Source: Cladocopium goreaui (taxonomy: Eukaryota > Sar > Dinophyceae > Suessiales > Symbiodiniaceae). From it: 64,000 nt of DNA. The position numbers and the translations under genes are program-made. The stretch is from positions 124,158 to 188,157 of the forward strand of contig CAMXCT020001006.1 of the NCBI GenBank assembly GCA_947184155.2, in the 5' to 3' direction. Below, piece after piece: positions 1-64,000 of this stretch. Position 1 is the stretch's first letter. Each line of letters opens with the position of its first letter. The notes beneath the pieces are model-generated. The model was given only the letters and a program-made list of their open reading frames with translations, ran no database searches and was not told the origin of the DNA.

Positions 1-17
1 TAATTTTATCTGTTTCT

Positions 18-105
18 GCAGGAGCATGGGGCCATCATGCAAACGCATGCCAACGAAGCTATGCATGATGGTGGAAGCCCGGGCTGATCACCCTGGTGTA
101 CCTGC
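18..105 (-). repeat. Structured pseudoknot element, copy E0
   Basis: Read on the minus strand it begins GCAGGTAC and ends CTCCTGC, with TGCAGG/CCTGCA able to pair as a closing stem. It carries the conserved loop TTCGTTGG. CCATCATGCA pairs with TGCATGATGG (10 bp), and GCATG after TTG pairs with CATGC, whose intervening loop holds the TGCATGATGG strand, so the two stems form a pseudoknot. The first hairpin is weak here (CCAGGG/CCCGGG, 5 of 6 pairs) and lacks the usual GCGTCC loop. Its tail would lie beyond the window start. Confidence 0.5.
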
Positions 106-1560
106 AATGTTGTGATCACCTGTTATTCATTGTTCAGGGCCTGTTTCCAATTGACAACTTGTGATGGGAAGAGGTGCTAAATTTCACAAATGCCGCTTTT
201 AAGCAGTAGGTCTGCGAATGAGCAATGTGTATAGGGATGTACGTGTTTCAAAAGCTGAATCCACGATTAAATGGTTTATATAGATATTTTTGATCGATGC
301 ACAAGATTTAGATTCATATGGTTTTCGCAAATTTATAGGTCCGAAAGATATTAACTTAACTTAATAAACTCTTCAACCAACTCAGATTTGCACGTGACGA
401 CACAGAAGAAGCAGAGAATAATGCTTGATGAATGTCATCACGCAGTTTTCATTGGCAACAAGAAATGGGTCACTACATAACCTGCATGCAGTGAGGGTAA
501 CGAGGCAGCACACACACACACACCACATCCCGCAAAATGTCTTAGGAGTACCTACACATGGTTGTTCAAGCAAATATGCCAGGAAAACGCAAACAAGCAA
601 AAATCGGATTGACATAGGAGTGTGAGAGATAAATAAAATACGCTGTGAAAACAGCTAAGGAGATAGACGGCACGATCTTATATTATATACAGCAAATAGT
701 GCAATTATGTGGTCTTTGGTTCCTGGCTGATACAATGGCAATTCTATTACATATTTTTCTCTTGCAGCATACCTTTTGAAAAAAATGTGCAAGGAAGAAC
801 CATTCGATTTAAACAGCAGTACGCTACTACTCAAGACATGCTTTGCAGCGCCAAAGAATGACGGATTGCGCACTCCAAAGCTTAAAAATTGAGCTTGGTG
901 CAAATGCGAACCTGTTCCACCAATTGTGTGCAATTTGTTGGCCATTCACTTCAGCAGACCCACCTAAAAGGAACCCATTCCTTCTGTTGGCTATACACGG
1001 GTTTGCCCTTTAATCGTTTACCTCTAAAAGGGTTCAAAGCATCCAAGGCAGCTCCTATCATTCTTGGTAAAAATCGAACTGCCAAAATATGTTCTTGCAT
1101 CTCGATTTGGTCCATCCCAGGTCCCACACTTGACAACCATGGTTCCAGATCTATGCGCCTTCTAGAACGGTTTTTTTCTGTTTATACTGATGTCAGAAAT
1201 GGAAACGCTGATTGCTACAGTATCAACTTTTGGTGGTCTGAATTTACAGCAACAGGCACTAACAGCACCGTCAGTATCTCCAGCCCAGTTGTCCCAGACA
1301 GCTAGAAAGTGCCCAAACTTAACCGCGCATGAAATATATTCTGGTTGCTGGTAGCAAGCTTGCAGGTAAAAGACCGCAATAATCCCAAAATCAAACATAT
1401 ATGTAGTCAACAAGACTGTTTTTGGACCTTTACTTCTACAAGGTCTTTGTCATCGTGAAAGATGGAGAATATAACTAGACAAATGCCTGCGCCCACACAG
1501 GAAGAACATTAAACACACAGGAGAAACCCAAACCTTGCTAGACAAACCGCACAAGTACTA
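106..1560. other. No gene recognised
   Basis: Only short open frames lie here, overlapping on both strands and without recognisable motifs. A (CA)n run of about 14 bases lies near 511. I see nothing else that can be supported. Confidence 0.5.
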
Positions 1561-2530
1561 AAACCTCTGGTGCCCGCTGCCCACCCCAAAACCAATTGCA
1601 AACCAGTGGGCCGCGGATCTTCAATGTTGCAAAAGCCGAACCCTCAATTGCAAACCCCACACCTTTGGTTGCAAACCTTCTCATTTGCAGTTAAGGACCC
1701 GAGGCTGTTTCGGATTTTGCTGTATTTTTTGCTGCCGGCCGCAAAAAACTTAATTGCAAACCAACATCCTTAATCGCAAGCCAAGATTCTTAATTGCAAA
1801 CCAAAATTCATAATTAATTGCAATCCGAAATCCTTAATTGCATAGGGGGGTATGCAATTCAGGAATTAGGGTCTGCAATTAAGGATTTCTCATGCATTTT
1901 TCGGGGTCAAACCTGCCAAAACAGCTTTGCGGCACTAAAAAGTACATGAGAAATCCTTAATTGCAGACCTTAACCCTTTGCAATTAAGGATTTTTCATGC
2001 ACTTTACAGGTTCAAACCTACCAAAAACAGCTTTGTGGCACTCAAAAGCGCATGAGAAATCCTTAATTGCAGACCCTAATTCCTTAATTGCATACCCCCC
2101 TTTGCAATTAAGGATTTTGGTTTGCAATTAAGGATTTTGGTTTGCAATTAAGGACTTTGGCTTGCAGTTAAGGATTTCGGCTTGTGATGCAGTTTTTTGT
2201 GGTTGGCCGCAAAAGAAACATGCGATCCTTGGGTTTCAAATCCTTAATTGCAAAGGGGGGGTTGCAATTAAGGGTTTTGGCTTGCAATTAAGGATGTCGG
2301 CTTGCAATGAAGTTTTTTGTGGTTGGCAGCAGAAAAAACATGTGAAATCCTCAATTACAAGCTTCAAATCCTTAATTGCAAAGGGGGGTTTGCAATTAAG
2401 GGTTTTGGTTTGCAATGAAAGCTTGTTTGTTTTCTGTAGAACAATGCATGGGCAGCCCTTGGTTGCAACCCGAGGTCCTCGATTGCAAAGGGGGGTTGCA
2501 ATTGAGGGCTCGGCTTTGAATTCTTAGGAT
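1560..2530. repeat. Interspersed CTTAATTGCA repeat block
   Basis: The decamer CTTAATTGCA, or its complement TGCAATTAAG, recurs more than 20 times on both strands, usually followed by a short variable spacer such as AACCAA or GATTTTGG. A large inverted repeat is embedded in it (see 1845-2100). A small outlier of the same motif occurs at 3705-3740. No coding potential is visible. Confidence 0.75.
1845..2100. repeat. Inverted-repeat (MITE-like) unit with G6/C6 ends
   Basis: The left arm begins GGGGGGTATGCAATT and runs through the TTAGGGTCTGCAATTAAGG block to CTCATGC near 1895. The right arm (about 2050-2100) is its reverse complement, ending AATTGCATACCCCCC. Arms are about 50 bp with few mismatches. 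Between them lie two tandem copies of a roughly 110-bp unit containing AAAACAGCTTTG and CATGAGAAATCC. It could be a foldback element or a product of local inverted duplication. Confidence 0.55.
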
Positions 2531-3700
2531 TCTTGGTTTTCAATTGCAGGTCTGCGATTCGGATCAAGGGCCAAAGTTTGTGATAGGGAATTTCTGGCTC
2601 GCAACGACTTTTTGAAGCATTCTTGAGGATGTCCCCTAACTGTTTCTGTTTCTTACTAATGGTAATTTTGGGCGTTCTCTTTTGCATTTCTTGTAAGTGA
2701 AATTATGGGGCGAAAGTGGATTGCTTTGCTGGCAAACTCCCATGCCTGGCCTGTGGGATCGATGTTATTTTTTGTTTGGGGTGGGTTTTTCGTGCCTTCG
2801 TATTCATCTCTTGTTTTTGCATTAGTCAATCGAGGCGGAGAACATCATCATGAGCAGCGATGCTGTCGGCATGAAATCAATTTATTTTTGTGCATTGTGA
2901 CGAATGATCCTGGGGCTGTTTGGCTCTCTGCCACAAATCGCCATTGCACTGCTGTATCTCGCGTTTGTTGGAGCGTAGCCTACCTTTTGTCAATTGCCTC
3001 CCTAATATGGAAAGGATTCTTCGCTCACCATATTTTTTTCCAGCTCGAAAAGCTAGCGTCTGCAACTTTGTGTTTTTTGAAGAGAAAAGTGCTGTATATT
3101 GTTGTTCTGATAATGCAACTTGTACCTTTCCCACTGCACATGTTTCTGCTTCGCGGGCAAACAAGTTTGGGTCAATTGGGTGAGTAGGATAACCCAAGTC
3201 CGGAAGCCGACGGTGGCCCAACCAGAATATGAAACTCTTAGTTTTCTGCACTTGCTGGAGGGTGGAGGATGTGACAAACACTAGGATGAAGCAAATTGTT
3301 GACGTTGGCAATCAGTGAAATCTCCCTGGAATATCTCGGAAGTATTGCAGACCCGTTTGTTTGCAATTCTTGTTGCTTCCCTTCTGTGCTCTTCCTGGCA
3401 ACTGGTTAAATTATTTGCTGTTGCCCGAGCAACTTGACTCTGGACATGTTTTGCCGGCATAGTACTCTGCGCACCCACATCATCTCACGTCGTTTTTTGT
3501 TGATACTTTTCAATGATGTTTGACACACACATATATATATATATATTTATATAGATATAGAATAGATGATCATTCTGGCTGTCAATGTGATGCTAGTTGA
3601 GGGTCATTAAGACGGGTCATTTTCAAGTTTTCTCTGGCATCATTGTCTGATTATGTTGTTGGGAGATATGCATCAAGCAAAGGTCTTGGGAAAGGCTAGA
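2531..3700. other. No gene recognised
   Basis: Short overlapping frames only, with no recognisable domain. An (AT)n tract lies at about 3530-3556. Confidence 0.45.
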
Positions 3701-3810
3701 CACCCTTAATCGCAGACCCCCTACCTTAATTGCAAGCAAAACCCTTATTTGTGAAATTTGGCAGGAAGAGGCCCAACCCAAGAAGCTCCATGTCGTATTT
3801 TGCTTTGTCG

Positions 3811-4029
3811 CTGCGCTGTTGTCGCAATCTGTCAAGTTGGGAGCGATATGGCTTTGTTGAAAGGGAAGGGTCAACTTCCAATTCACTCTTCTTTGCACTG
3901 GCTATGGCGATGGCTAGTTTCACTGTTTTTCTGGTCCTTTCAGTGACCTACTCCAGTCAGGTTAAAGGGATTGTCTTTGCACGTAAGATGCATTCCACAA
4001 CAAAATCCGCAATGACAGTTCTGAGCAAG
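3811..4029 (-). repeat. Dispersed retroposon-like repeat, 5' part, minus strand
   Basis: The reverse complement starts CTTGCTCAGAACTGTCATTG and matches the plus-strand copy at 16711-16920 over about 210 bp, including GTGGAATGCATCTTACGTGC and the GATTGCGACAACAG block, with scattered substitutions. Homology stops there, so the structured 3' core present at 17013 is missing. A GT-rich tract follows on the plus strand (4030-4075), equivalent to the (AC)n that precedes the other copies. Confidence 0.65.
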
Positions 4030-4324
4030 TGTGTGGAAGATTTGTGTGTGGCAAAGTTGTGTGTGTGAAAGAGTTGTGGGAGGAGGAGAGGAGGAGGACG
4101 AGGAGGAGGCGGCGGCCGGGTACAGGGCGGACAAACAAGAACCCTACGCAATAATTGTACAAATTAAGTCGACATCACGATGTCACCCTTGAATTAACGA
4201 CACAGTTCTGAAATTAATGCCTATCCAACCGTCCCTTTTACCGGCGATTAAGATTGGAAAGGGCAGCATTTCTCCATGGTTTTGGATTCAACCTAAAGAA
4301 ATGCATGTTGTTGAAAACCTGTAG

Positions 4325-5240
4325 CTTGGGAGCTATGGCGGTAAACCGCGCCAAACAAAAGCTTCCTATTTCGTCAACACCATCTGAGGTAATTAGTGAT
4401 TTTTGTTTATCTTCAGTAGGTATGGCGGGAAACCGCGCCAAACAGGGTCAGGTATGAAGAAAACAAACCGGTCCTATTTCGTCAAAATAGGAATGCTACC
4501 GTGCTTGCTGGGTATGGCGTTCTGGTTTCCAATTCTTGTGTCTATTTTGGGAGGGTGCGATGGGAAACCGCGCCAAACAAGCTCAGGGATGAAGGAAATT
4601 TGGTGTGGCTGCAAATTCTTGTTCATCTTGGGCCGCTATGGCGGGAAAGTGCGCCGCAAGGGCTCGGGAGCGCAGCGAGAGTTAAAATCTATTTTGAAGA
4701 TGTAGGGCGTTTTTTTGATTTTGACATTTGTGCCAGCGGGGAAGCTTTTGTCGCAGGTAATCACAGGTAATTATCGCTTTGGCCCCCCTCCCCCAGCCAG
4801 AGCTGGAGCAGAATGAAAAAGCGTCCGGATGCAACTTCCATCTCGGAGCCCTTCGACCGCGCAGAGGTGCGATTCATTCCTGGTTTGTGCGGACTGTTTT
4901 TGTATGTGCGTTCTCCGGTGAAAGCAGGGAAGGCACCATGCTGTGCTCGGTAAGGCTTTCTGGTTCCTGACTTTGGCCGTTTTGTGCGGGTATGGCCGAA
5001 AACTGCGCCAAACTGGGCCAGGTATGAAGAAAACAAGCTGGTCCTATTTCGTCAAAATATGAATGCTACTGTGCTTGCCCGGTATGGCTTTCCAAACAAG
5101 CTCAGGGATGAAGGAAACAAAACGGCCTTGTTTCGTCAAAATAGGAGCAGTTCCGTGTTGTGTTTGACGCAGCTTTCTGGCTGCTAATTCTTGTTTGCTG
5201 TGGGCAGCTATGGGGGGAAATCGCGCCCAACGTATTTGAT
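4325..5240 (+). repeat. Interspersed repeat around GGGAAACCGCGCCAAAC
   Basis: At least six degenerate copies of TATGGCGGGAAACCGCG-type sequence (about 4331, 4421, 4553, 4636, 4990 and 5208) occur, several followed by CTCAGGTATGAAG and CCTATTTCGTCAAAATA. Spacing is irregular, roughly 70-350 bp, with intervening unique sequence. The function is unknown; it reads as a decayed minisatellite. Confidence 0.6.
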
Positions 5241-5855
5241 ACTCTGGCGTGCGCGACAACGACCTCACACTAATTTCGTTTACAAACGATTTCACCTAAG
5301 TTCATTTCGAATTATTGAAAACAAGCTACAATATATTAAATTTGTTAATGTGGGGAAAAGTCACCGCCTGGAAGGGCGTTTGGTGTAATGTCAAAGATTT
5401 CTTCGAATGCGGAGCACTGTTCATGTCGGGCAATTATGGGCGATTGCTTGCTGATGCAACCCCCACTGACAGAAAACAAAGCCTCAACATGCTACAACCC
5501 GCTTGCAACAATAATTGCTTTGCATGTGTGGATGTGAGTTTGTGATATGTTGTACTGTTGTTCCCTCAAGGCAGGCCAGTGGTACAAATTGATTCCCGAA
5601 GCTGCGCTTCGGCAATTGGTAGGATTGCTCACCCGTCCACTGTCGTGTCACGTCGTGTGCTTTCTACGCCTGAGCTGCTGGTGTATATATATATACACAC
5701 ATAGGACCTATAGTGCCACCGTTTTTTCTTCCAAAGCCGGGCCCTAATTTTAGTATGAGGTTGCGGTTGCCCCGCCCCATCTTACCGCACCCCTGAAACA
5801 CTCCGTGTGTGCGGAATGTTGCCTGCTGGTGAAGTGGGCCGTATTACGGGTGAAG

Positions 5856-6021
5856 GGAAGAGTGTGTGTATGTGTGTGTTGTTTGAAACCCGTTATTTCT
5901 TACGGATTTTATTACGATAGTTCAACTCTAGCAGGGATCAGGCTTCCAGCGACTGACCTAATCCAACGAAGCTGGGTCACTGGAAGGGAAGTGGTTTGAG
6001 GACGCTCAGCCATGTACCTGC
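5856..6021 (-). repeat. Structured pseudoknot element with AC tail, copy E5.9
   Basis: The core is 5931-6021 on the minus strand, from GCAGGTAC to CCCTGC, closed by AGCAGG/CCTGCT. A hairpin with loop GCGTCC follows the start. CTTCCAGTGAC pairs with GTCGCTGGAAG (11 pairs, one wobble), and GGATTAGG after TTCGTT pairs with CCTGATCC (8 pairs, one wobble), forming a pseudoknot. Downstream in its own sense come AAATAACGGGTTTC and an AC-rich tail at 5856-5880. It shares about 100 bp with the copy at 6852-6966. Confidence 0.6.
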
Positions 6022-6851
6022 TTCATTTTGAATTGCTTCGTTTGGAGCTGTTTCTCATGCTGTCAAGTATAGGTTGGTCAGGTATTCAGGTTCAATTTAC
6101 GTGATGTTCGGCCATGATTGACATACCATGACCTGAAGGCACTTAGGCATAAGGCGGCCAGAAGTTCTACTTTCCTCGCCAACCAAAAACCGAAGCAGTG
6201 TGTTCTGGGTGCACTCACTGACTTGTGGGCACCGTTGATCTGCTTCGTGCGGGTCTAGATCTGGTCACCGGCCGCTCCGGTGGATAGTGGAATGCTGGGT
6301 GGGACCTTGGGCGCAGGCGCGTAGCTGGGTACACGCTTTGTCTCCTCTTTCCCGGGTACGTCTCTGGATGCGTAGCATAGCTGGGAGTCCTCTCTTCCTG
6401 TGGCAGGTCCTTGGATGCCGTGTCACGCATAGCTGGGACCGCCATTCCTTCTCCTTTCGCACCCTCTCTTTACTGGGTGCTCCTCGGCGCGGCATCGCAG
6501 CTGGAGGCCCAAAAAATTGTTCCTTTTCCTCCCCTTAAACCCCCGGCCACTTGGCTACAATTAAATTAAACTTAATCACCAAATTCAAGAAAAACAGTAA
6601 AAACAAGTGAAAACTGGAGAAAAGCTTTGCAGGTCAGGAACAGCTTGCAGTGAGCAATTTGGGAATCTGACAGACACCAAGTTGTGCAAGATTCAGTGGC
6701 ATTCTGTCTGAAATTACACACGTTTGACCCGTGCTTAATATACAGTATACAGTATAATAGCCGACGGTGATATGCAATTTAGCTTGGAAAGGTGGGACTA
6801 CATCTGAACTGCGCGGTTGGGATCATTTTTTGTCACCAGCCTCAACGGGGC
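6022..6851. other. No gene recognised
   Basis: Between 6297 and 6510 the string TAGCTGGGA/GCAGCTGGA recurs four or five times among CT-rich sequence, a weak local repeat. No coding region can be supported. Confidence 0.4.
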
Positions 6852-6966
6852 TTGTGTGTGTGAAACACGTTATTTCATACGATTTTATTACAATAGTTCA
6901 ATTAGAGCAGGGGGATCAGGCTTCCAGTGACTGACCTGATCATACCTGATCCAACGAAGCTGGCCC
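6852..6966 (-). repeat. Truncated structured element, copy E6.9
   Basis: The minus-strand tail TGAAATAACGTGTTTCACACAC matches the E5.9 tail. The core from 6907 retains TTCGTTGG and a perfect GGATCAGG/CCTGATCC stem, but the 5' half (first hairpin and the 5' strand of the other pseudoknot stem) is gone. An extra direct repeat of TGATCAGG lies inside the loop. It is a close relative of the copy 1 kb upstream. Confidence 0.55.
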
Positions 6967-8034
6967 TAATATAAAAGCTATTTTCTTTTCTGTTTCAAAA
7001 TCGATGAGAAATTAAAGCTAAATTGGATATGGAAGCTTTCCTAATATGAAATAAACAAGTTTAACATATGTTTTTTTGACCTTAAAAAGCGGAGCTTAAT
7101 AGAAAACACTTCGGGGTTGACTAGTTTGTATTTTTAGCCCTGAAATTGTACCTTCATCTTCAATTTGTTTTCGAAAGGGGATCAATTAAAAGTCAAAGTG
7201 GCCAACCTCAAATTTTCCGAAATTGGAGACGGACCCTAGGTTTTATTATGTGGGTGGTTTGGTAATAGGGGGAAGGGATTATTTCAGTTTTGGTGGCATG
7301 CTGATCATTGATGGCGCCGTGCATCGATTTGGTGCTTATTGCATCCGTCGCATAGTTTACCCGAAAAGGGGCAGATTACATGTCAGACATGTGTTCCAAT
7401 ACATGGCCGAAGATTTGGCGATGCATGTAAATATTTTGAAACTTAAAATTTTAAAGCATCGGGTAAAAAAACGATGCGAAGGACCCGGAGCTTGTTCCAA
7501 TGTGTGCTCAAGTGTTATGTATTTTCATCATGGAAGAAACGTGCAGGTTGGCTGCCGGCTAGCATAGCTGAGGTCGCTGTAGTTGTCGACACGTTCGCAG
7601 AAGTGAGAGAGAGCGACGTGATGAATTTGGCAGAAGAGCCACATGGCAGCAAGTAATCATTCAGAACTATAGCGGCACCCCGGCAAGACACCACTGCCTG
7701 GTTGTGTTCGGCGCAGGTGCAAGAGAGCGGTCTGAATTGAAAAATAAGTTGCGCCGGTCACGTTCAAGTACGCGTGCAGGTGCGCAATTCGCACATGCGC
7801 GTGCGCGTCAGGATTTGCCGGATGTGCGCTCAGTGTTTGCGCGTTTCCGGGCAGACACGGATTCAATCCAGGCATTCCATGCCGCGCATCACAATGCTTT
7901 ACATTCCTTTCGCGGCCGGTGTTGTGGCGATGGGCGAGGGTTCCATAACAGTTTTCCCTTGAGAGAATGGCGTGCCTTTGTGTGCAGTCATGTTGCAAAA
8001 GCGCGCAGTGATTGTTCCTATGCAGGCGCTCGCT
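6967..8034. other. No gene recognised
   Basis: Mixed-composition sequence with short frames on both strands. None shows a domain, signal or periodic codon pattern I can trust. Confidence 0.4.
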
Positions 8035-8200
8035 GTCTCTGTCTTCGTCTTTGTCTCTCTCTCTCTCTCTCTCGCTCTCTCGCCCTTTCGCTCTCTCGCT
8101 CCCACTGTATTATCTCTCTCTACCCGTCTCCCTCCCTCTCCCTTCCTGCCTCCCTTTCGCCTTCCATTTTCATTTTGTCATGTTTGCGTATGTTTTTTAC
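8035..8200. repeat. CT-rich microsatellite
   Basis: A polypyrimidine tract dominated by (CT)n and CTCCCT runs. Open frames rich in Ser and Leu across it are composition artefacts. Confidence 0.8.
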
Positions 8201-8654
8201 ATGTAGAACCGCTTGGCGCGCACAAGTTTGAAAGATGCGCGGACGCGAGTTTTTTGATTTTGGGGACTTTTTTGTTGGATGTGCGGCAGCCTGCTGTGAG
8301 ATTGCTTCTGTGTCATGGATCACCATCTTTGCCAGGTTGGATCACAACCTCAAGAAAGACAGGCAAGGTGAGGGAGGGCTGTAGACGAAAGCGCTGCAAC
8401 TAGTTGAAACCCAACGATTGGAAATAGTTGGGTTGATTGACTACTTTTAGGCAAGCACCAGCAACCCCCCTGTAGTTTGTATATCGCTTTTCCTTTGAGA
8501 GCATGGATGAGACATCTCGCTTCCCGCTCCAAGGCAATCCCGCTCCAGGAACACCAGTACAATAGTACAAATGGCGCATGCGCTTGTCAGGGAACATACA
8601 TGGTTCTGCTGCCGGTCATGATACATTATCGAAGGAAGTCTTGCCGAAGGAAGT

Positions 8655-9665
8655 TTAGAAGTCAAACTTCCAACAATATGGACAGATGAAAAGCAGAGAT
8701 GGGAAGAGTCAGAGAAGAGAAGGAAAGAAGAAACAAGATCAAAGAAGAGAACGTCTGAAGAAAGATCCAGGTGCGCGAAAAGGTAGGAAAGTCGCCAAAC
8801 ACTGTGTTTTTCCAATGATTTGTGGCTCAGGAGGGTCGAAAAGTAGGCTCACTAAAGCGGCGGGTGCGGAGCCATCTGGCGGGATGAGAGATGAAAAGAT
8901 GCACGCCGTTGTGGCGCGAAGCACATTTGCAAGTGAACATGTACAAAGCACACTAGCACCAGACGACTTTTGGAAGTTGAGATGTCGAAAAAGTGAACGC
9001 CGCTGTGGCGCGAAAAAACAGGGGTTTGGAGCACTTTTGGACGTTCCGGTGTCGTTTTGCGTGGCAGGCGCAAGGGATTCTGCACTTTGCCCAAAGTCAG
9101 CAAAACGTGAGGGTTTTGTAGCAGCTTCAACTTCAACCACCATTGCACTACACTACACCCCACTACACTACACTGCAACTACGTACAACTACAGCTACAG
9201 CTACAACTACTGCTATAACTACAACTACACTACACTAAACTACACTAATTACATCACACTCCACTACACTACACTACTGGTACACTACACTACACTCAAT
9301 TACACCACACCACACAACACTACACTACACTACAGCTACAACAACAACAACAACAACTACTACTACTACTCGAAGGAAGTTTAGAAGTCAAACTTCCGAC
9401 GATATGGAGAGATGAAAAGCAGAGCAGGGAAGAGGCATAGAGAAGATAAAGATTAGAAGAAAGAAGAGTAGAAGAGAAAGAGTAAGAAGACAGAAGATGC
9501 AGATGCGCGAAAAGGTAGGAAAGTCGCGAAACACTGTGTTTTTCCAATGACTTGTGGCTCCGGAGGGTCGAAAAGTAGGCTCGCTAAAGCGGCGGGTGCG
9601 GAGCCAGCTGGCCACAGGAGAGATGAAAAATTGCACGCCGTTGTGGCGCGAAGCACATTTCGAAG
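8655..9665 (+). repeat. About 290-bp direct repeat pair separated by a CTACA array
   Basis: Sequence at about 8655-8945 recurs at about 9372-9665. Both copies contain AAGTTTAGAAGTCAAACTTCC, GATGAAAAGCAGAG, a purine-rich AGAAGA stretch, GTGTTTTTCCAATGA, AGCGGCGGGTGCGGAGCCA and TGTGGCGCGAAGCACATTT. The spacing is about 720 bp. The intervening 9130-9370 is a (CTACA)n-type microsatellite. The second copy runs straight into the 94-bp tandem array. Confidence 0.7.
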
Positions 9666-10020
9666 TCAAAAGTGTTAAAAACTGGCGGTCTCGGACCACT
9701 GTTGGAAGTTGAGATGTCGAAAAAGTGCACGCCGTTGTGGCGCGAAGCACATTTCCAAGTCAAAATGTACAAAACACACCAGGTCCGGACCACTTTTGGA
9801 AGTTGAGATGTCGAAAAAGTGCACGCCGTTGTGGCGCGAAGCACATTTCCAAGTCAAAATGTGCAAAACACACCATTCTCGGACCACTTTTGGAGGTTCA
9901 GATGTCGAAAAAGTGTCGAAAAAGTGCACGCGGTTGTCGCGCGAAGCACATTTCGAAGTCAAAAGTGTAAAAAAATTGAGGGTTTTGAGCCTTTTTTGAC
10001 GTGAAGATGTCGAAAAAGTA
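9628..10020 (+). repeat. About 94-bp tandem repeat with TGTGGCGCGAAGCAC
   Basis: Four consecutive copies (units near 9628, 9725, 9819 and 9926) of a unit containing GCACGCCGTTGTGGCGCGAA, CAAGTCAAAATGT, CGGACCACTTTTGGA and GATGTCGAAAAAGT. An isolated copy occurs at 8899-9010. Units are 85-95% alike by eye. Frames on either strand are open by chance and carry no known domain. Confidence 0.75.
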
Positions 10021-10236
10021 GACACTGATTAACTTAACCAACTTGACTAACTTAACTAACTTCACCAACTTAACTACCCTAACTTCGACGACAACAGCAA
10101 CAGCAACAGCAACAACAACAACAACACCAACCACAACAACTACAACTACAACAACTACAGCTACAACAACTACACAACAACTACAACTACAACTAGAACT
10201 ACAACTACAACAACAACAGCAACAACAACAACAACA

Positions 10237-10272
<36 letters not shown>

Positions 10273-11590
10273 GCTACTACTACTACAGGAACAACTACAA
10301 CTACAACAACAACTACTACTACTACTACTACAACTACACTACACAACAACTACAACCACACAACAACTACAGCTACAACTACAACAACAACAACAACATC
10401 AACAACTACAACTACAACAACAACAACTACAACTACAACTACAAAACAACTAGTTACAACTATATGACTGCAACTGCACTACACTAATTACATTACACCA
10501 CAACTACAACTCCACTACGCTACAACTACAACTACAGTTGCAGTACATCACACTACATCCAGCAGTTGTGGGTGAGGTGACCACTGCTACCATTGCAACC
10601 ATTCCAGCAAACACAACTCCAACCACCTTTCGGTCAATCAGTGGATTCGCTCTGCCATCCGTGATTCACAACAACCAACGTCTCCTATAGGTTTCCTATT
10701 CTGAAACTTCCGCCACCGCCTTGTGCGGTACTACTGGTACTACTGGTACTACTGGTACTACTGGTACTACTACTACTACTACTACTTGTTGTTGAGACTG
10801 CGACTGCGACTGCAACTACTACAACTAGTACTACATTACACTAACACAACACTAATTGCACTTCACTACACTACGCTCCACTTCACTACACTACACTCAA
10901 TTACACTACACTACACTACACTACAACTACAAATGCAACTACCACTACACTACACTACACGACACTACACTAATTACATTACATTACATTTCATTGCATT
11001 ACATTACACGACATTACACTACAGTACAACTACTCTACAACAACAACAACAACAACAGCAACAACAACTACAACTACAACTACAACTACAACTACACTAC
11101 ATTACACCACACTACACTACACTAATTACATTACACTAATTACATTACACTACACGGCACTACACTACACTACACCCCATCACACTACACCCCACTCCAA
11201 CACATTACACTACACTACACTACACTAACTACAAGCACAGCTACAATTACAACTACACCTTTCAAAACAACTACAACTACAGTACATAACACTACACTAC
11301 ACTACGCTACACTACACTGCACTACACTACACTACACTAATTACATTACACTACTCTACACTACACTGGGCTACACCACACTACACCACACCACACTACA
11401 CTACACTAACTACAACTACACTAACTACAACTACAGCTACGGCTACGCTACTTTACACTATGCTACCCTAGGCTGCACGCAACTACACTGCCCTACATTA
11501 CATTACACTACACTCATTACATCACCACACATGCAATTGCAAATGCGCTACGCTAATCACACTACACCACTACAGCTGCGCTACACCACA
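10021..11590 (+). repeat. CTACA/CTACAA/ACTACACT microsatellite array
   Basis: Degenerate penta- and hexanucleotide repeats of CTACA, CTACAA and ACTACACT with interruptions such as ATTACATTACA. A unique block of about 170 bp sits inside it (10563-10735). Gln/Leu/Thr-rich open frames are repeat artefacts. The two strands differ strongly in composition (A+C against G+T). Confidence 0.85.
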
Positions 11591-11765
11591 CTACATCCAG
11601 CAGTAGGTGACCACTGCAACCATTGCAACAACTCCAAAAAACACAGCTCCAACCAGCTTTCAGTCAGCCCGTCAGTAGATTCGCTCTGCCATCCGTGATT
11701 CACAACAACCAAGCTCTCCTATAGGTTTCCTATTCTGAAACTTCCGCCACCGCCTTGTGCGGTAC
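10563..11765 (+). repeat. Paired 170-bp blocks within the CTACA array
   Basis: Blocks at 10563-10735 and about 11600-11765 share GGTGACCACTGC, GATTCGCTCTGCCATCCGTG, TCCTATAGGTTTCCTATTC and GCCACCGCCTTGTGCGGTAC, with roughly 85-90% identity, and both follow ACATCCAGCAGT. They are spaced about 1.03 kb apart, which suggests duplication of a larger unit containing the microsatellite. Confidence 0.65.
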
Positions 11766-12074
11766 TATGGTATTATCTTCGCTGTTGTCGACGGTCATCT
11801 TGCATACATATGTGCACGCATGTATGCATGCCTGTATGGATGCGTGCAGTATGTTTCTGGGCATGTAGTGGAAACTCTGCAACGCAATGCAGTGCAATGT
11901 AATGCAATACAATGCAGGTTGGTGCAATGCAGTGTATCAATGTATCTAGTGTATTTCTTGTATGTATCTGGATGCACGTACATGCCTCCAATGTCTGCAA
12001 TGTATGTGTTCTGTGTATGCATGCGTGTAAGGTCGTGTAGTGTCGCGTCGTGTCGTGCAACACAATGCAACGCA

Positions 12075-12400
12075 ACGCAGGCCTTCTCTCTCTCTCTCTC
12101 CCTCTCTCTCTCTCGTGGATCTCTCTCCCTCCCTTTCTCTCGCTTTTTTCTTTTTCGCTTTTTCCTTCCTCCCTTCTTGGATTCTCTCCCCCTGTCCCTT
12201 CCGGTTGCTTTCTCTCTTTCTCTTTTTCCCTCTTCTTTCTTGGATCTCCCTCTCTCCCTTTGTCTTGCCTTCTTTTTCTCCCTTTCCCTCTGTTTGTCCT
12301 TTTCTTACTCGTTTTTCCCGTAGTTTTTCTCTCGTTCTCTCTCTTTGCCTTTCTCCCTTTGTAGATTTTTCTTTTTCCCTTTTTTCCCGAGAGCGTCTGA
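12075..12400. repeat. CT-rich microsatellite
   Basis: Polypyrimidine tract of (CT)n, CCCTC and CTTTTT runs. Long complementary frames on both strands reflect composition only. Confidence 0.8.
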
Positions 12401-12434
12401 GCGCAGGGTTCTTCCAATAGTGGGGGTCTGTAAA

Positions 12435-12750
12435 ACATCTTCTCATCTTCACATCTTCTCATCTTCACATACTCACATCTTCACATCTTCTCATCCTCAC
12501 ATCCTCACATCCTCACATCTTCACATCTTCCCATCCTCACATCCTCACATCCTCACATCTTCACATCCTCACATCTTCACATCTTCTCATCTTCAAATCT
12601 TCTCATCTTCACATCTTCTCACCTTCACATCTGCTCATCTTCACATCTGCTCATCTTCACATCTGTTCATCCTCATCATCTTCACATCCTCACATATTCA
12701 CATCCTCACATCTTCACATCTTCTCATCTTCACACCTTCACATTCTCTCT
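12435..12750 (+). repeat. CTTCACAT octamer microsatellite
   Basis: Runs of CTTCACAT, CCTCACAT and CTTCTCAT octamers, about 38 units, all on one strand. No gene is present. Confidence 0.85.
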
Positions 12751-12831
12751 TGCCCTCTTGCTCTCTTGCCCTCTTGCTCTCTCCTTCTTTTCTATTTCTC
12801 TCTTGAAGGCGCGGGGCAGTGCCAACAAGAC

Positions 12832-13200
12832 GGCACGAAACGCAACCCTTTCGCACGAAATGAGGTTCGATCGACAAAAACTGAAATAAAATTGCGATTT
12901 CATTTGTCCGGGCGCAACCCTTTCGCACGAAATGAGGTTCGTTCGCCAAAAACTGAAGTAAAATTGCGATTTCAAGTTGTCCGGCGCAACCCTTTCGCAC
13001 GAAATGAGGTTGGATCGCCAAAAACTGAAGTAAAATTGTGATTTCAAGGCGTCCCGCGCAACCTTTTCGCACGAAATGAGGTTCGATCGCCAAAAGCTGA
13101 GGTAAAATTGCGATTTCACTTGTCCGGGCGCAACCCTTTCGCACGAAATGAGGTTCGATCGCCAAACGCTGAGGTAAAATTGCGATTTGCAAGTTGTCCA
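12832..13200 (+). repeat. About 73-bp tandem repeat, five copies
   Basis: Each unit contains GCGCAACCCTTTCGCACGAA, TGAGGTTCGATCGCCAAAA and CTGAAGTAAAATTGCGATTT. Frames remain open through it because units are similar, not because of selection that I can see. Confidence 0.75.
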
Positions 13201-15195
13201 GCGAAGTGTGTAAAAGCTTCTGTGTGTAAAAGCTTCTGTGTGTAAAAGCCTCTGTGTGTCAAAGTCTCTGTGCGTAAAAGCGTCTGTGTGTCAAAGTCTC
13301 TGTGTGTAAAAGCTTCTGTGTGTAAAAGCGTCTGTGTGTCAAAGTCTCTGTGTGTAAAAGCGTCTGTGTGTCAAAGTTTCTGTGTAAAAGTGTCTGTGTG
13401 TAAAAGCATCTGTGTGTAAAAGGGTCTGCGTGTAAAAGTCTCTGTGTGTAAAAGCTTTCGTGTGTAAAAGCTTCTGTGTGTAGAAGTGTCTGTGTGTAAA
13501 AGCGTCTGTGTGTAAAAGTCTCTCTCTGTGTGTAAAAGTGTCTGTGTGTAAAAGCTTCTGTGTGTAAAAGTGTTTGTGTGTAAAAGCGTCTGTGTGTAAA
13601 AGCTTCTGTGTGTAAAATTCTCTGTGTGTAAAAGCGTTTGTGTGTAAAAGTCTCTGTGTGTACAAGCTTCTTTGTGTAAAAGCGTCTGTGTGTAAAAGTC
13701 TCTCTGTGTAAAAGTCTCCGTGTGTAAAAGTGTCTGTGTGTAAAAGCTTCTCTGTGTAAGCGTCTGTGTGTAAAAGCGTCTGTGTGTAAAAGCTCCTGTG
13801 TGTAAAAGCTTCTGTGTGTAAAAGCTTCTGTGTGTAAAAGTGTCTGTGTGCAAAAGCGTCTGTATGTAAAAGCGTCTCTGTGTAAAAGTCTCTGTGTGTA
13901 AAAGTCTCAGTGTGTAAAAGTGTCTGTGTGTAAAAGCTTCTGTGTGTAGAAGTGTCTGTGTGTAAAAGCGTCTGTGTGTAAAAGTCTCTCTCTGTGTGTA
14001 AAAGTGTCTGTGTGTAAAAGCTTCTGTGTGTAAAAGCTTCTGTGTGTACAAGCTTCTTGGTGTAAAAACTGCTGTGTGTAAACGCGTCTGTGTGTAAATG
14101 CATGTGTGTGTAAAAACGTCTGTGTGTACAAGCTTCTTTGTGTAAAAGCGTTTTTGTGTAAAAGTCTCTGTGTGTACAAGCTTCTTTGTGTAAAAGCGTC
14201 TGTGTGTAAAAGTCTCTCTGTGTAAAAGTCTCTGTGTGTAAAAGTGTCTGTGTGTAAAAGCTTCTGTGTGTAAGCGTCTGTGTGTAAAAGCGTCTGTGTG
14301 TAAAATTCTCTGTGTGTAAAAGCGTTTGTGTGTAAAAGTCTCTGTGTGTACAAGCTTCTTTGTGTAAAAGCGTCTGTGTGTAAAAGTCTCTCCGTGTAAA
14401 AGTCTCTGTGTGTAAAAGTCTCAGTGTGTAAAAGCTTCTTTGTGTAAAAGCGTCTGTGTGTCAAAGTCTCTGTGTGTAGAAGCGTCTGTGTGTCAAAGCG
14501 TTTGTGTGTAAAAGCGTCTGTGTGTAAAAGCGTCTGTGTGTAAAAGCGTCTGTGTGTAAAAGCGTCTGTGTGTAAAAGCGTCTGTGTGTAAAAGCGTCTG
14601 TGTGTAGAAGCGTCTGTGTGTAAAAGCGTCTGTGTGTAAAAGCGTCTGTGTGTAAAAGCGTCTGTGTGTAAAAGCTTCTGTGTGTAAAAGCGTCTGTGTG
14701 TAAAAGCGTCTGCGTGTAAAAGTCTCTGTGTGTAAAAGCGTCTGTGTGTAAAAGCTTCCGTGTGTAAAAGTGTCTGTATGTAAAAGCGTCTGTGTGTAAA
14801 AGTCTCTCTGTGTAAAAGAAGCTGGGTGTGAAAGCCTTTGTGTGTGAAAGTGCGTGTGTGTCTGAAAGCATCTGTGTGTAAAAGCATCTGTGTGTAAAAG
14901 CATCTGTGTGTAAAAGTCTCTATGTGTAAAAAGGTCTGCGTGTAAAAGCTTCTCTATGCTTCTTGCTGTGTGTAAAAGCTTCTTTGTTTAAAAGGGCCTG
15001 TGTGTAAAAGCTTCTGTGTGTAAAAGCTTCTGTGTGTACAAGCTTCTTGGTGTAAAAACTGCTGTGTGTAAACGCGTCTGTGTGTAAATGCATGTGTGTG
15101 TAAAAACGTCTGTGTGTACAAGCTTCTTTGTGTAAAAGCGTCTGTGTGTAAAAGTCTCTGTGTGCAAAAACGTCTGTCTGTGAAAAGTTCTGCGT
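13200..15195 (+). repeat. 16-bp minisatellite TGTGTGTAAAAGCGTC
   Basis: About 120 tandem copies of a 16-bp unit, with common variants in the last four bases (CTTC, CGTC, TCTC, TGTC). The unit is not a multiple of three, so minus-strand frames stay open for up to 326 codons with a 16-residue period; this argues against a real protein. A higher-order duplication is visible: about 14010-14150 is nearly identical to about 15000-15140, including the rare variants TTGGTGTAAAAACTGC and AAATGCATGTGTGTG. Confidence 0.9.
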
Positions 15196-15486
15196 GTGCA
15201 GAAACTCTACGAAAGATACGATGCAAACTATTGTCTTGTGTTTGTGATATATTGTCTTGATACTACTCTTCTCGTCTGCCTATTATACATCTTTAATATA
15301 TTGTCTTCTAATATACTAACAACAGAAGACTCTGCTCCTCTACGCTCTCGGGCCATCCGTCGTCTAGTTCTTTTTCCAAGTTGTGCATATTCTTTTTTCA
15401 TATGCGTATGCCTTCACATTTGCAATTTGTATTTCGTCCACGTGGCAGATCCTTTTCCCGCTATTGTGTTTTGTTACGCTTGGCAG

Positions 15487-15569
15487 GAAATTCTTGGAGA
15501 AGATTTTTAATCGCCTGGACAAAAGCGGAAATGGTGAACTCACATTGCAAGATCTGATGGATGGAGCCC
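15487..15569 (+). CDS. EF-hand protein exon 1 (partial gene)
   Basis: The acceptor TTGGCAG is followed by G, then the frame reads KFLEKIFNRLD and a full EF-hand loop D-K-S-G-N-G-E-L-T-L-Q-D (positions 1, 3, 5, 7 and 12 are D, S, N, E and D), ending D-G-A. The exon ends before GCAGGG, giving a GC donor. Joining to the exon at 15828 restores the phase and yields an Arg-Arg-Asp-Pro-Glu linkage. EF-hands of this form follow the transmembrane region in dinoflagellate voltage-gated cation channels as I know them, but no channel exon is visible here. I see no upstream exon. It may be a gene fragment. Confidence 0.55.
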
Positions 15570-15827
15570 GCAGGGAGACTCGAGGACATAGTGCAGCGCT
15601 GTGCAACATCCTGGTGTATAATCTTAGTGATTTTAGTCAGTAGAACATAGACAAACCATGCTGCCACTCTGGTGAAGTACTTAGAAAATTTGGCACAATT
15701 TTGTCTGTAGTTTTTGGCGCGACAATGTAGTTCCGCTGGGAGAAATATTTGTGTATAGGTCTTATCCATGTCTTATCCATTCACTCTGGGCTTAAGGTGC
15801 AGCAAGGCTGCAGGGCTCGTGATTCAG

Positions 15828-15877
15828 GTCGGGATCCTGAGTTTCAAAGCCGGCTCAGAGTCATGGACATCGATGAG
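15828..15877 (+). CDS. EF-hand protein exon 2
   Basis: After the acceptor GATTCAG the frame reads R-D-P-E-F-Q-S-R-L-R-V-M-D-I-D-E, the helix linking two EF-hands. The exon stops at GATGAG before GCCGTGG, again a GC donor. The upstream intron is 258 bp and the downstream one 294 bp. Confidence rests on phase continuity across both junctions and on the two flanking EF-hand loops. Confidence 0.55.
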
Positions 15878-15917
15878 GCCGTGGCATGGGACGTAGGTTC
15901 GGCTTACTGTCAAACAC

Positions 15918-16000
15918 GCCGAAAACTCATTCATCCACTTGCAGCAAGTGGCAGTGCCGGCTTGACTTGCCTAATCCATTTACTCCACAGAGTTTTCGGC
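15918..16000. repeat. Inverted-repeat insertion inside an intron
   Basis: GCCGAAAACTC at 15918-15928 and its perfect complement GAGTTTTCGGC at 15990-16000 bound 83 bp. A smaller palindrome CACTTGCAGCAAGTG lies inside. It occupies the second intron of the EF-hand fragment. Possibly a small foldback or introner-type element. Confidence 0.4.
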
Positions 16001-16171
16001 TTCTGGATTTTATGAGGGGTTAGGGTGGAGGAGCGGTGTCCGTCGTAAGTCTGTCAGCTTTGCCCTTGATAGTCCTTAGCATCACTGCCGAAAAAGTTTC
16101 TTGAAGACGCAAAAGTGCCGGCAACATTGGTTACAACAAGTTTGAATTCCTTGAAGCCGTGCAGCTTGCAG

Positions 16172-16258
16172 GTGGACCTGCAGCAGCTGTTTGAAATGAT
16201 CGATGTGGACGCAAGCGGCGCGATTGAAGCTCAAGAGTTCATAGCTCCGCTAAGTCGA
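16172..16258 (+). CDS. EF-hand protein exon 3 (3' limit uncertain)
   Basis: Following CTTGCAG, the frame reads V-D-L-Q-Q-L-F-E-M-I and the canonical calcium loop D-V-D-A-S-G-A-I-E-A-Q-E, then FIAPLSR. In similar proteins the helix would continue with a Trp-containing segment; here the frame runs on into unrelated residues after SR, so the exon probably ends near 16256-16258. A GA donor (GATCCC) is possible. No downstream exon is recognisable before the repeats begin at 16430, so the gene is either truncated or has a very long intron. Confidence 0.5.
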
Positions 16259-16429
16259 TCCCTAGCTGCATGCTTCGTCCGCTTTCACGTTTTCCCCCTG
16301 TGTTTACTTAAGAAGATGGCGGCATCTTTTGATAAATCTACATGTACTTATATTGCACCACATTGGGCAAATGTACATGCGTAATCATGCACGCAGGTGC
16401 ATGCATGCATACATACAGAGATACAGAGA

Positions 16430-16712
16430 TACAAATACACACTTACACTTACACTTACGCTTACACTTACACTCATACTTACACACACACTTACACACAC
16501 TTACACACACTTACACACACTTACACACACTTACACACACTTACACACACTTACACACACTTACACACACTTACACACACACTTACACACACACACACAC
16601 TTACACACACACACACTTACACACACACACACGCACACACTTACACACACACACACTTACACACACACACACTTACACACACACACACACACTTACACAC
16701 ACACACACACTT
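16430..16712 (+). repeat. (ACTTACACAC)n microsatellite
   Basis: Tandem ACTTACACAC and ACAC runs leading directly into CTTGCTCAG, the start of the dispersed retroposon-like repeat. Confidence 0.9.
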
Positions 16713-17155
16713 GCTCAGAACTGTCATTGCGAATTTTATTGTGGAATGCATCTTACGTGCAAAGACAATCCCTTTAAACCTGACAGGAGTAGGTCACTGA
16801 TGGGACCCGAAAAACAGTAAAAGTTGCCATCGCCATAGCCAGTGCTAAATAGAGTGATTTGGAAGCTGACCCTTCCCTTCAATTTTCAATAAAGAGATTT
16901 GCAGATTGCGACAACAGTGCAGTAAAAACAGGAAAACAATGCAAATGATCGACACGCCGGTTCTTGGCTTAGCCGATTGCCATTGACGAGAAATGAGAAA
17001 TCAGAAATTGGCGCAGGTACGCAGATTGGTGTCCCAATCTGTATCACCAGATCAAATGGGTGCCTTCGTTGGTAGCGGTCCCAAGTGATCTGCCGCTACC
17101 CCCTGCGAAAAGTATTTAGAAGTTTTACATCTCTTCAGACGGTTCACACACACAC
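16711..17155 (+). repeat. Retroposon-like repeat with pseudoknot core E1
   Basis: Starts CTTGCTCAGAACTG after an AC tract and contains GTGGAATGCATC, an upstream GGCTTAGCC hairpin near 16960 and the structured core at 17013-17106. In the core CGCAGG/CCTGCG closes the fold; AGATTGG/CCAATCT is a hairpin with loop TGTC; CAGATCA pairs with TGATCTG; GGTAGCGG after TTCGTT pairs with CCGCTACC, making a pseudoknot. The core is followed by AGACGGTTCACACACAC, an (AC)n tail. No protein is conserved between copies. Confidence 0.65.
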
Positions 17156-17159
17156 ACAC

Positions 17160-17512
17160 ATTTTTGGAAACATCCCGAATGGAGAGGATGATATGAGTTG
17201 AAATCATGTTACGTAGTGATTAGTGGCGGCATGGGTGGCTTTGGGCTTAGCCACCTCGCCATGTCTGATCAAGTGAGCCTAGCGAAGAGTTGCATTCGGA
17301 ACGGACAAAACCTGAAGCAGATCGAAGCAGCCTCATTAAAGTAACCGGCAATAGCAACTGTCTTGCAGGTACGCATTGTATATCACCAGGGAAGCCAGAG
17401 CGTCTGCGTTTGCGGTAGGCTCTGGCCCCTGCTACTAGGGTTTCCCACACATGCACGCATACAGACATACATACACAAACATACGGATGTACAATCGCAC
17501 ATACACACACAC
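17160..17512 (+). repeat. Retroposon-like repeat, divergent copy with reduced core
   Basis: Begins after the previous AC tail. It carries a GGTGGC/GCCACC hairpin around TTTGGGCTTA (17232-17260) flanked by CATGG/CCATG, and a shortened core at 17365-17432 running from GCAGGTACGC to CCCCTGC. The first hairpin is lost; GCCAGAGC/GCTCTGGC remains as a stem. An AC- and ACAT-rich tail follows to 17512. Confidence 0.55.
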
Positions 17513-17944
17513 ACTTGCTCAGAAACATCTTATCGAATTACTGATGTGGAATGCATCACACGTGCACAAACACTTCATTTAAACCTGACAGGAGAAAGTG
17601 GATGACTAGGCGTGAGAAACAGTGAAGAAGGATTCTTTCTACGTCCTTGCTAGAAGCAACTGTTCCATCTGACGAAGTCAGCAGTAAATCAGATTGCGAA
17701 AACCGTACAGGCAAAAATCAAATTTGGTTTGAAAGCCGGTTTGAAATTCAACTTGCCGGTTCTAGGCTTGGCCGGTTGCCATGGACGAAAATGAAAAAGA
17801 TTGAGCAGGTACGTGGATTGAGCGTCCCCAATCCATATCACTGTGCAACAGATGCGTCTTCGTTGGATGGAGACATCTGAAGCACACTCCATCCCCCTGC
17901 TAAGAAAGAAGTTTTACATCTTTACAGATGGTTCACACACACAC
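17511..17944 (+). repeat. Retroposon-like repeat, copy E2
   Basis: Starts CTTGCTCAGAAACATC, about 65-70% similar to the 16711 copy. The core 17805-17900 has AGCAGG/CCTGCT closing, GGATTG/CAATCC hairpin, TGTGC-CAGATG pairing with CATCTG-GCACA, and GGATGGA/TCCATCC, the last two forming a pseudoknot. It ends CAGATGGTTCACACACACAC. The 77-codon open frame across it is not shared with other copies. An almost identical copy lies 1360 bp downstream. Confidence 0.65.
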
Positions 17945-18870
17945 ACCCTCCCGCAGGAGGGTGAGAAATTAAGGTCCCGACCATGAGATGGAAATGAAGA
18001 AGAAAGGAAATGAAAATGAGGTGAAGATGACAATGAGATGAAAGTTACTTAACCAGGACGCAAAGAGGGGAACGCAAAAGAAGAGGGAAGGAGAAAACAC
18101 CAACACATGAAACCTAGCCCAAAACGGGCAACCCTGGAAAGGCAAGGGAAAAGAAAAGCGGAGGCCGACGGAAAATGGAACAAGACCAGCGGAGGAGGGG
18201 GAAGACAGAAGCGCCTGAACCAACCTGACACGGCGCAAACCAACAACAACCTCAGCACGCAACGGGCCAAACCTACCTGGAGGGAGGAGAACGCAAGAAC
18301 ACATGAAACAGGAAGAAAAAGGGACCCATGGGGAACTAGTTAATGACATGATGCATCCACAACGCATGCAGTATTCGTGATAAGGCTCAAAGGCCCTCGG
18401 CATTCAAGTCACAACCCTCTGGACAGCTTACGTGTTCAACCCCTGAATTAGGTGCACAATTGAACCTCACCAACGACCAAAAAGAAAGAAGCACCATACC
18501 TGCAAGGATGTCCTGTTGCCTGATCATGAAAGAAAAGGTGAAGCCAGGCACAGCGGCACGTTGTTCAACACATCGACGTCGACAGGTGAGACCTGGAAAA
18601 AAGGCCGACTGTTTCACATTACTTACACGAATTATTAATTCAAAAGTGTAAATTCAGACAAAAGAAAGGTGAGGCCAGGCACAGCGGCGAGCAGTTCAAC
18701 GCATCGACATCGACAAGTGAGACCAGGAAAAAAGGCCAGCAGTTCACATTACTTAGACGAATTACTAATTCAAAAGTGTAAATTCAGACATCGGTTTACT
18801 GTCCATTTTTAGCCTAGAAAGGCTTTCCCCAAAGGGTTCCTGCCAACTTGACGTATGCAGCAGGAGAGAC
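17945..18870 (+). other. Insert between two identical repeat copies
   Basis: Begins with a palindrome CCCTCCCGCAGGAGGG, continues purine-rich, and contains a tandem pair of about 131 bp (about 18529-18660 and 18661-18790; both include AGCCAGGCACAGCGGC-like and ATTCAAAAGTGTAAATTCAG). I recognise no gene. It interrupts, or was duplicated together with, the flanking retroposon copies. Confidence 0.5.
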
Positions 18871-19304
18871 ACACTTGCTCAGAAACATCTTATCGAATTA
18901 CTGATGTGGAATGCATCACACGTGCACAAACACTTCATTTAAACCTGACAGGAGAAAGTGGATGACTAGGCGTGAGAAACAGTGAAGAAGGATTCTTTCT
19001 ACGTCCTTGCTAGAAGCAACTGTTCCATCTGACGAAGTCAGCAGTAAATCAGATTGCGAAAACCGTACAGGCAAAAATCAAATTTGGTTTGAAAGCCGGT
19101 TTGAAATTCAACTTGCCGGTTCTAGGCTTGGCCGGTTGCCATGGACGAAAATGAAAAAGATTGAGCAGGTACGTGGATTGAGCGTCCCCAATCCATATCA
19201 CTGTGCAACAGATGCGTCTTCGTTGGATGGAGACATCTGAAGCACACTCCATCCCCCTGCTAAGAAAGAAGTTTGACATCTTTACAGATGGTTCACACAC
19301 ACAC
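18871..19304 (+). repeat. Retroposon-like repeat, copy E2' (duplicate of E2)
   Basis: Near-identical to 17511-17944 at a constant offset of 1360 bp (one difference noted, GTTTTACATC to GTTTGACATC). The core is at 19165-19260 and the tail (AC)n ends at 19308. The identity implies a recent duplication, in contrast to the divergence of the other copies. Confidence 0.7.
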
Positions 19305-19640
19305 ACACTTTTGAAAGACCGCATGTCGTCGATGGTTAGATTGATAACTCAAGTGAGTTGTGGGAAATTTCCCATTAAGGCCTTATATTGCCGTAATCGA
19401 CATGGGTGGTTTTTGGCTTGGCCACCTTGCTATAAGATGGACAAATAACCTGGTTCCTCTAAAGTTGAAAAATGGGGATTCTGCACTTCGGAACAGGTAC
19501 GCGGATTCTGCGTCCAGAATCCGTTTCAGTGACTTGTAACAGCCTTTTTGTTGGACTGCCACTGTTACAAGTCAGGGAGCCCCCCTGTTTCAAACATTAA
19601 CTGAGAAAACCGCGCAAACGAACAGCCCCTAGGAACAGGG
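19305..19640 (+). repeat. Retroposon-like repeat with core E19.5
   Basis: Carries the GGTGG/CCACC hairpin around TTTTTGGCTTGG at 19406-19428. The core 19493-19587 starts ACAGGTAC and ends CCCCCCTGT: the closing stem has changed to AACAGG/CCTGTT, a paired change relative to GCAGG/CCTGC. The first hairpin is GGATTCT/AGAATCC around GCGTCC. TGACTTGTAACAG pairs with CTGTTACAAGTCA (13 bp). The second pseudoknot stem is not convincing here. The tail is GGTTTGATTCACATACACAC. Confidence 0.6.
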
Positions 19641-20480
19641 TTTGATTCACATACACACACATGCAAAAATAAGCGTGTGCATGCGTGCAGCCAGATACAC
19701 GCAGACATGCAAATATGCAAGCGCGCTGCACGGAAACCTTTTCACATACATTCCTGCAGATTTACATGGACGCGTGCATGCACACATACATGCCTACACT
19801 GACGTGCAGGCAACCGCACGCACAGAGAGAAGCACAAACATACACAAACACATGCAGCAAATGAACATACACACTTGATCACATAGCACATACACATGCA
19901 CGTACGCAAACACACATGCATACACATACGCATGCATGCACACACCATGCAAGCATACGCGCATACATACATACATACATGCATGCATACATACATACGC
20001 ACACACATACATACACACATACATACACACATACATACATCCATCCATCCATCCCTGCCTGCATGCATGCATGCATGCATACGTTCTTCTGTCTTGGATA
20101 CACGCAAACATGCTTGCACGCATGCGTACAGAAATGCAAACTTGCATGCCCGCATACATACCGGTCCAGGCAGGCAGGCAGATGGACAGACATACATAGA
20201 TACATGCCTACATGCATGCATGCATGCATGCAGTCATTTGTCTTAGATACATGCAAACATGCCTGCATGCATGCGTGCAAAAATTCAAACGTAGATGCCG
20301 CATACATACCGGTTCAGACAGGAAGCCAGACAGGCAGACACACAGACTGGCAGGCAGGCAGGCAGACAGACAGACATAGGTACATACATACATACATACA
20401 TACATACATACATACATACATACATACATACAGACATACATACATATACATATGTATATACAAACGTCCAGACATACAAA
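19640..20480 (+). repeat. ACAT/GCATGCAT microsatellite
   Basis: Degenerate ACATAC, GCATGCAT and CAGGCAGG runs grow out of the AC tail of the preceding retroposon-like copy. His/Thr- and Cys/Val-rich frames on both strands are artefacts. Confidence 0.85.
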
Positions 20481-20979
20481 CGTTAGTGAAAACCTTTCTA
20501 CATCAATACGTACAGGCAGGCAAAGACCAGTACATATATACGTACACGCGTGCTTGCATGCGTGGTTTTACATAGACACTCTCGTTCTTCAGCCCACTGC
20601 TCGTTCTACATCATTCTGCTACTGTGAATTTAGAAAGGATTTGTGTTTGGCCATAAAGCTGGGTGATTCCTTCAGATGAGAGATAGATGAAACGGGGTGA
20701 AGCAAACGGTAGTGGAAAGACTAAAAGCGCCCGCCTGCAGATGAAGGGCCAATTTTACAGAACAAGTGGGGATGTAAGGATGGGTGCGCGAGTCCAAGAC
20801 GGCTCCAAGTTGCTCGGCGTCGATGTTGCGCCGGGCAGATTTGCTCTCGAGTTTGCCCGCCTCATTTTCCTTCTATCGCTTCGTCTCTGAATTTTTGGTG
20901 CCTGAGTTGGTATCCATGCATGTGACCTATTTACAGGTGCAATGAAACGCTTTGCTCTGCAGTTGTTGAGAGGCGGCCA

Positions 20980-21400
20980 CGTTGAACCCAAGGATTTATC
21001 AAATACAACATGTTGCAAGCGTTAGACGCACAGGAGGACAGGGTACTGAACTTGCTAGTCAGTTTCTGCAACAAGCCATGCTGTCCTTTGATGTATTGCG
21101 CCGTTGGCGTGTATTTCGCGTTCAATCCATTGCAGATGGGTTTTGCGATGGTTTTGCATGGCATTGGCCGCCTTTGGGTCTTGTAATGTTCCTTTTTAGC
21201 TTAAGAGTTGAGGCATGTGCCGAGTTCGGGTGCAGGAAATAATACGGATACTTTCTCAACTGGCTCTACGTCTTGATGTTGTATGCGATGGCTTGGGCGT
21301 TGGCGCTAGATTATCGTCTGAAGTCGCGGGCGAGAATCAGCGCACACGCAGTCGGTCAGACAGTGAGACCCAGGCCTTCGACAGTGTGCACATGACATGA
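20980..21400 (+). other. Exon-like region, not identified
   Basis: A 58-codon frame from ATG near 21010 reads MLQALDAQEDRVLNLL and continues with hydrophobic residues to 21185. After the sequence TCGGGTGCAG at 21237, two overlapping frames stay open to about 21400, one hydrophobic (GYFLNWLYVLMLYAM), one ending in an Arg/Ser-rich tail. At most one is real. No family is recognised; possibly terminal exons of a membrane protein. Confidence 0.25.
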
Positions 21401-21884
21401 GTGCCCGGAGACAGGCATTGAATATGGAAATCCATGAAATTCCCGCCTGACTACTGCTATGTTTTCTTATCCCTTTACTATCCCTTAATTAATCAAGGCA
21501 TAGCCCAACACTGCCCACATTGAAATCCATGCGCGCCAAGATTCCGCAATTAGATTCACAAAGCGGGTTCTTTCAGCAAGGGAAATCGGATGGCTTGTGA
21601 TTTCATTTGTCTTGACACCGTGCGGCGTGGCACCCCACCTCGCCCCATCACATGTGAACTGTAGCTGCGTATCCGATTGGAAGATTCGAAAAAGGATACC
21701 AGTAGTACCCGCACGAGGCGGGGCGGAAGTTGCCTTAGGGATATATTGTAAGACCATTTTCATCTATAGAATTTGCATGCGCCGCGCGCCAGCGAGGCCC
21801 GTGCGTGCGTGCTTTGTGCGAAGCTGTTGCACAGATTTTGTCCAAGAACATGACCTGCACACGACCCCGGCGCAATGCAACGCC

Positions 21885-22085
21885 AAGCAAACACTTTCCT
21901 CACACTTCACACTGCATTCTTCACACTTCACACTTGCACTTCACACTCCACACTTCCTCTCATCTCAGATCATGTGAGCTCTTCTCACCTCATCTCAGCT
22001 CTTCTCATCTCATTCCATCTCCTCTCACATGTCATCTAAGAAAGTTTTTCTCAACTGTTTTCATCTCATCCGAGCACTGATCAAC
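21885..22085 (+). repeat. CACTTCACA / CTCATCTC low-complexity tract
   Basis: Short tandem CACTTCACACT and CTCATCTCAG motifs, with no gene. Confidence 0.6.
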
Positions 22086-22254
22086 CTTTCTCATCTCCTC
22101 GAAGTTGTTCTCAACTCATTTCAGCTGTTCTGCACGCCATAAAGCTCTTACTGTCAGAGAGAAGTCTCTTGCACAAAAAAACCATTGGGCGCAGAAAGTT
22201 TTTGCCTACAGCGGCTTGAGACACAGATGCGTTTACACAGAAAAGACTTTCCGA

Positions 22255-23225
22255 AATACTTTGTACTATAAAGCTTGCACAAAGTACTTCCCAGTACTAC
22301 TTTGTACTACAAAGCTTGCACAAAGCACGTCCCAGTACTACTTTGTACTACAAAGCTTGCACAAAGCACTTCCCAGTACTACTGTGTACTACAAAGCTTG
22401 CACAAGGCACTTCCCAGTACTACTTTGTACTACAAAGCTTGCAAAAAGAATTTCCCAGTACTACTTTGCTCTACAAAGCTTGCACAAAGCACTTCCCAGT
22501 ACTACTTTGTACTACAAAGCTTGCACAAAGCACTTCCTAGTACTACCTTGTACTACAAAGCTTGCACACACTACTTCCCAGTTTTACTGTGTAGGACAAG
22601 CTTGCAAAAAGTACTTCCCAGTACTACTTTGTACTACAAGCCTTGCACAAACTACTTCCCAGTGCTACTGTGTAACACAATGCTTGCACAAAGCACATCC
22701 CATTACTATTTTGTACTACAAAGCTTGCACAAAGCACTTCCCAGTACTACTGTGTAGTACAAAGCTTGCAAAAAGTACTTCCCAGTACTACTTTGTACTA
22801 CAAAGCTTGCACAAAGCACTTCCCAGTACTACTTTGTACTACAAAGCTTGCACAAAGCACGTCCCAGTACTACTTTGTACTACAAAGCTTGCACAAAGCA
22901 CGTTCCAGTACTACTTTGTATTACAAAGCTTGCACAAAGAACTTCCCAGTACTACTTTGTACTACAAAGCTTGCAAAAAGAATTTCCCAGTACTACTTTG
23001 CTCTACAAAGCTTGCACAAAGCACGTTCCAGTACTACTTTGTACTACAAAGCTTGCACAAAGCACGTTCCATTACTACTTTGTACTACAAAGCTTGCACA
23101 AAGCACGTCCCAGTACTACTTTGTATCACAAAGCTTGCACAAACTACTTCCCAGTACTACTGTGCAGTACAAAGCTTGCAAAAAGTACTTCCCAGTACTA
23201 CTTTGTACTACAAAGCTTGCACAAA
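22255..23225 (+). repeat. 41-bp minisatellite, about 23 copies
   Basis: The unit contains GCTTGCACAAAGCAC and TTCCCAGTACTACTTTGTAC. Because 41 is not a multiple of three the long open frame (393 codons) cycles through three registers and has a 41-residue period, so it is not taken as a gene. Each unit holds the near-perfect palindrome CTTTGTACTACAAAG. Confidence 0.9.
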
Positions 23226-23259
23226 GACAGCTTTTACACACAGCAAATTCTTTACACAC

Positions 23260-24000
23260 AGCGCCAGAATCGAGAAAATCTGCTGACAAATCACTGTCGC
23301 AGCCTTGAAGAAGCCACTCCAATACGTTTTTTGATGTCCAGCTGCAAAAGAGAGTAGTATTACGCATGCAGCCGCGGCACCAAGCAACCTTGACGCAGCC
23401 ACTACAATGCGATCTGCAGGCGCTGAATTGTGAAACACATTAGAACTACGCGCACCGGCGTCGGAAATTGCAGCTCCAAAACCGGATCTCGACGCCAAAG
23501 CGACAAAAAAAAATTGAAGCACTTTTTAAAAGGAGTTTCAAAAGGAAAATTACTAGCGCCAAAATCGAGAAAGTCTGCTGACAAATCACTGTCGCAGCCT
23601 TGATGCAGCCACTCCAATATTATTTATGAGATCCACCTGCACAAGACACTAATATTACGCACGCAGTCGCGGCACCAAGCAACCTTGACGCAACCACTAC
23701 AATGCGACCTGCAGACACTGAATTGCGAAACAGAGTAGAACTACGCGCAACGGCGTCGGAAATTGCAGCTCCAAAACCGGATCTCGACGCCAAAGCGGCA
23801 AAAAGACGATTTTGAAGCACTTTCTACAAGGAGTTTTAAAAGGAAAATTAGCGCCAAAATTGAGAAAATCTGCTGACAAATCACTGTCGTAGCCTTGATG
23901 CAGCCACTCCAATACGATTTACGATGCCAGCCGCAAAAGAGAGTAGTATTACGCATGCAGCCGCGGCGCCCAGCAACCTTGACGCAGCCATTACAATGCG
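23260..24000 (+). repeat. About 296-bp tandem repeat
   Basis: About 2.4 copies. Landmarks repeat at 23403/23699 (ACAATGCGAYCTGCAG), 23479/23775 (AAACCGGATCTCGACGCCAA) and 23570/23866 (TCTGCTGACAAATCACTGTC). A related inverted segment lies at about 40850-40960. Confidence 0.75.
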
Positions 24001-24640
24001 TTTTGCAGTATCACGTGGCAAACCTGCATCTCTCTACACACATGGCAACACCAGATGGCAACAATCAAGCAGCCATTCCAATGCGATCTGCAACCACAGA
24101 TTCAAGAAACGAACAGAACTACGCACACAGGAACAACCACTCGTTGCCGAACACAGAGGAGAAACCGATTACACTCGGAACAACCCCAGCCGCAACCGCC
24201 GCACACAGGAGGTACCTTTCATTGCCGGCTGCAGCCACTTTACACAGAAAAACGCAAGGTTTCATTCTCCGGCTTCCTCCCCAACACAAGCCCCATGCAA
24301 CATTCATGCAGCCATTACAATGCATGCTGCAGCATCACGTAGCAAACTTGCATCTCTTTACGCACATGGCAACACCAGATGACAACAATCATGCAGCCAT
24401 TCCATTACGATCTGCAACCACAGATTCAAGAAACGAATAGGACTACGCACACAGGAACAACCACGCGTTGCCGAACACAGAGGAGAAACCGATTGCGCTC
24501 GGAACAACCCCAGCCGCAACCGCTGCACACAGGAGGTACCTTTCATCGCCGGCTGCAGCCACTTTACACGGAAAAAACGCAACACGGAAAACCACCAGGT
24601 TTCGTGCTCCGGCTTCCTAACACCGCCCTTCATCAATGTA
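24000..24640 (+). repeat. About 323-bp tandem repeat, two copies
   Basis: Landmarks recur at offset 323: ATGGCAACACCAGATG, GATTCAAGAAACGAA, CACACAGGAACAACCAC, GGAACAACCCCAGCCGCAAC and GGAGGTACCTTTCAT. They follow the 296-bp array and share its CAATGCGATCTGCA motif, so the two arrays are related. Confidence 0.7.
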
Positions 24641-24934
24641 TTGTTACGTGATGTAGATTCTCACAACTCTATTTGTCCGTAGCTCGGAAGATTGCTTCCC
24701 AACTTCCTTTGATAAGATGAGCATCTGGTCTGTTTTCAAACCCCCGTGAACGTTAATGATTGCGGTTAGGGCCGAAACCCACCCCAACGCAAGTTCGCAT
24801 AAAGGGCCCCACCCCAGAGTTGATTGTGACCCAAAGCCAAGCGCAGCAGTAATCCATGAAATGTTGTGATCTGAAGCCTTAAACTATCGCCGCGGGTGGC
24901 TTATTTTGCCTGCAATCCAGTGATTGAACTTCTT

Positions 24935-25057
24935 TCGCGGTTTCGCCATGAATGGCAAAAGCGCCCCATGAAGGATATGGAGGACAACCCTGAGTTTTAC
25001 ATACCGGCGGCTGCAGCGGACGGACCCGTGCTGACAACTGTGCAGGACATGGGCCTT
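24935..25057 (+). CDS. Exon-like open segment with GTGAGT donor
   Basis: The frame reads EWQKRPMKDMEDNPEFYIPA and continues AADGPVLTTVQDMGL to GGCCTT, followed at 25058 by GTGAGTC, a strong donor. The residue mix is protein-like and unlike the surrounding repeats. I do not recognise the family; the 5' limit is uncertain. Confidence 0.3.
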
Positions 25058-25539
25058 GTGAGTCTCAGCTGATGATGTCAGAACTTAGCAACTTGTAACA
25101 TGGCCAAGACAATTGTGTAGCATAGTGGAGAAAGAAAGGCATGCAAGGAAGATTGTGAGCAGGGCCAGCTTGGTGTATGGAAACGGAGGGATGGATAGCA
25201 GCAGAACAGGTGGATAAGAAAGTAGCTGAGTAGCTTGATGAGCAAAGAGAGAGCCGGAAAGAGGAACCGAAACAAAGGCACAGAAAGAACGACCAGTACA
25301 TGCAAGAGGCAAGAATAGAAAGAATATGAAGGTGCCCTCCGCAAAGGGAAGGACCAAGACCAGAGTGAACATGCTAGAGTCCACACATGCGGCTTTCTAA
25401 AGATGTATCTGCACGAAGAAACATCAACAATTTCATAGCATTGGCTTCATGTTCGATTCGGATCGCATGAACGAATCCGCAGAAAGAATGCGCATCCTGA
25501 CAAGCAGCAAACAACACCAACAACAGTAACAGTCAAACA

Positions 25540-27400
25540 CCCTACACACCACACACCACGCTGGGTGGACCTTCCTCACTGAACAAGCCATGCCCTAATT
25601 ACACTTCTCACTTCGCACTCCACACCCTACACACTCTACGCGTCACATTCTGCTACACCACTCCACATTCCACGCCTTACACTTCACATGTACGCTCGGC
25701 ACACTGCACTTTAAAATTCCACGCTTCAATGTGTATTACACTTTGCACCACTTCACATTCCGCACCATACCACCCTCTACGCTCCACATCCTTAGGTGTG
25801 GACTCTACTCTACACGTTACACGCTCTACACACTACACTTTGCACTCCAGGAACTCCACGCTCTAAACTTTACACCGTACACCATTGCACACTCCACATG
25901 CAAACTCTGTGCAGCACATTCTACAGTCTAGACTGCGCTCTACACTCTGCGCACTTCAAATTCCACTCCACATCCCACACTCTACACCCCACTGTCTACA
26001 CTTCCCCACATCACGCTTCACACTCCGCACTCCGCACCCCGCACTCCACACTCCACACCGTAGAGTGTGTAAAGTGTAGAGTGTGGAGTGAAAAATGTAG
26101 AGTGTGGAGTGTGAAGTACGTAGTGTGGAAAGTGTGGAGTGTGTAAAGTGAAGAGTGTGGAGTGTATAGTGTAAAGTGTAGAGTGTAAAGTGTGGAGTGA
26201 GGAGTGCACAGTGTAAAGTGTGGAGTGTAGAGTGTAGAGTGTGGAGTGTAAAGTGTAGAGGGTAAAGTGCAGAGTGTAGAGTGTGGAGTGTAAAGTGTGG
26301 AGTGGGCAGTGTAAAATGTAAAGTGTTGAGTGTGGAGTGTAAAGTGTAGAGTGTAAAGTGTAGAGGGTAAAGTGCAGAGTGTAGAGTGTGGAGTGTAAAG
26401 TGTAGGGTGTGGAGTGTGGAGTGGAAAGTGTAGAGTGTGGAGTGTAAATTGCAAAGTGTGGAGTGTAGCGTGTAAAGTGTAGAGTGTAAAGTGTGGAGTG
26501 TGGAGTGTAGAGTTTGGAGTGTGGAGAGTGAAGAGTGTGGAGTGTAAAGTGTGGAGAGAAAAGAAGAGAGTGTAAAGTGTAGAGAGGAAAGTGTGGAATG
26601 TAAAGTGTGGAGTGTGGAGTTTAAAGTGTGGGGTGTGGAGTGTAGACTGTAAAGTATGGAGGTACAGTGTAAAGTGTAGAGTGCGGAGTGTAAAGTGTGG
26701 AGTGTGGAGTGTAAAGTGTAGGGTGCGGAGTGTGGAGTGGAAAGTGTAGAGTGTGGAGTGTAAATTGCAAAGTGTGGAGTGTAGCGTGTAAAGTGTAGAG
26801 TGTAAAGTGTGGAGTGTAGAGTTTGGAGTGTGGAGAGAAGAGTGTGAAGCGTAAAGTGTAGAGAGAAAAGAGGAGAGTGTAAAGTGTAGGGAGGAAAGTG
26901 TGGAATGTAAAGTGTGGAGTGTGGAGTGTGGAGTTTAAAGTGTGGGGTGTGGAGTGTAGACTGTAAAGTATGGAGGTACAGTGTAAAGTGTGGAGTGTAA
27001 AGTGTAGAGTGCGGAGTGTAAAGTGTGGAGTGTGGAGTGGAAAGTGTGGAGTCTAAAGTGTAAAGTGTGGATGTGGAGCGTGGAGTGTAAAGTGTAATTT
27101 GTGGAGTGTGGAGTGTAGAGTGCGGAGTGTGGAGTGTACAGTGTGGAGTGTAAAGTGTGGAGTGCAAAGTGTACAGAGCGGAGTGGAGTGTAAAGTGTGG
27201 AGTGCAAAGTGTAGAGTGTGGAGAGTAAAGTGCAGAGTGTGGAGTGTAAAGTGTGGAGTGAGGAGTGTAAAGTGTAGGGTGTAAAGTGTGGAGTGTAAAG
27301 TGTAGAGTGTGGAGTGTAGAGTGTAAAGTGTGGACTGTAAGGTGTGAAGTATGAAGTGTGAAGGGTAAAGTGTAGGGTGTGGAGTGTGGAGTGTGGTGCC
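25540..27400. repeat. Strand-switching CACTCTACAC / GTGTAGAGTG microsatellite
   Basis: From 25540 to about 26062 the plus strand is rich in CTCCACACTCTACAC. At 26063 it switches abruptly to its complement, GTGTAGAGTGTGGAGTGTAAA, which continues to 27400. Unit length is about 7-8 bp and degenerate. Open frames up to 525 codons on the minus strand (Thr/Leu/His/Ser only) are artefacts. Confidence 0.85.
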
Positions 27401-27620
27401 TGGAGTGCTGCGCCTGCCACGCAAAATGACGACAAAGATCGCCAAAATGGTGCGCCTGCCACGAAAACTGCAATTCATCTGGTGAAAACGACACAAAAGT
27501 ATGGCGCCTGCCACACAAAACGATTTTCGACACGTTATCAAACAGGTTGGAATGTCACAAAGTGCCACGCCTGCCACGCAAAACGACATGACAACCTGCT
27601 TGGAAACCTTCGAAAGGAGA
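27395..27620 (+). repeat. Short interspersed CGCCTGCCACGCAAAA repeat
   Basis: Five copies of CGCCTGCCACG/ACAAAA (27413, 27452, 27505, 27569 and a degenerate one) spaced 39-64 bp. The complement GTGGCAGGCGCAAG also occurs at 9061. The function is unknown. Confidence 0.5.
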
Positions 27621-29300
27621 GGTTTTGCAGCTTCCCGCATAGACACGGCGAGGCCACAGGAAAACCAGACAGTCGAGACAAGACAGATGGAAGCATCAAA
27701 ACGGGCATTTCGTGCGAAACTTGATACTTTGTAGCTTCAAAACCCATGTTTTCCTACGACTTTTCGTTGGAATCTGATAATATGCTACCTCAAAGTCCCA
27801 GAGTGAAACGGGAACCCTTGCTACGCATTCGGGAAAAAGAAAGACAGAAGGAAAGAAAGAAACGCATAGGGACCGAGGAAAGATGGAATATAGACAAGTT
27901 AAGCTGGACCACAGGGAAAGATGGAAAGGTAAGGTTGGGCCATCGGGTTGGAAGAAATAAACATATGCATATAGAGATAAATAGAGGTAGATTGGTAGAA
28001 AATGACATAGATAGGCGGGGTCTCAAGGAAGCATATGTCAACATGAATGGCTGCAAACGGTGATTTGTTGCCATTCGATTTGGGGTCGCAACTGTGAGAG
28101 CTCAGCTGGTAGATGAATTGAATAGCACTGAAAAATGCGAAACAACTGGATGGCTTGATGATATCGTTGGGGTTTGTGCTTGCTTGCATGTATGCTTGTA
28201 TGTTTTGAGCTGTGGGTTGCTTGTTGCATGCAAAAGGGAATAGACAGATGGACGGATAAGATGTCCGCGTTTGTTCGCGACAGAAACTCTGCTTTGCTTG
28301 GTCTGGCTCTATGTTGCTTCAGTCAGGAGGATCTGGGCTGGACACCGGAGGTCGTGAACACCATTGAGCAGCCAAAAAGCTCTGAGACACTAGCCTAAAA
28401 TTCCTAAGGTGGTTGAGTCCGGCTTTGGATTGAACGCTTTTTAAGTCATTGTGAATTGTTTCCTAACACTTTTCACTCTTCGCATGGTTTACTTCCACAA
28501 GAAAAATATTCTGACCAATCTGTGCTGGCTCATCTGGGACCGCGTTTGATTGTTGATTGAGACAGCTTCGATTTGGTTTCGCATGCTGCCAGGCCCAGCT
28601 TCTTGCCGAACCTCCAGCAGAAGGAGCGGCAGGAGACGGAGGCACACCAGGCACACCAAGGAGCAGAAGGCCACAAGTTGAAAGAGCTGCAAGAGCAAAA
28701 AGAGCCGCCGCTGGAGCCAAAAGCGTTGATACAAGAGTCAACGGAGCTGGGATCAATAGACTTGGGAGACAGACACGGCGGCCACACGAGCGCCCCGGTT
28801 GCAAAAGGTCTCCCATGGACACGGATGTCCATGAGGCATGGTTCTGACATGTGTCGAAACATGGTAGTATATGAAACACCTCGCCTGGAAGAATATGAAA
28901 AAAGCTGGGCATGTTGCGTGCTCCAAGCCCTGGGCAGTTCTGCTCGCGTTGGATGCCGGCACTCGCAAAGGTCCATGCCAGGTGAAGTGTCAAAAACTGT
29001 TAAGAACACGCATCGCAAGCGCGTGTTTTTAAGGTTTATCATACATGTCTCACCGTGTCTCCTCGCAGGTGCCAAGGGCCTTCTGGACAGGATTATTCGG
29101 GGGCATCACGTGGACGGAGAGGCGGGGGCCTTGTTCTTGCAATCACGCCTTCCATCTTTTTGGAGCTGTCCGGTTTTTACACCTGTCCACCTGTTCATCT
29201 ATGCGTCCGGAAACCTATCTGTCTTCTTACGTCTTACATGTCATCCCATTTTTAAAAACCGCTTGTCTATCCATGTCGCACTTCTTTCTGTTGTTTGCCT
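27621..29300. other. No gene assigned; weak exon-like stretches
   Basis: A 254-codon frame starts at 28573 and includes a Gln/Glu-rich part (QQKERQETEAHQAHQGAEGH), and a short frame at 28261-28398 reads MSAFVRDRNSALLGL. Neither has a recognisable domain, and the longer one runs on into CT-rich sequence. They may be decayed exons or chance frames. Confidence 0.2.
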
Positions 29301-30400
29301 GCCGACCTATCCATCCATCCATCCCGATTTTGCCTGACCCGTCATTCCACCCAGCCACAGACACCCATCCACCAATCTGTTCTTCCATCTGCCCATCCAG
29401 GCCTCTTATGACTCCATTGTATTATAATCCACTATATCTATCGCATTCGACCTACATTTACCTATGTTTGTTTACATCCATCTAAATCTATCTATTTTTT
29501 CGTTTATCTATATGTGCCATCTGTCTATTTATCAATACATTTTAGTTCTTCTTACGTTCATCTTCTCTAGGTCTGCCCATATGGTCCTATATTTATATCA
29601 GCATTTCTTCTACATCTCTACCTGTCTCTATTTAAATATACAACATGCAGATGTAGCTACCTATCTACCTGCCTACCTACCTCCTACCTACCTACCTAAC
29701 TAACTAACTAACTAACTAATTCATTCGCTGGCTAGCCAACTAAGTACATATTTCTTTCCATATGTATCTAAAACATGTTTCTACCTATATCTATCTATAT
29801 ATCTTTCTGTTTCTGTATCTACCTTTTTATTTACACACCAGTCCATGTCTATATATATATGTAATGTATGCAATGTAATGTAATGTAACGTGGCGTAGCG
29901 TAACGTAATGTAATGTATGGATGTATGTACTGCCATGTAATCCTTTGTAATGTTTGTAATGTTTTGTAGTGTATGTAATGTAATTTAATGTAATGTAATG
30001 TAATGCAATGTAACGTACCGTAATGTAACGTAACGTAACGTAACGTAATGTAATGTTATGTAGTGGTATGTATGTATGTGATGTAATGGTATGTATGCAA
30101 TGTAATGGTGTGTATGTAATGTAATGGTATGCATGTAATGCAATGTAACGTACTTTTAGTGTAATGTAACGTAATGCAATGTAAGGTCATGTCATGTAAT
30201 GTATGCAATGTAGGTATGGATCTTTGTATGCATGCATGTATGTATGCATGTATGCATGCATGTATGTTATGTATGCTTGAAAATACCTATGTAATGTATG
30301 TATGTAATGTCATGTAATGTAATGTAATGAAATGTAATGTAATGTAATGTAATGGTATGTAATGGTATGTAATGGTATGTATGTATGTATGCATGTATGC

Positions 30401-30446
<46 letters not shown>

Positions 30447-30449
30447 TGT

Positions 30450-30480
<31 letters not shown>

Positions 30481-31620
30481 GTAATGTATGTATGTATGTA
30501 TGTATGTATGTATGTATGTATGTATGTATGTACGAAAGCATGTATGTATGTATGTATGTACGTATGGATGTATGCATTGTTTTTTTAAGTGTATTGTGGG
30601 TGCATTAATGTGTCTGATGTTTTTCATGTTTTTCATGTAATGTATGTAATCTAATCTAACCTAATGCAACGTAATTTAATGTATTGTAATGTAATGTAAT
30701 GTAACCTAGTGTAATGTAATGTAACGTAACGTAACGTAATGTAATGTAATGTAATGTATGTAATGTATTGGTTTTAATGTAATGTAGTGCAATGTAATGT
30801 AACGTAATGTAGTGTAATGTATGTAATGCCATGTATGTACTTTTAATGTAATGTACTGTGTTGTAATGGAATGTATGTAATGTAACGTAATGTAATGTAA
30901 GGTAAGGTAATGTAATGTAATGTAGTGTAACGCAGTGCAATGTAATGTAATGTAACGCAATGTAATGTAATGTAATGTAATGTAACGCAGTGCAATGTAA
31001 TGTAATGTAATGTAATGTAGTGTAGTGTAGTGTAGTGTATGTAGTATAGTGTATGTATGTATGTATGTATACAGTATGTATTGTATTGCATTGCATTGCG
31101 TTGCATTGTATTGTATTGTATTTATTGTATTGTATTGTAATGTAATGTCTTGTCTTGTATTGTAATGTAATGTCTTGTATTGTATTGTATTGTACTGTGC
31201 TGTATCGTATCGTTTTGTATTGTATTGTATGTATTGTTTTGTATGTATGTATTGCAAGTATGTATTGTACGTATGTATTAAATGTATGTAGTATATGTAT
31301 GTATTCTATGTATGTATTGTACGTATGTATTGAATGTATGTAATTGTATGTATGTATTGATTGTATGGATTTTTATGTAATGTATGTATGGTAATGCAAC
31401 GTACTGCAATGTAACGTAACGTAACGTAATGTAACGTAACCTAACATAATGTAACGTAACGTCACGCAACGCAATGTAATGTAATATCATGTAATTAAAT
31501 GGTATGTATGTATGTATGTATGTAGGTAGGTAGGTAGGTAGGTATTTCTGTATGCATGTATGTATGTATGTATGTATGCATGTATGTATGTATGTCTGTA
31601 TGTATGTACATCCGTTTTTT
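29300..31620. repeat. CTAT, TAATG and ATGT microsatellites
   Basis: 29300-29860 is CATC/CTAT/CTAC-type. 29860-31500 is degenerate TAATGTAATG/TAACGTAACG with TATG runs. 31500-31610 is TATG/TAGG. No genes. Confidence 0.85.
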
Positions 31621-32099
31621 AGATTTCTATCTCTAGATCTTCATCCCCAGACATATCTATATTCCATGTTGTATTTAACTAATGGTTCTTTACTACATCT
31701 ATCTATATCTCATTCTATGTATATTGTTCCATATCTATATGGTTTCCTTTTTTGTCTGTGTCGATCTATGCCTGTTGATATACTACTGTGTGTATCTGTC
31801 TATCTGTCTCTACATCTGAATCTTCGTCTATTTCCCTGTAGCTATCCGTATCTATTTTTTCAGGCCCAACAGCGCTTATCTGCACCCTAATTTCTTTTTT
31901 ACTTTTCTATAAAATATATTCGGGCCCGTTTCTATATCCATCTATACCTGTCTATATCTAAGTCTATATTTGCTTGTATCTGTTTGCATGCAACTATATT
32001 TGCTTGTAAGTATCTCTGCCCATCTATATCTAACTAGGTTTGTCTATATCTTCAGATGCCAAATAGATCTTTATCTACCTTCAGCTTTCTATTTATTTT

Positions 32100-32400
32100 T
32101 CTTATATTTACATCTGCATTTGTATCTATCTATTGGTTTATTGATCTATCTATTTGCCGGCCTGCCTGCTTGTCTCTGTTTGTCTGTTTGTCTCTGTCTG
32201 CCTTTGCTTGCCCATGCCTGTCTCTTTTTGTCTCTTTCTGTCTCTGTCTGTCTTTGTGTGTCTCTCTCACTCTGTGTCAGTGTCTGTGTCTGTGTCTGTG
32301 TCTGTCTGTGCTCTCTGTGCCCCTCTGTGTCCCTCTGTGTCTGTTTGCCTGCCTGCCTGCCTGTCTGTCTGTCTACCTGCTTGAAAAGCTTGCTTGAAAA
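32100..32400 (+). repeat. CTGT/CTGC low-complexity tract
   Basis: CTGTCTGT, TGTGTCTG and TGCCTGCC runs embedded in a longer pyrimidine-biased region (31620-32800). Confidence 0.7.
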
Positions 32401-32850
32401 GCCAGCCTGCTGGCTATCGAGATTTCTATCCACTTGTTTGCCTAGGCCTATAAAATTATATCTCTATCCTTGCCATCCAGCAAAATAGCTGCAACTAGCT
32501 ATTTATTCAACCTTTGATTTGTCTTTACTGTATTTGTCGATCTCCGTTAATCTCCCCAGCCACCCATGTCATTGCATTTCTCCATTCCATCTATCTCTTC
32601 GTCTTGTCTTTGCATCTATCTCCTTTGCCTGCCTCCATCTGTGTCTTTTCGTTTCTCTATCCGTACCCCTCTGTTTCTCGATGTGTCTCTCTATCTCTTG
32701 TCTCCATGAATTTCGCTTTCTTCCAGTCATCTCTTTGTTCCATCTATTTGTGCCTATCTGTGTCCATCCTGTCACTATCTGTCTTTTGTGTTTGTATTTG
32801 TCTGAGAGAGTATCTTGCACAAGCCCACCGCCCGCCCACTGTCCAAAGCA

Positions 32851-32965
32851 GGTGCACTCTGCAGTCTCACGGGCCATGGAGGCAGGGTCAGACGCAGTGC
32901 TCAAAGTTGCCCGTGGGGTGTGCTTCGCCAGTGTGGTTTTTTCCGAAGACTGGATCCTGCGTTAG
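32851..32965 (+). CDS. Exon-like open segment, unidentified
   Basis: After CAAAGCAG the frame reads VHSAVSRAMEAGSDAVLKV then ARGVCFASVVFSEDW and stops at TAG 32963. Residue composition is protein-like and the acceptor followed by G fits the local splice style. Family unknown. Confidence 0.25.
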
Positions 32966-34448
32966 CTAGGTTAGCAGTGGGGGGTGGGATGGTATATTTA
33001 CAAAGTATTCACTAAAATATACTAAAACTAGCTTAGCAAGCGCCAAACGCGAATTTTCCGGCGAATTCCACCGCATTAATTCCTAGGTCCTGGCGCTTCG
33101 TTTTTTGTTCTGCAACCCTTTGCAATTTGTTTGTTTACTTTTAAAACGCCCCCTCCGGGCCGGCCTCCTCGCATCACATGTGAAGCAAACAAACGGTTTT
33201 ATTCCTTGTGTTTTTTGTCCTTGCCTCGGTCTTGTTTTGTCCGCATTCCCAAGCAAACACACATTGTGTTCACATCCTTGTTACCTGCAAGGAGGCTCGC
33301 ACGTTTCTGATTCCAACAATTCCAACCGGAAAACAACATTCATACGGCTGAAACTGATACAGTAGTGACATGTAGTGACAACACGTTTTCACCATTCTGA
33401 GGATCAGAGACCAATTTGCGTGGAAACGATCTTTCGGCAGTTTCCATTTTTCTGCTGAGACAACTTCCACTGCACCAAGTTTGCCCATGATTCACCCCCA
33501 CCTTAGCCCCATGCTCCGCTTCACCCTTCCTTGTCACCTACCCTAGGACTCAGGTGTTAATTGTGATGGTGATGATAGAGGGTGTTGTGGTCTGCATGGT
33601 ATGCTATGTATGTTCGCCAAAGTAAACTTGGAAATTTGAACAGGGTAAAAGAGGCTCTTGAAATTGCGGTGTGTTTTGCAGGTTGCAGCATCAAACACGG
33701 TAAATACAAATGTGTTGTAATAGTATTGTCAAAAACATTGTGGTTATATAAAGTGCAAGGGTTTGTTGTTGGACGTCCACAATTTGCATGTACATGCAGT
33801 TACTTACGCGATTTTTTCCGTTTTTCTTTCTTATGCAAATGCAGAAAACTGTGTAATCTTGCTACTGTAGGACACTTGTAGTGTTTCGCAAAGTGCTTCA
33901 TTTATTTGCGGGTAATATAGGAAATTTGACATGACGGCAGATGTTGGGAAATTGCATTCGTTGTTTGTTTCACATGATGCACAGAGCTGGAATTCAGGAC
34001 TGTCTCACAGCCACAAGGGCATATGTTTGGTTTGGGCCATTTAAGGATATTTATCGGATATTCCACAAGGCTGAGCAATGCTGAGCATTTCGGATTTCGG
34101 TTTTCGTCGATCCCATGGCTGCCTTTGGGTCGTGAAACATTGGGTCCTTTAGCAATGGGCACCGGCACCATCCGGCACCTACAATTGAGTTTCTTTTTTT
34201 TTTACCCGTGGAAAACGAAGGCTTCTGAAACAAAAAGGTGTACCTACCTCGTACCTAGAGTGATTGCAATGCAATGCTGGCACGCAACGCGAACTCGGAC
34301 CAAGCTCCTTCGCACCTTCAGTGCGGGCGGATTTCAATTACATCTTGCAACTGGATTTTTCAAGACTCGAATGTTGCTTAATTAAACGGTTTGCAGATTC
34401 ACCTGAATCACGGTTCCGTGTGATTTTTTGCGCGTGCCATCGTCACCA
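32966..34448. other. No gene recognised
   Basis: Unique-looking sequence with short frames only. I see no repeat array, RNA gene or conserved domain. Confidence 0.4.
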
Positions 34449-34568
34449 TATGGGTGTGTCTGAAAATAGGCTAAACCCCTAAACCCAATGGTTTTGCTGA
34501 TCATTATCCCTATGAAAAATTGCTATTTCATGGCGGGAATATTAAGCCTATTTTCAGACAAACCCATA
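34449..34568. mobile_element. MITE with 24-bp terminal inverted repeats
   Basis: The left end TATGGGTGTGTCTGAAAATA(GGCT) is complementary to the right end AGCCTATTTTCAGACAAACC(CATA) with one mismatch in 24. The 120-bp unit has no coding capacity and appears to be flanked by TA. It is a DNA-transposon derivative by structure; the autonomous partner is not in the window. Confidence 0.65.
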
Positions 34569-34599
34569 TGTCACCATGAAACCAGGTCTTTGGGGCTTC

Positions 34600-34690
34600 C
34601 TTTGAAGCCAGCCTGAAAGTGTCCGTGGACAGAGGCTTCCGGCAAGCCATGGCGAAAGCCGAGGCAGTGCTGCAGGTGCTCCATCAGCTT
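34600..34690 (+). CDS. Exon-like open segment, unidentified
   Basis: The frame EASLKVSVDRGFRQAMAKAE followed by AVLQVLHQL lies between two MITEs. Its Ala/Lys/Glu-rich helical look suggests protein, but no family is recognised and splice sites are not obvious. Confidence 0.2.
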
Positions 34691-34705
34691 CCGTTGAAAT
34701 GTGTT

Positions 34706-34812
34706 TACCCTCTGGTAAACATACAAAAAACTATGGAAAATCACCATGATTAATGGAAAAATCCACTATAAATGGTCATTTTCAATAGCTATTTTGACAT
34801 AACCAGAGGGTA
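34706..34812. mobile_element. TA-flanked MITE, CCCTCTGG family, copy 1
   Basis: TACCCTCTGGTAA at the left end and ACCAGAGGGTA at the right end, 107 bp including the TA dinucleotides. Internal blocks CTATGGAAAATCACCAT and CACTATAAATGG recur in three other copies at 56.6, 57.8 and 58.5 kb. The TA flank and short TIRs fit a Tc1/mariner-type derivative. Confidence 0.75.
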
Positions 34813-37800
34813 ATATGTTTAAGACATGTTTGACGTTCAAAACTGTGCATCTCAGTGGCCGGGCCTCAGATGTTTGAATCATTTTGAATTTTGAATCTCG
34901 TCAGGAGACGCTTGAAAACTACAACTCCACCAGTTGGAACATGTTGAGTGCCCCTGAGGCTCACCTGCAAAGGTCTGGGCCTAAGGACGACAAATCACAA
35001 ACCATTCAGCAGCTCGTCATCAATGATGATGGGATCATGGGATCACATCACGGTGGCCAAGGTCTCGCTTCAGCTCCTCCGTCGCCTCAACGGCAAGCTT
35101 GGTGCTGGTCGGGGACGCGATGTCGAAAGTCAATAGCATGACAAGGCAAGTCAGCCCCAGCGCACCTTCGCGAAGGCAGGGCGGCAGGATGATGCAGGAT
35201 GCTCATGAAAGTATCAAGAAGCATAAGAAACGAGGTGGATGAGGTGGAACTCGAAGATAACACTTGGGATCAGTTGGAACTGTTAGGAGATGGCTTACGT
35301 AGCCCATGGGCACAGGGGTTCGCAAACCGAGAAAGGAAAAGGAGCACTGGCGTAAGTTCGCACTTGTGCTCAACGCCTTAGTGAGAGGGCAAACCAATTT
35401 AGCCAGCAACTTAATCTTGTCGTGCTTATAGCAATGGCCTGCCCTGGTCGTTTAGCGCGGTGATACCCCGTGATTGGCATTACAAGTCAATCGAATTTTG
35501 CCCTTTCCATGAGTATGCAGAGATGCCCAGAGATGCGCAGCGTTTTCAGCCATAGTCGGAGCAGTTTGGAGCCGCTGGGAAGCTTCTGAGTTGAAGGCCT
35601 AAAGGTAAATAAAGGGGCGTTCTCAAAGACAAGATTTGATAGATTTGCAACTAAAACTTCTGAAGCTTCACTGAAGGTAGGCTTCAAAAGACAGCATTTT
35701 CATGCATTTCCAACTAGCAGCTCGGAAAACTAGCTCCCTTGAGACCCGGTTCCAACTCAAAGCTTCCAAAAACATTTCAGGCCAAGCCACGATTCTGGGA
35801 TCAGGTTTCAAGAAACAGGTGGCAACGTTTCCAGACAATTTCAAGGCAGGTTTTAGCGGAACCACCAAAAAATACGGGGTTCCAGGCTTCCAAAGAACGC
35901 CTTCCAAGATTCTTAAAACTCGGCTGCCAAACAAGGGGTCCGTAGCCGCAAACACACCCCAAAATTTGGGTCCGTAGCTGGCCACCTTTACAATCCTTCA
36001 CACCAGGATGATAGATGGCACTGGCCGCAACCGGACCAAGCTAAACAAACATTTGCAAAAGACATGGCTCACGCAATAGAGCAAAAATATGTATACTGCA
36101 CAGTATATGTCATTACGACGGAAACTGTCGCAGTCTTGCACAGGGAACGAAGCAGCATGTTTGGGGTTCAGCCGACGCACGGAGAGCCCGTGGACCAGTA
36201 CAACAGAAGAGTTATGTTCTGGACTTGGATTGAATGTTCTGCGCACCATGGGATACAAAAGTTCTAATTTTAAAATTTCTTCAGAGTAAGCTGAATTAAA
36301 GGTCATAGAGTCATAGCAATGTTTGTATATCTTGTGTTCAGCTCATGTTGGCAGTGCTTTGTATCCGGATGTGACCCCCTCGTTGATTTCTGCGTGTTAT
36401 CTGAAGATTGCCCCATGACCATCCCCGTTCCAGTTCTGGTTCATGGGAAGCCTTGAGCCCCGACTGAGAGGTTTCTAGAAAAAAGGGGGTGGGCCCTGCA
36501 TTTTGTCTATCCAGTGGTTAGGAGGGAGCTAAGGAGCTATGGGAGCTAACAGGAGTTTCCCAACCACATACTAGTTGTAGAAACTGGTTGGGAATCGCCT
36601 TTTATCAGACTTTAGTGGTTGGGTGGCTGAAACTGAAACCTCTTTGAGAACCGAAAGTCATTTTGTAGCAAGGAAAGTTGCTCTGCGGACAGCAACATGT
36701 TAAAACCCAATCTCATTTTGTAGCAAGGGAAGCTGTGCTTCAGACAACAACATGTTCAAATCCATGACCTGCTTAGTCGGTGCAAGGTTGCTCTAGATTC
36801 ACATCAAATGTCGGAGACAATCACTCCATCACACGAGTCAAAGCTGGCGGGAGGGTTCTTTGAGTTGAGATTATATAGCTATTATTCTGAATATTATCAT
36901 TGATTAATAATGAGATTAATAATAATAATATTATCATTACTATATTGAATTGTTAATGATGAATATTAATGAGATTATATAGCTATTATTATTATTATTC
37001 TCATTTATTCTCCCTATTTCTGCCTTTTAGGAGGTGCAGTTCTTCCATGTTCTTCCCCCCAGATCCTTAGCTGCAGGAAATCGGTTACCGGCGAGCACAC
37101 ACGATCAAGGAGACCGTCCCAACGCAAGATGAGTGGAGTTGGAGGGATATGGGCTATAGATCCGTGATGATTTCTCGGCAACTTGGATAACTTGGATAAC
37201 TTGGCGGAGATTGCGGGTGATTTAGCCTCTCGAATGACTTACTTATGCTTGTATTAACCCAAAAAATTGACCCCGCAAACCTGAAAAAGGTCACCCAGAA
37301 CATAATTCATCATAATTCCAGTTGACTCCCTAGCATGGTGTATGTAGGTGTGGGAGCGGGGCGTTTGAAGATGTAAAATCCAAAATGTGCTCTGCCCAGA
37401 TGAGCAAATTACATTTTCATACATTTTCATGCCTTCATCCTCGGCGATTTTTCATAGATGGAGACAGCTAAAACTGTGATACTACTACATGTTTAGGTGT
37501 TACTGTTACTCTCCTGTTTTGAGCCTGACTAATTATTTATATATGACAAAAAGATAGGTTTTTTGTAAATCATGGGGGTACGGCTTCCCGAAATGTAGCT
37601 TACATTTTTGTGGTCCCCCGGGGTCGAAGAGTGTAGGGATATGATATGTTTCTGAATTCTTGATTCACATCTACTCCGTCTGAAATGGTTTCAACATGTC
37701 GGAGGACATTCTATTCTTGCAAATGCCAAGCATCCTCAAATCAAGCTGAGCCCGGCACAGGGCTAGCCATAAAACATGATAGAACTTAGTTCAAGATTTA

Positions 37801-37950
37801 TGATTAAAGCATACTAAAGCTTTTACAGATCGCGGCGCGCGTTGTGTTGTTTTCCATTCGGTTCTCACTTGTCCATTGATGGTTGGGAATGTCGGGTTTA
37901 CGCCTTAAATCCCTCGCACGAAAACCCTTTCTGCGCTCCACCGAAATGCC
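34813..37950. other. No gene recognised; AT-rich patch
   Basis: Frames at 34884-35141 (including QETLENYNSTSWNM) are protein-like in places but unidentified. 36870-37000 is AT-rich with two copies of GAGATTATATAGCTATTATT. A small direct repeat with TTTTGTAGCAAGG lies at 36660 and 36715. Nothing else is supported. Confidence 0.4.
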
Positions 37951-38084
37951 GCGATGCCCCTATTTGCCCAACAAGTATGGTCCGAATCTGAAATTCTGAC
38001 CCTTCTGTGGTCAAAGGAAGTTTTAAAAGTCTATACTTCCATGTTGAGCTTTGAACGTCAGTGCAATGAAGGTCACTGCAGCGA

Positions 38085-40330
38085 TTGTCAATATAATGAT
38101 TTTCACTGCATTGAAAGTCACTGCACCGGTTGTCCCTGCAATGGAAGTCACTGCATTGAAAGTCACTGCAACGGTTGTCCCTGCAATGGAAGTCACTGCA
38201 TTGAAAGTCACTGCAACGGTTGTCCCTGCAATGGAAGCCACTGCAAAGGAAGTCACTGCAATGGAAGTCACTGCAAAGAAAGTCACTGCAATGATTGTCA
38301 CTGCAATGGAAGCCACTGCAAAGGAAGTCACTGCAATGAAAGTCACTGCAATGAAAGTCACTGCATTGAAAGTCACTGCAACGGTTGTCCCTGCAATGGA
38401 AGCCACTGCAAAGGAAGTCACTGCAATGGAAGTCACTGCAACGGAAGTCACTGCATTGAAGGTCACTGCACCGGTTGTCCCTGCAATGGAAGTCACTGCA
38501 TTGAAAGTCACTGCAACGGTTGTCCCTGCAATGGAAGTCACTGCATTGAAAGTCACTGCAACGGTTGTCCCTGCAATGGAAGCCACTGCAAAGGAAGTCA
38601 CTGCAATGGAAGTCACTGCAAAGAAAGTCACTGCAATGATTGTCACTGCAATGGAAGCCACTGCAAAGGAAGTCACTGCAATGGAAGTCACTGCAATGAA
38701 AGTCACTGCATTGAAAGTCACTGCAACGGTTGTCCCTGCAATGGAAGCCACTGCAAAGGAAGTCACTGCAATGATTGTCACTGCAATGAAAGTCACTGCA
38801 TTGAAAGTCACTGCAACGGTTGTCCCTGTAATGGAAGCCACTGCAAAGGAAGTCACTGCAATGAAAGTCACTGCAATGAAAGTCACTGCATTGAAAGTCA
38901 CTGCAACGGTTGTCCCTTTAATGGAAGCCACTGCAAAGGAAGTCACTGCAATGGAAGTCACTGCAATGAAAGTCACTGCAATGAAAGTCACTGCATTGAA
39001 AGTCACTGCAACGGTTGTCACTGCAATGAAAGTCACTGCAAAGGAAGTCACTGCAATGGAAGTCACTGCAACGAAAGTCACTGCAATGAAAGCCACTGCA
39101 ACGGTTTTCCCTGCAATGGAAGCCACTGCAAAGGAAGTCACTGCAATGGAAGTCACTGCAACGAAAGTCACTGCAATGAAAGCCACTGCAACGGTTGTCC
39201 CTGCAATGGAAGCCATTGCAAAGGAAGTCACTGCAATGGAAGTCACTGCAATGGAAGCCATTGCAAAGGAAGTCACTGCAATGAAAGCCACTGCAACGGT
39301 TGTCCCTGCAATGGAAGCCATTGCAAAGGAAGTCACTGCAATGGAAGTCACTGCAATGGAAGCCATTGCAAAGGAAGTCACTGCAATGGAAGTCACTGCA
39401 ATGAAAGTCACTGCAATGAAAGCCACTGCCGTTGTCCCTGCAATGGAAGCCATCGCAAAGGAAGTCACTGCAATGGAAGTCACTGCAATGAAAGTCACTG
39501 CATTGAAAGTCACCGCAAAGGTTGTCCCTGCAATGGAAGCCATTGCAAAGGAAGTCACTGCAATGGAAGTCACTGCAATGAAAGTCACCGCAACTGCAAT
39601 GGAAATCACTGCAAAGGAAGTCACTGCATTGGAAGTCACTGCAATGAAAGTCACTGCAATGCAATGGAAATCACTGCAAAGGAAGTCACTGCAAAGGAAG
39701 TCACTGCAATGGATGTCACTGCAATGAAAGTCACTGCATTGAAAGCCACTGCAAAGGAAGTCACTGCAATGGAAGTCACTGCAATGAAAGTCACTGCATT
39801 GAAAGTCACTGCAACGGTTGTCCCTGCAATGGAAGCCATTGCAATGAAAGTCACTGCATTGAAAGTCACTGCAACGGTTGTCCCTGCAATGGAAGCCACT
39901 GCAAAGGAAGTCACTGCAATGGAAGTCACTGCAATGAAAGTCACTGCATTGAAAGTCACTGCAACGGTTGTCCCTGCAATGGAAGCCATTGCAAAGGAAG
40001 TCACTGCAATGGAAGTCACTGCAATGAAGGTCACTGCAACTGAAGTTACTGCAGCGATTGTCACTGCAATGGAAGTCATTTGCAATGGAAGTCACTGCAA
40101 TGAAAGTCACTGCAACTGCAATGGAAATCACTGGAAAGGTAGTCACTGCAATGGAAGTCACTGCAATGAAAGTCACTGCAATGAAAGCCACTGCATTGAA
40201 AGTCACTGCAACGGTTGTCCCTGCAATGGAAGTCACTGCAACGAAAGTCACTGCAATGAAAGCCACTGTAACTGAAGTTACCGCAGTGATTGTGACTGCA
40301 GTGAAAGCCACTGCAATCACAGTCAGTGCA
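38085..40330 (+). repeat. 15-bp minisatellite GTCACTGCAATGGAA
   Basis: About 150 copies of a 15-bp unit with substitutions at two or three positions. As 15 is divisible by three, every frame has a five-residue period: one plus frame gives (N/K/I)(G/E)SHC, another VTAM(E/K), and the minus strand also stays open for 765 codons. The plus frame starting at 37954 switches register near 39660, where GCAAT is inserted, without consequence for openness. There is no sign that one frame is selected. Higher-order blocks with GGTTGTCCCTGCAATG recur about every 60-180 bp. Confidence 0.9.
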
Positions 40331-40369
40331 ATGACAATCCCATGAAAGCGCAGTTTTCACATCTTTCAC

Positions 40370-40650
40370 TGTCACCTTTTGAGGGAAGTCTCGCACGAAA
40401 GATTCGTATCCAGTTTTTGAAGTACATCTCGCACGAACGCTTTGTTTTCACGACTTCAACTTTCAGTTTTGGAGGGACGCCTCGCACGAATTGTTCCTTT
40501 CGACATCTTCAGCTTGCAGCTTTAGGGACGTCTCGCATGAAAGCTTCGTTTCCACTTCTTCAACTTTCAGTTTTTGAGGGATGTCTCGCGCGGGGGCTTC
40601 GTTTTCACTGCTTGGACTTTCTCTTTTTGGGGGACGCGTCGCACAAAATG
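40370..40650 (+). repeat. About 57-bp tandem repeat, five copies
   Basis: Units contain GGGACGTCTCGCACGAAAG, TTCGTTTTCAC and TTCAACTTTCAGTTTT with notable divergence. They directly follow the 15-bp array. Confidence 0.65.
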
Positions 40651-40849
40651 CGTGTTTGAGAGATAGCCGATGCGCGAAAAGCTGCGTTTTGCAGCAGGAA
40701 ACGTGCCTCTGAAGATGGATGGGGAAGGTCTGCCGCGCGGCGGGTGCGATATGGTCCCTGTCGCGCACGTAATCCTATGGTCTTTTTGCAAATCGCATTG
40801 GAATTGTTGCACATAAGTTGCGGCCACGAGTTTTTGATTATTGTTTCTA

Positions 40850-41150
40850 GTTTTTGGCGCTTTCCATTTTCCTTTTAAAATCGCCTTTAAGAAGCCTTCA
40901 AAATCGCACTTTTTGTGGCTTTGACGCCGAGATCCGGTTTTGGAGCAGGCTTGGTGCCAGAGAAGAGCTGAGATGATCTGAAGTCTGAGAGTGAGGTGAG
41001 ACGAGCTGAGATGAGGTGAGAAGAGCTGAGATCAGCTGAGAAGATGTGAGAAAGGGTTAGAAGATGTGAGCATAGGAGAGAAGTGATGAGAAGACATGAG
41101 ATGAGCTGACATGAGATGAGATGGAATGACGCAGACTGCGGTGACAACGG
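40850..41150. repeat. Inverted relic of the 296-bp repeat, then GAGATGAGCTGA tract
   Basis: 40850-40960 is complementary to parts of 23479-23560 (GCCGAGATCCGGTTTTGGAG, CCTTTTAAAATCG). 40960-41140 is a purine-rich GAGATGAGCTGA low-complexity tract. Confidence 0.55.
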
Positions 41151-41446
41151 GGTGCAATGAGCAATTCCAAGAGAAGCTGCGATGCGCTGAGACGAGATGA
41201 AATGAGAAAAGATCCAACTTTCAAAAGAGATGGCACCAGAATGAAAAGTCAAGAGATTGTTGTTGCGAAGCACAGAAGGCATGCCAGCAACCTACCGGCA
41301 GAGTCTTTGTTCCGCTCTATAGACTATAAGTGTTTCAATTTTGAAGCTTTCGCCTTCGGTTTGTCCGCGTACTACTGGCAATCTTAAGTCAAACTGCTAA
41401 CCGTCGAAAGATATGGAAAGATACCAAAAGATTCGGCCAGTGACAC

Positions 41447-41623
41447 TTGAAAGTTTACAGTTAAACATGCCCTGTACTTTCATATGTATAGACATCCTTC
41501 CTTCAAGGTCAACCGCCAAACACGTGACTTGTTTGGCTCAAGATGTTCAAAACAGGTCTGCTGTGCGCTTCTGTTGTGTTTGTCTGTGGTGTTGTCTCTG
41601 GGGGAATAGATTCAAAATCAATT
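41447..41623 (+). repeat. 5' long terminal repeat
   Basis: Begins TTGAAAGTTTACAG and ends TTCAAAATCAATT. Matches 52853-53029 with three substitutions. Contains TTTGGCTCAAG at 41532-41542, identical to the last 11 bases of the dinoflagellate spliced leader. The primer-site-like TGGTTATCAG begins at its 3' edge. Confidence 0.8.
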
Positions 41624-41766
41624 GGTTATCAGCTGCATTTGCTCTTGTTTGACCGTTTTTGGGGATTTCATTTCATAGGTTGCCAGGTGCCTTAAACCTG
41701 GCACACATGTCGTTGCGTCGGCCGTGACCTGTGAATCTTTGTTGGTAAAAGGCTGGAACAGGAATC

Positions 41767-42669
41767 ATGTCAGATCCAAACTCCTCATCCTTGAACCTGT
41801 CATCCGAGTCCATCGATGTTAAGGGAGGTGCAGTCACAGTTCATTCATCTCGAAGCCGAAGTTCATCCGGGACTCCAAAATCAGGAGGACGGTCGTCAAG
41901 AACAAAACAAGCTTCAACCGTGAATCAGCCTCGAAAAGTTTCTCAAGTTATCAAGCGCTTGCCAAAGCCATCAGATAATGAGCGTGCCATGTTACCAGTT
42001 CCTCTTGCGCATAGTTCCGCATCGGCCTCCCAACCTTCGACTTTCATTCCCCAAGAGCCTAGTGGTCAGCCTGATGCCCGGATGCATCATTCACAGACGG
42101 TCCAGTATCATGATCACCGCACTCAGCAAGTGAATGTTGGTGTTGATCCCATGGACTTTGCCAACATGGTCTCCGAGGCCAAGAGGGTGGTTCAGGAATA
42201 TGATGAAAGAATCCAGGGGTTGGAAGGCTTAGCTCAAGATGCGTACAGCCAGGCTTGTTCACGTATTCAGGAGTTGCTTGGTGTTGTTGAGAGCCTTCAG
42301 CTATCAAATCAAAGATTTCAAAATCAGATCCATCAATTAAATTCAGAGGTGGCCAATGTTCGCGCTCAGTTGGAGCTTCAAGTTACTTGGAATCACGACT
42401 TGGGTAGCAGAGTTGAATGCTCCGCCAGCATGTTAGACCACAAAGAGGGCGAAATTTCACGACTGATGGATGAAATCCACCAGCTGAAGGATTCGGTCGA
42501 CTCCCAGCGTTTGGTTTTGGAAGAATCTCAAGCTCAGAACCTGTCCCTTCGTCAACGCTGTCGAGATATGGAGATGAGTTTGGCTGCACGAAGCGCCGCT
42601 CAACCAGTTGATCAAGTCAGGTCTGATGCTCCACCTCCTCCGGCCTTTCAGCGCAATTGCTATCCATGA
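41767..42669 (+). CDS. LTR-element Gag, N-terminal part (coiled coil)
   Basis: 300 codons starting ATGTCAGATCC. Residues 1-110 are Ser/Pro/Gln-rich and probably disordered. From about 130 to 285 there are heptad-like repeats (for example RIQELLGVVESLQLSNQ and DEIHQLKDSVDSQRLVLE) typical of a coiled coil, fitting Gag self-assembly. The stop TGA at 42667-42669 overlaps the ATG of the next frame at 42666. The next frame is in the -1 register and is open upstream, so a single-base indel or a programmed shift are both possible; I see no classical slippery heptamer. Confidence 0.65.
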   Translation: MSDPNSSSLNLSSESIDVKGGAVTVHSSRSRSSSGTPKSGGRSSRTKQASTVNQPRKVSQVIKRLPKPSDNERAMLPVPLAHSSASASQPSTFIPQEPSGQPDARMHHSQTVQYHDHRTQQVNVGVDPMDFANMVSEAKRVVQEYDERIQGLEGLAQDAYSQACSRIQELLGVVESLQLSNQRFQNQIHQLNSEVANVRAQLELQVTWNHDLGSRVECSASMLDHKEGEISRLMDEIHQLKDSVDSQRLVLEESQAQNLSLRQRCRDMEMSLAARSAAQPVDQVRSDAPPPPAFQRNCYP

Positions 42670-43298
42670 TGGAAGCTTTGCAAGATCTTTCGACTCGTAT
42701 GTCAGCGGTTGAAGATGCTCAAGAGATTCACGTCGATCAAGTTCAGAGCCATAATGGCGCGGCAGTGTCTTTTCCGTTTCCGCCTTCTGGTCTTCCTCCA
42801 AGACCTCGTTCTTTTCGAGCACTTGCCGGATCAGGGGGGCCAGGGTTTGCATCAAATGATGGCGGAGATGGTTTTGACGATGACGATGAAGAATTAGTTC
42901 GAGATCGCATGCCCCAAAGCTTTGCCAGTCACAGGGATCTAGTTGAGAGGGACATTGTGGATGCTCGTTCGCTTCGGTATGCCACATTAGGTCCGGTTCC
43001 TTCCAGTGCTTCGGATTTCAGAGCTTGGAAAAACCAGTTGTTGCTGATCATGGCAAAGTTGGATATCAGTGATAGGGATTACTTAGCGCATTGGCTTTCC
43101 AAAGCTTATGAAGTGAATTCCGATGAAGTAATCAAGCATGATTCTGGTTGTGTTCCGCGTTTAGATCGTTGGTTGGCAGCTGAAATTTCAAAAGGTTGTG
43201 AGAATGTGCCTGAGTTGCAGTTCAAGATCATGGGGTACATTGAAGGATGCACTCGAATTGGAAACCCGCCCAGGGACAGATACTTGTTGCACATTGTT
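42666..43298 (+). CDS. LTR-element Gag, middle part, cut by insertion
   Basis: The frame beginning MMEALQDLSTRMSAVEDAQ contains a proline-rich linker, an acidic patch (DDDDEE) and a capsid-like helical region around FRAWKNQLLLIMAKLDISD. At 43298 the host sequence ends in CACATTGTT and the nested element begins; the apparent stop at 43302 belongs to the insertion. The same frame resumes at 51176 without loss or gain of bases. This is the likely reason the outer element is inactive. Confidence 0.7.
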
Positions 43299-43434
43299 GA
43301 TTGAAACACGTAGTGTGTAAGGAACAATGAGACACTGCGAAACAGACGGTGGGAGGAGGTTTGCTCTCATCGCCATTTTGGGTCAAGAAGAGAGCACGCC
43401 ATTTTGGCTCAAGAAGAGAGCACATGTCTGAAAC
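43299..43434 (+). repeat. Split direct repeat A1 with tandem spliced-leader relics
   Basis: Starts GATTGAAACACGTAG and matches A2 at 50851. Positions 43372-43387 (GCCATTTTGGGTCAAG) and 43398-43413 (GCCATTTTGGCTCAAG) are copies of the 3' 16 bases of the dinoflagellate spliced leader, 15 of 16 and 16 of 16, in a 26-bp tandem duplication with AAGAGAGCAC. A2 has only the first. The gag ATG lies 29 bp after the second relic. Confidence 0.85.
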
Positions 43435-43442
43435 TGGCTGAC

Positions 43443-45002
43443 ATGTCGACCACTCTGGGCTCTGGCCCTCGTTGCCGGATTTTCTCCTTTCTGCTCTGCG
43501 GATTTATTGCCGCGTGGTGCCTTGCTACTGCATATCATCTGTTTGACTGCATGGAGCCTAATGAAGCCACTGCAGCAACTTTCACGAACATTGATCTCAT
43601 TGCGCAGTGGGCCGGCATTGATGGCGCACGAGACAATCCACAAACTCCGAGAGGGTCACTCTTTCGATTACTAGGCCTGCACGGAGCAGAGCCACCAAGG
43701 ATTGTAGCCGTGTTGCCGCCTGCCGACATTCAGGCAGTGTTAGCCACTTGGATGATCCCAGCAGATGCACCACCTCACGCTCCGGCACCTCCTACCATAG
43801 CCCAACAAGGTCAAGTTGGAATTTTCCTACGGACATGTCGCTGGAAGTGCGGCATTTTGCCTGCACAACTTACACCACCAGCACCACCAGTCACTGCTAC
43901 GCCGGCACCAGCAGCCGGTAGCTCGGGGGCTCGAAAGATCAAAATGGCCATGGTGATAAACCAAGCAGATGACGAGGAGGTTGACAACCTCGACCAAGTA
44001 GCTATCACCCAGGCCTACAAGACCTACAGGGAACGAGTGGGAGGATTCCCACCAGATGATGAAGAACTCAGTGGAGAACAGCTTTCCACGTTGTATGCGT
44101 TGTTCAAATCAAACCGTGCACCTTACACGGACATGGCAGTTTGGGGCCCGTTTCAACATCGCATTCAAAAGAAGATCAAGATGAAGGGCATGCGATTCAA
44201 CGCTGCTGGTGAAATTCTTCCCATCGAGATGTATGGGCCGGCCGATTTTGAGAGCTGGCGCGAATGCTACATGGTGTTTCGAACCGGAGCCATCATGTTC
44301 GAACAGATATCACCTGCAAAGTTGGATATGTATGAGAAGCTCATCAGGCAATATCATGAAAGATACGGGCGTGTTTGCTGGCCCATAATATACCAAGCTG
44401 ATGTGAGGGCCAGACAAGAACAAGTGGAGAGAGTTCGTCGACGTGGGCAGGAGTCTTTTGACACAGCACAACGAGCCGGGCTGAGTCACGACTTTGATCC
44501 CGCGAGACCGTGGGAATGGGTCTGGGGTGAGTTGACCCTTGATGTCAACTTCTGGAACCGCGAAATTACAGAACCCTGCATGTTGTATCTGGCCAAGACG
44601 TCTAGCATCAACCAGTTACTTGACAATGATGCACCTATTGCCAAAGCACCGCCTGGCCAGAACATCTTCTCTGCAACTTCGACTACAGCAAGAACACCTG
44701 ACACCTCCAGGACGTCCACGAAGCGACCAAGAGGGCCGGATGTTCGCGAACACAAAGTGGGTGAAGATGGGCTATATACTCACAATCGCAGAGGCATTGA
44801 GTTGTGCAAGTTGTTTCAGTCTGGCGAATGTGTGGAGAAAGACCAGCGCGGTGCGTGCGCAAGGAACTCCACCCGACGACACCAGTGTGCAAAGTGCCTG
44901 TCGGATCACCATGGCGCCAGCAAATGCCCCTCGGATGGACCACCACGACCTCCGAGGCAAAACCATGGAAAGGGCAAGGGCAAGAGCAAAGGCAAGAAGT
45001 GA
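43443..45002 (+). CDS. gag: YR-retrotransposon Gag with CCHC zinc knuckle
   Basis: I start it at ATGTCGACC (43443); an upstream non-ATG extension runs through the spliced-leader relic. It has 519 codons. The N-terminus has a hydrophobic stretch (FSFLLCGFIAAWCLATAYHL), then Pro/Ala-rich linkers, a charged central region and a basic C-terminus. Near the end a nucleocapsid-type knuckle C-AK-C-LSDH-H-GASK-C fits CX2CX4HX4C exactly, preceded by another Cys/His cluster, then a Gly/Lys-rich RNA-binding tail. The stop is TGA followed by C, and the frame stays open through 14 further codons into the pol ATG at 45045. Confidence 0.8.
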   Translation: MSTTLGSGPRCRIFSFLLCGFIAAWCLATAYHLFDCMEPNEATAATFTNIDLIAQWAGIDGARDNPQTPRGSLFRLLGLHGAEPPRIVAVLPPADIQAVLATWMIPADAPPHAPAPPTIAQQGQVGIFLRTCRWKCGILPAQLTPPAPPVTATPAPAAGSSGARKIKMAMVINQADDEEVDNLDQVAITQAYKTYRERVGGFPPDDEELSGEQLSTLYALFKSNRAPYTDMAVWGPFQHRIQKKIKMKGMRFNAAGEILPIEMYGPADFESWRECYMVFRTGAIMFEQISPAKLDMYEKLIRQYHERYGRVCWPIIYQADVRARQEQVERVRRRGQESFDTAQRAGLSHDFDPARPWEWVWGELTLDVNFWNREITEPCMLYLAKTSSINQLLDNDAPIAKAPPGQNIFSATSTTARTPDTSRTSTKRPRGPDVREHKVGEDGLYTHNRRGIELCKLFQSGECVEKDQRGACARNSTRRHQCAKCLSDHHGASKCPSDGPPRPPRQNHGKGKGKSKGKK

Positions 45003-45044
45003 CTGAAGGAGAGCACGGCACTGCATGAGAATTCAGGAGCACAA

Positions 45045-48000
45045 ATGAAGACAGTGACGATGACACCTTGTCTGACAGAGGCTCCGCAATTACAGAATAG
45101 CACAGGTGAGTCAATGACCAGCACAACAGCAGCTGATCACGGGCTCCAGCAGTTTCACAGCAACGAATGCAAATGCATATTGCACCTTTTTAGCGGGCCA
45201 TCAGGACGCGAAGACGGCTTTGCAGCAGCAGTCAGGGACAGAGGCCACAAGTGTGTTGAATATGACCTGGTGAATGGTACAGAACAAGATCTGGCGAATG
45301 ATGCAGTTTGGCAAAGTCTGATCTCCGACATCCGAGCTGGAAGGTATGATGCAATGCTTGCAGGACCACCCTGCAACACCTACACCAATGCTCGTCAACT
45401 AGATGGATTGGGACCTGGCCCTCTTAGGGGAGCTACAGGTGACGACCGATATGGGTTGCCTCACCTCCGGCCGGATGACCAGATCAAGGTGCGAACTGGA
45501 ACCTTGCTGGCCGTTCGCACGGCTGAAGCAGCCACAGCGATGGATGAGCTGGAAAAGCCATGTGTTGTTGAACAGCCACGATGGAAACAGGATGTGAACA
45601 GTGTCTCCATGTACAATCTGGATGAATATACAGATTTGTTGGCTAGACCCCATGCACGCACTGCCGACTTGGTGCAATGTGAGTATGGGGCCAGGACTAC
45701 GAAACCAACCACGCTGGTACTGGTCAACATTGGTGGGGAGGCCCTGCAAAATCAGTGCTCGCACCCACCACAGCAGTGGGTAAAACCTAGCACAGGAGAA
45801 CGCCTCTGGGCGCCGCACCCACCATTGAAAGGCAAAGAGTGGTACATACCTGCTCAAGACTGGCACCAGGACATGCTGCTCACACCAAGGCAGATCCAGG
45901 AAAAGTTCCGGAATCAACCATATCTCACGACAGAAGCTCAAGCATACCCTGCTCAGATGAATCGCATGCTTGCGGACCTCCTGCTTGGCAGTGCTTTGGC
46001 TCATGCAGGACCCGTGAGTCAGCAGCCGGAATATTTATTGGTTGGCAAGTGGAAGAATGTTCTCAAAAGGAAACCTCTCCTGCAGAACGACATCACCACA
46101 CGCACCAAAGTGGAATTCACTGCCCCCTTAAAAGGCAAGCGTCGCAGAGTTCAAGACCGAGATGACTTGGACATGAAATACTGGGGGGGCATGAGATGCC
46201 CAAGGAAGATTTCATCTGAGATACCTGGCTACCGGCAGGCAGGTGTGCGAGTGTACAATGTACTCACAAAGCTTCTACATGAGGATTCCACACTGAAGAG
46301 GCGCTGCTTGGATGCCATAGGTTCAACCACAGACTGCGCTGGCCCCACTGAAGCACAGCTTGCTACCTGCTTCAGTGCACTAAAGCGGGAGTTTGTGCAG
46401 CATGATGAGGTGACCATGGCATCGCTGGACAGTAAGCTAGAAGCCGGGCTGATATGGCACATCGCGAGGACCATGGGTGATCCTGACGCAGACACCATCT
46501 ACACTTGGCTGACGGAAGGAGCTCCAGCCGGCATATCCATGAGCATTACAGATCCCGGTGGCATTTTTCCACCGGACAGCCAAGATGACTTGGAACAGAC
46601 AGCCGACCAGCTGCTGCCTGACCCTACCCTGCATCAAAATTACAGCTCGGTAGACAACGACGATGCAGCTGCCCCTGAAGTGCTGCGCTTGATCGAAACT
46701 GGGTTTGTCACGTCATTTGCCACATGCGCTGAACTGGAGCATTGGCTAGGCGCCAAGCCGCATTTGTCCAAACTCGGTATGATCACCAAGGAGAAGGACG
46801 GTAAAGTCAAGCGCAGACTGATTCTGGATTGCAAGGAAAGCGGGGTCAATAAAATGGCAGTTAGTGGAGGCAAGCTGCAACGACCAAGGACATCGGATGC
46901 AATAGACGATGCATTGTATCTGATGAGTCAATGTAGCGCAGACCACGGTGACACTGTGGAATGGCTCATCCTTGACTACAGCGACTGGTTCTACAACGTT
47001 CCATTACACCCTTGCGAAAGGCCACACTTCACATGGCAGTATGGCAAGCACTGGGTTGCCTTCCGCACACAAGCACAAGGCAGCAAAAACGCCCCCTTGG
47101 TGTGTGGACGGGTGGCTGCGCTGATTGCGCGCATCACCCAAGCAACCTTTGGAGATCAACGCCTGCGGCTTCAACTGTACGTGGACGACCCCTGTGTATG
47201 TGTTCGTGGCACAGATGAGGAGCGCTCCCATCTCATGGCAGCCACAATCCTGTTTTGGGCTACACTGGGAATCAGGCTGGCCTACAAGAAGGCAGCAAGG
47301 GGCACCGACGTAGTCTGGATTGGAGCTGAATTACAGCTGCAAAACCAGGGCCAACATGATGCTCACCTCATAGCCAGTGCCAAACCCGACATCCTTGCGG
47401 AAGTCAAAGCTGCCACCGATGATCACACCAAGGTCAACTTGGTGAATCGTAAGGCACTGCAGACTTACATCGGCAAACTCAACCACGTGGCGGGCATTGT
47501 TGAATTCTTGCGGCCCTTCCTGTCGGACCTCTACGGCGTCCTGCATTGCACCATGAACAGCAAGGCACCAACAAATTGCTACTGGACTAGGCAATGGCAG
47601 CACGTCACACACTGGCTCATGGCCTTTTTCAATCGAGAGCAAGGTGTAGTGCAACGAATTTACCGGGTGCAAGCATACTTTGGGAGAGGGCTGCAAGTTT
47701 CCATAGTGACCGACGCCTCACCCTGGGGCCTCGGCGGCTACCTCATGATTCAGAACTCAGTGGTGGCCTACTTTAGTAGCCCAGTGACAAAGGATGACGA
47801 ACACATCCTTGGAATCCCCATCGGCGATGCCGCTGGACAGCAAGTGTTGGAGGCTCTGGCAGTCTTGGTTGCGCTTAAGATGTGGCGCAAATACTGGTCA
47901 AAGTCTGGCATTTCTTTGCGAATCAGAAGCGACAACGTTGCCACACTCACACTTTTGGTGAAACTGCGTCCGAGCTACAAGTCCAAGGGGCTCGGCATTG

Positions 48001-48263
48001 TCGCGAGGGAACTCGCATTGGAATTTGGATCGGCCAGTTACAAGCCTAGAATCTTCCAACACATCCCAGGCCTCACTAATGATTGGGCTGATGCACTGAG
48101 CCGACAGCACCAACCAGGAAAAGAAACAACGTTGCCTGCACCTTTGCTGCGAGCCAGAGCAGATGAGCCACCAGCCCGAAACCTGGCCTTTTACCAGTCG
48201 GCCATGGGCCGCTACGCACAGCACAAAGATGGGGCCCATTGCGTGACTGCGGAACGAACGTGA
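45045..48263 (+). CDS. pol: YR-retrotransposon Pol: methyltransferase-like, RT, RNase H
   Basis: 1072 codons, in the same frame as gag. Residues about 45-240 resemble a DNA cytosine methyltransferase: LHLFSGPSG (46-54, SAM-binding motif I), acidic EYD (72-74), AGPPC (106-110, motif IV with its Cys) and EQP (176-178) in place of ENV/ENP. The reverse transcriptase spans about 575-765, with LILDYSD (641-647, catalytic Asp), QGSKNAP (678-684) and YVDD (712-715). RNase H follows: TDAS (889-892), E936, SDN (962-964) and ADALSR (1015-1020), the D-E-D-D set. There is no protease or integrase. In DIRS-1-type elements the methyltransferase is Dam-like and lies after RNase H, so this order and type are unusual. 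It would copy the element RNA into DNA in concert with the recombinase encoded downstream. Confidence 0.9.
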   Translation: MKTVTMTPCLTEAPQLQNSTGESMTSTTAADHGLQQFHSNECKCILHLFSGPSGREDGFAAAVRDRGHKCVEYDLVNGTEQDLANDAVWQSLISDIRAGRYDAMLAGPPCNTYTNARQLDGLGPGPLRGATGDDRYGLPHLRPDDQIKVRTGTLLAVRTAEAATAMDELEKPCVVEQPRWKQDVNSVSMYNLDEYTDLLARPHARTADLVQCEYGARTTKPTTLVLVNIGGEALQNQCSHPPQQWVKPSTGERLWAPHPPLKGKEWYIPAQDWHQDMLLTPRQIQEKFRNQPYLTTEAQAYPAQMNRMLADLLLGSALAHAGPVSQQPEYLLVGKWKNVLKRKPLLQNDITTRTKVEFTAPLKGKRRRVQDRDDLDMKYWGGMRCPRKISSEIPGYRQAGVRVYNVLTKLLHEDSTLKRRCLDAIGSTTDCAGPTEAQLATCFSALKREFVQHDEVTMASLDSKLEAGLIWHIARTMGDPDADTIYTWLTEGAPAGISMSITDPGGIFPPDSQDDLEQTADQLLPDPTLHQNYSSVDNDDAAAPEVLRLIETGFVTSFATCAELEHWLGAKPHLSKLGMITKEKDGKVKRRLILDCKESGVNKMAVSGGKLQRPRTSDAIDDALYLMSQCSADHGDTVEWLILDYSDWFYNVPLHPCERPHFTWQYGKHWVAFRTQAQGSKNAPLVCGRVAALIARITQATFGDQRLRLQLYVDDPCVCVRGTDEERSHLMAATILFWATLGIRLAYKKAARGTDVVWIGAELQLQNQGQHDAHLIASAKPDILAEVKAATDDHTKVNLVNRKALQTYIGKLNHVAGIVEFLRPFLSDLYGVLHCTMNSKAPTNCYWTRQWQHVTHWLMAFFNREQGVVQRIYRVQAYFGRGLQVSIVTDASPWGLGGYLMIQNSVVAYFSSPVTKDDEHILGIPIGDAAGQQVLEALAVLVALKMWRKYWSKSGISLRIRSDNVATLTLLVKLRPSYKSKGLGIVARELALEFGSASYKPRIFQHIPGLTNDWADALSRQHQPGKETTLPAPLLRARADEPPARNLAFYQSAMGRYAQHKDGAHCVTAERT

Positions 48264-48936
48264 GAAGAAGGCATGGCCGCAAAGCAGTGACTGTAGGGCA
48301 AAGACCCAGTTTCAAAGGAAAACCTGACCGAATGCCAAATTTTATTTTATTTGCTTGATCACCTGCCAATGTACTGTGACACCACCAGCCTTTCACAGTT
48401 ATTTCGAGCGCGGTCACCCGCTCGTGCATCTGAGCGTGGTCCCCGCTCCGCAGAGGAAATCACACATGTAGTGCATCATCTCCTCTTCTGACGCGTATAT
48501 TCTCCTTCCTCCATTATTCGAGTAGTATATAGTTATACGCGTTGTTGCATTTCCAGCATGTTGGCTTATTTGCTTGCCGCTCAGGAGAAGGGCCAGTCAG
48601 CACAGGCAAGGACTGCACATGACAGTTTACGATTTGCCTGGGTGTCGTCCCAGACTTTGCTTACGGAACTGCAACTGACTGACTGATCAGACAATCCTTG
48701 TGCACTTGCATGTCGTTTGTACTATGTCATTGCTAGTGGTCAAAACTGCGGATTGCAGACATTGCTTACGGAACTGCAACTGACTGACTGATCAAACGAT
48801 CCTTTTTTGCAACTGCATGTCGTTCGGTCCATGTCCCTGCATAGTGATGAAAACTGCTGATTCCACAGTGGCACACACACACACACCAACCGTGTCGCCG
48901 CAGTATGTTGGGCTTGATTGAAACTTTTGCTCAAAG
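48264..48936 (+). other. Pol-recombinase spacer with 105-bp tandem duplication
   Basis: No gene. Two units at about 48654-48758 and 48759-48861 share GCTTACGGAACTGCAACTGA, CTGACTGATCA and GCATGTCGTT at an offset of 105 bp. Directly before the recombinase ATG stands CTTTTGCTCAAAG, vaguely like the spliced leader. The spacer could hold a promoter or trans-splice acceptor for the recombinase. Confidence 0.5.
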
Positions 48937-50604
48937 ATGACGAGGAAACGTAAAAACGTAGGCCTCCCTGTGATCTCTCTCACTCAAATCAAACAGGCTG
49001 GGCCTGACGTTTGCTCGCCAAAGGCGGTAGTAGCTCCCGTCGATTGCGGTGCAGCCGCTGAATCGAGAAAGCCCGCAACTGTCACTAGACTGGAGCCTAC
49101 CGCTCGTCCCTGGTTGGCTGAAAGAAAGGACACTCCTGTTTGCAATTTTAGCCGAAGAGCCAGGAAACCTGAGGAGCCAACATGGACCGAAAGCCAGAGA
49201 GATGAGGCGCTTGCCTCGCTGAGAAGGGATTATATAGCGAACAGTGCTAAGGGGCCTGCTTGCTCGGTCCTCAAAACTTGGGAATCTATGCATCGCCGAA
49301 TGCACGACCCTGAGATTCCAACGTATCCTTTGACACCTGACAAAATAGCCAGAGTGGCGGCGGCGTTCAAAAGATGTGGCTACCGTAGCTTTAGCAATTA
49401 CATGTCACGGGCCAAAGAAGCCCACGTGCAGATGTTTGGTGATTGGGGTGTTGATTTGGCAATGGAAGCCCGTAGGGCGGGCCGGAGTGTGAACCGCGGA
49501 CGCGGACCTGTCTCTCAGAGATCTCCACTTGACTTTGATAGGGTCCTCGAATACCAGAAGGATCGCAAAGTGAATCTCGAACCCTTGGTGACAGGTGGGC
49601 CCGTGGGCGCACACAATTTGATTGTCATCGGCACCTTTTTCATGTTGCGCGAGATCGAAGCTTCCCTGCTTTTGTTCATGAATGTCAGACTGGAGGATGC
49701 CACTCGGACGGTCACGCTGAAGTTGCCGTGCAGCAAAACTGACCCAGCTGCCGCCAGCGTGGAACGTAGCTGGGGTTGCCTGTGCAGCATTCACGGCACG
49801 ACCGGGTGCCCTTACCATTCAGCTAAGTTGCAATCTGAATTCTTGAGACTCCTCTTTGGTGAGATTGACAATAACGTAGAGCTCCCTTTTTTCCCACAAC
49901 GGGACGGCTCGACTGTTGACAAAATTCGAGTAGTGGAAACTTTCGAACAGTTGCATCATTTTCTCAATATCCCCTATCAGGACGAAGATGGTGCCAGGCT
50001 GTTAGGCGGACACAGCATGCGTCTGGCAGGTGCCAGGTTCCTGTCCTCTTCAGGACTTCATTTATATCAGGTAGAGCTGATGGCGAGGTGGCGGTCACCA
50101 ATGCTGTTGCATTATGCTCAGACTGCGCCACTCTGCAAAATCACACAAATATATGAACAAGCTAGGAGCAACTCTGACAATTCACACTTGTTGGAACAGA
50201 TCAAATCACAGATGCATGTGCTTGACAACGCTGCTAGGATACCCGGGGCCGACCAGGCACAATTCGAAGAACGCGTTGGAATCCTAGAAAATGATCTCAG
50301 ATCGCTTGACCACCGAACTCGGCAGATGATCCAGGACGAGATCATACAGGTCAGGAGACAGATGCTCACACGCCCATCTGAGTTTATTTACAACATTTCC
50401 TCACGCACCTGGCACGTGTCACATACTGACGGAATGGCCTATTTGCCGAATTGTTGGACAACAAAGTGCGGTTGGAAATTTGCATTCTCCAAATTCACAC
50501 GCAGCATGGATATTCCCTCTGCGAGCTCCAGAAGGTGCGATAAATGCTGGCATGACAAACATGATTCAACTTCCAGCAGCGACACGTCAGAGAGCGAATC
50601 ATGA
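48937..50604 (+). CDS. Tyrosine recombinase of the nested element
   Basis: 555 codons. The catalytic set is complete: R238 (FFMLREIE), K267 (CSKTD), H359 and R362 (HSMR), W385 (MARWRSP) and nucleophile Y393 (LLHYAQ). Residues about 90-180 look like the N-terminal DNA-binding helices. A Cys/His cluster C281-x-C283-x7-C291-x2-H294 is inserted between the Lys hairpin and HxxR, and a second cluster (NCWTTKC ... RRCDKC) lies at the C-terminus before a Ser/Glu tail; both may bind zinc. A coiled coil is likely around 430-490. It would insert the circular DNA form at short shared sequence. The single-ORF recombinase downstream of RNase H is typical of DIRS, Ngaro and PAT elements. Confidence 0.9.
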   Translation: MTRKRKNVGLPVISLTQIKQAGPDVCSPKAVVAPVDCGAAAESRKPATVTRLEPTARPWLAERKDTPVCNFSRRARKPEEPTWTESQRDEALASLRRDYIANSAKGPACSVLKTWESMHRRMHDPEIPTYPLTPDKIARVAAAFKRCGYRSFSNYMSRAKEAHVQMFGDWGVDLAMEARRAGRSVNRGRGPVSQRSPLDFDRVLEYQKDRKVNLEPLVTGGPVGAHNLIVIGTFFMLREIEASLLLFMNVRLEDATRTVTLKLPCSKTDPAAASVERSWGCLCSIHGTTGCPYHSAKLQSEFLRLLFGEIDNNVELPFFPQRDGSTVDKIRVVETFEQLHHFLNIPYQDEDGARLLGGHSMRLAGARFLSSSGLHLYQVELMARWRSPMLLHYAQTAPLCKITQIYEQARSNSDNSHLLEQIKSQMHVLDNAARIPGADQAQFEERVGILENDLRSLDHRTRQMIQDEIIQVRRQMLTRPSEFIYNISSRTWHVSHTDGMAYLPNCWTTKCGWKFAFSKFTRSMDIPSASSRRCDKCWHDKHDSTSSSDTSESES

Positions 50605-50657
50605 AAAATCGGCCAGATTTTCAGTCTTTGATTGCAACAGCCAGTTGTGACCATAAC

Positions 50658-51175
50658 GGAAATTTGAGAATGTCTCAATTGTCTGCCAGGACGCACTGGA
50701 GCGGCACACCTCCAGAGCGGACACATTCGGTCACACCCAGGCTGGGCACCAGGGGGTGGATTCCCCTCTGTGGACCCAGATCTAAAACTTACGGCAATCA
50801 TCAGAGAAAAATGGCAGGGAGGGTGGGCATGTTTGAAAGTGTCGATTGTTGATTGAAACACGTAGTGTGTAAGGAACAATGAGACACTGCGAAACAGACG
50901 GTGGGAGGAGGTTTGCTCTCATCGCCATTTTGGGTCAAGAAGAGAGCACATTTCTGAAACCCCGCCCGCCACAAAACCCTGGGGAAATTTGAGAATGTCT
51001 CAATTGTCTGCCAGGACGCACTGGAGCGGCACACCTCCAGAGCGGACACATTCGGTCACACCCAGGCTGGGCACCAGGGGGTGGATTCCCCTCTGTGGAC
51101 CCAGATCTAAAACTTATGGCAATCATCAGAGAAAAATGGCAGGGAGGGTGGGCATGTTTGAAAGTGTCGATTGTT
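50658..51175 (+). repeat. B1-A2-B2 terminal repeat block
   Basis: B1 50658-50850 and B2 50983-51175 are 193 bp each, differing at one base (ACTTACGG, ACTTATGG). A2 50851-50949 equals A1. Each B ends GTGTCGATTGTT, and B1 abuts A2 directly, reproducing the circle junction. A 33-bp spacer (50950-50982) separates A2 and B2. A2 keeps one spliced-leader relic at 50924-50939. Confidence 0.9.
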
Positions 51176-51760
51176 TCCAGGCATTTTGACATTGATCGCG
51201 CTCGTGGTTCGTTGCTTACTTCGCAATCGATCTTTCAAATAGGGCTTGATGGTTACAGTGCCAAGCATTTGCAAGAGTTTTCAGGTCGTGTCCTTCGCGC
51301 TTTGAATAGTGTGCCGCAGGAAGATTGGCCATCTCAGCGCATGATGGGTGAGTGGTTGTTTCATCAGTTGAGGCAAGTTCGCAAGTTGAAAAGGACCATT
51401 GATGAGATCAAGAGGAGCGATGCTCAGTCGCCACTCCGTGATTTTGATCATCTTTGGAATAGGTTGCAGGAACACTTGCTTGAAGAAAGAGAGGACATCA
51501 ATGCGCAATCAATTGAAAACTTGTTGAAGTCCAGCTTGCCAAAGAAATTGCAGCCCGACAAGCCCACCAGTGCGCCTGCTGCCATCGCTCCGTCGTCTGA
51601 ATCGAAGACCTCCCCAAAGGGTAAAGCCAAGGGAAAGGGAAAAGCAATGACAGCAGAGCAAAATGCCAAAATAGCGTGCATCTTCCGTAGGATGCCTACC
51701 GGATGCGTCCATGGAGAGAAATGCCAGTATCTCCATGAGCCTGCTCCCTCACCTTCCTGA
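51176..51760 (+). CDS. LTR-element Gag, C-terminal part with CCCH finger
   Basis: This continues the frame cut at 43298, beginning SRHFDIDRARG. It contains a helical segment with RVLRALNSVPQEDWPSQRMM, a basic Lys/Gly linker, then a zinc finger C-x8-C-x5-C-x3-H (CIFRRMPTGCVHGEKCQYLH) and the stop at 51758. CCCH fingers replace the CCHC knuckle in many dinoflagellate Gag proteins. The upstream open frame into B2 sequence is accidental. Confidence 0.7.
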   Translation, partial: SRHFDIDRARGSLLTSQSIFQIGLDGYSAKHLQEFSGRVLRALNSVPQEDWPSQRMMGEWLFHQLRQVRKLKRTIDEIKRSDAQSPLRDFDHLWNRLQEHLLEEREDINAQSIENLLKSSLPKKLQPDKPTSAPAAIAPSSESKTSPKGKAKGKGKAMTAEQNAKIACIFRRMPTGCVHGEKCQYLHEPAPSPS

Positions 51761-52852
51761 GGATGAGGGGGGGTTCATCCATCCAATTGTCAGCAAATCC
51801 CATGAAGTTTGTGCTGTGCCGAGCTTAGTTGGAATAGGAGTGTTGTGGTTTGGCGATTCTCCTGGCTGCTTTTGGATTTTCTCGTGGAAGGCGTTCAGCT
51901 TCTGGTTTTCCAGCGCCTTGTTTCTTCCAATTGCCGATCGATCCAATGAAGTTTGTGCTGTGCCGAGCCTAGTTGGATTGGAGTTTTGTGCTTTGCCGAT
52001 CCTCTTTGACGCTTTTGGATTTTTACCTGTCTCGTTTGTCATCGTCTCATTTCAACATTTCGCCAAGGCCTCAATGGTTGCATGGTCTTTAGACTTTATC
52101 TGCTAAGCAGCTTTCATCAAGTGCGTGCTTGTCGTTCTTCCGCTCTCGCACTCGTCAGTCAATTGGGCGCCATGTCAATTTCAGCGTTAAGTCAATCTTA
52201 AGGATTTCAATCATGGAGGCAATTCATGAACTTCATTGTCTTCAAACTCGTTGACCCTGCTAAGCATTCAACGATTTAGGCTAAGCCTGTAAGGTTTAAT
52301 CTGTCAATTTTGTCAGTTCAATGGGCTTGTGCTTTGCCATCCTCCATTGGACTTGTGCACGATGTGCTAAGATGTCATTCGCCGTTAGTTCTCAGGTGTC
52401 AACCTTTTGCCATTTGTCACCACCCGGGTGTGGCAAGTCGCTGTCAGCACAGCATGGATGCGACTAAGTCTCATCTGTGAACTTTTCACCCATTGGATTT
52501 TGGTGAGTCATTTCTTGTGGATATGTCATTGGACTCTCATTGTCTTATCTTCGAGTCTTGTATTCGTGCCTAATGGAGGTTGGCTGCGACAGCGCCGCTC
52601 CTGCATCCGTGCATCGGTAATTATACTTGCGCGGCATCCGGTTGGATTTCACGCATTGGTAATTAAGCATCCGTTAGGTGCATGTAATCGTAATTGCCAG
52701 GCATAAGGGGCTCTGTGATGGAACTCATTCGTCATTTGCCTGGAATACGTCTGAGCCATGAGACGATCATCCAGCTTCATTCCTGATCAACTTCCGGTAG
52801 TTTGTAGTTGTAGTTTACAGTTGACCGTGTACAGTTCAGTATGAGGGGGGAC
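51761..52852 (+). other. Non-coding 3' part of the LTR element
   Basis: No pol domain is visible in any frame. A partial direct repeat (CAATGAAGTTTGTGCTGTGC, TAGTTGGA) occurs near 51801 and 51943. The polypurine tract GAGGGGGG at 52843-52850 precedes the 3' LTR. Confidence 0.6.
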
Positions 52853-53029
52853 TTGAAAGTTTACAGTTAAACATGCCCTGTACTTTCATATGTATAGACA
52901 TCCTTCCTTCCAAGTCAACCGCCAAACACGTGACTTGTTTGGCTCAAGATGTTCAAAACAGGTCTGCTGTGCGCTCCTGTTGTGTTTGTCTGTGGTGTTG
53001 TCTCTGGGGGAATAGATTCAAAATCAATT
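52853..53029 (+). repeat. 3' long terminal repeat
   Basis: Copy of 41447-41623 with three substitutions, same ends. It repeats TTTGGCTCAAG at 52938-52948. The low divergence indicates a recent insertion of the outer element. Confidence 0.8.
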
Positions 53030-55590
53030 GACAGCTCAATTCACTCAATGCTAGCCACTGCCAGTTGCAGGAAAATAGGATAATGATATATATATATATA
53101 TATGGCTGTAACACGAATATTTGAGTACATCCCTGCCACATCCTGCGATCCAGCTGAACACGAAAGAATGTATTGGGGAAGGGTTGGCATAGAATTGGAA
53201 GATCATGGGGACTTCATTGACTTTCCGCACCCTTCAGCATCTTTTAGAAGTTTTCAGCATAGTATATTTGCAGCTTGCCGTGCATTGAAACATTTGTAAA
53301 GTTATGATGTAAAGTGGATATGAAACAGCCAGGCTTGGATAGACGCGCAGCTTAAATTAAAGGATGGTTTTTCGAGAGAGAACCAAACCGCATTTGCATC
53401 GTCTGAGAGCTGACCTGTTTGGATGTTGGCTCTGTTTTTTTCCGGGCCGAGGTATGGCTTCTCATGCCTTGATGGCAGCTGCATAGCAGACAGAACTTGC
53501 ACATGTGTGCCCGACGCGTCCCCCTTGACTTTTCCTCTCAAGTTGCGAGGGCTATGTGCAGGTACTGTACGGTTGTAGTATCCAAATATGTTGGAGCATA
53601 TGAGGATGAGTGGGCACAAAATAATTTTCACTAAGGGAACAACAAGACGCTGAGCCGTCGGGGGGACGCCTCGTTGCGGGTAGCCTCCTGGATGGGTAGC
53701 ATCCCAACATGTTTTTTTTTTTTGGAGATGGTGAAGGCAGACCTGGCAAAGCCAGTCACAGCCATCAACTTGGTGGAAAAAATTGGGAGTTTGTGAGACA
53801 GTGGGCTACAGAAACAATTGAACCAAGTAGATGTTTATAGGGAACCAATATCAACTTTGACCTGACAGTATTCCGATGTTCAGGGTCAAGTGAGTCAAGT
53901 GACAGCCGGGCCTTACAACCCTTCTTTGCCACAATTATCACAATTCCCAACGAAAACTACATGAACATCATGAAGCGACAGCTTTGTCATGGTCCACGTC
54001 ACATATGTCACGTGTCCGAGAAACTCGAAACCGCACGGCAGGTACGGTTTCTATTTGCATGTCTATGGTGATCCTGCTGCGGTCATTTACCAGGTGCCAT
54101 ATGGTGCCATATGCCACGGAGTGGGATGAGGGATGATTCGCGACAGATCTCCCTTGAAGTTGTTTAAACGATTAAAATTGACCCAAGAGAACGAATTGAA
54201 AACACATTGGCACAAAAGTTGAAGGGTTCAAACAAAAATCACAAAAATTGATGGGGCGGAAAAGAATGAAGGTGGAAGGAGAAGAAAAAAGCGAACGGAA
54301 AATTTGAAGGGTCCAACTTTTCACCTTTGAGGTCAATATTTTGTGTTTTTCCTTGGAATTTACACGTCTTAGAAAAATGTGTTTTTTAATCGTGGAGAAG
54401 GTATTGCCTTCATATAACCCAGGTGCACCACCCAACCACTGTCTCGCCTGCTAGGTTCCTTCTTCTCAGAAGTTTCGACCTGTTGCACGTATTCATCGTA
54501 TTCGCTGGTGGGGTGAGGGGTGTAATATGGTGTAATAACATTCCTTGCGTTTGAACGTCATGAAACACGTTAGAGACTGGTGCCTGAGAGATTTGATCCC
54601 GTGCACCTGCGCGATTACGTACGTTACGTTTTGGACATTTGCTGCCTCGCGCTTGCACACGCACCTGCTGTTGCGTTAGACTTGTTATGACTTGTTGCTG
54701 CGTTAAATATGTATCTCCTGGGAAAGACAATGCGTTTTTCCCTACATTTTCTTTGAAAGAAAACAAAGAAGGTCACTCCTGCTTGCATTGCTCGGCCCCA
54801 ATGAATATAATTACATATTGTCGGGGTGGCGTCAAAGCTCATATAAACTGGCTTAAATGAAAATCTGACGCCGTTGGAGTTCTTGCATGAATTGGAGAAG
54901 CTGCTGTTATAGAAGCAAGAAAAACTGACGTATATGTTCGTTTCGAAAGTATTTGGGGGGTCCCCAAATCAAGGTTTTTACGTAGAGAACACCTTCGAAT
55001 TACGAGTTGAAAGATCTTTTCCCCATGGAACTGCGTTGATACATTACATCACGCCTCAAAGAAATGAAATCACCCTGGAAGTTGTGGTTCGAACAAAATC
55101 TGAAACGCCACACATGTTAAGATAAGCCACGGGCAAATAAAGACCATGTTCCTAGTTTTGCCCCAGAACAATTAGGATTGTAGCGGAATCATGCTTAGCA
55201 GTTTTCTGGCCGTCATGTCAGTAGCCTGTCACAACCGCAATGCCTGGGTAAACTGTTTGCTTCCTCTTGGCCAGGGCCTGGTGTGGGGTGTTGGGTTTCA
55301 TGCCGGTGCACAGGTCGTACGTTTACTACTTGTAGAATGTTTGCGCCTGTGGGAAATGCGAAGTGCATGGAAGTTCCAACCAAACAGTTGCGTTCGCCAG
55401 AATTCGCAGTCGTGAATTTCCTTGCAGCCCCTTGAAATTTGTTTGTTTCCGTAGGGGGCCCTTGGGGATTGTTCAAAAACATCGCTGCAAAAATGACCCG
55501 ATCTTAGGGTTGAGGCAAGTTGAGGCGATGTTTTTGGTTTTTCTTTCTAAGGACATACCTTGACTCGACTGTGAATTTGCGTTTCTTGAT
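53030..55590. other. No gene recognised
   Basis: A (TA)n tract at 53086-53103. Short frames such as 53102-53299 (MAVTRIFEYIPATS) and 54934-55125 (MFVSKVFGGSPNQGF) look mildly protein-like but carry no domain that I know. Nothing further is supported. Confidence 0.35.
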
Positions 55591-55594
55591 CTAA

Positions 55595-56190
55595 ACACAT
55601 ACATACATACATACATACATACATACATACATACATACATACATACATACATACATACATACATACACGCATACACGCATACACGCATACACGCATACAC
55701 GCATACACGCATACACGCATACACGCATACACGCATACACGCATACACGCATACACGCATACACGCATACACGCATACACGCATACACGCATACACGCAT
55801 ACACGCATACACGCATACACGCATACACGCATACACGCATACACGCATACACGCATACACGCATACACGCATACACGCATACACGCATACACGCATACAC
55901 GCATACACGCATACACGCATACACGCATACACGCATACACGCATACACGCATACACGCATACACGCATACACGCATACACGCATACACGCATACACGCAT
56001 ACACGCATACACGCATACACGCATACACGCATACACACATACACACATACACAGATACACACATACACACATACACACATACACACATACATACATACAT
56101 ACATACATCCATCCATCCATCCATTCATCCATCCATACATACATACATCCATACATCCATCCATACATACATACATACACATACATATAG
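55595..56190 (+). repeat. ACAT and ACGCATAC microsatellite
   Basis: (ACAT)n to 55663, then about 46 nearly perfect copies of the octamer ACGCATAC (55664-56034), then ACACATAC, ACAT and CCAT runs. Cys/Val/Tyr-rich minus-strand frames are artefacts. Confidence 0.95.
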
Positions 56191-56639
56191 TCCCGCGTCT
56201 CGTGTTCACGGCCCCCCCACCCCATATGGTATGGGGGAGTACCCCCCCAACCCTCCCACCCCTCCACCCCACCCCACCCCACCACATCCACAGCGGGGGG
56301 AGGGATACGTAGACATATAATTTATACATATATATACACATATAATTACACATACTTATACATACTGTATACATTTGCACATACACATACTACATACGTA
56401 TACACCATGTATATATATATATATGTATATAGACTTACATATATATAACTTACAGGATGAACTTACAAGTATAATACACATATATATTTAAATGTAAATA
56501 CACATAACTTACATATAGATATAGGGACCGTCACCATCTCTGGGGGGAGGGGGGGACCCAAACGCTGGGCCATATATACATATTGGCTCCATTGCTCCAT
56601 TCAATAGCCCTAGACACTTTTGGCCAAACTTGTGGGGTT

Positions 56640-56746
56640 TACCCTCTGGTTATGTCAACAGTTGGCTATTGAAAATGACCATTTATAGTGGATTTTCCCA
56701 TTGAAAATGGTGATTTTCCATAGTTATGTATGTTTACCAGAGGGTA
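56640..56746. mobile_element. TA-flanked MITE, CCCTCTGG family, copy 2
   Basis: TACCCTCTGGTTATG at the left, ACCAGAGGGTA at the right, 107 bp. The internal blocks run in the opposite order to copy 1, so it is inserted in reverse orientation. Confidence 0.75.
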
Positions 56747-57755
56747 TCAAGATTGGTATCAATTGAAATGAATGGTGTGGAAAAGGCTTGCAAGACTCCA
56801 AGACTCCAAGACATTTTGGAAGAACATAGCACAATTACCCAAACCCTCTGGCAATCACCACTGTTGGAAACGTAATGACACAATTTCAAAATGTATTTGC
56901 TTTATTTTGGTGACAGGAGTCTGGAATAGCAAGCGGCGACTAGTTCTGTTATCTATTGGGTTTCCAACCATACAATTCAAACAACACACTGTTTGCAACA
57001 ATTTTGGGAACTGTTTTTTCCCCATGCATTGACAAAGTGGCAGCGTTCTAAGATCTTTTTTCTCAGTCCACACATGAATGCTCCAACATGTGCCAGTATG
57101 TCTCCAGCTTTGAGTCTTCCCGGATTTGAACCTCAAATCTTAAAAAAAAATCACACCGAATTTCAGGCAAAACTGGATTGAAATTTCAGCTGACCCCTTC
57201 AAGAGGGTTCTTCATGTTTTTTTCTCATTCAGTTTACAATTTGTTGACTGTTGAAGCTTCCAGATATGCACAGATTGACACATTTCTATCCAATATCATC
57301 CAACATCCCTACCCCCAACAACATGATCCAACATGTTCACCCATGTTCACTTTATCAGTCAGCGGCAACTCGATCAGAGGTGCGAGAGGTCAAGAAGTTC
57401 TTCCCAATGTCACCGCCCCTTGAAGCAGATACTGCATTTGGATGAATATCTAAGATTAGCGAAGTTACCTAGACAGATGGACAGAGTGTTTGTATCTTGT
57501 TTTGCCATGTCTTTGCTGATCGGGGCGGTATGGTACAAAGCAGGAAACCAAAGTATTTTTAGCCATGCGTCCATGCGTCCAGCGTTCAGGATCTACGTGA
57601 TGAGCGATGGTGGCCTAGACTTCAGCGCATTGTGTGCGAAGGTCTGCCAACATGATCACTTTCGAAAATCCCAAAAACCAATGAGACGATCGTCACCGTT
57701 GTCATTTTTTTTACGCGTCGCGTTGACACAACACGCAACTCAGGGTTGCAGCAAG
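56747..57755. other. No gene recognised
   Basis: Short frames only, between two MITEs. Confidence 0.35.
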
Positions 57756-57860
57756 TACCCTCTGGTAATTTAACATAACTATGGAAAATCACCATTTTTA
57801 ATGGGAAAACTCACTATAAATGGCCATTTTCAATAGCTATTTTGACATAACCAGAGGGTA
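57756..57860. mobile_element. TA-flanked MITE, CCCTCTGG family, copy 3
   Basis: TACCCTCTGGTAATTT to ATAACCAGAGGGTA, 105 bp, same orientation as copy 1, sharing CTATGGAAAATCACCAT and CACTATAAATGG. Confidence 0.75.
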
Positions 57861-58040
57861 AAACAGGTGACCCTGACATCCCTCACAAATGGTCGACATC
57901 CTCCCTCTCTATCCTCACCAACCTCGCAACACGACTCGCTGCCAGGAGGGCTGCACTTTTGTGTTGTGCCCACCAGCGCACCTGGGTTTTGAATTTGTGA
58001 AAAGAGCGGCCATAGAATCAGGGACTTGGATGAGTATCTT

Positions 58041-58125
58041 CAATATGATGCAATATGATGCAATATGATGCAATATGATGCAATATGATGCAATATGATG
58101 CAATATGATGCAATATGATGCAATA
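58041..58125 (+). repeat. CAATATGATG tandem repeat
   Basis: Eight perfect 10-bp units (58041-58120) followed by a partial one. Confidence 0.95.
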
Positions 58126-58472
58126 GCATACGCACGCATACGCAGAAACAATCACAAACACACATGCCGATCTCAACCTGCAAACGGTGATCGGCTGTTC
58201 TCAGTCGCACTCTCTGGATGTGGCAGCAACATGGAAGATTGAAAGCAACAGCGTTTGAACAACTTGATCACCTGGTAATTATAGATTTGTATAGTATGTA
58301 GTGGGCTCCACTGATCAAGGGTAATTGGATTTGGTATCATTTGATATCAATGATTCTGCAGTGTTGATTACTCGTCCGAACCTGAGGAACGATCGCTGGC
58401 ATCCATGGCCTTTCTTCAGACGTTTATTCGATGCAGCTGTCAGCAAATCAACTTTATTGGTGGTTTTGCCTG

Positions 58473-58577
58473 TACCCTCTGGTTATTTAACATAGCCATG
58501 GAAAATGGCCCATTTATAGATGGTTTACCTATTAAAAATGGTGATTTTCCATGGCTACGTTAAATAACCAGATGGTA
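58473..58577. mobile_element. TA-flanked MITE, CCCTCTGG family, copy 4
   Basis: TACCCTCTGGTTATTTAAC at the left, GTTAAATAACCAGATGGTA at the right, with one mismatch in the outer TIR. Its arms (CATAGCCATGGAAAAT and ATTTTCCATGGCTA) pair further inward than in the other copies. Confidence 0.75.
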
Positions 58578-59880
58578 TCATGAACGTTTTCCAGATAGAT
58601 ATTGTGTTTACATTTTTACGTGTCCTTAGATGTTTTCACAGGTTTCAACATCCAGTGGAATGGCAGGAAATCATCGAAGATCACCCAATTTTTAAAGTCA
58701 ATCTGATTCCTGGAAAGATAGAAAAAAGGGCTTACGCCCTTCTTTTTGGCAAGGCAACACGTGACGATGTTCAATGAACCAGTTTGATCACCCATTGATC
58801 TTTGGGAGATTGTGTGAGCATTGCAGCAATTTCGGATAGTTGCGATATGCAGCAACGTTGTGCCCAAAGATGTGATATTCAGATATTCTTACATATTATA
58901 TATATATATACATACGCTGTATTCCTTCCCAAAAGCACCTTGGTTTGCGGATCATTACAAGGCCTCAACACCAAGTACGTCATCATGTTGGAACCGGACA
59001 ATACCGTGCCCCTTGGAATCATAATGGATCACCTCGCTCTGTTTTCATCCGAATTCGAAGATTAAGAAGTGGGTTTTTGCCACGTTTTGCAGTTTGCCGC
59101 ACTTGGCAAAGTACAGCATATGGCAAAGTTATTTAGTCCGATGCTTGACTATGTTATGTAGTTCGTTGGTTTCCTGCGCTCATGACGTTGCCTCACGTCA
59201 GGCACGACTACATTAAACGTCCACCACCAGCGGACGTGGGCGGTCTGCTTGTGTTACTTGTGTGCAATAAGCCGTGGATTGAGCTGCTAGCTAATTAAGC
59301 TGCAAGGGAAGTGTGAATTATTGTCATCCTTGCTGGCTCGGCTTCAAAGTCAGAGGCAGACACTCCGCACTGGCACTTTCCATACGTTTGAAGATGAGTC
59401 ATGCCAAGAATTTAATTTGAATGTCAGGGTGCACAAGACTTTGCACACTTTTGGTGCACGTCTGTGGCATCAAGGACGGGACGGTCATTTGGATTGGTGA
59501 AGTATGTTGCTGCAGACTCAGACCACTAGTGCAATTTGTGGCGTTTGAGGCAGGACGATAAAAAGAGCTCTGCAATCTTCATGAATACATCGTTTGTTCA
59601 TTCCCAAACTTGTCGATGGTTTGGACACTGGAAAACAGTTCCCGGTGATATACGTTTACAGTGTGAGTCTGTATTGAAGCGAGGGTTAAAATTTCCACTG
59701 TACAGTATCAATGTGAAACACTGAGAGCACTTGTTTGGCGCGGACGGAGTATGTCCAAAAGCCTTCTGCTCAGGAAAAAATGGCTCAGAAGCGTGTTCCT
59801 GGCTTCAAATGGTCTTCGTGCGGTTGCCTGGATCCTGCAGAATTTGAAACTCACGAACTGTGTGCTGCCTTTGTGGTGGA
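58578..59880. other. No gene assigned; two exon-like stretches
   Basis: 58640-58777 (FQHPVEWQEIIEDHPIFKVN) and 58925-59065 (GLNTKYVIMLEPDNTVP) have protein-like composition. The second vaguely recalls the acidic metal-binding segment of some glycosyltransferases, but the match is too short to name it. Confidence 0.2.
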
Positions 59881-59884
59881 TCCT

Positions 59885-61800
59885 TTGGTATATACCGCAT
59901 AGATAGATAGATAGATCGATAGATCGATAGATCGATAGATCGGTAGCTCGATAGATAGATAGGTAGATAGGTAGATAGGTAGATAGGTAGATAGGTAGGT
60001 AGATAGGTAGATAGATAGATGGATAGATAGATAGATAGAAAGGATACGATAGGATAGGATAGATAGGATAGATAGATATAGATAGGATAGACAGGATAGA
60101 TAGGATAGATAGGATAGATAGGATAGATAGGAAGGATAGGAAGGATAGGAAGGATAGGAAGGATAGGAAGGATAGGAAGGATAGGAAGGATAGGAAGGAT
60201 ATGAAGGATATGAAGGATAGATACAGATAGAAAGATCGATCGATCGACCGATCGACCGATAGATGGATAGATCGATAGATCGATAGATCGATCGATAGAT
60301 CGATAGATCGATCGATCGATCGATAGATACATAGGATACGATAGGATAGGATACGATAGGATAGGATAGGATACGATAGGATAGGATAGGATACGATAGG
60401 ATAGGATAGATAGGATAGAAAGGATATGAAAGGATAGACAGGATAGATAGGATAGATAGGAAGGACAGGAAGGATAGGAAGGATAGGAAGGATAGATAGA
60501 TCGATAGATCGATCAATCGATCGACCGATCGACCGATAGATGGATATATAGATAGATAGAAAGATAGATAGGATAGATAGGATAGATAGGATAGATAGGA
60601 TAGATTTGATAGATTTGATAGATAGATGGATAGAATAGAATAGAATAGACTAGAATAGAATAGATAGATAGAATAGATATAATAGATAGATTAGATAGAT
60701 TAGATAGATTAGATTCAGTAGATTCAGTAGATTCAGTAGATACATTAGATAGATTAGATCGATTAGATCGATTTGATAGATAGGATAGATAGGATAGAGA
60801 GGATACTGTAGATAGGATAGATAGGATAGATCGGAAAGGTAGGATATAGGGTAGATAGATAGGATGGATAGGATAGATAGGATAGGATAGATAGGATAGA
60901 TAGGATATATAGGATAGATAGGATAGGTAGGATAGATAGGATAGATAGGATAGATAGATCGATAGATAGATCGATCGATCGATAGATGGATCGATAGATC
61001 AATCGATCGATAGATCGAAGATCGAAGGATTGACAGATAGATAGATAGATAGATAGGACAGGATAGATCGGATAGATAGGATAGATCGGATAGATTTGAT
61101 AGATTTGATAGATGGATAGATTAGATACATTAGATTCATTAGATACATTAGATCGATTAGATCGATTTGATAGATAGGATAGAGAGGATAGAGAGGATAG
61201 ATCGGATAGGTAGGATAGGTAAGATAGATAGGATGGATAGGATAGATAGGATAGATAGGATAGATAGGATAGATAGGATAGAGAGGATAGAGAGGATGAT
61301 GGATAGGATAGATAGGATAGATAGGATAGGTAGGATAGGTAGGATAGGTAGGATAGGTAGGATAGACAGGATAGACAGGATAGGTAGGCGAGATAGGGTA
61401 GATAGATAGGATGGATAGATAGGATAGATAGGATAGATAGGATAGATAGGATAGATAGGATAGATAGGATATATAGGATAGATAGGATAGATAGGATAGG
61501 TAGGATAGATAGGATAGAGAGGATGATGGATAGGATAGATAGGATAGATAGGAGAGGTAGGATGGGTAGGATAGGTAGGATAGATAGGATAGATAGATAG
61601 GATGGATAGATGGATAGATAGGATAGGTAGGATAGATAGGATAGATTAGATGGATAGATTTGATGGATAGATTTGATGGATAGATTAGATGGATGGATTA
61701 GATGGATAGATGGACAGATGGATAGATGGATAGATGGATGGATGGATGGATAGACAGACAGACAGACAGACGGACAGATAGATAGATAGATAGATTAGAT
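59885..61800 (+). repeat. GATA / GGATAGATA microsatellite
   Basis: Runs of GATA, GATCGATA, GGATAGATA and AGGAAGGATAGG covering about 1.9 kb. Ile/Asp/Arg- or Ser/Ile/Tyr-rich frames are artefacts. Confidence 0.95.
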
Positions 61801-62124
61801 GATTATGCATTTATATATGCGATATACAATGATATACGGATCCTTTCGTAGATCATGGTCAAACTGTGGGTCCCAGGCGAAGCATGTCATCAGGGCTTTG
61901 TGGCGGAGCCTATTTCAAACGTGAGGCCATCCTTGATGCTCGGAAGCAGAAAACCACTTGCAAAGTCCAGGGAGGCTGAGGCTAACCGACCTGGCACAGA
62001 GTGAGATTGTTCATGATTTTTCTGATTTTTTCCCATCTTTTCCTACCAGAAGTGTATGGAAATCATGTATTCTACCAGACATACAGAGCATATGCAGAGC
62101 AAAATGCAGAGCTAATTCCGAACA

Positions 62125-62278
62125 AATTCCTGCCGTGGAAGTGGTGATGGTGATGTGCTTTGAGGACGCCCTGTCGGATGACAACATGATGAAGCTGGAC
62201 TGGAACTACTTAGGTTGGGCCCTTGGGCTGTTCTTGACTCGTGACGTGTGGAAGTTCATGACTGCCTCACCTTGGTGA
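62125..62278 (+). CDS. Exon-like open segment, unidentified
   Basis: The frame reads VEVVMVMCFEDALSDDN, then MMKLDWNYLGWALGLFLTRD and VWKFMTASPW before the stop TGA at 62276. The mix of aromatic and acidic residues is protein-like. No family is recognised, and the upstream splice site is uncertain. Confidence 0.3.
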
Positions 62279-62819
62279 CCAGCTGCCATGTTTCCAACCT
62301 CATTTGCAGGTTCCTCATTGAACTGTGCTGAAAGAGCTAGTGTAAAGATTTTAAAGTTTCAGTTTCAACAGATACAGAAGCCCCCAAGTTCATCGTTTCT
62401 GATCAAATCATCACAGGTGAGAAGTTGAGCAAAGAAATCTTTTCTTCCGACTTTGCGCTGCAGAAGCTTGCAATTGCATGAAATTGCGCGTTTTGAGATG
62501 TTTTGAGCGTGTTTGAACTCTTGGCACTGTTTCAGGATAGAACAATTCCTGCAAACCCCATAGATATACCATAGATATACCATAGATATCCCCAACCATG
62601 TGTTTTCGTCTGACTTGAGAGGTGATTTCTGTGATGACGCCATGTGGGGGTTGTGCATTCCAGGGATTTCCAGGGCATGCTGACCTTGCGATTGACATTG
62701 AGATGAGTAGCCCAACCTTCGGAACGATGTTTTCAAGAGGTATAAAGATATAAAACCTCATTGTTTACATTAAAACTATAAATGACATAAATGTTCATCA
62801 TATACTTCATGACCACACA

Positions 62820-63084
62820 CACAAACACATATATATATATATGTGTGTGTTATTATATAATATATATATATACATGTATTATAGTACATGTGTGTGTGTG
62901 TGGTGTGTGTGTGTGCGTGTGTGTGTGTGTACACCGTTATAACAAACGGTTTTAGTTCTTTTCATTGCTCTTGTACTATTCTAAAAAGCAGGGGGCAGAG
63001 GTACCCATGTCACTTCCTCTGCCAACGAAGCTGGGTGACATGTGGTAAGGATATAGATCAGGGACGCCTGATCTACGTACCTGC
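62820..63084 (-). repeat. Structured pseudoknot element with AC tail, copy E63
   Basis: The core is 62988-63084 on the minus strand, GCAGGTAC to CCCCCTGC, closed by AGCAGG/CCTGCT. First hairpin TAGATCAGG/CCTGATCTA with loop CGTC; CATGTCAC pairs with GTGACATG; GGCAGAGG after TTCGTT pairs with CCTCTGCC, giving a pseudoknot. Downstream in its own sense are ATAACGGTGTACACACAC and a long (AC)n tail (62820-62932). It is the best-formed copy in the window. Confidence 0.65.
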
Positions 63085-63559
63085 TATAGTTTCAACTGTT
63101 AACTTTCTGTTCTTGTTTATGAGCTGTGCGTTGTTTCTTCGATCGTGAATCTGTGTCCGCTGAAATTCTACTGCCAGGCAACTCAGGAAATCAGGCGAAG
63201 ACTATGACATCATTCACACCTTTTACTGGCCATTACCCCACAGTGTGTCCTGGGTGTTTGACCTAACTTGGTCGCACCGTCGGTTGGTTTCGACCAATCA
63301 AAAAGTCATGAGCGGGCATTTTCCCGTATTCCGAGTGGAGTATGAATCTCCGACGCCGTATGCACTTCGAGTGCATTTCAAGCGTCATATGACGGAGTCA
63401 AGATTTTACACTGTAAAATCCAATCGAAGCAGCCATAAGGCGAAGTAGCCATAAGGCAGAAGTCTTCGTCCAGTTCGGACAAAGCAGACATAAGTCGAAG
63501 TTACCAGCACCACGGGTGCAATTCAAGTGCTTTTGGTCCCTTTTTGGTCCGACTCTCAG

Positions 63560-64000
63560 CCATCTTTTGTGTTTCAACTCATAAGGATACCTTCATTGTT
63601 CAATTTTTCAATTTTCAAATTTCGACTCTCATTGGTGCCAGTTTTGCTAAGAGTCGTGGTCCACCCTTGCCGTCTTCTGAAGCATTTTCTACTGGACAGA
63701 TCCCAGTTCGATCTACACCTTTGCCTCCTCCTCCTCATCATCCTGTTGCAAATGTTCAGAATATTCAAGAGAGAGGATCATCAGCTTTTCCAAAAACATC
63801 GGGGGTGTCGCTGAACATTGTTGGACGATTTGGACAATACCGCGTAGAAGCTGCTACATCTGATCAGCTAGTTCCTATTATGGGTCAGATTTTCGATGCT
63901 GAACGACAGGCTGAAATGCAACAAAATATGTAGAATTTTCAACAAATGATGATGACGGTAAATCCAACACTGATGAACTCACCATGTTCCTGTTTATCTG
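63560..64000 (+). pseudogene. Gag-like frame at the window edge, in-frame stop
   Basis: A Pro/Ser-rich frame (SRGPPLPSSEAFSTGQIPV, then TPLPPPPHHP) continues as QNIQERGSSAFPKTSG and ends EMQQNM before TAG at 63931. Beyond the TAG the same frame reads NFQQMMMTVNPTLMNSP, so the stop looks like damage. The composition resembles the N-terminal part of the Gag at 41767, but sequence identity is not evident. It continues beyond the window. Confidence 0.3.

Follow-up and report, generated by a model that had tools for sequence, protein, structure and literature searches.

A covarying pseudoknot in the terminal repeats of putative Penelope-like retroelements of a dinoflagellate

The pseudoknot in the 5′ RNA of R2 is a retroelement structure proposed to bind reverse transcriptase (RT). 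Among Penelope-like elements (PLEs), the Chlamys and Naiad types reportedly have an N-terminal EN layout, with GIY-YIG placed N-terminal to the RT and a CxC motif, and they are also said to be without canonical hammerheads; both points are attributed to Craig and co-workers in 2021. For PLEs at large, a 2017 review gives hammerhead motifs, usually minimal, in all PLE sequences then available (PMC6155905). The hammerhead of the PAc PLE cuts only with protein and is dispensable for insertion in vitro (PMC11167929). Elsewhere, plant retrozymes make circular RNAs via LTR hammerheads (PMC4918200), an HDV-like ribozyme lies at the R2 5′ end (PMC3774820), and the fold of the 5′ module of the R2 template influences insertion (PMC11331408). 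By its own account, a 2025 paper on Ectocarpus (PMC12477816) was preceded by no report of PLEs in the TSAR supergroup.

The window analyzed here, a 64-kb stretch of DNA from the dinoflagellate Cladocopium goreaui, holds a structured element that the initial annotation had described as nine copies on both strands. Reading all nine places, we found full copies at seven; the other two (6907-6966 and 17365-17432) are damaged, and the copies at 17805 and 19165, being identical and lying inside 438-bp repeats that are 99.8% identical, are one by descent rather than two. Their distribution over both strands fits insertion in either orientation. A covariance model built from 20 families, with the pseudoknot left out, recovered eight of the nine places, that at 6907-6966 being missed. 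The matches at 17013, 17805, 19165, and 62988 are largely a matter of construction, since these are seed members, an identical copy, or a near relative; the four copies at 18, 5931, 17365, and 19493 are independent of the model seed.

Table 1 Copies of the structured element and associated features in the window. The minus strand of 17013..17106 is taken from ORF orientation in related elements.
Feature	Position	Strand	Remarks
Structured element	18..105	+	Model match 47.8 bits, E 1.1e-7
Structured element	5931..6021	+	Model match 44 bits, E 7e-7
Truncated copy	6907..6966	+	One P1 side, S2 with insertion, one S1 strand; read, missed by the model
Structured element	17013..17106	- (putative RNA strand)	5′ GCAGGGGGTAGCGG... 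3′; model match 77.8 bits, E 3.9e-14; copy in model seed
P1 closing stem, GCAGG side	17013..17017		Partner 17102-17106, CCTGC; invariant in 20/20 rows of alignment A3
P2 hairpin	17022..17041		17022-17029 pairs with 17034-17041; sequence and covariation
S1 first strand, plus orientation	17048..17060		Partner 17080-17092; AA/AG internal loop mid-stem; covariation and family layout
Conserved CTTCGTTGG (RNA strand CCAACGAAG)	17064..17072		Alignments; CGTTGG required by the search pattern, CTT not required
S2 first strand	17071..17078		Partner 17093-17100; covariation
S1 second strand, inside S2 loop	17080..17092		Family layout
P1 closing stem, CCTGC side	17102..17106		Sequence
Shortened copy	17365..17432	-	Read; model E 0.019
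Terminal direct repeat (pLTR) copy 1, short element without long ORFs	17509..17946	-	438 bp, 99.8% identical to 18869-19306
Structured element in pLTR copy 1	17805..17900	-	Model match 87.3 bits; in model seed
Terminal direct repeat (pLTR) copy 2	18869..19306	-	438 bp, pairs with 17509-17946
Structured element in pLTR copy 2	19165..19260	-	Identical to 17805-17900
Structured element variant	19493..19588	-	ACAGG/CCTGT closing stem, 13-bp uninterrupted S1, S2 6/8; model 56.6 bits
Structured element	62988..63084	+	Model match 82.2 bits, E 4.2e-15; near relative L061 in seed

Read on the coding strand, the element runs GCAGG (P1), G, S2, S1 within the S2 loop, S2′, CCAACGAAG, S1′, a linker, the P2 hairpin, GTA, and CCTGC (P1′). 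S2 is 8 nt long, GG followed by six variable positions, and encloses a loop that in 29 of 33 families measures 13 or 14 nt; most of this loop is taken up by one strand of S1. The stems, the loop motifs, and the interleaved pseudoknot order are as first described.

We searched the organism's own genome (1,165,616,438 bases, or 1.17 Gb, in 6,202 contigs) with a loose motif pattern, GCAGGTAC-(30-60)-CGTTGG-(15-45)-CCCTGC, and obtained 2,868 matches (1,390 forward and 1,478 reverse), a count that leaves out diverged copies; the number of elements is somewhat lower because some matches overlap, ending at two close CCCTGC sites. The reversed loose pattern had no match in the same genome. With two stricter patterns for the coding strand, the genome counts were 631 and 378, and the controls again had no match. 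Elsewhere, the loose pattern matched 79 viral contigs and at least 120 prokaryote contigs. All eight positions of S2 are paired in 42 of 50 distinct matches from the element's own genome, and seven of the eight in a further 5; among 170 distinct viral and prokaryote matches of the loose pattern, full pairing of S2 was never seen, and the best, a single match, reached seven of eight. These viral and prokaryote matches therefore look like chance rather than relatives. A tighter sense-strand pattern had no match in the viral contigs, and a distant search of plasmids with one element copy gave no match.

From the fetched loci we drew a sample of 53 distinct copies, which fall into 34 families at 85% identity. 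That many stem families among 53 sampled copies of one genome make an unusually rich natural covariation set for a pseudoknot structure. Statistics on stem pairs, wobbles, bulges, energies, and P2 loops are based on 33 of the 34 families, a fused double match (L036:440-538) having been dropped, and the swap test on 32, with L036:1501-1581 dropped as well.

Positions 3 to 7 of S2 use all four Watson–Crick pairs and are paired in 31 to 33 of the 33 families, compared with 9.1 to 10.2 when partners are permuted. Permutation figures for S1 and P2 resemble those of S2, but those pairs had been chosen by a parser that favors pairing. The swap test, in which own and foreign partner strands are treated alike, is a fair one. 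Over the 32 families, own strands gave 20.2 for S1 (11.2 swapped, 11.2 shuffled), 15.4 for S2 (9.0 swapped, 8.7 shuffled), and 16.8 for P2 (9.9 swapped, 9.9 shuffled), and the own pair exceeded every swap in 25, 21, and 12 families, respectively. In MAFFT alignment A3 (20 families), 92.4% of cells over the whole pseudoknot are paired; there are 178 two-sided changes, against 53.3 (SD 5.9) in shuffles, and the score is 0.666, against at most 0.158 for slid versions. Alignment A4 (60 distinct rows) holds 411 two-sided changes against 127.5 and scores 0.733 against at most 0.133 when slid, stronger numbers that lean toward structure because its rows were fitted to the model. Further pair types in A4 showed no excess (58, against 59.6 in shuffles). 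The proposal that the stems differ between copies and stay complementary thus withstood swapped, shuffled, and slid controls for S1, S2, and P2 in 32 or 33 families. Covariation beyond both shuffled and slid controls points to a conserved structure, probably of an RNA.

Covariation of the closing pair, which had also been claimed, proved weak. P1 is nearly invariant (GCAGG/CCTGC), the first pair is A-T in the 19493 copy, and an extra pair flanking P1 is Watson–Crick in 21 of 33 families against 14.3 expected by composition. The invariance of GCAGGTAC, CGTTGG, and CCCTGC is partly ascertainment, since all three were required by the search pattern; two features that the search did not require are the CTT ahead of CGTTGG, kept in at least 90%, and the TC in the TATC region, which shows no change over 33 rows. 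P2 loops are palindromic in 20 of 33 families (TGATCA in 14, TGGCCA in 3, and GACGTC in 3), and those of the remaining families are GCGTCC (11), TGAGCA (1), and one other. A kissing-loop dimer formed through the P2 loop is not a general explanation, given the 13 of 33 loops that are non-palindromic and the absence of P2 from a mobile subfamily. In this tandem-forming subfamily, found on C22, C80, C408, and C500, the P2 hairpin has been lost and S1 is very rich in GC.

Searches of Rfam 15 at gathering scores gave no match in the window or in seven loci. With the threshold relaxed to E ≤10, two loci of the element on C98, one stretch of the window, and three more loci yielded nine weak matches to other families, none of which overlaps the element and none of which is a ribozyme; the initial annotation's statement that the element answers to no named RNA agrees with Rfam 15 wherever it was tested. 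Among open-licence papers on PLEs or on dinoflagellate self-cleaving ribozymes, judged by title and the start of the abstract, none describes a pLTR pseudoknot. In literature joining dinoflagellates or Symbiodiniaceae with Penelope, the word is an author's first name in PMC6722697 and a reference entry in PMC13421374. The best reading of the element is a structured RNA that has its own fold and resides in the terminal repeats of retroelements, new relative to Rfam 15.

What the initial annotation missed is that the element, as judged from the sequences around it, belongs to the pLTRs of Penelope-like retrotransposons and of short relatives without long ORFs. Every one of the 11 pairs of same-variant copies that we compared is situated in terminal direct repeats of 282-553 bp that are 94.3-99.5% identical, and a free-standing RNA gene family is rejected on this ground; the repeats of the C98 element are 581 bp and 99.5% identical. 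Many copies of a variant have a partner on the same strand, at a distance of about 1-1.5 kb or 5-15 kb, or stand in rows; others occur singly (about 100 places listed per pattern). Tandem rows of three to four copies, spaced 1.13-1.48 kb apart, are present on C14, C97, C80, C326, and C408. Six units with 1-1.4 kb between elements have kept the element and contain no open stretch longer than 161 aa there. In 31 of 34 families, (CA)4 or a longer run occurs no more than 200 bases from the element, target (CA)n and the element's own (CA)n not being told apart; in the elements inspected, the ends of the repeats continue into (CA)n. In 27 of the 34 families, a hairpin flank resembling GTTTTACATC is found at no more than the same distance.

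Additional hairpins surround the element. A conserved AGAAGTTTTACATCT..AGATG hairpin adjoins the (CA)n at the pLTR end (for example, window 17907-17931), and in several families a GC-rich hairpin lies beyond the (CA)n (for example, window 17947-17961), with stems that differ (CCTCCCGCAGGAGGG, CCTCGCATATAGCGAGG, and CCCGGCCAGAGCCGGG); this GC-rich hairpin is possibly a start signal for reverse transcription. On the other side of the element, upstream in the GCAGGTAC orientation, a second hairpin is present in 18 of 34 families; it combines a covarying 4-bp stem with a conserved 12-nt loop resembling TTCTTGGCTTAG, as at window 17754-17777 (TGCCGG TTCTAGGCTTGG CCGGTT).

The C98 element is 12.6 kb long and has eight main ORFs of 223-923 aa on the strand that reads CCAACGAAG; on the opposite strand between the repeats, the longest ORF is 163 aa. 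RT motifs are present in the 923-aa ORF, where the RVT_1 match is weak (E 0.036, 14.2 bits; cut-off 29.6), and RVT_1 is matched at E ≤0.5 in 27 of 34 aligned relatives (best 1.5e-5). The RT consensus motifs read GSPMGSPLSP and RYVDNRL. Between the putative EN region and the RT lies a CxC motif whose C376 and C378 are each conserved in at least 90% of 34 sequences. Pfam gave a weak GIY-YIG match (E 0.19) in 1 of the 34 relatives, at residues 88-174 of P0001, N-terminal to the RT, and YIG...DREQSRMRK was seen by eye in one diverged relative in which Pfam found no GIY-YIG. Solved-structure searches returned nothing useful. Protein searches gave 181 and 127 relatives, 120 of each being listed; the sole organism named among the 120 listed of the 181 is the dinoflagellate Durusdinium trenchii. 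The best 49 of 1,875 first-look RT candidates scored are all intact and 98-100% identical, so part of the RT family is young. On this sequence evidence, the carriers appear to resemble Chlamys/Naiad-type PLEs and would be assigned to the PLEs.

Relative to the RT of the C98 element, identity over aligned parts is 45% on C29 (510 aa), 34% on C28 (111 aa), and 23% on C24 (728 aa), and the same structured element is carried by all of these PLEs. Its modules have been exchanged: L023 with L060 and L031 with L046 share S1 and S2 and differ in P2, and L037 with L055 share P2 and differ in S1 and S2. The presence of the element in diverged PLEs may therefore partly reflect recombination rather than strict descent. 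The 12.6-kb element (L057 and L058) has many extra ORFs (for example, L057:9061-9855 and its neighbors), one of them with a Myb-like domain that is also present in L262; such ORFs are, to our knowledge, unusual for PLEs. A separate retroelement-like ORF series occupies window 41749-51760 on the plus strand, with RT and RNase H signals in 45003-48263. The end of its ORF 48922-50604 looks tyrosine-recombinase-like by eye (no Pfam match), and the series is possibly DIRS-like.

In all seven elements with coding matches (on C98, C15, C29, C28, and C24, and two on C47), the coding strand is opposite to the GCAGGTAC orientation. The RNA strand is likely to be opposite to the one initially annotated and would read GCAGGGGG...CCAACGAAG...GTACCTGC. 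We infer that the element is transcribed and that it folds at the RNA level rather than at the cDNA level.

Because the element occurs in PLEs whose RTs are 23-45% identical and in six units without long ORFs, it probably meets a need that autonomous units share with those without long ORFs, in a cis-acting, non-coding role. Its retention by units without long ORFs favors RNA processing, template choice, or strand transfer over translation, and a translation signal (IRES or frameshift) is unlikely, since six such units keep the element. The mechanism that we propose starts from a conserved cis-acting RNA domain in the pLTRs of Chlamys/Naiad-like PLEs and their short relatives without long ORFs. 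This domain would fold into a ring-like pseudoknot closed by P1, with an optional P2 hairpin and GUAC before P1′, and would act as a self-cleaving or protein-assisted self-cleaving ribozyme in the place that the hammerhead holds in canonical PLEs. It would cut tandem or read-through transcripts into unit templates, and the cutting would precede target-primed reverse transcription at (CA)n.

We tentatively take the element to be a conserved pLTR RNA domain of Chlamys/Naiad-like PLEs and, most likely of the functions considered, a self-cleaving ribozyme, possibly one assisted by protein. With slightly more reserve, we suggest that it may belong to a new class of self-cleaving ribozymes, in which P1 closes a pseudoknot ring whose core is CCAACGAAG/GUACCUGC, and that would replace the hammerhead in N-terminal-EN PLEs and process tandem transcripts; as part of the same suggestion, the stems would be free to turn over completely between families and the core would be fixed across RTs that are only 23% identical. 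Self-cleavage is ranked first, and RT binding a close second, on the analogy with the hammerhead and R2 and on the constancy of the core across very different RTs, a self-acting RNA being expected to tolerate RT divergence better than a specific protein–RNA contact would. Several points count against a ribozyme. A known ribozyme core is not recognizable; the rarity of G.U pairs is unusual for an old RNA family and is compatible with a DNA-level fold; and the hammerhead of PAc needs protein and can be dispensed with for insertion in vitro (PMC11167929).

The element may instead be a protein-binding RNA, a possibility that we regard as real and somewhat doubtful, in which the RT or an accessory ORF product would bind the pseudoknot near the 5′ end and in the 3′ repeat and thereby select the template and order strand synthesis. 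Several features would suit such a site: the element stands near the start of the coding-strand pLTR and is repeated at the 3′ end, it persists in units that have no long ORFs and must recruit the enzyme in trans, and its unpaired CCAACGAAG is conserved. A parallel is offered by R2, where insertion is affected by the structure of the template's 5′ module (PMC11331408). However, the same core serves RTs that are 23-45% identical, and a binding surface would need to have diverged much less than the remainder of the protein.

The geometry of the two interleaved stems bears on whether they form together. S1 almost fills the S2 loop, and in most parsed families 0-2 linker nucleotides are left on either side, little room for two complete helices to coexist. 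In energy, the nested alternatives hardly differ (median -29.4 kcal/mol for the S1 form and -28.4 kcal/mol for the S2 form, the S1 form being lower in 20 of 33 families). As the unconstrained minimum falls below both nested forms (median -35.0 kcal/mol), folding programs alone fail to pick the pseudoknot, and a switch or a partly different fold is possible on these modeled energies. S1 and S2 could then be alternative folds of a bistable switch, for example one that frees the template or times processing during transcription. We consider this unlikely in view of the bulges in the parsed S1 stems: 22 of 33 families have them on the strand that lies outside the loop and 4 on the strand within it, with A accounting for 17 of 30 bulged bases; on geometric grounds, this is the arrangement expected of coexisting helices. 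An S1 bulge would bend the helix for loop closure and would favor both stems at once.

Wobble pairs in the stems of the 33 families are few and without strand bias, G.U and A.C numbering 5 and 6 in S1 and 3 and 3 in S2. Their rarity would be in keeping with a fold that acts in single-stranded DNA (a displaced strand or the cDNA of the first strand), where it might serve template jumping or the formation of junctions, for instance, and the GCAGGTAC strand would be the cDNA strand of the coding orientation. Inside P2, however, A.C occurs 10 times and G.T once in the GCAGGTAC orientation, corresponding to G.U on the coding strand, a lean that comes in part from one damaged family. We know of no PLE step that uses such a folded cDNA site, and we judge action in DNA to be improbable, more so than a switch. 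Immediately outside P2, 31 of 33 families have a wobble-type pair (G.T in 22, A.C in 8, and C.A in 1, on the GCAGGTAC strand); the absence of Watson–Crick pairs at this position follows from the construction of the parser, and the rarity of other mismatches there does not. G.U and A+.C are isosteric. Ordinary inverted repeats, arising by palindrome-forming repair or inherited within a hairpin-rich repeat without selection on structure, might be suspected in a window rich in simple repeats in which copies within a family are nearly identical, but they are very improbable in the face of the swap, permutation, and slide controls and the absence of full S2 pairing from all 170 chance matches, and the palindrome-generating repair that the initial annotation had named as an escape is a poor fit to two interleaved stems at fixed positions with conserved single-stranded motifs.

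If the element is self-cleaving, it would constitute a new natural ribozyme fold present in very many copies and would explain RNA processing in PLEs without a hammerhead. If it binds RT, it would provide a defined template signal for a little-studied class of retroelements and a handle for a transposition assay. Either way, the element points to PLEs in a dinoflagellate, within TSAR, where PLEs had been unreported before the Ectocarpus paper, by the account of that paper (PMC12477816).

In its setting, the element is like the pLTR hammerhead of PLEs: both are compact structured RNAs found at both terminal repeats, in tandem rows, and in units without long ORFs, which have kept them. It is unlike the hammerhead in its fold, a P1-closed pseudoknot for which self-cleavage is only proposed, and no hammerhead appeared in the Rfam searches. 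With the HDV-like ribozymes of R2 and other target-primed retroelements it shares a pseudoknotted RNA near the 5′ end of the retroelement transcript, and the CGAA at the S2-to-S1 junction recalls the J4/2 segment of HDV, whereas there is no P3 hairpin between the interleaved stems, no HDV match in the Rfam searches, and an extra closing stem, P1. The pseudoknot in the 5′ RNA of R2, proposed to bind RT, is likewise a retroelement RNA pseudoknot; in the element described here, by contrast, the stems turn over completely between families. Among the Chlamys/Naiad PLEs, the C98 element would stand apart by its 12.6-kb length and its several extra ORFs, including the Myb-like one, whereas the CxC motif, the pLTRs, and the tandem insertions are alike, and the weakly matched N-terminal GIY-YIG-like region and the (CA)n as putative target may be so as well.
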